Of a stretch of DNA of 33,941 bases, positions 1 through 33,941 are shown one piece after another (within the stretch, counting starts at the first letter, position 1; each line of letters begins with the position of its first letter). The DNA comes from Fibrobacter succinogenes (GTDB lineage: Bacteria; Fibrobacterota; Fibrobacteria; Fibrobacterales; Fibrobacteraceae). The stretch covers positions 1 through 33,941 of the forward strand of contig NZ_CACZDK010000047.1 in NCBI RefSeq assembly GCF_902779965.1, read 5' to 3'. Under the pieces are notes generated by a model that made no database searches, was not told where the DNA came from, and worked only from the letters and a program-made list of their open reading frames with translations. Both the position numbers and the translations under genes were made by a program.

Positions 1-642
1 GTCCATGCCGGCAATCATCAAGAGCTGCTTGTACTGCTGCGGAGACTGCGGGAGGGCGTAGAACTTGCCCGGGTTCACGCGGGACGGCACGAGGTAGTCA
101 CGTGCGCCTTCCGGTGTCGATTTGCAAAGGCACGGAGTTTCAATGTTTTCAAAACCGTTAGAATAGAAGAAGTCATAGACGGCCTTGAGGAAGCGGCTCT
201 TGAGGAGGAGCTTCTTCTGGATCCACGGACGGCGGAGGTCCAAATAGCGGTACTGCAAGCGGAGGTCGTCGTTTTCCTTGCATTCTTCGTTCGGGTCGTT
301 GATAGCGAGCGGAGAGGTGAGGGCGGCGTTCAAGATTTCGAGGCTGTCGGCCTTGACTTCGATTTCACCCGTGGCGAGCTTTTCGTTGGTGTTGCCTTCT
401 TCACGGGCGTAGACCTTACCAGTCACGTAAATAACGTATTCGTTACGGAGCTGTTCGGCGGTCTTCAACACATCGGCGTTGTAGTCCGGGTTGAAAACGA
501 TCTGGGTCTTGCCATACTTGTCGCGGAGGTCAACGAAAATCACACCACCATGGTCACGGCGGCGATCCACCCAACCGGCGAGTGTTACGGTCTGGCCAAC
601 ATCTTCCTTGCGAAGCTGGCCGCAGTTATGTGTACGTTTCAT
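1..642 (-). CDS. aspS: Aspartyl-tRNA synthetase, N-terminal part (cut by window edge)
   Basis: Class II synthetase that charges tRNA-Asp (or tRNA-Asx) with aspartate in the cytosol. The first 214 codons are present. The start reads MKRTHNCGQLRKEDVGQTV, followed by GWVDRRRDHGGVIFVDLRD, which is the OB-fold anticodon-binding domain typical of bacterial AspRS. After it come RYLDLRRP and the motif 2-type segment FENIETPCLCKSTPEGARD, which begins the catalytic core. The ATG at 642 is preceded by AAGGAT about 6 nt upstream, a good ribosome binding site. A TATATT box lies about 40 nt upstream on the same strand (complement of 677-682). The remaining core and the bacterial GAD insertion lie outside the window. 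The family assignment is secure; tRNA specificity (discriminating or not) cannot be judged. Confidence 0.95.
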   Translation of the reverse strand, partial: MKRTHNCGQLRKEDVGQTVTLAGWVDRRRDHGGVIFVDLRDKYGKTQIVFNPDYNADVLKTAEQLRNEYVIYVTGKVYAREEGNTNEKLATGEIEVKADSLEILNAALTSPLAINDPNEECKENDDLRLQYRYLDLRRPWIQKKLLLKSRFLKAVYDFFYSNGFENIETPCLCKSTPEGARDYLVPSRVNPGKFYALPQSPQQYKQLLMIAGMD

Positions 643-1022
643 GGTTGTATCCTTGAAGATAATTTTTCGGGGCAAAATATAGAAAAGTAGGAAGTAGGAA
701 GTAGGAAGTAGGAAGGAAAAAATAGTGATTAGTAGTTAGAAAATGTAGTTGGAATTGTGTTATTGACGGAGCACAGTCATTCTCGACCGAAGGGAGGGAA
801 TCCAGGCATTCTATGTCAAAAAAATCTAGGACTTTGTTTTATAGGGGAGGGGGAAAGCCTTCCCCTCGCTTCCATCGTCAGTCTCCGTGACAAAGGTCCC
901 TGAGCCTGTCGAAGGGCCGCTACCCTTTCGAGCGGGGACACCCCGCAACGCCTCGTTAAAAGCATTTGTTGTCGGCTTGAACTTTGAAAGAGCAATATGC
1001 AAAATTTGCACATACCACTTTT
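643..1022. other. Gene-free stretch with dispersed repeats upstream of aspS
   Basis: No convincing gene. It contains the 7-bp tandem repeat, a CAGTCATTCTCGACCGAAGG-type dispersed repeat at 773-804, a GGGGAGGGGGAAAGCCTTCC G-rich hairpin near 844-866, and a TGAGCCTGTCGAAGGGCC motif near 901-919. These are short palindromic intergenic modules of the sort scattered through Fibrobacter-like genomes. Short minus-strand open frames here run through the repeats and have no recognisable domain. Confidence 0.5.
685..714. repeat. 7-bp tandem repeat (AAGTAGG x4)
   Basis: Four perfect copies of AAGTAGG followed by a partial copy, about 45 nt upstream of the aspS start. Related GTAGGAAGTAG strings recur at 11758-11787 after the V-ATPase operon, so this is a dispersed low-complexity motif of this genome rather than a gene-specific site. 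Confidence 0.9.
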
Positions 1023-1025
1023 GAT

Positions 1026-1060
1026 GTTTTATCTCAGCTTATAAAGAGCCCCTATAAGAC
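1026..1060. repeat. CRISPR-like 35-nt direct repeat, copy 1
   Basis: Begins GTTTTATCTCAGCTTATAAA and matches copy 2 (1225-1259) at about 31 of 35 positions. Like type II-C CRISPR repeats it begins GTTTTA, contains a small internal inverted repeat, and has a TATAA-like -10 box near its end. This copy has lost the AAAAT terminus. It immediately follows, on the minus strand, the terminator of the orphan RNA at 1064-1181. Confidence 0.5.
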
Positions 1061-1063
1061 AAT

Positions 1064-1092
1064 AAAAAAAGCCACCCCTTTTCAGGATGACT
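1064..1092 (-). terminator. Rho-independent terminator of the orphan small RNA
   Basis: On the minus strand AGTCATCC pairs with GGGTGGCT (eight pairs including G-U) around a short loop, followed directly by a run of seven T. Confidence 0.65.
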
Positions 1093-1181
1093 AAGCACTT
1101 ACGTGCAGCTGGCCTGTAGGCTCCATAACGCCCCGACGGAATCCGGTTGATCATTTGGTTATGGCCATCACAACGTTCATC
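1064..1181 (-). ncRNA. Orphan small RNA with promoter and terminator
   Basis: A minus-strand transcript of about 118 nt is predicted from a strong promoter to a rho-independent terminator, with no open frame. Visible pairings are GGCCATAAC with GTTATGGAGCC as the long closing helix, a CCG...CGG hairpin inside it, a GCC-TACA-GGC hairpin, a GCAC-GTAA-GTGC tetraloop hairpin, and the terminator stem. The family is not recognised; it does not match the conserved cores of tmRNA, SRP RNA, RNase P RNA or 6S RNA as I know them. It lies between two CRISPR-like repeats downstream of cas1/cas2 remnants, so a tracrRNA or scaRNA relic is possible, but no anti-repeat was found inside it. Confidence 0.5.
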
Positions 1182-1187
1182 ATCCAT

Positions 1188-1216
1188 AATATATCATTTT
1201 TCACAAGGAAAGTCAA
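1188..1216 (-). promoter_or_regulatory. Promoter of the orphan small RNA
   Basis: On the minus strand TTGACT (1216-1211), a spacer of exactly 17 nt, then TATATT (1193-1188). This is close to the sigma-70 consensus and predicts a start near 1181. It begins 8 nt beyond the CRISPR-like repeat copy 2. Confidence 0.6.
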
Positions 1217-1224
1217 TACCCCAT

Positions 1225-1259
1225 GTTTTATCTCGGCTCATAAAGAGCCCCTATAAAAT
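1225..1259. repeat. CRISPR-like 35-nt direct repeat, copy 2
   Basis: Begins GTTTTATCTCGGCTCATAAA and ends CCCCTATAAAAT, with an internal GGCTC/GAGCC inverted repeat. GTTTTA at one end and TAAAAT at the other is the layout of type II-C repeats such as that of Campylobacter jejuni, where the 3' end carries a -10 box. The sense strand is plus, opposite to the cas remnants, which also occurs in type II-C loci. Only two copies exist and they are 199 nt apart, so this is not a working array. Confidence 0.5.
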
Positions 1260-1281
1260 CAAAATCGTTTTCACTCCTATA

Positions 1282-1369
1282 AGAATCTATGAGGAAGGAC
1301 GGTAAACTCCTTCATACGGATTCGAAAATCCCAAGCGGCCCACCATTTCCGCTTACTCACATAGATTCT
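1282..1369 (-). ncRNA. Candidate cloverleaf-like structured RNA
   Basis: On the minus strand a perfect 10-bp helix (AGAATCTATG, 1369-1360, with CATAGATTCT, 1291-1282) encloses three hairpins in series: AAGCGG/CCGCTT with a 10-nt loop (1354-1333), GGATT-TTCG-AATCC with a stable UUCG-type loop (1331-1318), and GAAGGA/TCCTTC (1313-1294). The predicted transcription start falls on the first base of the closing helix. It is not a tRNA: the closing helix is 10 bp, there is no CCA and no D or anticodon arm of normal size. Function unknown. It sits in the CRISPR scar between the cas2 remnant and repeat copy 2. Confidence 0.5.
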
Positions 1370-1376
1370 AATAATG

Positions 1377-1405
1377 AATATACCTTTATTTATGCGGGTT
1401 CGCAA
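1377..1405 (-). promoter_or_regulatory. Promoter of the cloverleaf-like RNA
   Basis: Minus strand TTGCGA (1405-1400), 17-nt spacer, TATATT (1382-1377). The predicted start is 1370-1369, exactly at the base of the 10-bp helix. Confidence 0.5.
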
Positions 1406-1464
1406 GCGTTTCTCTTGTGAAAAAATCAGAAAAATTGGATAAAAAGCGAGCAAGTGAGTGTCGC

Positions 1465-1521
1465 GACAAAATGCTTGCATTTTGTCATGACCGAACGCAG
1501 CCTGCGGACGCATTTTGCGTC
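1465..1521. repeat. Cluster of short perfect hairpins
   Basis: Three adjacent inverted repeats: GACAAAATGC/GCATTTTGTC (1465-1486), CGCAG/CTGCG (near 1495-1506) and GACGCA/TGCGTC (1507-1521). The arrangement, a purine-rich GCGAGCAA lead, a hairpin with a central TT, then a GACGC...GCGTC hairpin, is repeated with different sequence at 21633-21734. It overlaps the decayed end of the cas2 remnant, so it may have inserted there. Confidence 0.6.
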
Positions 1522-1715
1522 AATCCTGTGATTTTGGGCCATTTTTTTGGAGCCTTGGTGTTGTGTTGCCGAAGTGGCTGTATATTTCGGCAAATTCCCT
1601 CAGGATGCATACCGTGGAGCGGGGCTCGATTATATTGGCGATTCGTCGTCGGTGAGTCCTTATGTCTGCCGCTTTTGCAGTGCCTCGGAAAATCGAAAAT
1701 TGTTACAACCCACAT
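1485..1715 (-). pseudogene. cas2: Decayed cas2 remnant
   Basis: Cas2 is the small ferredoxin-fold partner of the Cas1 spacer integrase. The frame opens with MWVVTIFDFPR, which matches the first beta strand of type II Cas2 proteins (pattern MW-hydrophobic-FD-P). The remainder does not follow the family: it is shorter than normal, and a PEG-type segment (HPEGICRNI) appears far too early, so an internal deletion and frame changes are likely. The ATG at 1715 overlaps the end of the cas1 remnant by 13 nt, the normal cas1-cas2 layout. The rest of the frame runs into a hairpin cluster. The call rests on about 11 residues plus position. Confidence 0.55.
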
Positions 1716-1942
1716 GATAACCTCGGGTATGAAATGTTCTTGGTTTCGCCCATGAAAAATTTGACGACGGAGGCGGTGGTGTAGGTGAGACATGTTCCTA
1801 ACTGCACCATCTGTTCCCCGAAGGGAATGTTGGTGTAGAATAGTTCCAGAAAGGATGCCTTGACTTCTTTGTCCAACTTTTTCTTTTTTGCTGCGTGTAA
1901 TTTGTACGCAATCTGATCGATGAATGGACGGTAGGGTTCCAT
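1703..1942 (-). pseudogene. cas1: C-terminal fragment of type II Cas1
   Basis: Cas1 is the CRISPR spacer-acquisition integrase, normally about 290-310 residues. Only the last ~80 residues remain. MEPYRPFIDQIAYKL corresponds to the conserved (L/F)MEP(Y/F)RP-x-VD segment, DKEVKASFLELF to the following helix, and TTASVVKFFMGETKNISYP to the C-terminal region of type II Cas1. The in-frame codons just upstream (IED before the methionine) also fit the family, but a stop at 1976-1978 closes the frame, so the N-terminal domain and most catalytic residues are missing. The break coincides with the promoter region of the divergent ATPase gene. It cannot encode an active integrase. Confidence 0.8.
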
Positions 1943-1953
1943 GATGTCCTCTA

Positions 1954-1990
1954 TTGACTTTTTTAACTTAATAAGTTAAATTTAAGTTAA
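1954..1990 (+). promoter_or_regulatory. Promoter with operator-like palindrome for the AAA ATPase gene
   Basis: TTGACT (1954-1959), 17-nt spacer, TAAATT (1977-1982). The spacer holds the perfect inverted repeat TTAACTT-AAT-AAGTTAA (1963-1979), and a third half-site AAGTTAA lies at 1984-1990 over the expected start. A regulator bound there would block polymerase. The same DNA carries the broken end of the cas1 frame on the other strand. Confidence 0.5.
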
Positions 1991-2005
1991 ACGGGCGAGG
2001 TGAGC

Positions 2006-3694
2006 ATGGGCGGTATTACCTACAAGACGATTAACGGCAAGCGTTATGCATACTACCAGTGGACTGAAAACGGAAAACAGCATAGCCGTCGTGTGAAGGA
2101 TGACGAGTTCTTGGAACTTTCCGCAAAAATTGCTGCGGAGCGTTCTGCTGTTTATTCTGCGGCTCCCCAGTTCAAGACTGATGTGAAAATCGGGTCGCAG
2201 TTGACGCGTTTCTATGCTTCTGTGATGAAGTGGAAAAAACGTGAAATTTTTAGCGTCCTTCATGATTATGTCTATGGTGAAAGTAACGACCGTGTTATGA
2301 TTCTCTATGGGCTTCGTCGCACGGGAAAGACGACTCTAGTCCGTCAGCTTATCGGTGAAATGTCGTCAGAAATGCAGATGAAGACGGCGTTTGTTCAGCT
2401 GAGTTCTCGTCATTCGTTGGCCGAAGTCAATCACGATCTTAAGTTGCTGGAATCGTTGGGCTATCGCTATGTCTTTGTGGATGAAGTGACGATGCTTCAA
2501 GATTTTATCGAGGGGGCCGCACTTTTTTCCGATATTTTTGCTGCAAGCGGAATGAAAATTGTGCTTTCGGGAACGGATTCTTTGGGTTTTGTGTTTTCTG
2601 AGGATGAACAACTTTATGACCGTTGCTTTTTGCTGCATACAACTTTCATTCCTTATCGTGAATTTGAAAATGTTCTTGGTGTGGTCGGAATAGATCGATT
2701 TATTGAGTTTGGGGGCACCATGAGCATGGGTGGGAGTAATTACAATACAGATAGATTTACCTTCGCTACAAAGAAAAGTGCTGACGAGTATGTGGATTCT
2801 GCGATTGCTCGCAATATCCAGCATTCGCTAAAATGCTACCAGCATGAGGGGCATTTTCGTTCGTTGCAAGAACTCTACAATGCGGGTGAATTGACGAGCG
2901 CCATCAACCGCGTTGTGGAGGATGGGAATCACCGGTTTACCATTGACGTTTTAACCCGGAATTTTAAGTCCGGTGATTTGAAAAGGTCTCAAGCGAATCT
3001 TCGCCGCGACAGGTTTAAACCTACGGATGTTTTGGATCGTGTTGACATAGATTCTGTTACAAAACGGTTAAAAGAACTATTGCTGATCAAGGACAGGGAG
3101 GAACAGTCTGTTGCCATAAATGAATCGCACAGGGCCGAAATCAAGGAATATTTGGATTTGCTTGACCTTACTTGCGATATAGATGTTGTCAACATGTCTA
3201 GCTTGAATGAACAGCGTTCTCGGACGGTTCTTTCGCAGCCGGGGCTTCGGTTTGCTCAAGCCTCGGCACTGATTCAGAGTCTGTTGCTTGATGAAACGTT
3301 TAGAGACATCTCAATTGCCGAACGCATGTCTATCGAGAAACGGATCCTCGATGAAATTCGTGGACGTATGATGGAAGAAATTGTCTTGCTAGAAACGAAA
3401 ATGGCTCGACCTGATATGCAAGTTTTTCAATTGCAGTTTGCAGTCGGGGAGTTCGATATGGTTGTTTTTGACCCACGTAATGCTTGTTGTGAAATTTACG
3501 AGATTAAGCATTGTGGCCAAATGGCAAAGGAACAGTGCCGCCATTTGCTTGATTCTAAGAAATGCGCGGATACGGAATTCCGTTACGGAAAAATTCATAG
3601 CAAGAACGTGATTTACCGTGGAAATGCGGGAACTTTTGGCGAAATCCGTTATTTGAATGTCGAGGATTATCTGAAGAGCCTGCGAAACAACTGA
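2006..3694 (+). CDS. AAA-type ATPase with C-terminal PD-(D/E)XK-like nuclease site
   Basis: A 562-residue protein. The first ~50 residues (ITYKTINGKRYAYYQWTENG, then a basic helix) resemble the DNA-contacting N-terminal segment seen in some transposases. The P-loop is GLRRTGKTT (Lys ~108), Walker B is YVFVDEVTML, and the sensor-like strand is IVLSGTDS, as in the AAA_14 group of ATP-binding proteins. The C-terminus has D484 in GEFDMVVFD and E499-I-K501 in EIYEIKH, a PD-(D/E)XK-like arrangement. ATG at 2006 is preferred over GTG at 2000 because GAGGTGA lies just upstream at the right distance. It stands alone, divergent from the cas remnants, with its own promoter. Proteins of this class are frequent in rumen Fibrobacter and Bacteroidetes; their role is unclear, with mobile-element or defence work plausible. 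Confidence 0.75.
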   Translation: MGGITYKTINGKRYAYYQWTENGKQHSRRVKDDEFLELSAKIAAERSAVYSAAPQFKTDVKIGSQLTRFYASVMKWKKREIFSVLHDYVYGESNDRVMILYGLRRTGKTTLVRQLIGEMSSEMQMKTAFVQLSSRHSLAEVNHDLKLLESLGYRYVFVDEVTMLQDFIEGAALFSDIFAASGMKIVLSGTDSLGFVFSEDEQLYDRCFLLHTTFIPYREFENVLGVVGIDRFIEFGGTMSMGGSNYNTDRFTFATKKSADEYVDSAIARNIQHSLKCYQHEGHFRSLQELYNAGELTSAINRVVEDGNHRFTIDVLTRNFKSGDLKRSQANLRRDRFKPTDVLDRVDIDSVTKRLKELLLIKDREEQSVAINESHRAEIKEYLDLLDLTCDIDVVNMSSLNEQRSRTVLSQPGLRFAQASALIQSLLLDETFRDISIAERMSIEKRILDEIRGRMMEEIVLLETKMARPDMQVFQLQFAVGEFDMVVFDPRNACCEIYEIKHCGQMAKEQCRHLLDSKKCADTEFRYGKIHSKNVIYRGNAGTFGEIRYLNVEDYLKSLRNN

Positions 3695-3722
3695 CCGCAT
3701 TTTCTCCGGTTTTTGACCTCGC

Positions 3723-3778
3723 TTACACCCCCTGTAACATCCCTTACGGGACGTGTAAATTCCATACATCTGGTGTAA
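3723..3778 (+). other. Alternative hairpins after the ATPase gene; rest of the 297-nt gap unremarkable
   Basis: TTACACC (3723-3729) can pair with GTGTAA (3753-3758), enclosing TCCC-TTAC-GGGA, or with GGTGTAA (3772-3778). No T run follows, so it is not a standard terminator. The rest of the gap to 3991 is AT-rich and carries the V-ATPase promoter. Confidence 0.3.
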
Positions 3779-3899
3779 AAATGGACGTTAAGGCATGAAT
3801 TTTGCATATAGGAAAATTTTCCTTTTATCGCTCCTTTTGGTCTTTTTATCGCCCATTTTCGCAAGTAAACAATATTTTCGCAACTTTTTGACGATTTTC

Positions 3900-3929
3900 T
3901 TGTCTTTTTTAATTTTTTACTTGTATATT
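3900..3929 (+). promoter_or_regulatory. Probable V-ATPase operon promoter
   Basis: TTGTCT (3900-3905), 18-nt spacer, TATATT (3924-3929) preceded by TG. The start is expected near 3936, giving a leader of about 55 nt with a small ACCC/GGGT hairpin before the GGAG ribosome binding site at 3982-3985. Confidence 0.45.
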
Positions 3930-3991
3930 CTTTTCTGTGTTTAATGAAAATACCCTATTTTGGGGTGTTTTGGTTCAATTTGGAGATTTAA

Positions 3992-4594
3992 ATGGCAGAA
4001 GATTTGCAAGCCCTGATGGAACGCATCCAGAAGGATGCTGTCGAAAAGGCTGAACTCGCAGCAGCAGATATTATTTCTAAGGCAAAAGACAAGGCCGCCG
4101 AAATTGTGAAGGCCGCCGAAGACGAAGCCAAGGCAAAACTCGAAAACGCCGACAAGGAAGCTCAAGCATTTACAGAACGCAGCGAACGCACTTTGGAACA
4201 GTCCGCACGTGATTTGCTCCTCTCGGTGGGCAAGAATCTCGAAAAAATGATTCTCGATCTTCTCAGCCTCCAAGTTGAAAAATCTCTCGATGAATCAACT
4301 GTGAAGAACATGCTTCTCACCGTTGCCAAGAGCTATACCTCCGATATCGAAATTGATTTCTCCGAAGCCGATGCGAAGGCTCTTTCGAGCTTTGTCATGG
4401 GCGAATTTGCGAAACAGCTCAAGGCTGGCGTCAAGGTCGAAAGCGACAAGGGCGTCAAGTTCGGCTTCCGCGTTAAGCTCGATGGCGGCAAGGTCAGCCA
4501 CGAATTTACAGAACAGGCAATGGCGGAATCTCTTTCTGCCTTGCTCAGACCGCAGCTTGCAAAGATTGTAAACAAGGCCGCCCAGGGCAAATAA
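3992..4594 (+). CDS. atpE: V-type ATP synthase/ATPase subunit E (peripheral stalk)
   Basis: A 200-residue peripheral-stalk subunit that, with subunit G/H, holds the catalytic head still against the rotor. The N-terminal ~85 residues form a long Ala/Lys/Glu-rich helix (AEIVKAAEDEAKAKLENADK), as expected for the coiled-coil stalk; the C-terminal part is the globular alpha/beta domain that contacts subunit B. It is the first gene of the operon, with GGAG 6 nt before the ATG, and is 9 nt from the next gene. No separate G/H subunit gene is present in the cluster. Confidence 0.88.
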   Translation: MAEDLQALMERIQKDAVEKAELAAADIISKAKDKAAEIVKAAEDEAKAKLENADKEAQAFTERSERTLEQSARDLLLSVGKNLEKMILDLLSLQVEKSLDESTVKNMLLTVAKSYTSDIEIDFSEADAKALSSFVMGEFAKQLKAGVKVESDKGVKFGFRVKLDGGKVSHEFTEQAMAESLSALLRPQLAKIVNKAAQGK

Positions 4595-4603
4595 GGCGGT
4601 CCA

Positions 4604-5140
4604 ATGAGCAGTCCAGCATATTTGATGGCATCGCTTCCGATGCTAGAACTGGGCGACGTTCCGCCCCTTAGCATGGCCGAGTTCCGTGGCCGTTGCGAAG
4701 GTGTGCTGGATGCCCCAGAACTTGAAGCGCTCGACGCTCTCTTAGCGGGCGAAGAGTGCGATGATGAATTTGTTCGGGAATACCAATCCCGTGAAATCCA
4801 GATGAGAAACGTTTCCGGAAGGCTCCGCGCCCAAGCGTGGGGGCCTGAAGTGCGTTTTGCGGAACGTTCTTTCTCTGGTTATGACGTCACCTTTGCTAAG
4901 ATGATCCAGGACGCGTTCATGAAGGCCAGTCCGCTAGAAAAGGAACAGGATATCGACCGCGCCCGTTTCTGGCTTGTTGATTCTCTTGCCGGTGTAGGCG
5001 AGGGAACGGTCAAGCACGTTTATGCTTACGCGATTAAGCTCAAAATTTGTGAGCGCTGGGCTGGCATAAACGAAATTGCAGGTGATAAAGCCGTCATCAA
5101 TGTTATTAATGCTAACGATCCTGCGTTTAGGCAGGAATGA
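4604..5140 (+). CDS. DUF2764 family V-ATPase operon protein (subunit C-like)
   Basis: A 178-residue protein of the DUF2764 family, which sits between subunits E and A in V-ATPase operons of chlamydiae, spirochaetes and Bacteroidetes and is thought to act as the central-shaft socket (subunit C/d-like). Visible features are the N-terminal YLMASLPML-x-LGDVPPLS segment, typical of the family, and a helical C-terminal half (FWLVDSLAGVGEGTVKHVYA). The role is inferred from position; there is no independent subunit C gene in this operon, which supports it. Its stop codon lies 17 nt before the preferred subunit A start. Confidence 0.8.
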   Translation: MSSPAYLMASLPMLELGDVPPLSMAEFRGRCEGVLDAPELEALDALLAGEECDDEFVREYQSREIQMRNVSGRLRAQAWGPEVRFAERSFSGYDVTFAKMIQDAFMKASPLEKEQDIDRARFWLVDSLAGVGEGTVKHVYAYAIKLKICERWAGINEIAGDKAVINVINANDPAFRQE

Positions 5141-5157
5141 TTGGAGGTCCATTTTCA

Positions 5158-6915
5158 ATGGCTAGTATCGGAAAAATAACCGGCGTCAACGGAAACTTGA
5201 TTCGTGTAAAGTTCGAAAGCGCCGTTTCCCAGAACGAAGTGGCTTATGCAAAGCTCGTTACGAAGAACAAAGAAGGTAAGGCTGAAATCATTCCCCTCAA
5301 GAGCGAAGTGATTCGTATCCGCGGTGATTACGCTGAACTCCAGGTATTCGAAGATACGACTGGCCTTAAGGCTGGCGACGAAGTCGAATTTACCGGTGAA
5401 CTTTTGTCTGTTGAACTTGGCCCTGGCCTTCTGACTCAAGTGTTTGACGGTCTCCAGAACCCGCTGCCGAAGCTTGCTGACGAATGCGGCTTCTTCCTCC
5501 AGCGCGGTAAGTACTTGAAGGCTCTCCCGCGTGATACCAAGTGGGCTTTTACTCCGGTTGCTAAAGTGGGCGATGTGGTTGTTGCCGGTGATACCATCGG
5601 TACGGTTCCCGAAGGCGTGTTCTCGCACCGCATCATGGTGCCGTTCAAGCTCCTAGGCAAGTGGACTGTAGATTATGTGACTCCGGCTGGTGACCGCGTT
5701 GTCGAAGATGTTGTCGCAAAGCTCAAGAACGATAAGGGCGAAACCGTCGATGTGACGATGGTGCAGACCTGGCCGGTGAAGATGCCGATCAAGGCTTTCG
5801 AAGAACGCTTGCGCCCCTCCAAGCCGCTTACTATGCAGCAGCGCATTATCGATACGTTCTTCCCCGTGATGCAGGGCGGTACGTTCTGTACGCCGGGCCC
5901 CTTCGGTGCCGGTAAGACCGTGCTCCAGCAGCTCATGAGCCGTTATGCCGACGTGGACATCGTGATTTTGGCTGCTTGCGGTGAACGTGCTGGTGAAGTG
6001 GTGGAAACCCTTCGCGAATTCCCGGAATTGATTGACCCGCGTACGGGCAAGTCCTTGATGGAACGTACGCTGATTATTTGTAACACGTCTTCGATGCCGG
6101 TGGCTGCTCGTGAAGCTTCCGTTTATACCGGCGTAACCCTCGCTGAATACTACCGCCAGATGGGCCTCAACGTGCTCTTGCTTGCAGACTCCACATCTCG
6201 TTGGGCTCAGGCTCTGCGCGAAATGAGCGGCCGTTTGGAAGAAATTCCGGGCGAAGAAGCATTCCCGGCTTACCTCGAATCCGTGATCGCTTCGTTCTAC
6301 GAACGCGGTGGTGTTGTCCGCCTCAAGGACGGTTCGACAGGCTCCGTGACGATTTGCGGTTCTGTTTCTCCGGCTGGTGGTAACTTCGAAGAACCGGTGA
6401 CTCAGGCAACCCTTAAGGTGGTGGGCGCATTCCTCGGCCTTAGCCGTGAACGTTCTGACCAACGTCGCTTCCCGGCTATCCATCCGCTTGATTCTTGGTC
6501 CAAGTACGAAGGCATTATCGATTCCAAGAAGGTGGCTGAAGCCCGCACCATTCTCGCTAACGGCGTGGATGTGAACAACATGATGAAGGTCGTGGGCGAA
6601 GAAGGTACTTCCATCGAAGACTTTATTGTTTATCTGAAATCCGAATACTTGGATGCAGTTTATCTGCAACAGGACGCTTATAACGAAATTGATGCGGCCT
6701 GCTCTGCTGAACGCCAGAAGTACGTGTTCGACAAGATTTACACGATTCTTAAAACGCCGATGTCGTTTGCCGAAAAGGATGTCGCTCGTACGTTCTTCCT
6801 CAAGCTCACGCAGGCAACCAAGGACTGGAACCGCGTGGCATTTGACTCTCAGGAATTCAAGGATCTCGAATCCAGTATTTTTGCTTCCGTAAAGGAGGTT
6901 TCTGCTAATGCATAA
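5158..6915 (+). CDS. atpA: V-type ATPase catalytic subunit A
   Basis: Catalytic nucleotide-binding subunit of the A3B3 head. The 585-residue length is normal. The N-terminal beta-barrel domain ([15 protein letters not shown]) is followed by the A-subunit insertion, then P-loop [12 protein letters not shown] (Lys253, Thr254), the GER loop [12 protein letters not shown], and [21 protein letters not shown] chose ATG 5158 rather than 5137 because TTGGAGGTCC stands 8-17 nt before it and the protein then begins MASIGKITG like its relatives. The gene overlaps the start of subunit B by 8 nt (AAAGGAGG lies inside its 3' end), indicating translational coupling. Confidence 0.96.
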
Positions 6916-8209
6916 TGTTGCTTACCATCGTATTGAACGCATTGCCGGTTCTGTGATTACTTTGAGAGCCGAAGGCGTTGCTAACCAGGAACTCGCTCAG
7001 GTTACAAGTTCTTTCGGTACATCTCTTGCCCGTGTTATCCGCATTGATGGCGACCTCGTGGACTTGCAGGTGTTCGCTGGTGCTCGTGGTATTTCTACTG
7101 ACTCCGAAGTGCGTTTCCTTGGTGAACCGATGAAGGTTCCGTACAGCGAAGCTTTGCTTGGCCGCGTGTTTAACGGTGCTGGCAAGCCCCGTGATAACGG
7201 CCCCGAAGTGGACGGCGAACGCATTACCATTGGCGGCCCGTCTGTGAACCCGGCAAGGCGTATCATCCCGAAGACGATGGTGCGTACGGGTATCCCGATG
7301 ATTGACGTGTTCAACACGCTCGTGGTTTCCCAGAAGCTCCCGATTTTCTCTATTGCTGGTGAACCGTATAACGAACTTTTGGCCCGTATTGCTTTGCAGG
7401 CCGAAGTGGACGTGATTATCCTCGGCGGTATGGGCCTCAAGCACGATGACTACCTCTACCTCAAGGATTACCTTGAAAAGAACGGAGCTCTTTCCCGTAC
7501 GGTGATGTTCATGCACACTGCATCGGACCCGATTGTGGAATGCTTGCTCGTTCCGGATGCATCCCTCGCTGTTGCAGAAAAGTTCGCCACCGAAGGCAAG
7601 AACGTGCTCGTGCTCCTCACGGACATGACGAACTTTGCCGACGCCATGAAGGAAATTGCCATTACGATGGAACAGATTCCGTCGAACCGCGGTTATCCTG
7701 GCGACCTTTACTCTCAGCTCGCTAGCCGTTACGAAAAGGCAGTGGACTTCAGCGATGCTGGTTCTATTACGATTTTGGCTGTGACCACCATGCCGGGCGA
7801 CGACGTGACGCACCCGGTTCCGGACAATACCGGTTATATTACCGAAGGTCAGTTCTACTTGCGCAAGGGCCGTATCGAACCGTTCGGTTCTTTGAGCCGT
7901 TTGAAACAGCAGGTGAACGGTAAGACCCGTAGCGACCATCGTACCATCATGAACACTATGATTCAGTTGTACGCAAGCTACAAGGAAACCTTGGAAAAGC
8001 AATCCATGGGCTTCAACATGAGCAACTGGGACCAGAAGCTGTTGAAGTATGGTGTGCGCTTCGAAAAGGAAATGATGGACCTTTCAGTAAACATCCCTCT
8101 AGAAAAGGCTTTGGACCTTGGCTGGGAAATTCTTGCCGACTGCTTCACTCCTGAAGAAACCGGTATTCCGACCAAGATGATCAACGAATATTGGCCGAAG
8201 AAGTGGTAA
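6908..8209 (+). CDS. atpB: V-type ATPase regulatory subunit B
   Basis: The 433-residue non-catalytic partner of subunit A. The P-loop is degenerate, as is normal for [20 protein letters not shown] replaces a GxxxxGKT loop. Other family segments are [36 protein letters not shown], and the head-domain segment [19 protein letters not shown]. The start is supported by AAAGGAGG at 6892-6899. It ends 1 nt before subunit D. Confidence 0.96.
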
Positions 8210-8210
8210 T

Positions 8211-8843
8211 ATGGCTAAGGTCAAGTTAACTAAAAACGCCCTCAAGGCGGAACGTGACGCGTTGAAGCGCTTCCAGCGCTATCTGCCGACGTTGCTTTTA
8301 AAGAAGCAGCAGCTGCAGATGGAAATGCGTACGCTCCAGGAGAAGGTGATGGCGAAACGCGAAGAAGAGGATAAGCTCCGCAAGAGCATGGCTTCGTGGA
8401 TTTCGCTTTTTGCCGAACCCATTGAGTGGGACAAATATCTCTCGGTGAAGAGCGTCGAACAGGGCGAAGGAAACATCGCCGGCGTGCGCATCCCGACGTT
8501 CAGTGGCGTGGAATTCAACGTGAACATTCCGGATTTCTTTACGACTCCGGTGTGGCTTGACGATGGTATCCGCAGCCTTCAGGGCCTGATTTCGCTGCGC
8601 TTGGAACGCCGCGTGCTCGAAAAGCAGTACGAGCTTCTTTCCAAGGAACTCCGTACCACGAGCCAGCGCGTGAACCTGTTCGAAAAAGTCAAGATTCCCG
8701 AGTCTAAGGATAACATCCGCAAAATCAATATTTTCTTGGGTGACCAGCAGACAAGCGGTGTTGCCCGTAGTAAGCTTGCCAAGGGCAAGGCTACGGCGAA
8801 GGCGCTTGCTCTTGACGCCCAGAGTAAGGAGGTTGCCGCATGA
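8211..8843 (+). CDS. atpD: V-type ATPase subunit D (rotor shaft)
   Basis: A 210-residue central-shaft subunit that turns inside the A3B3 head. It starts MAKVKLTKNALKAERDALKR, typical of bacterial D subunits, and is predicted as two long antiparallel helices (residues ~5-70 and ~125-165) separated by a small beta-rich insert around GVRIPTFSGVEFNVNIPDF. It begins 1 nt after subunit B and overlaps subunit I by 4 nt (ATGA), both signs of coupling. No subunit F gene follows, although D normally binds F. Confidence 0.92.
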   Translation: MAKVKLTKNALKAERDALKRFQRYLPTLLLKKQQLQMEMRTLQEKVMAKREEEDKLRKSMASWISLFAEPIEWDKYLSVKSVEQGEGNIAGVRIPTFSGVEFNVNIPDFFTTPVWLDDGIRSLQGLISLRLERRVLEKQYELLSKELRTTSQRVNLFEKVKIPESKDNIRKINIFLGDQQTSGVARSKLAKGKATAKALALDAQSKEVAA

Positions 8844-10771
8844 TTACTCCTATGAAAAAGGTAACCGTTCTTACGCTTGTTAGCCACAAGGAAGAAACTT
8901 TAAAGGCCTTGCGCGAAATGGAAATTATCCATTTGACGCCGTTGCAGAATGCGGTTGGCGTTTCTGTGAATGGTGCAAAGGGCGCTGTTGCCCGCGTGCA
9001 GAAGGCGATGGAAGTTGTTCCTGATAAACTCCGCAAAGGTGTAACGCCTGCGGAAAAGGGCGCAAGTGGTGTAACGCTTGTCGAAGAAATCCAGACGCTT
9101 ATTTCTGAAAAGAAGAATGCCGAAGTCCAGCTGGAACAGTCCCAAGAGGAACTGACAAAGCTCGGTGCTTTTGGAAACCTGGATCCGAGAACCGTGAAGG
9201 AACTCGCCGCCAAGGGCATTTTTGTGCGCCTTTACCTTGCCGATACTTCGAAAGATCCTTTTGAAGTCGAAGGTGAGTGCGCTTACAAGCATGTCTTTGC
9301 CAAGGATGAAAATGGCACTTACATTGCCGTGTTCAGCAAGGGTGAAGCTCCAGCAAAGGTGACAGGCGCCTTTACCGAAATCACGATGCCTCAAAAATCT
9401 CTCGAAGAATATCGACAGATTGAAGAAGAAGCGAAGACGACGATTTCGGCTGTTGACGAACGCTTTGCTCAGCTTGCTTCCGTGAAGGACGAACTTGAAG
9501 ATCGCCTTATGGAAGTGACGGACCGTTACAATCTCGTCGAAGCATCTGCAAGCATGCTCCAGAATAGCGAAATCGCGGCGCTTCAGGGATTCTGCCCGGA
9601 ACCGCGCGTTGCCGAAATTAGGGCGGCTGCAAAGGCTAACGGCTGGGGTATCCGCGTCGAAGATCCGACGGATGAAGACAACATCCCGACGCTTCTTGGT
9701 TACAACAAGCTTTCGCGCCCGATGCAGTGCCTCTATGACATTATCGGCATTTCGCCGGGCTACAACGAAGTCGATGTAAGCTCAGTGTTCCTGTGCTTCT
9801 TCAGCATATTCTTTGCGATGATTGTGGGCGATATGGCGTACGGCCTGTTGTTCCTCGGACTTGCTGTTTTTGCCCGCACGAAAATGCCGAAGGCGAGCAG
9901 CGCCGGATTCCACTTTATCTATTTGATGAGCTGGGCGACTATCATTTGGGGCGCCATCAATGCAAACTTCCTCGGCCTTACGCCGGAACTTGCAGGGTGG
10001 AGTTACTACCTCGATATCGCGAACTATAACTTTATCCCGGAAGGCGTGCGCAACGTGCTCTACTGGATTCGCAGCTCTGCTCCGACGGATCCGACGCGCT
10101 TTGAAGCCTACAAGCAGTTCTGCGAGACGTTTACGTTCTTGCCGGCTAGCTTTGTGCCGAAGGCCGCGGGTGCATCTCAGATGCAGCACATTCAGTTGTT
10201 CTGCTTCTGCATTGCCGTTGTGCACCTGAGCATTGCCCATGCTTGGAATGTCGTTGTGCGTATCAAGCGCAAGTCTTCGACATTCATGGCACAAGTGGGC
10301 TGGCTCATGGGCGCTTGGGTCATGTTTTTCCTTGCATGCAACATGGTGCTTGGAATCGACATGCCGGCATTCGTCATCCCGATGTTCATCGTGGAAGCGG
10401 TGCTCCTAGTGCTCTTTACGGTGCCGCCAAGCCGCTTAAAGCAAGACTTTATTAGCATCCCGATGCTTGTGCTTGACGTCGTGAACAGCTTTACCGATGT
10501 CATCAGTTATATCCGTCTCTTTGCGGTGGGTATGTCTGGTGCCGCTATCGCTGAAGCGTTTAACGACATGCTCTCGCCGCTCTTTGGCTCTGCTGTTGGC
10601 ATTGCTGGTGCTGCATTCATCTTGCTCTTTGTGCATGGCTTGAACATTGCTCTTGCCGTGATGGGCGTTGCGGTGCATGCTGTTCGTCTTAACACTCTCG
10701 AATTTTCAAATGGACTTGGCCTTGAATGGAGCGGCTTTGCCTTTACTCCTTTCGCCAAGCAAAAAAATTAA
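8840..10771 (+). CDS. atpI: V-type ATPase membrane subunit I (a-type stator)
   Basis: A 643-residue stator subunit that forms the ion half-channels. Residues 1-300 are soluble with coiled-coil stretches (AEVQLEQSQEELTKLG; IEEEAKTTISAVDERFAQLA). Residues ~310-635 contain seven to eight hydrophobic segments. The essential rotor-facing arginine is R559 in ISYIRLFAVGMSGAAIAEAF. FLCFFSIFFAMIVGDMAYGL is the family's first-helix motif. The start codon overlaps the subunit D stop. A short gap of 39 nt separates it from the K genes. Confidence 0.94.
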   Translation: MITPMKKVTVLTLVSHKEETLKALREMEIIHLTPLQNAVGVSVNGAKGAVARVQKAMEVVPDKLRKGVTPAEKGASGVTLVEEIQTLISEKKNAEVQLEQSQEELTKLGAFGNLDPRTVKELAAKGIFVRLYLADTSKDPFEVEGECAYKHVFAKDENGTYIAVFSKGEAPAKVTGAFTEITMPQKSLEEYRQIEEEAKTTISAVDERFAQLASVKDELEDRLMEVTDRYNLVEASASMLQNSEIAALQGFCPEPRVAEIRAAAKANGWGIRVEDPTDEDNIPTLLGYNKLSRPMQCLYDIIGISPGYNEVDVSSVFLCFFSIFFAMIVGDMAYGLLFLGLAVFARTKMPKASSAGFHFIYLMSWATIIWGAINANFLGLTPELAGWSYYLDIANYNFIPEGVRNVLYWIRSSAPTDPTRFEAYKQFCETFTFLPASFVPKAAGASQMQHIQLFCFCIAVVHLSIAHAWNVVVRIKRKSSTFMAQVGWLMGAWVMFFLACNMVLGIDMPAFVIPMFIVEAVLLVLFTVPPSRLKQDFISIPMLVLDVVNSFTDVISYIRLFAVGMSGAAIAEAFNDMLSPLFGSAVGIAGAAFILLFVHGLNIALAVMGVAVHAVRLNTLEFSNGLGLEWSGFAFTPFAKQKN

Positions 10772-10810
10772 ACCAAGGGTTAAATCCCGCTACTTAATGA
10801 GGATAATATA

Positions 10811-11269
10811 ATGGAACCGAATACAATGGTGACTCTCGCTAAAATGGGTGCTGCAGCTGCGCTTGGCATTGCGGCTATGGGCTCTGCCCTTGGTTGCGGA
10901 ACGGCTGGTATGTCTGCTATCACGATGTGGAAGAAGGCTTATGCCCAGGGCAAAAGTGCTCTCTTTACGCTCCTCGTGTTCGTCGGTGCCCCGATTTCCC
11001 AGACGATTTACGGCATGCTTTTGATGAACTTCATTCTGGATGCAGCAAAGGCTAGTGACTTTACGAACTGGGGCGGCTGCCTCGGTGCAGGTATCTTCGG
11101 TGGCCTCGGCATGATGGCTTCTGCTTGGTACCAGGGCAAGTCTGCTGCTGTAGCTTGCGATGCTCTCGGTGAAACCGGCAAGGGCATGGTGAACTACTTG
11201 ATGGTTCTCGGTATCGTCGAAACTGTCGCTTTGTTCGTGCTCGTGTTCTCCATGATGGTGCTTCATTAA
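10811..11269 (+). CDS. atpK: V-type ATPase proteolipid subunit K, copy 1
   Basis: A 152-residue rotor-ring subunit with four hydrophobic helices, arranged as a duplicated hairpin. The ion-binding carboxylate is E137 in GIVETVALF (helix 4). By comparison with the Enterococcus hirae sodium-translocating K subunit (T64, Q65, Q110, E139), this copy keeps S63-Q64 in PISQTIYG and Q108 in WYQGKSAA, so the sodium-ligand set is nearly complete. Helix 2 has no carboxylate, so one ion site per subunit is expected, as in V-type rings. GAGGATAATATA precedes the ATG. About 70 percent identical to the next gene. Confidence 0.93.
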   Translation: MEPNTMVTLAKMGAAAALGIAAMGSALGCGTAGMSAITMWKKAYAQGKSALFTLLVFVGAPISQTIYGMLLMNFILDAAKASDFTNWGGCLGAGIFGGLGMMASAWYQGKSAAVACDALGETGKGMVNYLMVLGIVETVALFVLVFSMMVLH

Positions 11270-11287
11270 TCCAGTGAGGTAGCACGT

Positions 11288-11743
11288 ATGGATCAAACAC
11301 AATTTTTGACGCTCGCAAAGCTCGGTGCGGTGGCGGCCCTTGGCCTTGCTGCAGTGGGTTCTGCGCTGGGCTGCGGGACTGCCGGTATGGCGGCCATCGG
11401 TGCCTGGAAAAAAGCGTATCTCAAGGGTAAGAACGCGCTTTTTACGCTGCTCATCTTTGTGGGTGCGCCGATTGCGCAGACGATTTACGGAATGCTTTTG
11501 ATGATGTTCATTTTGAACAAGTCTCAAGCGGCTCCGGGCAACTGGGCTGCTTACCTTGGTGTAGGCATCTTCGGTGGCATCGGCATGATGGCTTCTGCCT
11601 GGTACGTGGGCAAGTCCGCTGCTGACGCTTGCAACGCTCTTGGCGAAACGGGCAAGGGCCTCGTGAATTACCTCATGGTGCTCGGCGTGGGCGAAACTGT
11701 CGCGCTGTTCGTCATGGTGTTCTCGATGATGCTTGTGTCGTAG
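11288..11743 (+). CDS. atpK2: V-type ATPase proteolipid subunit K, copy 2
   Basis: A 151-residue paralogue of the preceding gene, also with four hydrophobic helices. The carboxylate E136 (GVGETVALF) and Q64 are kept, but the positions matching the sodium ligands S63 and Q108 of copy 1 are Ala63 (PIAQTIYG) and Val107 (WYVGKSAA). The two copies therefore probably bind ions differently, or one alters ring stoichiometry. GAGGT lies 8 nt upstream of the ATG, and the gap from copy 1 is only 18 nt, so they are co-expressed. This is the last gene of the operon, followed by a terminator. Confidence 0.92.
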   Translation: MDQTQFLTLAKLGAVAALGLAAVGSALGCGTAGMAAIGAWKKAYLKGKNALFTLLIFVGAPIAQTIYGMLLMMFILNKSQAAPGNWAAYLGVGIFGGIGMMASAWYVGKSAADACNALGETGKGLVNYLMVLGVGETVALFVMVFSMMLVS

Positions 11744-11798
11744 CGGAGCTACGACAGTAGGCTGTAGGAAGTAGACAGTAGGAAGTGTCATTCTGAGC
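11744..11798. repeat. Dispersed repeat patch after the V-ATPase operon
   Basis: GTAGGCTGTAGGAAGTAG-type strings (11758-11787) recall the tandem repeat near aspS, and TGTCATTCTGAGCA (11788-11800) is a member of the TGTCAT dispersed family, directly abutting the terminator. Confidence 0.6.
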
Positions 11799-11829
11799 AA
11801 AAAAGACTGCTTGGCGGCAGTCTTTTTTT
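11799..11829 (+). terminator. Rho-independent terminator of the V-ATPase operon
   Basis: A 12-bp stem made from AAAAAAGACTGC and GCAGTCTTTTTT with a 6-nt loop, ending in a T run. The A/T symmetry means it could work on both strands. Confidence 0.9.
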
Positions 11830-11863
11830 GTTGTTAAAAGGCACACAAAATCGCTAATTTTAT

Positions 11864-11893
11864 TTGTCATTTTCCTGTTTCTTTAAGTATATT
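11864..11893 (+). promoter_or_regulatory. Promoter of the sugar kinase gene, close to the start codon
   Basis: TTGTCA (11864-11869), 18-nt spacer, TATATT (11888-11893). The ATG follows after exactly 6 nt, so transcription should begin at or within a base or two of the start codon. Confidence 0.55.
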
Positions 11894-11899
11894 AAAAGT

Positions 11900-12922
11900 A
11901 TGCAAAACGATTCTATTCAAATTTCGCCAAGTATTCATGAGTACCTTTTGACTCATGGTTATACTGAAAATTTTTCTGTGACTCCCATTGCCGGTGCCGG
12001 TTCTGGAAGGCGTTATTTCCGTATTGCCGATGGTGAACGGAAGTGTGTCTTGCAGGTTAGTGCCGAGGTTAATGACGATTTCAAGCATTTTGTTGAATAT
12101 TCCAAGACGTTTAGGGAATATGGTTTGCCGGTTCCGCGCGTTTATTGTGTCGATGAATCCTCTTGCCAGGTTTTGCAAGAAGATTTAGGCAAACGTAGTC
12201 TTTTGGACGAAGCGTACCCGAATGGGAGCAAGGTGCTTTCGGGAAGTGTCCGTATTTTGTACCCGGAAGTGATTGATGCGCTTATCCAGTGGCAAAATGC
12301 AAGCCATCAGTTGTTCAGCCATCATACCGAGATTTGGCTGCGTCGCTTTGATTTTGCCGCTCTCAAGTGGGAAACGGATTACTTTACTGAAAATTTTCTG
12401 AAGCTCCACAAGGGCATCACGGAAATTCCGGAATCAGTGCGAAATTTCTATTCGTTAGTTGCTGTTTCTGTTGAAGCGCAGACGAAAGTTTTGATGCATC
12501 GCGATTTCCAGAGCCAGAATATCATGATTCGCCCGAATTCCGAAGTGGCGTTCGTCGATTTCCAGGGCGCTCGTCGCGGTTCCATGTTCTATGATATTGC
12601 ATCGCTCTTGTGGGATCCGTACGTAAGTCTTCCGCTTCCTATGATCAAGGACTTCTTTGAATATTGGCGCAGCTTGTATCGCGGTACAAGAATTTATACG
12701 AAGGATGATGCCTGGGAAGGCTTTGTGCATGCTAGTTTGCAACGTTTGATGCAGGCTCTTGGTGCGTACTGCTTCCTCTCGAAGGTGAAGAAGATTGAAA
12801 AGTTTGAACAGTATATTGAGCCGGGCAAGGCGCAGCTCCGTACTCTGTTTGGCGAATTCAAGCTTATGGCCAAGGCTACAGACCCAGAAGTGTTCAAATT
12901 CATGGATTGGGCTTTGCAGTAA
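11900..12922 (+). CDS. APH-fold sugar kinase, AmgK-like
   Basis: A 340-residue phosphotransferase of the COG3178 group, whose best known member AmgK phosphorylates N-acetylmuramate/N-acetylglucosamine at the anomeric position in cell-wall recycling. A glycine-rich loop GAGSGRRYFRI lies at 32-42. The catalytic loop is H200-R-D202-FQSQNIM, and the metal-binding D220-FQG-AR motif follows. ATG 11900 was chosen over the upstream TTG frame since the protein then starts like its relatives; no Shine-Dalgarno sequence is present, and TATATT is 6 nt upstream. Its stop overlaps the next start (TAATG). The usual nucleotidyltransferase partner MurU is not adjacent, so the exact substrate is unproven. Confidence 0.75.
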   Translation: MQNDSIQISPSIHEYLLTHGYTENFSVTPIAGAGSGRRYFRIADGERKCVLQVSAEVNDDFKHFVEYSKTFREYGLPVPRVYCVDESSCQVLQEDLGKRSLLDEAYPNGSKVLSGSVRILYPEVIDALIQWQNASHQLFSHHTEIWLRRFDFAALKWETDYFTENFLKLHKGITEIPESVRNFYSLVAVSVEAQTKVLMHRDFQSQNIMIRPNSEVAFVDFQGARRGSMFYDIASLLWDPYVSLPLPMIKDFFEYWRSLYRGTRIYTKDDAWEGFVHASLQRLMQALGAYCFLSKVKKIEKFEQYIEPGKAQLRTLFGEFKLMAKATDPEVFKFMDWALQ

Positions 12923-13344
12923 TGGTTCCTACATATGTGCGTGTTTACACGCAGCCGGTTGAATTCAATCGTGCTTTGGGGTATGCTTACGATGCTCTTG
13001 TAAATGGTCCTTATCGTTTTGACGCTTTGTCGGCATGGAAAGGGCTTTCTGAGCGTATAGCCCAGGGCATTTATATGGGGCAGGGGCTTTTACTTCCGCA
13101 TACGCGTATTCCTGGTTTGCCGGGTCCGCTAATGGCTTTTGTGGTTTGTCGTGAGGGCTTTACGGGAATAAAAACGCGTAATGATGAATTGGCGCAGTTT
13201 ATTTGCGTGTTGCTTTCGCCAGCGGAATCGGCGATGGCGCATACGATGGAGATTGCCAATGTGGCAAAGCTTATGCTGAACCCAGAATGGAAAGAGAAAG
13301 CGCTCAGCGCGACTGACGAGGAAGAATTGAAAGTTTTATTCTGA
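12922..13344 (+). CDS. PTS EIIA-like (PTS_EIIA type 2) protein
   Basis: A 140-residue protein with the fold of fructose/nitrogen-type EIIA domains. The expected phospho-histidine is H60 in GLLLPHTRIPGL, which matches the (A/L)xPH motif of EIIA-Ntr and EIIA-Fru. The segment LSPAESAMAHTMEIANVAKL matches the family's conserved second half. There is no attached EIIB or EIIC domain, which suggests a regulatory rather than transport role. The ATG shares one base with the kinase stop, so the two are translationally coupled. The pairing hints that phosphorylation state could tune the kinase or its pathway; that is inference. Confidence 0.72.
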   Translation: MVPTYVRVYTQPVEFNRALGYAYDALVNGPYRFDALSAWKGLSERIAQGIYMGQGLLLPHTRIPGLPGPLMAFVVCREGFTGIKTRNDELAQFICVLLSPAESAMAHTMEIANVAKLMLNPEWKEKALSATDEEELKVLF

Positions 13345-13414
13345 GTTGAGTGTTTTGTGCTTAGAAGGTACTTGTTCAGAGTTACTAGTTACTGAGGTCG
13401 CTTCGCTGCAGTTC

Positions 13415-13442
13415 TAAGCTCTGCCAACTAAGCTCTGCCAAC
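13415..13442. repeat. 14-bp tandem duplication
   Basis: TAAGCTCTGCCAAC occurs twice head to tail in the 113-nt gap between the convergent EIIA-like and wzi genes. Confidence 0.85.
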
Positions 13443-13457
13443 TGCGGCGAAGCCGCC

Positions 13458-14927
13458 CTACCACTGCAGGCTACCGACGGCGTAAGTGCGGTAGCCTTTA
13501 AAGTCTCCGAAGAACCGCGTGTAGCTGCATCTAAAGCTGAACCAATCCCATGGTTTTGCTTCTAAATTGAATCCGAGTTCCTTGTAACGCACAGTTGTTT
13601 TTTTGCTCAGGAACTTCTTGTCCGTTGCACTTTCGGGCGTGTGGAGGTCGTTGATGTTCCCGCCGAAGGCAGTGTCTTTGGCGACTGCGCCAAAGAAAAG
13701 CGTTGCTTGGAGGAATTTGTAGGCGGCACTGACTTCGGTGTGTACTTCTTGGCTATTCGGGCCGAGGTCGCTACCGAGGCTTTGGGCGTAATTGGCGTAG
13801 GTGTAGCCGCGGCCTTTATGGTGCGTGTAAACCCATGGCTCAATGCGGGTGTATTCAAACATCCAACCGAGATTTGCGGGGCCGAGTACAATGTTATCGC
13901 GGGCGACTCCGAGCGTTGTTGCCCACTTGTTGCCCCACCAAGAATCGTCGAACATGCTTGTCGGTGATTTCATATCGTCCCACAAGAGTTCTGCGTAGAA
14001 TTCCCAATTCGGGAGCGTTTTGACGCTCAAGTCAAATGCAAGCGAGATATTGTCTTGGTCGCCTTGCAAGTGCTCCTGGAAAACGTAGGGGATGAACGGA
14101 ATGACGTAAGCCCATTCGAATTCGCGACCGGTACTGTCGCTATCTTTATTCGGGTTGGAACCTGCGGCCTCGATGGTGGTGCCGTAGAGCGATGTTTCTG
14201 AAATGCCGAACGTGATGTCTTTGGGCAAATTCAGGTTGAGGCGGTGGGCATGGAAATACTTGCCGAAGTTTTTCTTTTCGTAGATTTTGGCGGCGTACTG
14301 CGTGTATTCAATTGGTCCGAGCGTGAACTGGTAGCCGAAATAAGGCGTCGGGGCGGCATCGGAGATGCGGCTGGAGCTATCTTGCCACGGGCGGTAAACG
14401 TTACGCTCACCGCGTAAAATGACGTGGTTGCGGCGGGCGGGACCCCATTCGAGGTAATCAAATCCAGCGAGGAGTTCTACAGGCTTGAGGCTATAGCTTA
14501 CATTTGCTCCGAATAAATCCCAAGTGCGTTTTTTTTCGCTCTGCTTGTTGTAGGGGAGGCCTTCGTCCGGGTTATAGAAATTTGGATTTATGTGTCGGTT
14601 TGTGTAATCGGTGTTGATTTTTGCGCGGGCGTTGAAGTGGAATGCGTCCGTGAAGTGTCCGTCGATGAACAAGCGGATGGACGTGGCGTTGTCGTAATGT
14701 GTTTTCGCATTTGAGAGATTCGTAATCGCGATGGAATCCAACAGCTGTGCGTTGATATTTAGCTCTTTTTCATGTGTGGAATCCGAGAAAGTGATGTGGC
14801 GTGGCATGTTGTTTGTATGTGCCGAACCATTGAGGGATGCGTTGGATACATGCTTGGCGAAGATTGGACTTGCTCCTACTGTTGTTGCTATAATCAACGT
14901 GCTAAATATTTTTTCAATGGATTTCAT
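13458..14927 (-). CDS. wzi: Capsule assembly protein Wzi family outer-membrane beta-barrel
   Basis: A 489-residue precursor with a signal peptide (MKSIEKIFSTLIIATTVGAS, cleaved near IFA-KH). The mature chain alternates polar and aromatic residues typical of beta strands and ends in an aromatic residue (GSLQW). The segment DYLEWGPARRNHVILRGERN and the later FDLSVKTLPNWEFYAELLWD match the Wzi group, which anchors capsule or other polysaccharide to the cell surface. ATG 14927 is preferred: GGGGGAT stands 5 nt upstream, and upstream extension would disrupt the signal peptide. It overlaps the end of the GT2 gene by 14 nt and is the last gene of that operon. Confidence 0.78.
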   Translation of the reverse strand: MKSIEKIFSTLIIATTVGASPIFAKHVSNASLNGSAHTNNMPRHITFSDSTHEKELNINAQLLDSIAITNLSNAKTHYDNATSIRLFIDGHFTDAFHFNARAKINTDYTNRHINPNFYNPDEGLPYNKQSEKKRTWDLFGANVSYSLKPVELLAGFDYLEWGPARRNHVILRGERNVYRPWQDSSSRISDAAPTPYFGYQFTLGPIEYTQYAAKIYEKKNFGKYFHAHRLNLNLPKDITFGISETSLYGTTIEAAGSNPNKDSDSTGREFEWAYVIPFIPYVFQEHLQGDQDNISLAFDLSVKTLPNWEFYAELLWDDMKSPTSMFDDSWWGNKWATTLGVARDNIVLGPANLGWMFEYTRIEPWVYTHHKGRGYTYANYAQSLGSDLGPNSQEVHTEVSAAYKFLQATLFFGAVAKDTAFGGNINDLHTPESATDKKFLSKKTTVRYKELGFNLEAKPWDWFSFRCSYTRFFGDFKGYRTYAVGSLQW

Positions 14928-15807
14928 AGTATCCCCCGTTTTTCTCAATAAATTTTTTGAACAAAGCTTTTGATAAAGTAATTTTCAAAATAGTTGGAAC
15001 TCTTGAAAATTGTAACCTTTTTACGCGGAGTGCTAGGCTTATGCCTAAGCCAAGTAAAATGCCTAATGTCGGGTATCCGTTTTTGAATGCAAAATGGATT
15101 CGGTTTCGAATCATTATGCAATCGATAAAATAGGGGACTCCGCCTTTTGCGTTTTCGCTTCCAGTCGAAGATCCGATGTCGTGCAAGATTACGCTTTCGG
15201 TCGCCCATGCAAGCGTAAAGCCGTTTCGTTTGGCTTTGCAACAGTAGTCGCTTTCTTCGAAGTACAGAAAATAATCTTCACTTAAAAGGCCTGTCTTTTG
15301 TATGCATTCCGGCGAAATCAGGAACGAGGAGCCTTCGACATAGTCAAAATTTTTTTCGTCAGTGGATGCTGGCCGGCGTACCGAGGCAAACTTCGGGTGG
15401 ATAAAACCGACTCCGCCAGAAAACTCGCCATTTGCTTTTTGAATGAGTGAGCCTGTAATTCCTGCGTTTGTGGTAACAGCCTTGTCGAGAAGCTTTTCGA
15501 GTGCTGTTGGGGTAGGCTCGGTGTCGTTGTTTAACAACCATGCAAAACTATTGGGGAATTCTTCTAATGATGCGCGGATTCCTTGATTGCAGCCTGCCGC
15601 AAAGCCTCGATTTTCTTTGTTCCAAATCCAGCGGATTTTAAATGCAAAGGAAAAGCTTTCAAAATATTCTTTAGACTCTTTAGTAGATGCATTGTCGATA
15701 ACATAGACGCAGTCTGGCTGGACTGTGCTTTTTTCGAGTGCGCGTAAACAGGCAACGGTTTTTTTCGGATTCTTAAAATTGACGAGGATTGTACAAACTG
15801 TTGGCAT
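14914..15807 (-). CDS. GT2 glycosyltransferase, rhamnosyltransferase-like
   Basis: A 297-residue family 2 glycosyltransferase. The N-terminal fold reads TVCTILVNFKNPKKTVACLR and YVIDNAS, then NRGFAAGCNQGIRA and the metal-binding LLNNDTEP (DxD-like). EDYFLYFEESDYCCKAKRNG carries the catalytic-base region (ED-x-FLYFEE-x-D), as in WbbL-type rhamnosyltransferases. The C-terminal ~60 residues contain one or two hydrophobic helices for membrane association. The start codon shares a base with the upstream GT2 stop (TAATG), so it is translationally coupled. Confidence 0.88.
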   Translation of the reverse strand: MPTVCTILVNFKNPKKTVACLRALEKSTVQPDCVYVIDNASTKESKEYFESFSFAFKIRWIWNKENRGFAAGCNQGIRASLEEFPNSFAWLLNNDTEPTPTALEKLLDKAVTTNAGITGSLIQKANGEFSGGVGFIHPKFASVRRPASTDEKNFDYVEGSSFLISPECIQKTGLLSEDYFLYFEESDYCCKAKRNGFTLAWATESVILHDIGSSTGSENAKGGVPYFIDCIMIRNRIHFAFKNGYPTLGILLGLGISLALRVKRLQFSRVPTILKITLSKALFKKFIEKNGGYYEIH

Positions 15808-16769
15808 TATCTCTTTCCAGAAATTTTAGTGATGATGGGAGCTCCGACAATGCCGTACAAAATGTGTAAAATCTTACCAGGAATTCCTTTGACGTGCGGA
15901 TAGATGCTTGATGCATTTCGTGCAATCCACACGAGGTATTGCGGAATGAAGGGCTTGCTGAGTAAGTCGTTCACGTAGGCGATATAGCGCTTTACAAATT
16001 CCTGGTCGCTTGGAGAGAGCGTTTCAAAATGTGGGGTCGTCAAAATCATTTTTGCCCATTGTAAATTCAATTTCAGGTTGCCTGTCCAAGTGTGAGTTTG
16101 GCCGAGCCCAATCGCGTTTTCTCCGTGGATGCGGTATTGAATGACGGGGGCGCTAATTGATTTTATACCTTTGTTATTCGGGGCATCGAGGCTTGCACAA
16201 AAAGTAATCCATTGGTCATGGACGGCGACTTGTTCTGGAATAGGAAGAATTTGCTTGAGCAGCTTTGCCTTGAAAATCGTCATGCATCCGGTGACATTCG
16301 TATATCCGGTAAGGATTGCTCTTAACGAAAGATGTTCTGGGATGCCAGAGGTTTTTCTCCATGATTCGCTAATGATTTTCCCTTTGCTGTCTATAAGCTG
16401 AGCGTCGCCAAATACGAGATTCGCATCGGCTTGCCGAAGCGCTTCTTCGAGAATTTGCAATTTTTGCGGGAGCCAGATATCGTCTTGATCGGCAAGGGCT
16501 ATCATGTCGCTATCGCCGAGTAGCGGCTGCGCAAGTTCGAGTGATTTTGCAAAAGCAGCTCGGTGCCCTTGATTTTTGGGGAATCGTGCAATTTGCAAGG
16601 GGAGGCGGTCTTTGTAACTTTCGAGAATATTTGCGGTATTGTCCGTAGAACCGTCATCGACTGCCACGATAAAATCGGCAGGGCGTGTTTGTGCCAAAAG
16701 CGAATCCAGCATCTGCGAAAGATACTTTTCTCCGTTGTAAGTTGCAAGAACAATCCCGATTTTAGACAT
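15807..16769 (-). CDS. GT2 glycosyltransferase
   Basis: A 320-residue family 2 glycosyltransferase of surface-polysaccharide synthesis. It begins MSKIGIVLATYNGEKYLSQM, then FIVAVDDGSTDNT (nucleotide-sugar binding), DMIALADQDDIWLPQKL (DxD-type QDD motif as in rhamnosyl- and galactofuranosyl-like transferases) and VAVHDQWITF. ATG 16769 fits the family start; an upstream in-frame extension of about 20 residues has no family character. TATATT lies 6 nt upstream of the ATG. It is the first gene of a three-gene minus-strand operon ending in wzi. Confidence 0.88.
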   Translation of the reverse strand: MSKIGIVLATYNGEKYLSQMLDSLLAQTRPADFIVAVDDGSTDNTANILESYKDRLPLQIARFPKNQGHRAAFAKSLELAQPLLGDSDMIALADQDDIWLPQKLQILEEALRQADANLVFGDAQLIDSKGKIISESWRKTSGIPEHLSLRAILTGYTNVTGCMTIFKAKLLKQILPIPEQVAVHDQWITFCASLDAPNNKGIKSISAPVIQYRIHGENAIGLGQTHTWTGNLKLNLQWAKMILTTPHFETLSPSDQEFVKRYIAYVNDLLSKPFIPQYLVWIARNASSIYPHVKGIPGKILHILYGIVGAPIITKISGKR

Positions 16770-16775
16770 GCCTTG

Positions 16776-16781
16776 AATATA
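16776..16781 (-). promoter_or_regulatory. TATATT box 6 nt before the GT2 start
   Basis: Minus strand TATATT-CAAGGC-ATG. No convincing -35 box is visible 17-18 nt upstream. The CAAGG could also serve as a very close ribosome binding site. Confidence 0.35.
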
Positions 16782-16880
16782 GTTTTTAGACGAGAGACTA
16801 GAGACGTGTGAAGTGAGTTTTTTTAGCAAAAAAGCAATTATTTTTATATTTTAATTAGTTAAGTTTTTTTGAGTTGTATT

Positions 16881-18008
16881 ATGAACGAACCAAAGATTTT
16901 GTTTATTTGTGACAAGAATGAATGTACAAGTTTCGGTCGTTTGACGATGAACTTGGTCAAGGCTGTTGCGGGCGTTTTTGAACCCCATGTGTTGTGGCTT
17001 AAAACGCCAAAGTTCTTTGGTGCGCTATCTAAAGATGAACCCAATTGTGATGATTCATATATCTCTCATGAAGTGTGGGCGAAGTCGCTTTATTCGGGAT
17101 TTTTTTCTTTCCGTGGCCCGCTAAAGAAATTGGTGCAGACTCTGAATCCGCAAATCGTTTTTTTCATTCGTCCGGAACTAGGATTCTTGGTGCCGGTGGT
17201 TTCTGGGCTTAGCAAAACGGTGATGTTTGTTCATGATACTTTTGCTGAAACTCTTTACCCGAATTCTCTTAAATTTAAGCTCCTTAATTTATTCTACATC
17301 CGTCCAACGGTCAAAGCTGATTCTTTTGTCTATAATTCTGGATGGACGCGAATTCAGGCAGAACGCCATTTCGGTGTGGACATGTCTAAAAAGCCGGGTG
17401 CAGTTATTGGCTGCCCGATTGATTGTGAATTATTCAATAAGCCCGAAGTTGCTCTGACCGCTGAAGAAAAAAAAGATTTTGCACGCAAGTGTGGTATCAA
17501 AAATTTTGATGGAATGTGCTTGAATGTGAGTCTCGATGAACCCCGCAAGAATATCGAAACTTATTTTGAAATGGCTGCTCTTCGGCCGAATGTAGCTTTT
17601 GTGCGAATCGGAAAGTTCTCGGAGCGCCTTCGCGAAATTGTAAATGCAAAAAAGCTCTATAATGTTTATCATTTCAGTGAAGTCAAGGCTCATGTGATGC
17701 GTGATTTTTACCGCAACGCTGATTTGATGGTGTATCCGTCGCTGTTGGAAGGCTTTGGACTTCCGCCAATCGAAGCGATTGCTTGTGGAACTCCCGCTGT
17801 TGGTGCTGCGACTTCTGCTGTTAAGGAAAATTTGGAAGGTGTGTGCCCACTTGTGGATCCTCCGACTGATGCAAAGGCCTACGCCAAGGTTCTTGATCGT
17901 GTGCTTGCGGGTGAAAAAGTTATTGATGAAAAAAAAGCAGCCGCCCTTTTGGACCACTGCTCTATGAAATCTTTTAGTAAAAGAGTTTTAGATTTTCTTA
18001 AAAATTAA
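16881..18008 (+). CDS. GT4 glycosyltransferase (family 1-type fold)
   Basis: A 375-residue GT-B glycosyltransferase. The N-terminal half begins MNEPKILFICDKNECTSFGR (Gly-rich acceptor side), and the C-terminal half has the GT4 signature YPSLLEGFGLPPIEAIACGTP, in which two glutamates are separated by seven residues (E-G-F-G-L-P-P-I-E) to bind the nucleotide sugar. LNVSLDEPRKNIETYFEMA resembles the usual V-x-x-x-x-x-RKN motif. ATG 16881 was chosen over an upstream TTG. It is divergent from the GT2-GT2-wzi operon, with a TATATT box at 16845-16850, and likely serves the same glycan. Confidence 0.87.
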   Translation: MNEPKILFICDKNECTSFGRLTMNLVKAVAGVFEPHVLWLKTPKFFGALSKDEPNCDDSYISHEVWAKSLYSGFFSFRGPLKKLVQTLNPQIVFFIRPELGFLVPVVSGLSKTVMFVHDTFAETLYPNSLKFKLLNLFYIRPTVKADSFVYNSGWTRIQAERHFGVDMSKKPGAVIGCPIDCELFNKPEVALTAEEKKDFARKCGIKNFDGMCLNVSLDEPRKNIETYFEMAALRPNVAFVRIGKFSERLREIVNAKKLYNVYHFSEVKAHVMRDFYRNADLMVYPSLLEGFGLPPIEAIACGTPAVGAATSAVKENLEGVCPLVDPPTDAKAYAKVLDRVLAGEKVIDEKKAAALLDHCSMKSFSKRVLDFLKN

Positions 18009-18015
18009 AGCCCGT

Positions 18016-18732
18016 TTATTCCGGTTTCTTCCAAATAGCGATGATGCTCTTGTTCTTGCGGAAGGCGAGCCAGAGCGTCGGCCAAACGAGGATGAGGTCG
18101 CGGATGAGGCTTGTCCAGGCTTCTGCCTTGTCGTGGGCGTTTCCGTCTTCGAGTTCAAAGCAACCGCAAGTGATGCCGAGGTCGTTCCAGAGAGCCCAGG
18201 CGAGTGCGATGATGAAGCTCACGAACATCCAGAAAATCGCAAATGCGGATTCGCGGACGAACGGCGATACAATCATGGCGAGGCCGAACCAGAATTCAAA
18301 TTGCGGATAGATAAGCGCAAAGAAGTTGTTCACGAAGTCGATGTGGAGTGCCGAGAAAAACTGGTACTGCGCCACGAGTGTTGCGAACTGGTGCGGGTCC
18401 TGGATTTTGAAAATCGAGGCGAAGATGAACATGCCGCCAATGCCTACGCGACAAAGCGTTTCGAGCGTGCGCGTGGCAAAGTCTTTTTGAATCTTGAGTG
18501 CGGGGGCGATCAAGGCGCAAGCGAGTGCAACGGCGCTAACACCAACGTGGATGTTGTAGCGGTAAGCCTTCGGCCAAATATCCAAAAGCCACTCGTGGTC
18601 GGTGAATGTGAGGAATGTTTCGGGAAAGCTGATTTCTGCAACACCGACTGCTACAAGGAACGTGGCGAGTGTGAGGAGAACGCCTGCGATAATCGTATTC
18701 TTGAGGTTTGGTTTTTCAAAACATGCAATCAT
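18016..18732 (-). CDS. MauE/DoxX-like membrane protein
   Basis: A 238-residue membrane protein with about six hydrophobic helices. The segment LCRVGIGGMFIFASIFKIQDP is the first helix of MauE/DoxX proteins (here with a family-typical K-I-x-D/N-P), and LGITCGCFELED contains the CGCF motif found in MauE and in VKOR-associated relatives. Such proteins are linked to membrane redox or disulphide chemistry; the substrate is unknown. AAGGAG stands before the ATG, and the gene starts 9 nt after the stop of the small membrane protein, so they are one operon. The 3' end faces the GT4 gene at 7 nt with no visible terminator between. Confidence 0.72.
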   Translation of the reverse strand: MIACFEKPNLKNTIIAGVLLTLATFLVAVGVAEISFPETFLTFTDHEWLLDIWPKAYRYNIHVGVSAVALACALIAPALKIQKDFATRTLETLCRVGIGGMFIFASIFKIQDPHQFATLVAQYQFFSALHIDFVNNFFALIYPQFEFWFGLAMIVSPFVRESAFAIFWMFVSFIIALAWALWNDLGITCGCFELEDGNAHDKAEAWTSLIRDLILVWPTLWLAFRKNKSIIAIWKKPE

Positions 18733-18741
18733 AGTCGCTCC

Positions 18742-18936
18742 TTACAGGATGTCTGCCGGTTTTTCGAGGATTTCTTGAGAACCAATCCAATCGACGGATT
18801 TGGCGTCATCGACTCGAATGTTGTTGATGATGGCAAGAGCGATGCTGAATGCTGCAATGCCGAGTAAGACAATCCAATTTAAGGATTTGAGGTAGGCGAG
18901 TGCGTTGTTTTTAAATTTTTCAAAGAAATCTTTCAT
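18742..18936 (-). CDS. Small single-pass membrane protein
   Basis: A 64-residue protein: a basic N-terminus (MKDFFEKFKNNALAYLKSLN), one helix (WIVLLGIAAFSIALAIINNI), and a short outer tail (RVDDAKSVDWIGSQEILEKP). The tail resembles the opening of a periplasmic rhodanese-like domain but stops there, so it may be a cut-down version. ATG 18936 is preferred over the longer frame, whose extra 58 residues come from repeat DNA. TATATT lies exactly 6 nt upstream of the ATG. It precedes the MauE-like gene by 9 nt, so a joint redox role is plausible. I do not recognise the family. Confidence 0.55.
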   Translation of the reverse strand: MKDFFEKFKNNALAYLKSLNWIVLLGIAAFSIALAIINNIRVDDAKSVDWIGSQEILEKPADIL

Positions 18937-19456
18937 ATTGCCAATATATAAAATTATTGGTCCGGCGTTTTGGTGTGCAAATGCTGATTTTGAAAAAATA
19001 CTGATTTGGAGGTAAAAAACTGATAAAGTACTAAAATGCTGGAATGTTGAATTGTGGGAATGCCGGAGTGTAGGCGAGGCGAGTAGGAATGCCGGCGCGC
19101 AAGGAGGCAAAATTGTAGGAATGCGGTGCGCTGGGGCTGAAAAAAGCTGATTCTGAAAAATGGGCGTTTTTTACGTCAAAAAATAGGCAAATGTGGATGT
19201 TTTTACGTAAAATTTTTAGTTTGTATGTTTTTTGTGTGGGCCGAAATTTGTTTTTATGTGGAAAAATGCTCCAAAATGTCGATTTTTGGACTAAAAACAG
19301 ATGAAATCTGAGGTGTTTCTTGCTTACAAACCGCTTTTTCTTGTTTAATTTGTTGTTGTTTGTGTAGTTTGTTTGAAATTTTACGTAAACAAATGGAATT
19401 TTGAGGTTGTTTTGACGTAAAATTAGACGTTTTTTCGATTTTCGCTTTTTATAGGC
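18937..19456. other. AT-rich gene-free stretch with repeated GGAATG and ACGT palindromes
   Basis: No convincing gene. At 19040-19130 GGAATGC(C/T)GG-like words recur several times. At 19168-19434 the word TTTTACGT(A/C)AAA or TTGACGTAAA appears four times, two of them the palindrome TTTACGTAAA. Base composition is strongly AT. A TATATT box for the small membrane protein lies at 18943-18948 (minus). Confidence 0.5.
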
Positions 19457-19483
19457 AAAAAAAAGACTCGCCGAAGCGAGTCT
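19457..19483 (-). terminator. Rho-independent terminator after metG
   Basis: On the minus strand AGACTCG pairs with CGAGTCT around CTTCGG, followed by eight T. It lies about 85 nt past the metG stop. Confidence 0.88.
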
Positions 19484-19566
19484 AGAGTAGGTTTTCTTTC
19501 GTCTTTAGTCTGTAGCCCGCTATACTTCGACGAGCTCAGCAACCTAGTGGGCGTTCTCTCGTCTAA

Positions 19567-21557
19567 TTAATGCACTCCGTTGCCGTCGGCGACGTCGCAG
19601 GTCACGGCCTTGCCGTTCACTTCAAGAGCGGTTTCACCGCAGAATACAGCACCACCCTTCACGGAGAGTGCAATCTTTTCGAAGTCCTTCACCTTGAGCT
19701 CGCGCGGTTCGCTCGGTGCGACACCCTTGAAGAGGGCGCGGTCACCCGGCTTGGCATCTTCGGGGACGCTCACGAGGCGGCAAGTGTGGGCTTCGGCGTC
19801 GAGGTCGCCTGCAAAAAGCATGCCCTGGCTCATGATGCCACGGAGAGCATTTGGCTTCAAGTTTGCGAACAAGAGAATCTTACGGTTCTGGAGTTCTTCG
19901 GGCTTGTAGCTGTTTTTGAGGCCACTGCAAATGGTGCGCGGTTCGCCTTCGCCAGCATCGACCTTGAGGACGTACAAACTATTTGCATCTGGATGATCGG
20001 CAACTTCGACAATCTGAGCCACGCGGAGGTCCATTGCTGCCGGAACGTCTGCGGCCATGAGCGGCTTGTTCTGCTTGGGCTTCTGCTGCTGTTGCGGCTG
20101 CTTCTTGACTTCTTCTTCGATACGCGGGAAAAGCGGCTTGCCTTCGCCGAACTGTTCGCCGCCCTTGAGGATGCCCCAAACGAGGTCGTTCTGGTCGGTG
20201 AACTTGCTGCCAATCATGGCGAGACCTTCTTCGCTCTTGCCCGGAATGACCGGCCAGAGGAGGCAAAGGCTTAAACGCACGGCTTCGGCAGAAACGTAAA
20301 GCACTGTGGCAAGTTCGTCCTTGAGGGCGGGATCCTTGGCGAGTTTCCACGGAGCCTTGACTTCGAGGTAGCGGTTCACGCTACGGACAAGCGTCATGAT
20401 TTCTTCGACGACCTGGGACAGCTTGACCTGCGGAATCCATTCCATCACGTTTGTGCGGACGCGGTTTGCGATGGTGATGACTTCGTTGGCTGCATCGTCG
20501 AGTGCAGCCGGAGCCGGGAGCTTGCCTTCGAAGTTCGTGAGCACCAAACGGTGAACGCGGTTCAATACGTTACCGAGGTCGTTGGCGAGGTCGCTGTTGA
20601 TGCGGCGGACAAAGCCTTCGTGCGTAAAGTTGGCATCTTGACCGACGACCATTTCGCGGGCGAGGAAGTAACGGAACGCATCGATGCCGTACTTTTCCAT
20701 GTAGTCCATCGGGTTCACCACGTTGCCTGCGGACTTGCTCATCTTTTCGCCGCCGTTCACGAGCCACCAGCCGTGGGCGAGGATGTGCTGCGGGAGCGGA
20801 ATGTCGAGGGCCATGAGCATGCGTAAGTTTTGTGGAATGCGGTCGAAGCGCTCACGTAGTTGAGGAGAGCATCGAACCAAACATACGTCACGTAGTCCGG
20901 GTCGAACGGCAGCGGAATGCCCCAGCTCAAGCGAATCTTCGGGCGGCTGATGCAAAGGTCGTTGAGCGGCTGACGGAGGAATCCGCGAATTTCGTTCCAG
21001 CGGTAGTCCGGCACAATCCAGTCCTTGTGGCTTTCCAAGAAGTCAATCAACTTCTGCTGGTAAGAACCCATCTTGAAGAAGTAGTTCTTTTCCTTGAGCC
21101 ATTCCACCGGGCGGTGGCTGATGGGGTCGCACTTGTTTTCGTCAAGTTCGTCTTCGCTGAAGAAGCGTTCTTCGCCAACGGAGTACCAGCCTTCGTATTC
21201 CTTGGAGTAAATTTCGCCCTTGTCCCAGAGCTTCTGCAAGCATTCCTGCACGTAAGCCTTGTGTTCCGGCATTGTGGTGCGGATGAAGAAATCATTGCTG
21301 ATGTTCATCTTTTTCCACAAATCTTCGAAGCGGTGGTAGTATTCGTCCACATGTTCTTGCGGGGTAACGCCACGCTTCGCGGCGGCGCGCTGCACCTTTT
21401 GACCGTGTTCGTCTGTGCCGGTCAAAAAGAATGTCTGGTAGCCGATAATCTTATGGAAGCGGGTAAGGATATCCGCGAGAACAGTCGTGTAGGAATGCCC
21501 GATATGCGGGGCATCATTGACGTAATAAATCGGAGTGGTAACGTAAAAATTTTTCAT
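19567..21557 (-). pseudogene. metG: Methionyl-tRNA synthetase with frameshift and internal deletion
   Basis: Class I synthetase charging tRNA-Met. The N-terminal frame (21557 to about 20825) starts MKNFYVTTPIYYVNDAPHIG with the HIGH-type HIGH/HIGS loop and TDEHGQKVQRAA. The C-terminal frame (from about 20825 to 19567) contains FAHGWWL-like ILAHGWWLVNGGEKMSKSAG (KMSKS loop), the anticodon domain and a C-terminal EMAPII-like tRNA-binding domain (AAMDLRVAQIVEVADHPDAN). The frames do not join: after WFDALLNYVSA about 26 residues are missing compared with bacterial MetRS, including the HLVGKDI segment, and the frame changes near ACTTACGCATGC. As it stands the enzyme could not work. Either an assembly or sequence error, or a dead copy with another metG elsewhere. 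Confidence 0.85.
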
Positions 21558-21632
21558 GGGCTAAAATTTAGTAAAAGGCGAGTACCGCGACAATGCAATT
21601 TAATGCATTGGCATGGCCGAGCCGTACTAAAC

Positions 21633-21734
21633 GCGTTCCGCAGGAACGCCATTTAGTAAAAGTGAGCAAAGCGAGCAATGCGCGAAAGCTTGCTTTCGCA
21701 TATTCGAGCTGCAGCCACTGACGCCGGAGGCGTC
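21633..21734. repeat. Cluster of short perfect hairpins upstream of metG
   Basis: GCGTTCC-GCA-GGAACGC (21633-21649), GCGAAAGC-TT-GCTTTCGC (21682-21699) and GACGCC-GGA-GGCGTC (21720-21734), joined by AGTGAGCAAAGCGAGCAATG. Same plan as the cluster at 1465-1521 but different stem sequences. The rest of the 288-nt gap between the divergent metG and nitroreductase genes shows nothing else. Confidence 0.7.
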
Positions 21735-21845
21735 AAAATTTAGCCTGTTTTGGCGAGAATATGCGTGAATTTACGCTTCTGTTAGAGTACGTTTTTTATA
21801 TTCAGAATATATTTTTTTGTTATAAATTTTTAATAGGAGCCCTAT

Positions 21846-22367
21846 ATGGAATTTGCTGAATTAGTCAAAAATCGCTACAGCTGCCGTGCATTTGCAGATC
21901 GTGCTGTAGAACCCGAAAAACTTATGGTGGTGCTTGAGGCCGGACGCCTTTCGCCAACGGCTGTAAATGGCCAGCCGGTGATTGTCAAAGTGTTGGAATC
22001 GCCCGATTCCCTCAAGAAAATTCGTGGTCTTACCCGTATGGCCTACAATGCTCCCGTTGTGATTATGGTTTGCTATGACGATACGAAGGTTTACACTCCG
22101 ACAAATTACATGGATGATTTCAAGAGTGGCATCATGGATTCTAGTATTGTCGCGACATCGATGATGATGCAGGCGACCGATCTCGGACTTGCAACGCTTT
22201 GGGCTCGCGGATTCAGCGCAGCTCACATTGAACATGAATTCGGATTCCCCGAAAACATCAAGCTTGCTTGCCTTTTGGATGTGGGTTACGCAGATCCTGT
22301 GGATGGTTTGCCTTCTCCGCGTCATGACTTGCGCAAGTCGATGAACGAGTTTGCCGAAGAAATGTAA
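21846..22367 (+). CDS. Nitroreductase family flavoprotein
   Basis: A 173-residue FMN-dependent oxidoreductase of the small nitroreductase type. MEFAELVKNRYSCRAF is the usual start with the FMN-binding R-x-S-x-R motif (NRYSCRAF). LSPTAVNGQPV follows (flavin contact), and the C-terminal half has GLATLWARGFSAAHIEHEFG and the L-LDVGYAD segment. The physiological substrate cannot be told. TAGGAG is placed 7 nt before the ATG. Confidence 0.88.
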   Translation: MEFAELVKNRYSCRAFADRAVEPEKLMVVLEAGRLSPTAVNGQPVIVKVLESPDSLKKIRGLTRMAYNAPVVIMVCYDDTKVYTPTNYMDDFKSGIMDSSIVATSMMMQATDLGLATLWARGFSAAHIEHEFGFPENIKLACLLDVGYADPVDGLPSPRHDLRKSMNEFAEEM

Positions 22368-22415
22368 TTATTGTATATAACATAAGAGGCCTTTCTGCAA
22401 AAGTATATTCTTCTT

Positions 22416-23972
22416 TTGTGTGTCTTGCTGTTGTTTTCTTGTTCTGAAAAGAAACAACAAGTTCAAGTTGACGAAAACATTTTACCTTCTCCGCGAAGCA
22501 TCGTTGTTGTTTATGAAAACGATGTTCATTGCAGTATGGAGGGATATAAAAAATTTGCGGGCCTTCGTGATGCGATTGCGGATACGGCTGATGTCTTGAC
22601 GGTTTCGTCCGGCGATTTTTTGCAGGGCGGTGCGATGGGGAGCTTTTCGCGTGGTGGCTATGTAGTATCCATGATGAATGCTGTCGGCTACGATGTTGTG
22701 ACGCTTGGGAATCATGAATTTGATTATAAAATTCCACGCTTGATGGAACTATCGGATTCGCTGAACGCCGCAATTGTTTGTGCAAACCTTGTTCAAAAAG
22801 AAACTTCGATTCCGCTGTTCAAGCCTTATGTTTTAAAGCAGGTAGGCTCCAAGAAAATTGCGTTCGTTGGCGTGTTGACTCCGCAAACCTTAGTGGGCGA
22901 GTCTTACGCGTTCACGGATGATTCGTTAGAAACTTTGTACGATATCCCTGCGGAGAAAATTTTCAATCTCGTGCAGATGGCGGTGAATGATGCGCGTAAA
23001 GCAGGTGCGGATTATGTGATTCTCCTTTCGCACTTAGGCATTTTTCCGCCTGTAACGTCTATTGATGTTGTTCGAAATACGACAGGCGTTGACGCTGTGC
23101 TAGATGGACATTCTCATAGCGTTGTTGGCGAAGAGTTTGCTGTAAATTTAAATGGGGACAGTGTTCTTGTGTCACAGACGGGAACGAAATTCCAGAATGT
23201 CGGAATCCTCGACATCACTCATGATGGAAAATTTCATTCTCGGTTGATTCCGATGGATGGCGTCGTTGCGGTGAACCGTAAAGTTGCTGCCGTTCACGAT
23301 AGCTTGCTTGCTTTGACTGCCGCCGATTTGCAGAAAGTTGTCTCGAATACGAAATTTGAATTGACGATTGATGGAGATGACGGGAAGCGTTTAGTTCGCA
23401 AGGGCGAAACGAACTTGGGAGACCTTGCTGCTGATGCCATGCGTTTTTCTGTGGGGGCTCAAATTGGAATGGTGAATGGCGGCGGAGTTCGCAAGACTAT
23501 TCCTTCGGGGCCTGTGAAATACCAAGATGTTTTGGATGTGATGCCTTTTGCAAATGATATGTGCTTGATTCGTGTGACGGGCCGCCAAATTAAGGAGGCG
23601 CTTGCACAAGGTGCTTCGCGTTTGCCTGAGGAATCCGGTGGATTCTTGCAAGTTTCGGGACTGCGTTATACAATTGTCGTTGAAAAAATGCAAAGCGACG
23701 ATGCTACGCGAGTACGTGTTGAAAATGTGCAGGTCGAGACTGGCAATGGTTTTGTCGCTATTGACGAGGATGCGCTTTACATCGTTGGTTTATCCTCTTA
23801 CGTCGCGTACATGGGGCGCGAAATTACAGCCCTTCGCAAAAGTGAAATAATTGCAGACAAGGTCATGACCGACAGCGATGCCATGGTAAAGTTCTTGAAA
23901 AGCCTGGGAGACGAAATCCCCGAAGCTTACCGAAAGCCGCAGGGGAGGATTGCGGTGAAATATGATAGGTAG
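22416..23972 (+). CDS. Lipoprotein 5'-nucleotidase / UshA-like metallophosphatase
   Basis: Surface or periplasmic phosphoesterase acting on nucleotides or related esters. The metal site is visible: ENDVHCS (D-x-H), SSGDFLQGGAMG (GD-x-x-QG), GNHEFDY, LLSHLG and DGHSHS. The C-terminal 5'-nucleotidase domain includes GETNLGDLAADAMRF and NGGGVR. The N-terminus has a lipobox (LLLFSC) followed by polar residues, so it is probably lipid-anchored. No ATG exists. TTG 22416 lies 6 nt after TATATT, but gives a signal peptide without a positive charge. CTG 22395 has AAGAGG 5 nt upstream and would add QKYILLL, a better lipoprotein signal. The start is therefore open. Confidence 0.87.
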   Translation: MCVLLLFSCSEKKQQVQVDENILPSPRSIVVVYENDVHCSMEGYKKFAGLRDAIADTADVLTVSSGDFLQGGAMGSFSRGGYVVSMMNAVGYDVVTLGNHEFDYKIPRLMELSDSLNAAIVCANLVQKETSIPLFKPYVLKQVGSKKIAFVGVLTPQTLVGESYAFTDDSLETLYDIPAEKIFNLVQMAVNDARKAGADYVILLSHLGIFPPVTSIDVVRNTTGVDAVLDGHSHSVVGEEFAVNLNGDSVLVSQTGTKFQNVGILDITHDGKFHSRLIPMDGVVAVNRKVAAVHDSLLALTAADLQKVVSNTKFELTIDGDDGKRLVRKGETNLGDLAADAMRFSVGAQIGMVNGGGVRKTIPSGPVKYQDVLDVMPFANDMCLIRVTGRQIKEALAQGASRLPEESGGFLQVSGLRYTIVVEKMQSDDATRVRVENVQVETGNGFVAIDEDALYIVGLSSYVAYMGREITALRKSEIIADKVMTDSDAMVKFLKSLGDEIPEAYRKPQGRIAVKYDR

Positions 23973-23982
23973 GGGGTGAATT

Positions 23983-24036
23983 ATGGTTTATAAAGGCGGT
24001 TTCCGCATGATTCCTGCTATCGTTTGTTCAATCTAA
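23983..24036 (+). CDS. Possible 17-residue ORF after ushA-like gene
   Basis: ATG 23983 is preceded by AGGGGGTGA at 5-6 nt, one of the best ribosome binding sites in the window, and encodes MVYKGGFRMIPAIVCSI. It starts 10 nt after the preceding stop. No homologue is recognised and it may be chance. Confidence 0.2.
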   Translation: MVYKGGFRMIPAIVCSI

Positions 24037-24228
24037 ACGTTAATCGGTATAGCGGATTTTTTCGAACGACTTTTTGCAAAAATTTGGATTTTTTCAAGGG
24101 AGTTTGGGTTGAACTTTAAAAATTTGAGACCCAAGGCCACAGAGCTTGCCGAAGTAAGGCTGAAATCTTATTTGGTCGTTTTACGCATTTTTTTGTTTTT
24201 TTGCAATCTATCGTTTGCATTTTTTTCT

Positions 24229-24234
24229 TATATT
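24229..24234 (+). promoter_or_regulatory. Candidate -10 box before the structured RNA
   Basis: TATATT with an expected start near 24241. No clear -35 box at 17 nt. Confidence 0.3.
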
Positions 24235-24249
24235 ACGCTTTGACATAGG

Positions 24250-24332
24250 GTATTGCAGAAATTTTTGGGTTCGGTTGGCGGTTGTCTTTTATGCCATTCC
24301 GGCTTCCGAACAGGAACCTGTTTCTGCAACAC
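24250..24332 (+). ncRNA. Candidate structured RNA or leader element
   Basis: TTGCAGAAA (24253-24261) pairs perfectly with TTTCTGCAA (24321-24329), and the helix extends to 12 bp with one mismatch. Inside it GTTCGG (24269-24274) pairs with CCGAAC (24306-24311), and TGGC (24276-24279) with GCCA (24293-24296). ACAG-GAAC-CTGT can form a side hairpin. The nested helices make one long bulged rod. A further hairpin TGAAAT/ATTTCA follows near 24368-24385. It lies about 500 nt upstream of the helicase gene. No known family recognised. Confidence 0.4.
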
Positions 24333-24832
24333 TCGTTTGAAGAGTTTATTAGCTCTTGTTCTCACGCTGAAATCTGCAAATTTCAAATAACCGAGGACAA
24401 GGCGAACGCTCACGTAAATGCGATTTTCGAACCGTAGCAATGCGGCTCGTTTAGGCGTATTTCGACAAGAACAGCAACGTTCATCGTGTCATTGCGAGCC
24501 TTTCGCATGGCATCACGGATTCGTTCCGAGTGTCATTGCGAACCGAAGGCGAAGCTATCTATACGAAACTTGCTGTGTTTTCTGTCGCCCGCTTTGGGGC
24601 GTGGGTCGTTTGCATTTATCGGTTATGGGCAATGCAGAGCCTCAGCGTGATAAATTGCAGCGACCTGCGTCCTTTCTTTTTCCAAAGAAAATCGCCAGTT
24701 CAAGAACAAATAGTTCTATCTGTAAATTCATTGAACAAGAGCGCAAAGTGCATTTTGTGGTTTTGCGTAATTTGTCTGACGCCGTCGGCTTTTATCGCTT
24801 TGCTACGGATTGTGCAAAGGGCGATTGGATAG
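24333..24832. other. Gene-free stretch between the structured RNA and the helicase gene
   Basis: Holds two copies of GTGTCATTGCGA(G/A)CC (24487-24500 and 24531-24544) of the TGTCAT repeat family. Open frames on both strands here lack domains and their composition changes at the repeats. A CTTTCTTTTTCCAAAGAAA-type inverted repeat is near 24673-24690. The stretch may be a long leader or the scarred junction of the accessory island. Confidence 0.45.
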
Positions 24833-27769
24833 ATGGGTGGAACATTTGGCGTAAAAAGCAACGAAGAACAGTTGCAGGTGATTCGCACGACGGAATCTCC
24901 GCTTTTGGTTATTGCTGGCCCTGGCGCAGGCAAAACCAAGACTTTGGTGGATCGAGTATGCCATCTGATTTACGATTTGAATGTCTCCCCCGAAAATATT
25001 TTGATTGGTACTTTTACTGAGAAGGCGGCCAAAGAATTACTTTCACGCATCTCAACAGTTTCCGCCAATTATAAGATCCAAAAAAATATTTCCGAAATCC
25101 GAGTAGGGACATTACATTCGTTGTTCCTAGACTTTTTGGAAGAATATCGCGAATACACGGAACTTCGCCGTGGATACCGTGTTCTTGACGATTTTGAACA
25201 ACAATACCTTGTTTACCGGAATGCTTCGAAATTCAATCAGGTTGAAGGACTGGCTGAAATTCTTGAAAGTGAATCTGCATATGGTTGGAAATCTGCGAAA
25301 AAGATTTGCTACCTGGTAAACAAGGTTGCCGAGGAAAATCTGGATTTAGAAAAACTTGCTCAAAGCAAGGAATCGAATCGTCTTCTGGCTTTAGCACAAC
25401 TAGTTTCAGTATATCGCAAAATTTTGTTTGAAGAGAATGCGCTGGATTTTTCGTTGATTCAAACTAAAATGTGGGAACTCCTTGATAATCAAGATGTGCT
25501 CAAGGATATCCGAAAGAAAATCCATTACATCATGGTGGATGAATATCAGGATACGAATCGAATTCAGGAACAGATTCTCTTGAAAATGGCGGCTCCCGAT
25601 AATCGCATTTGCGTGGTTGGCGATGATGACCAGGCCCTTTACCGTTTCCGCGGCGCGACTGTCGAAAATATTTTGCGTTTTCGAGACAAATTCCCGGGCC
25701 TTTTCAGAAGCAAGTGTAAAAAGGTCGAGCTGGATAAGAATTATCGTTCTCACCCAGACATCATCGATTTCTACAACAAATGGATGGAACGTCCGTATGA
25801 TGGCGAGTGGGGCGAGTTTCGTCACAATAAGGTGGTTAAGTGTGCTGGCAAGCAGAATCGAAAGAATTCTCCATACACAGGCGTTGTCAAATGTATGGGG
25901 CAGAATGTCGATGAATGGTGCCGCAACTTCTACAATTTTATACATAATCTTGAACTCAAGGGCTCATTAACTGATTATAACCAAGTCGCGCTGCTCGCTT
26001 ATTCCGTAAAGAATGAAAAGATTGTCGCTTTAACAAATTATTTGGAAAAACACGACATCCCTGTGTTTTCACCAAGATCGGGACAGTTCTTCAATAGAAA
26101 AGAAATACAGCTTGCTATCGGAGCCTTGCTATTCCTTTTCCCAAAATGTGAAGAGACGTATTTGGATGATGGAAGCAATGCAAAGTTCATGGAAGGAATT
26201 TGGGCATATTACGATTTATGCCTAGATGTTTTCGCAAATGAGTTAAGGAAAATGCCCCAAACGCATAGAGAATTACAAGTTTGGGCTGTTACCAAGGCGA
26301 AGGAAATCGCCAAGGCGACAAGAAATACGGACTACTCCTTTGCGAATCTATTCTACGAAATGCTGCAGTTCCCGCTATTCGCTGATTTCTTGGATATGGA
26401 GCTTGATAGCGGTGTAAAAGACTTGCGTCCTCTCTATAATTTGGGTTTGTTTAGCCAGCTGCTTGCCCGCTTTGAAAGCATGAATGGTATCACGGGCATC
26501 TATGCCGACGAAAAAAAACGAACGCAGGAAATTCGCCGTTTGTTTAACGAGTATTTCAAGTTCCTGCACGATGGCGGGATTGCTGAATTTGAAGACTTTG
26601 ACATGGTGACACCGTCGGGTTGTGTGTGTATCATGACAATCCACCAGAGCAAGGGGCTTGAATTCCCGGTGACTTGTGTTGATTCGCTGGACTCACGCCC
26701 TCGTAAAAATTACGATGAACTTGATGTTGAAATTGCCAAATACTATCACGGGAAAGATCCGTGGGAACCTTTAGAGCGCACTAAGTTCTTTGATTTTTGG
26801 AGACTTTACTATACGGCTTTCAGCAGGGCGCAAAATTTACTTGTGTTGACCGGCATTGATAATAGTTCTGGGCGTGAAAGAGGCGAATTCAGAAGTCCTT
26901 CAAAATACTTCGCCCATGTTTATGAGAGTGTCCCTGATTTTACGAGGCTTTTTGCAGCGGGAACACCGGACATATCACTTGATTTGGTCAAGCCGAGCAA
27001 TGTCAAACATCAGTATTCGTTTACCAGTCACGTGCTTCTCTACGAAAACTGCCCGACGCAATACAAGTTCTTTAGGGAAGTTGAATTTAGTCCCGTGCGT
27101 ACTAATGCAATCTTGTTCGGAACCTTGGTGCATGAGACCATTGAAGATGTTCACAGACAGGTGTTGGCAGGGAATGTCCAAAATGTGACATCCGAAAATA
27201 TGCGTGAATGGCTGCAAGATAACTACCGCCAGATTTCCAAGGAGTTGGGCGTTTATTTACGCCAGTCTTCTTTGGATTCCATTTTGAACCATGTTGAAAA
27301 TTATGTGGACTATGCAAGTCGCGATTGGGCGAAGGTGAAAGAAGCCGAAGTCCCCTTGACATTGCTTAAGGAAGATTACATTCTGGAAGGTCGTATTGAC
27401 CTGATTCAGGGTTCCGGTGAAACATTGGAAATCCTTGATTTCAAGACGGATGTGAAGCCTGATGTCAATAACGCCAAAGACCGTGAAAAACTGAATCGTT
27501 ACAAGCGGCAACTTGAAATTTACGCACACATTGTTGAAGAAAAATATGGTAAGCCAGTAAGCAAGATGCATCTGTTCTACACAGGAACAAAGGATGGCTC
27601 GCCATACGTGACGTACGATTACAGCCGTAGCTCAATAGAAAACACTATGAAGGAAGTTGCCGATGTGGTGCAGAAAATTGAACGCAAGGATTTTACCCGC
27701 ACTCACGAGCGCGACCCCAAGAAATGCTCGGAATGCGACTTTAGACACTATTGCAACAACCATTGTTAA
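24833..27769 (+). CDS. UvrD-type helicase fused to AddB/Cas4-like iron-sulphur nuclease
   Basis: A 978-residue superfamily 1A DNA helicase-nuclease. The helicase core has NEEQLQVIRTT (Q motif), LLVIAGPGAGKTKTLVDR (P-loop, K34), TFTEKAAKEL, IMVDEYQDTNRIQEQIL (DEYQD motif II), VVGDDDQALYRFRGA (motif III), YRSHPDI and MTIHQSKGLEF, VCIMTIH. The C-terminal domain (~725-978) has the PD-(D/E)XK elements GTLVHETIED, LEGRIDLIQG, LEILDFKTD and YKRQLEIYA, framed by C740 (ENCPTQYKFF) and C965-x2-C968-x5-C974, the iron-sulphur pattern of AddB and Cas4. It begins an operon: mod follows at 11 nt. AddA/RecB-like architecture in one chain, probably for DNA end resection or defence rather than housekeeping repair, judging by its neighbours. 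Confidence 0.88.
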   Translation: MGGTFGVKSNEEQLQVIRTTESPLLVIAGPGAGKTKTLVDRVCHLIYDLNVSPENILIGTFTEKAAKELLSRISTVSANYKIQKNISEIRVGTLHSLFLDFLEEYREYTELRRGYRVLDDFEQQYLVYRNASKFNQVEGLAEILESESAYGWKSAKKICYLVNKVAEENLDLEKLAQSKESNRLLALAQLVSVYRKILFEENALDFSLIQTKMWELLDNQDVLKDIRKKIHYIMVDEYQDTNRIQEQILLKMAAPDNRICVVGDDDQALYRFRGATVENILRFRDKFPGLFRSKCKKVELDKNYRSHPDIIDFYNKWMERPYDGEWGEFRHNKVVKCAGKQNRKNSPYTGVVKCMGQNVDEWCRNFYNFIHNLELKGSLTDYNQVALLAYSVKNEKIVALTNYLEKHDIPVFSPRSGQFFNRKEIQLAIGALLFLFPKCEETYLDDGSNAKFMEGIWAYYDLCLDVFANELRKMPQTHRELQVWAVTKAKEIAKATRNTDYSFANLFYEMLQFPLFADFLDMELDSGVKDLRPLYNLGLFSQLLARFESMNGITGIYADEKKRTQEIRRLFNEYFKFLHDGGIAEFEDFDMVTPSGCVCIMTIHQSKGLEFPVTCVDSLDSRPRKNYDELDVEIAKYYHGKDPWEPLERTKFFDFWRLYYTAFSRAQNLLVLTGIDNSSGRERGEFRSPSKYFAHVYESVPDFTRLFAAGTPDISLDLVKPSNVKHQYSFTSHVLLYENCPTQYKFFREVEFSPVRTNAILFGTLVHETIEDVHRQVLAGNVQNVTSENMREWLQDNYRQISKELGVYLRQSSLDSILNHVENYVDYASRDWAKVKEAEVPLTLLKEDYILEGRIDLIQGSGETLEILDFKTDVKPDVNNAKDREKLNRYKRQLEIYAHIVEEKYGKPVSKMHLFYTGTKDGSPYVTYDYSRSSIENTMKEVADVVQKIERKDFTRTHERDPKKCSECDFRHYCNNHC

Positions 27770-27780
27770 AGGGAAAGATT

Positions 27781-29673
27781 ATGACAAACGAAAATGATAC
27801 GTTCAAGTTCGAATTGGAACCCATCAAAGGCTTCCCGGAACTCCGTTGGGCGGGCAAGCGTCCCTTTACTGGAACAGCCTATTACCCAGCGCAGTTGAAG
27901 GAATCCTATGGAGAACCTGCCGAAGATGGTTGGATGAACAAACTCTATTGGGGTGACAATTTGCAGGTGATGAGCCACCTGCTCAAGGAATACCGTGGTA
28001 AAGTAAATTTGATCTACATCGACCCGCCGTTTGATTCAAAGGCTGATTACAAGAAGACGATTGCTTTGCGTGGGAAAAAGGCTGAAAGCGATTCTAGCAA
28101 TTTTGAAGAAAAACAGTATGGCGACATCTGGACGAATGATGAATATCTCCAATTTATGTATGAAAGATTAATTCTCTGTAAGGAATTGCTAAGTGATACA
28201 GGAAGTATTTATCTGCATTGCGACTGGCACAGAAATAGTTTTATACGTAGTGTAATGAATGAAATATTCGGGTTGGAGCATTTTAGAAATGAAATAATCT
28301 GGCAAAAAACTCTTTCAAGAAAGGCCCAAAGTGGACAATTTGGTAATATTCATGACACTATCATTTATTTCTCAAAATCGGACAATACCGTTTTTAATAC
28401 GATTTATGAGGAGCGGGATGAGGAAGTTACAAAAAAAAGATTTCCTTTAATAGATGAAAAAACAAAGAAAAGATATGTGCTTGATAATTTTACTCAGGCA
28501 GGTCAGGGTTCAAAAAAATATTTTGGAGGAAAATATGGATGGTTAGAACCACCTGTAGGAAAGCATTGGATTTGGTCTCAGCAAAGAATTGATGAGGGAA
28601 TAAAAAATGGGATGATTCAGTTTACATCAGGAAATATGCCAAGATTGGTCAGGTATGAAACAGAAGGAGTTTTTGCTGGGGATATTTGGGCTTCTAATGA
28701 AATGATAATGCATTCCCAAAGTTCAGAAGATTTAGGCTACCCCACTCAAAAGCCGGAAGCACTCCTTGAACGCATCATTAAGGCTTCCTCCAATCCCAGT
28801 GATATTGTCTTTGACTGCTTTATGGGGAGTGGCACAACACAAGCTGTCGCTATGAAGTTGGGGCGCCGTTTCATTGGTGCGGACATTAATTTGGGGGCGA
28901 TTCAAACGTCGACAAAACGCCTTATCGCTCGTGCTCATGATATTGAATCCGACACAACTCGAAAATGCTACACTGGTTTCGAGGTCTATAACGTAAACGA
29001 TTACGATTTCTTCCGCAATGAATTGGAGGCAAAACGCCTTATCATTGAGGCGCTCGGGATGCAGGCCTTGCCGGAAAACGACCTCTGGGATGCCGAATTG
29101 GATGGCCGCATGGTTGCAATTCTCGGAATCAATCGTATCGCGACAGCCGCTGAATTCTCTAAAATCGTAAACAATATTGATATCGGTGACTGGACCCGTC
29201 GCCAAGCAGAAACACCGAATAAGCCCATTGAAAAAATTACCTTCGTCTGCATGGGCCATGACCCTAATCTCAAGGCCATGTTCATTGAAGAAATGCAGAA
29301 ACTCGGTTTCAAGGTGGATCTTGAAATCGTGGATATTCTTCGCGACAAGAAAGATTTGACATTTAAGCGTGATTCCGACGCCCGCATTAAAATTAGCGGC
29401 AATAATCTATCCATTACCGATTTCTATCCTATGAATCTGTTGCAGAAACTTTCTATCCAATGCGAGGACGTTTCTGACTGGAAAGAATTGGTGGATTCTG
29501 TGATGATTGATTGGAATTACGATGGGGCTACATTCAGTCCGAGCATTACGGATATTCCCGCCAAGAATGATATGGTCAAGGGGGTCTATGAAATTCCCAA
29601 GGATGCCGGAACAATCCACGTAAAGATCACGGACTTGCTTAGTGAAAGTTGGGAAGGCTCTTTTGAGGCGTAG
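27781..29673 (+). CDS. mod: Type III-like adenine-N6 DNA methyltransferase (Mod)
   Basis: A 630-residue beta-class N6-adenine methyltransferase: catalytic motif IV is DPPFDSK (81-87), ahead of the AdoMet motif I FDCFMGSGTT (344-353), and QKPEALLERII is motif X. The region between, about residues 121-320, is the target-recognition domain. That stretch (about 28145-28735) is AT-rich with AGA/AGG/ATA codons, whereas the flanks use CGT/CGC, a sign of replacement by recombination. It also holds A8 and A7 runs that could slip. ATG 27781 is preferred, with AAGGGAAAG upstream. It is 8 nt before res. It methylates the host sequence so that Res spares it; type III-like pairing is inferred from the Mod/Res order. 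Confidence 0.9.
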   Translation: MTNENDTFKFELEPIKGFPELRWAGKRPFTGTAYYPAQLKESYGEPAEDGWMNKLYWGDNLQVMSHLLKEYRGKVNLIYIDPPFDSKADYKKTIALRGKKAESDSSNFEEKQYGDIWTNDEYLQFMYERLILCKELLSDTGSIYLHCDWHRNSFIRSVMNEIFGLEHFRNEIIWQKTLSRKAQSGQFGNIHDTIIYFSKSDNTVFNTIYEERDEEVTKKRFPLIDEKTKKRYVLDNFTQAGQGSKKYFGGKYGWLEPPVGKHWIWSQQRIDEGIKNGMIQFTSGNMPRLVRYETEGVFAGDIWASNEMIMHSQSSEDLGYPTQKPEALLERIIKASSNPSDIVFDCFMGSGTTQAVAMKLGRRFIGADINLGAIQTSTKRLIARAHDIESDTTRKCYTGFEVYNVNDYDFFRNELEAKRLIIEALGMQALPENDLWDAELDGRMVAILGINRIATAAEFSKIVNNIDIGDWTRRQAETPNKPIEKITFVCMGHDPNLKAMFIEEMQKLGFKVDLEIVDILRDKKDLTFKRDSDARIKISGNNLSITDFYPMNLLQKLSIQCEDVSDWKELVDSVMIDWNYDGATFSPSITDIPAKNDMVKGVYEIPKDAGTIHVKITDLLSESWEGSFEA

Positions 29674-29681
29674 AGGGTGAT

Positions 29682-32393
29682 ATGGCAAAGAAAAATATCG
29701 TAGAACTTCCTTTCTACAAGTACTTGTGGAATTTCTATTCTGTCCACAAGGCTGAAATCAAGAGTGAATATGACCCGCTAACCAAGCGAATCCTTTCGCA
29801 TGCCAATCCGGAGAATCCAGGTGCGTTTCTTCGTAAGCCGCAATATGAAGCCTTTGAAATCTATGTATTTCTGAAGGAATACTTGGACAACCCGAAGCTA
29901 TTTGATTTGTTCAATGATTGGCGGCATAACAAGGGAAAGTTTTGCGTCAAAGATACTCAGCTGTTGGAATCCATTTCGACGGACCTTTTTGCAGAACAGG
30001 AGGAAATGAGAAAAATCGAAGATGCTAAAATCATCGAACCTGCTATTACTCAATTACAAAATCTGAGGCAGACTTATTCCAACTATATTTTCTCGCTTAC
30101 GATGGGAACGGGCAAGACCATCCTGATGGCTCTTTGCATATTCTACGAATTTCTACTAGCGAAGAAACGTCCGAAGGACTTGCGCTACTGCCATAATGTT
30201 CTTGTCCTTGCTCCTGACACAACTGTGTTGCAGTCGCTCAAGGAAATTCTCACTTTTGACAAGTCAAAAATTTTCTCACCGGAATATGCCAATACCCTTG
30301 ACACGATTCTCAAGTTTCATTTCTTGGAAGACGATGGCATTAGCCTCTCGACGATGGATGGTTCCGATTTCAACGTGATTATTTCGACAAGTCAAAAAAT
30401 CATCCTTAAAAAGAAGCACAAGGAAGATTCTGCAAGCATTCAGTTGTTTAAGGAAAGCTGGGAATCTGCTATGGAGAACAATCCTAACGCAGATTTATAT
30501 CAACTTGATGAAACGGAATTGACTGCAAACCAGCGTTATGTAAAAATTACGCGACTTCCGCAACTTGGAATCTATGTGGATGAGGCTCACCATGCTTTCG
30601 GCAAGTCGCTCAAGAGCGATATGCTTGATCGCAGCAAGGAAACGAGCCTGAGGCTTACCATTGACAACTTGGCCAAGGAACTTGAACGTTCTGGATCTAA
30701 GGTGGTGGCTTGCTATAACTTTACGGGAACTCCTTATGTCGATAACCAATTGATGCCTGAAGTGGTCTATGAATATGGGCTCCGTGAAGCAATCGATAAC
30801 CGTTACTTAAAGGAAGTGGATGTCAAGGATTTTGACAATGTGAAAAGCGGCACTTTCATTGATAAATCTATTGATGAATTTGTTCAGCAACATGTAAATC
30901 AAAAAGGAGTATTCAAAAGATACGAAGGGATGCTCCCGAAGATGGCTATTTTTGCAAATACCATCGAAGAATTGACCAATGACTTGAAACCCGCCGTAGA
31001 GAAGGCTCTTATAAAGCACGATATTTCGCTGGATTCCATCTTGGTCAATGTGGGTGACGACAAGGTAACCAAAAGTGATGATTTGCGAGAATTTAAGCTG
31101 CTTGATACCACTGAATCTCAAAAACAATTCATTTTGTTGGTGGGCAAAGGAAAAGAAGGCTGGAATTGTCGTTCCTTGTTTTCTGTCGCCTTATATCGTG
31201 AACCCAAGAGCACCATCTTTGTATTGCAGGCTACAATGCGTTGTTTGCGTTCCATAACGGAACAACAGCAGCATGGCATCGTATTTCTTTCTTCTGAAAA
31301 TCTCGTCATTTTGCAAAATGAATTGCAAAGTAACTTCAGGATGACTGTTAACGACCTGACGCACAAAAATACGGATACAAAAAAAGAACGCCGGATTTAT
31401 GTGCGCAAGAAGGTTCCCGTCAAGATGATGGAACAGGTTTCTACATTCAAGGTTGAACCTAAGCAGGTCGGTGAATACACCATTTTTGACGAAACATTTA
31501 ATTTTGACTTGTGGCGAAAAACAGAAGGCTCTCATACACTTCGTAATATTGATTCGGCGGCAATCCGAAAAGAAATACGTAGTTCTGTTGACCGCACATT
31601 TACGCCGTATAGCCTAGTTGCGGAAATATCACTTTACCTGACGCAGCACGAGTCTTCTGGTATTCTTTTTTCACCTTGCGAAATTCGCGAGTTGCTGGAT
31701 TATTCTACGGATGGAATAAACAAGATTCTGGAAAAGGTGAATTATGCAAATGAAATTCTCTACGACTTCGTCATTCCAAAACTTTTCAGTCAACTTTACA
31801 ATGTCAAATATGAAGCTGGCGAGCCTAAGGAAGTCATAAAGTATATAGTCAAGGATCCTCCAAAGAATGGTCCTGATGAAGGTTCCGCATATTACACTAT
31901 GCGCTTTAGCGATGACAAGTTTGTGTCCGATGTGAGTGCCAGGTATAATGCGTTCAATCAGATGGATGGCAACAAGAAAAGCTTTGATTTGTCGGGATAT
32001 GGCTTTGACTCAAATTCTGAGCGACAGTTCTTTGACAGGAATCTCTTTAACAATAACGAAATTAAGCATATCTGGTTCACGGGAATGCTTACTAACGGCC
32101 AATCCAATTTCTACGTGCATTACATAGATCCAGAATCCCATTCGCTTCGTTCGTACTTTCCTGATTTTCTTGTTGAGGATAATGCAGGAAAATTCTACAT
32201 CGTAGAAATCAAAGGCCGCAATCTCATAAGTCACCCGTCAACACGAGCAAAAGAAGAATATGCAAGACAGATGGCGACATTAAGCAAAATGGAGTATGTG
32301 TTTATTCCTGATGACTTGGCGGACATGATATTGCAGGAATTTGTGGTGCAATCAAAAGCTAGTAACTCGGAAGAGGCGGCGAAAATGTTCTGA
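29682..32393 (+). CDS. res: Type III-like restriction subunit (Res): DEAD/DEAH helicase with C-terminal nuclease
   Basis: A 903-residue superfamily 2 translocase-nuclease. P-loop TMGTGKT (140-146), motif II VDEAHH (D300-E-A-H303), motif III FTGTPYV, and motif VI QATMRCLR with the arginine finger region are all present. The C-terminus carries a PD-(D/E)XK site, PDFLVED (D828) and E842-I-K844, as in type III Res enzymes. It would cut DNA after meeting unmethylated sites recognised by Mod. It follows mod at 8 nt and is the last gene of the obvious helicase-mod-res operon. Codon use is uniform here, unlike in mod. Confidence 0.9.
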   Translation: MAKKNIVELPFYKYLWNFYSVHKAEIKSEYDPLTKRILSHANPENPGAFLRKPQYEAFEIYVFLKEYLDNPKLFDLFNDWRHNKGKFCVKDTQLLESISTDLFAEQEEMRKIEDAKIIEPAITQLQNLRQTYSNYIFSLTMGTGKTILMALCIFYEFLLAKKRPKDLRYCHNVLVLAPDTTVLQSLKEILTFDKSKIFSPEYANTLDTILKFHFLEDDGISLSTMDGSDFNVIISTSQKIILKKKHKEDSASIQLFKESWESAMENNPNADLYQLDETELTANQRYVKITRLPQLGIYVDEAHHAFGKSLKSDMLDRSKETSLRLTIDNLAKELERSGSKVVACYNFTGTPYVDNQLMPEVVYEYGLREAIDNRYLKEVDVKDFDNVKSGTFIDKSIDEFVQQHVNQKGVFKRYEGMLPKMAIFANTIEELTNDLKPAVEKALIKHDISLDSILVNVGDDKVTKSDDLREFKLLDTTESQKQFILLVGKGKEGWNCRSLFSVALYREPKSTIFVLQATMRCLRSITEQQQHGIVFLSSENLVILQNELQSNFRMTVNDLTHKNTDTKKERRIYVRKKVPVKMMEQVSTFKVEPKQVGEYTIFDETFNFDLWRKTEGSHTLRNIDSAAIRKEIRSSVDRTFTPYSLVAEISLYLTQHESSGILFSPCEIRELLDYSTDGINKILEKVNYANEILYDFVIPKLFSQLYNVKYEAGEPKEVIKYIVKDPPKNGPDEGSAYYTMRFSDDKFVSDVSARYNAFNQMDGNKKSFDLSGYGFDSNSERQFFDRNLFNNNEIKHIWFTGMLTNGQSNFYVHYIDPESHSLRSYFPDFLVEDNAGKFYIVEIKGRNLISHPSTRAKEEYARQMATLSKMEYVFIPDDLADMILQEFVVQSKASNSEEAAKMF

Positions 32394-32523
32394 TATTTTG
32401 CAGCCTAAAAAGGATAATGCAGGTAAAGCTTTTTTTGAAGCGGGTTATATGCAACATCTGTGAAATCGGCAAGGAACGCGTCTGCCGTGCTGGAATGAAG
32501 ATTATGGATTCTATCGCCTCTTC

Positions 32524-32567
32524 GAGGCTCCAGAATGACAACGCTGAATCTGTCATCCTGGAGCCTT
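32524..32567. repeat. Imperfect 15-bp inverted repeat (MITE/REP-like)
   Basis: GGCTCCAGAATGACA (32526-32540), a 10-nt loop, then TGTCATCCTGGAGCC (32551-32565): 14 of 15 bases complementary, with extra A-T and G-U pairs outside. A member of the TGTCAT family. A second perfect hairpin CCCCGGCT-TCCG-AGCCGGGG follows at 32600-32619. Both lie in the gap between res and the GNAT gene, and the second inside its possible first codons. Confidence 0.75.
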
Positions 32568-32588
32568 TGATACTTGGCGAAGCCTTTC

Positions 32589-33065
32589 ATGCCTTTTACC
32601 CCGGCTTCCGAGCCGGGGGATAGGAACCATTATTTATTGAATAGCATTTGCGATAGGTCATGGGGAATAAATTGGATTAAAATTCCAAAAGAAGTGGATG
32701 TTTTCGCCCTTGCGTTGAAGGAAAATAATGAAATTCAGGGGCTTGTTGGGGTGAAAAATGACGTGGATGTAAAAGCCGCCTATTTGCATTGGGCTTGTAC
32801 GGCTCCGCACAATAATAAACATGCTTATGGCAGGCAAAAATATAGTGGCGTTGGGGGCCATCTTTTCGCCATAACAGTTGAAAAATCCATGCAATGGGGG
32901 TACGAGGGGACAGTACATGGTTTTGCCCTTAACAAAACGCTCTTAAATCACTATATTGAAGTTCTAGGGGCGACCTATTTAGGCGCTTTGCATCCCTATC
33001 AATTTTTTCTTGATGGAGATGCGGCACGGAAACTCTTGGAGGTCTATACGTATGAATGGAATTAG
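32589..33065 (+). CDS. GNAT-like N-acetyltransferase, start uncertain, probably 5'-truncated
   Basis: A protein of up to 158 residues. VDVFALALKENNEIQGLVGV gives the strand 3-4 region of the GNAT fold, and KYSGVGGHLFAITVEKSMQW resembles the acetyl-CoA pyrophosphate-binding loop (GVGGHLF with the following helix); EVLGATYLG is the later strand. ATG 32589 is the first ATG but lies before a perfect GC-rich hairpin, so codons up to about 32635 look like repeat DNA. A TTG at 32637 is the next choice. A normal GNAT N-terminus is missing, so the gene may have been cut by the repeats. It overlaps the next gene by 14 nt. Substrate unknown; small-molecule or protein acetylation are both possible. Confidence 0.6.
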   Translation: MPFTPASEPGDRNHYLLNSICDRSWGINWIKIPKEVDVFALALKENNEIQGLVGVKNDVDVKAAYLHWACTAPHNNKHAYGRQKYSGVGGHLFAITVEKSMQWGYEGTVHGFALNKTLLNHYIEVLGATYLGALHPYQFFLDGDAARKLLEVYTYEWN

Positions 33066-33243
33066 GAAACCGGCCGTCATTTTGGCGGATTCCATGGAAG
33101 AGTATATGGCTCCTCCTAATCCGTACAAAAACCCTCCTAAAGGCAAACTGAACTTGCTGGAACTGGGAAGATACGCAAGGCGTGTCGGGAAAACTGTTGA
33201 TAAATTGACCGCCGAGGAAATTCTACAGTTTAAGATTCCGTAA
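33052..33243 (+). CDS. Small 63-residue protein overlapping the GNAT gene
   Basis: Starts MNGIRKPAVILADSMEEYMA, then PPNPYKNPPKGKLNLLELGR and a basic C-terminal helix (YARRVGKTVDKLTAEEILQF). GGAGG stands 9 nt before ATG 33052. There are no membrane segments. The PPNPYKNPPKGKLNLLELGR stretch looks like a conserved docking or linker motif, but I do not recognise the family. The 14-nt overlap with the GNAT gene suggests the two act together, perhaps as partner or antitoxin. It does not look like the RHH antitoxins known for GNAT toxins, and it lies downstream rather than upstream. Confidence 0.6.
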   Translation: MNGIRKPAVILADSMEEYMAPPNPYKNPPKGKLNLLELGRYARRVGKTVDKLTAEEILQFKIP

Positions 33244-33653
33244 TACTGTGCACGTTCGATTCCCTAGAAGACATCGTTGTGCTTCGCAGTCAGCTTGATG
33301 CGTAATTATTTAATCATTAAAATATCAAGTTGATTTGATAATCAATAATTTTTTTGAAAAAAATACTGTGTCAAAATATGACGCTACAATGATGTAGACC
33401 GTTCGTCAAAACTTTCACTGCATCTGCGCCAATTGCAGAAACATATACAGCGACATTTGCTCCGACACCAATGACGCAGATTTGCTTCCCTTTGAAAGTT
33501 TGGCGAATTTGAAGCGATAATAAATAGATTGATTGTTCAAAACGTATCGAATGTTCTCGTATGCAAATATTATTCATTATAAAAAGTTTTAATTGTAAAA
33601 AAGAGTTTCCTTTTTCTACATTTGGTCTTGTAAAACTTAAAAAAGGATAAATC
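33244..33653. other. Gene-free stretch before purB
   Basis: AT-rich with no clear gene. On the minus strand a short frame near 33371-33500 reads KGKQICVIGVGANVAVYVSA, which looks coding-like but has no recognisable domain; it could be a gene relic. The AAAAAAGGATAA ribosome binding site of purB ends the stretch. Confidence 0.35.
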
Positions 33654-33941
33654 ATGCGTGATCAATTCGAAAGCCCGCTCATCAAGCGCTATGCTTCCAA
33701 GGAAATGAGTTTCATCTTCAGCCCGCAGTACAAGTTCCAGACTTGGCGCAAGCTGTGGATTTACCTCGCCGAATCCGAAATGGAACTCGGCCTCCCGATT
33801 ACGCAGGAGCAGGTGGACGAACTGAAGGCCCACGAGAAGGACATCAACTTCGAAGTCGCCGAAGAAGAAGAAAAGCGCCGCCGTCACGACGTGATGAGCC
33901 ACGTTTACGCTTACGGCGTGCAGTGCCCGAAGGCCAAGGGC
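33654..33941 (+). CDS. purB: Adenylosuccinate lyase, N-terminal part (cut by window edge)
   Basis: Enzyme of purine synthesis that releases fumarate from SAICAR and adenylosuccinate in the cytosol. The 96 codons present read [20 protein letters not shown], then [30 protein letters not shown] and [14 protein letters not shown], the conserved N-terminal helix bundle of PurB with RHDVM-H (first active-site loop). AAAGGATAA stands before the ATG, and GC-rich, codon-biased sequence starts abruptly here, as in the other highly expressed genes of the window. The remaining three quarters of the gene lie outside. Confidence 0.93.

Follow-up and report, generated by a model that had tools for sequence, protein, structure and literature searches.

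On the minus strand of positions 1026 to 1951, the window (all 33,941 bases of contig C47 from a Fibrobacter genome) is likely to preserve the dead remnant of a gene-cassette array that belonged to a Cas9-less Cas1-Cas2 system. According to this interpretation, Cas1-Cas2 without a CRISPR effector probably builds arrays of gene cassettes in which whole genes sit as giant spacers, giving Fibrobacterota and Bacteroidota a CRISPR-derived counterpart of the integron that stands mechanistically between casposons and CRISPR adaptation. The window itself is only a dead example, and the interest lies in the relatives to which it led.

Remnants in the window

The features are collected in Table 1. The cas1 fragment that the sequence-only reading had placed on the minus strand was borne out by HMM searches, as the frame 1942-1703 matched TIGR03639 with an E value of 5.1e-8 (profile positions 218-277 of 278) and the fragment matched PADLOC Cas1_II with an E value of 1.5e-13. 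A six-frame search carried the homology beyond the frame start at 1942 to 1951. The frame from 1715, read earlier as a Cas2 start decaying after about 11 residues, had no Cas2 HMM match on its own in the profile search, and the Cas2 identity therefore rests on alignment, in which about 17 residues of the start MWVVTIFDFPRHCKSGR agree with an intact relative and the C-terminal half is picked up again in a different frame (THRRRIANIIEPRSTVCIL...REFAEIYSHFG). Both 1522-1660 and 1660-1952 align to relatives, with about 94 bp absent between them. The 13-nt overlap of the two genes (1703-1715), previously taken to mark the ends of one operon in decay, is identical in the intact locus L062 and can be accepted as such.

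Table 1. Features of the eroded locus and its neighbours in the window
Feature	Position	Strand	Basis
aspS, 5' part; fixed chromosomal flank at the distal end of the array	1-642	-	Translation; 98% identity in G019:C66
Leader-distal repeat GTCTTATAGGGGCTCTTTATAAGCTGAGATAAAAC	1026-1060	-	Profile of relatives' repeats, E 2.1e-9, 35.7 bits; distal flank as in the G019 array
164-bp cassette, small-RNA-like, with own predicted promoter (1216-1188) and terminator (1092-1070)	1061-1224	-	Comparison with G001:C35; promoter and terminator scan
Leader-proximal repeat GATTTTATAGGGGCTCTTTATGAGCCGAGATAAAAC	1225-1260	-	Profile E 1.7e-9; one mismatch to the first repeat of intact L062
96-bp segment bounded by 14-bp inverted ends (TATAAGAATCTATG / CATAGATTCTAATA), separating the leader from the first repeat	1278-1373		Inverted-repeat search
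Leader, with sigma70-like promoter TTGCGA-17-TATATT at 1405-1377	1375-1444	-	82-90% identity to leaders of intact loci; promoter scan
Dispersed genomic repeat of about 80 bp, inserted at the 3' end of cas2 and separating it from the leader	1445-1524		Multi-copy in many Fibrobacter genomes
cas2 remnant that has lost about 95 bp near 1660 and has small indels as well as a changed frame	1525-1715	-	Nucleotide alignment to intact G030 cas2
cas1 C-terminal remnant, 84 codons from the break	1703-1951	-	TIGR03639; 94.9% identity to Cas1 of Cas9-less L062
Break point and ATPase upstream region, foreign to the cas locus	1952-1999	+	cas-locus homology stops at 1951/1952
AAA_14 ATPase gene, 564 aa, abutting the break; neighbour outside the system	2000-3694	+	PF13173 E 1.6e-11; also in G001

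It was likewise confirmed that the Cas1 N-terminus is lost and that an ATPase gene begins beside the break, which is common to the window and to genome G001. The stretch 1951-2000 precedes ATPase genes elsewhere in G022, G014 and G024. The coding region of this ATPase recurs together with about 50 bp upstream at unrelated places in G022, G014, G024 and G034, and the gene may be mobile by itself. The damage can be placed in a partial order. Both the break at the ATPase gene, with which the cas1 N-terminus disappeared, and the dispersed repeat inserted at the cas2 end (in G001:C72) are shared with G001, whereas the deletion in cas2 is not. The N-terminal three quarters of cas1 were lost at the ATPase break and cas2 was hit by the dispersed repeat, which is absent from intact loci, and about 95 bp of cas2 were lost afterwards in the lineage of the window. 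Two dispersed repeats in the window, at 837-955 and 1442-1524, have many copies across Fibrobacter genomes, the latter being the one that disrupts cas2. Locus L134 (G031:C162) has cas1 split into two frames and a deletion of about 97 bp in cas2 at a place other than that of the window, hence decay of cas1-cas2 recurs independently.

The interval 1485-1976 given earlier does contain the cas remnants, but the feature extends left to 1026 with a leader and repeats. The leaders matched by that of the window stand directly after cas2 in intact loci, and each is followed by a repeat. Since leader and first repeat are only about 10 nt apart in all intact loci, the 96-bp segment separating them in the window is a probable later insertion; no second copy of it was seen among the relatives listed. 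At the aspS neighbourhood, where a synteny comparison with relatives having an intact cas9-cas1-cas2 had been suggested, G019 (contig C66) has a leader and repeat array of the same kind at an equal distance from aspS and with a different insert (L202), headed by the promoter stretch of the 164-bp cassette.

In the eroded array of the window the single cassette lacks the end motif described below. The predicted promoter of this cassette reads TTGACT-17-TATATT and its terminator is U-rich; in G001:C35 the cassette again lies between two repeats, but inverted and with other ends. Units of this sort may make up a family of cassette-borne small RNAs. The predicted fold of the 164-bp cassette is no better than those of shuffled sequences (z -0.61), and an Rfam scan of the window gave no match. 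The only other Cas1 of the same genome (L001, G000:C29, 36515-37285) adjoins a regular array whose repeat TCTACAAGAGTAGA resembles a type V-A repeat, suggesting that the strain may have Cas12a immunity.

Cas9-less loci in Fibrobacter and Bacteroidales

The sequence-only reading had taken the fragments for what is left of a type II-C CRISPR-Cas operon whose cas9 is gone; on this view the operon would have been an ordinary one and its spacer array would have disappeared as well. The affiliation of the protein speaks for this, as the intact L062 Cas1 scores 276 bits against TIGR03639 (cut-off 120), which places it in the type II family, and the leader and repeats look like CRISPR parts. The closest relatives of the fragment, however, are intact orthologues in Fibrobacter loci without cas9 or a regular array, with identities of 94-95% (L062, L131 and L133) and 93.6% (L059 and L132), while only 28-36% is shared with the Cas1 of cas9-bearing Fibrobacter type II-C loci. 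No Cas9 was found beside a Fibrobacter cas1 of the Cas9-less kind, whereas Cas9 does adjoin the other kind, and no Cas9 match was obtained anywhere in five genomes with Cas9-less loci (G007, G021, G022, G031 and G036). Both kinds of Cas1 are present in G018 and G030, side by side. The claims of a type II-C operon and of a departed cas9 are accordingly not supported, and an ordinary type II-C scar is regarded as highly improbable.

As a control for ordinary arrays, 24-mers spaced 50-90 bp apart were sought beside type II loci. Ordinary arrays were recovered beside most Cas9-bearing loci, those of Fibrobacter included, but none made of the locus's own repeat beside the Cas9-less Fibrobacter loci, the only other call being an unrelated three-copy repeat in L066/L135.

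The Cas9-less layout occurs in at least ten Fibrobacter loci and consists of cas1-cas2, a leader of about 70 bp with a promoter, a 35-nt repeat, and further spaced repeats with genes between them. The cas2 stop overlaps the leader, which contains TTGCGA-17-TATATT and is followed some 10 nt on by the repeat GTCTTATAGGGGCTCTTTATGAGCCGAGGTAAAAC or its variants. Later repeats have the same orientation and stand roughly 190-3,600 bp apart rather than 30, with a median of 550 bp for 65 clean inserts. Several loci are MAG contigs, some of which end inside the array. Hairpin covariation in the repeat was not significant and did not exceed that of shuffles. A 23-base core of the repeat is found in 30 of 41 Fibrobacter genomes, with 0 matches in any of them for the reversed control pattern, and repeats number 5.9 per genome where cas1 is intact or a remnant versus 1.7 where it is lacking (p 1e-4). 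Many arrays are orphans, having a leader without cas genes; in some of these a 3' part of cas2 is still present ahead of the leader, the type of scar seen in the window.

In intact relatives cas1 and cas2 are adjacent, the leader leads directly to the repeat, and the repeats of an array are homogeneous; the window has broken remnants only. Residues E149, H206 and E221 of Cas1 (L062 numbering) are invariant in 13 proteins and align with the Cas1 structures 4zkj and 5xvn from Streptococcus and Enterococcus. With dN/dS values of 0.04-0.12, the cas1 of Cas9-less loci is under strong purifying selection. No conserved third gene was found upstream of cas1 and no gene was common to unrelated loci, the neighbours shared there coming from orthologous sites, apart from one pair of remotely similar ATPases.

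Cas9-less Cas1 proteins of the same kind were also found in Bacteroidales sampled from horse faeces, the rumen and elsewhere. In locus L125 seven repeats are separated by 29, 983, 189, 2,075, 434 and 1,174 bp, in L113 three are separated by about 550 and 2,300 bp, and L083 and L071 have two each. The first interval of L125 (8379-8479) is an ordinary 29-bp spacer, and cas1 and cas2 of this locus appear to be fused by a deletion. The insert-size rule is consequently not absolute in Bacteroidales, and the array is a possible intermediate between a CRISPR and a cassette array. Among the best-scoring loci of a scan of 393 Bacteroidales genomes, which were the ones read, Cas9 is absent from G091, whose repeats lie 3.5 kb apart, and from G076, while G186, G286, G101 and G279 have Cas9 and 29-30-bp spacers; no second repeat was present in the DNA seen for G076 and G072. 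In the Cas1 tree the Cas9-less proteins of Fibrobacter and Bacteroidales fall into two groups, and they may nevertheless constitute one clade, as a single clade was not rejected (AU p 0.41). In plasmid and viral collections, Cas1 was found only at less than 60% identity to the query, and no array of the same kind was seen.

Inserts, repeats and the case for integration

The segments between repeats are rich in genes, with open reading frames of at least 100 aa in 42 of 82 versus 3.9 in shuffled segments, although some inserts have no clear gene. These frames run in the leader sense in 31 cases and against it in 11 (p 0.003). Few known domains were recognised among 58 cassette proteins: DUF7675 in three, Fib_succ_major in two, and single matches that include PIN, RelB, a phage Mu F-like protein and a phage tail-type protein. 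PADLOC added one candidate-defence match set and one LeoBC match. Given the few domains and the mixture of phage, PIN, RelB and PADLOC matches, the cargo looks like a mix of accessory genes, mostly of unknown function. A small gene of the DUF7675 kind forms a cassette in at least five genomes (L156, L159, L158, L164, L186 and L160), with differing insert ends and always in the leader sense. The 3-kb cassette of G060 (L153, 10290-13363) contains Mu-like head (gpF) and virion morphogenesis genes, the head gene being 32% identical to that of phage Mu, and is to all appearance a phage fragment captured in a Cas9-less array.

The repeats belong to the array rather than to the cassette. In G060 eight unrelated inserts of 214-3,074 bp are enclosed by nine identical repeats; five identical repeats occur within an array of G036 and four in G022, and 35% of repeat pairs are identical within arrays versus 1% between arrays of one genome. 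Such array-specific and cassette-independent repeats are the outcome expected from duplication of one template. Moreover, the near-identical locus of G064 and G031, which share an 881-bp cassette with 100% identity, differs at the leader end by one 363-bp cassette and one exact repeat present in G064; G064 may have gained them, or G031 may have lost them by recombination between repeats. Cassettes also turn over at fixed sites, as the distal flanks of arrays in G005, G014 and G001 are 95-98% identical and their cassettes differ (361, 807 and 191 bp, respectively), and a second site in six genomes likewise has different contents at the same distal flank.

A short motif marks the insert ends. 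Among 62 non-redundant cassettes these read 5'-NNAA and TTNN-3' (p 8e-11 for AA and 8e-8 for TT), with A at the third and fourth base inward at frequencies of 0.60 and 0.68 at one end and 0.56 and 0.73 at the other. The leader side of the first repeat is devoid of the NNAA motif, showing that it belongs to the inserts. The symmetry of this preference fits two Cas1 active sites handling one end each. Related cassettes recur with different ends and are inverted in three comparisons, including that of L113 with L125, which fits the capture of linear fragments.

These observations bear on the possibility that the arrays are relics of an old II-C lineage that lost cas9, bloated by random insertions and spacer loss, with genes present by accident and Cas1-Cas2 no longer acting. 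Relics would account for the many arrays that are not only orphan but also short, with degenerate distal repeats, for the broken cas1-cas2 copies of G000, G001, G031 and G007, and for the 29-bp spacer retained in L125. They agree poorly with the purifying selection on cas1, the nine identical repeats around unrelated genes in G060, the symmetric motif at insert ends, the clean one-cassette difference of G064 and G031, and the absence of 30-bp spacers, the smallest of the 65 clean Fibrobacter inserts measuring 191 bp. A relic origin is thus considered unlikely.

It is also conceivable that the cassette arrays are real and that their cassettes were moved by homologous or other recombination between repeats or arrays, Cas1-Cas2 having at most seeded the repeats. 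Identical direct repeats invite such exchange, related cassettes are found in distal and orphan arrays, and the lipoprotein cassettes of G062, G002 and G022 are rearranged with shared ends. The last had been considered as a clean transfer and were dropped as proof of integration when rearrangement at microhomology was seen. Recombination between repeats cannot, however, make new insert ends, whereas cassettes of the DUF7675 type and those resembling small RNAs recur with different ends, the latter in both orientations; the NNAA/TTNN motif is part of the inserts, not of the repeat, and an intact and selected cas1-cas2 adjoins the leader. Recombination as the main mover of cassettes is accordingly judged quite unlikely, slightly more so than a relic origin.

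Insertion by Cas1-Cas2 remains the preferred explanation. On the grounds of the one-cassette difference between G064 and G031 and the conserved catalytic residues, we infer integration activity at the junction of leader and repeat; the strand chemistry, the source of donor DNA, the use of the promoter and any benefit to the host are inferred as well. A working system, as represented by the intact relatives and not by the window, consists of cas1 and cas2 followed by a promoter-bearing leader and a partly palindromic 35-nt repeat. Cas1-Cas2 would capture linear double-stranded DNA of roughly 0.2-3.5 kb, preferring A as the third and fourth base counted from either end, and would have to do so without measuring the length of the insert. 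The two DNA ends would then be joined to the two strands of the leader-proximal repeat, with gap repair duplicating the repeat. With each event a single gene or small-RNA unit would come to lie beside the leader promoter, facing either way, and older cassettes would be pushed away; orphan arrays with their own leader could be extended in trans by the same enzyme. The array would in this way serve as a platform for gene capture and expression, similar to an integron, instead of an immune memory.

Implications and comparison with known systems

The protein families involved are known, and the platform itself is, as far as can be told, of no known kind. No description of such arrays was found in the full texts searched, which were mostly open-access journal papers, and the 2025 CRISPR classification is silent on cassettes and integrons. 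If the proposed function is correct, Cas1-Cas2 would have a second natural career beside immune memory, capturing genes and lining them up behind a promoter with no RNA guides, and rumen and gut bacteria would possess an integron-like route of gene acquisition. The ruler of about 30 bp would not be a fixed property of the Cas1-Cas2 fold, and the proposed path from casposases to CRISPR adaptation would become directly testable with living enzymes. The system might also offer a tool for inserting gene-sized DNA at a defined site without a guide RNA, and it would account for the cas1 and cas2 fragments and lone repeats scattered in Fibrobacter genomes.

The type II-C adaptation module resembles the present system in its TIGR03639 Cas1 with catalytic residues, its Cas2, a leader followed directly by a partly palindromic repeat of about 35 nt, and homogeneous repeats. 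Different from that module, Cas9 does not adjoin the genes here, gene-bearing inserts of about 190-3,600 bp take the place of spacers of about 30 bp, and the leader promoter is followed by open reading frames.

The integron, composed of IntI, attI, the Pc promoter and attC sites, is similar in having a promoter before a changing row of cassettes that turn over at a fixed chromosomal site, and in a cargo of mostly small genes of unknown function and toxin-antitoxin genes that mostly follow the sense of the promoter. The attC sites of integrons differ from cassette to cassette, whereas here the repeats are owned by the array and identical within it, and the cassette ends vary and occur in either orientation. 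An integron integrase is also lacking, as none of the 41 Fibrobacter genomes has a match over the TIGR02249 cut-off, and the one match listed per genome spans only about 50 C-terminal positions.

Casposons are alike in that a Cas1-family integrase puts long DNA into a preferred site and duplicates the target, as is proposed for the present arrays; with casposases the duplication amounts to 14-15 bp (PMC6977970). The arrays described here differ from casposons in that a type II Cas1 acts together with Cas2 in the proposed mechanism, no conserved polymerase or other third gene is found next to cas1, the inserts carry no terminal inverted repeats beyond two bases, and many inserts stand in a row at one leader.
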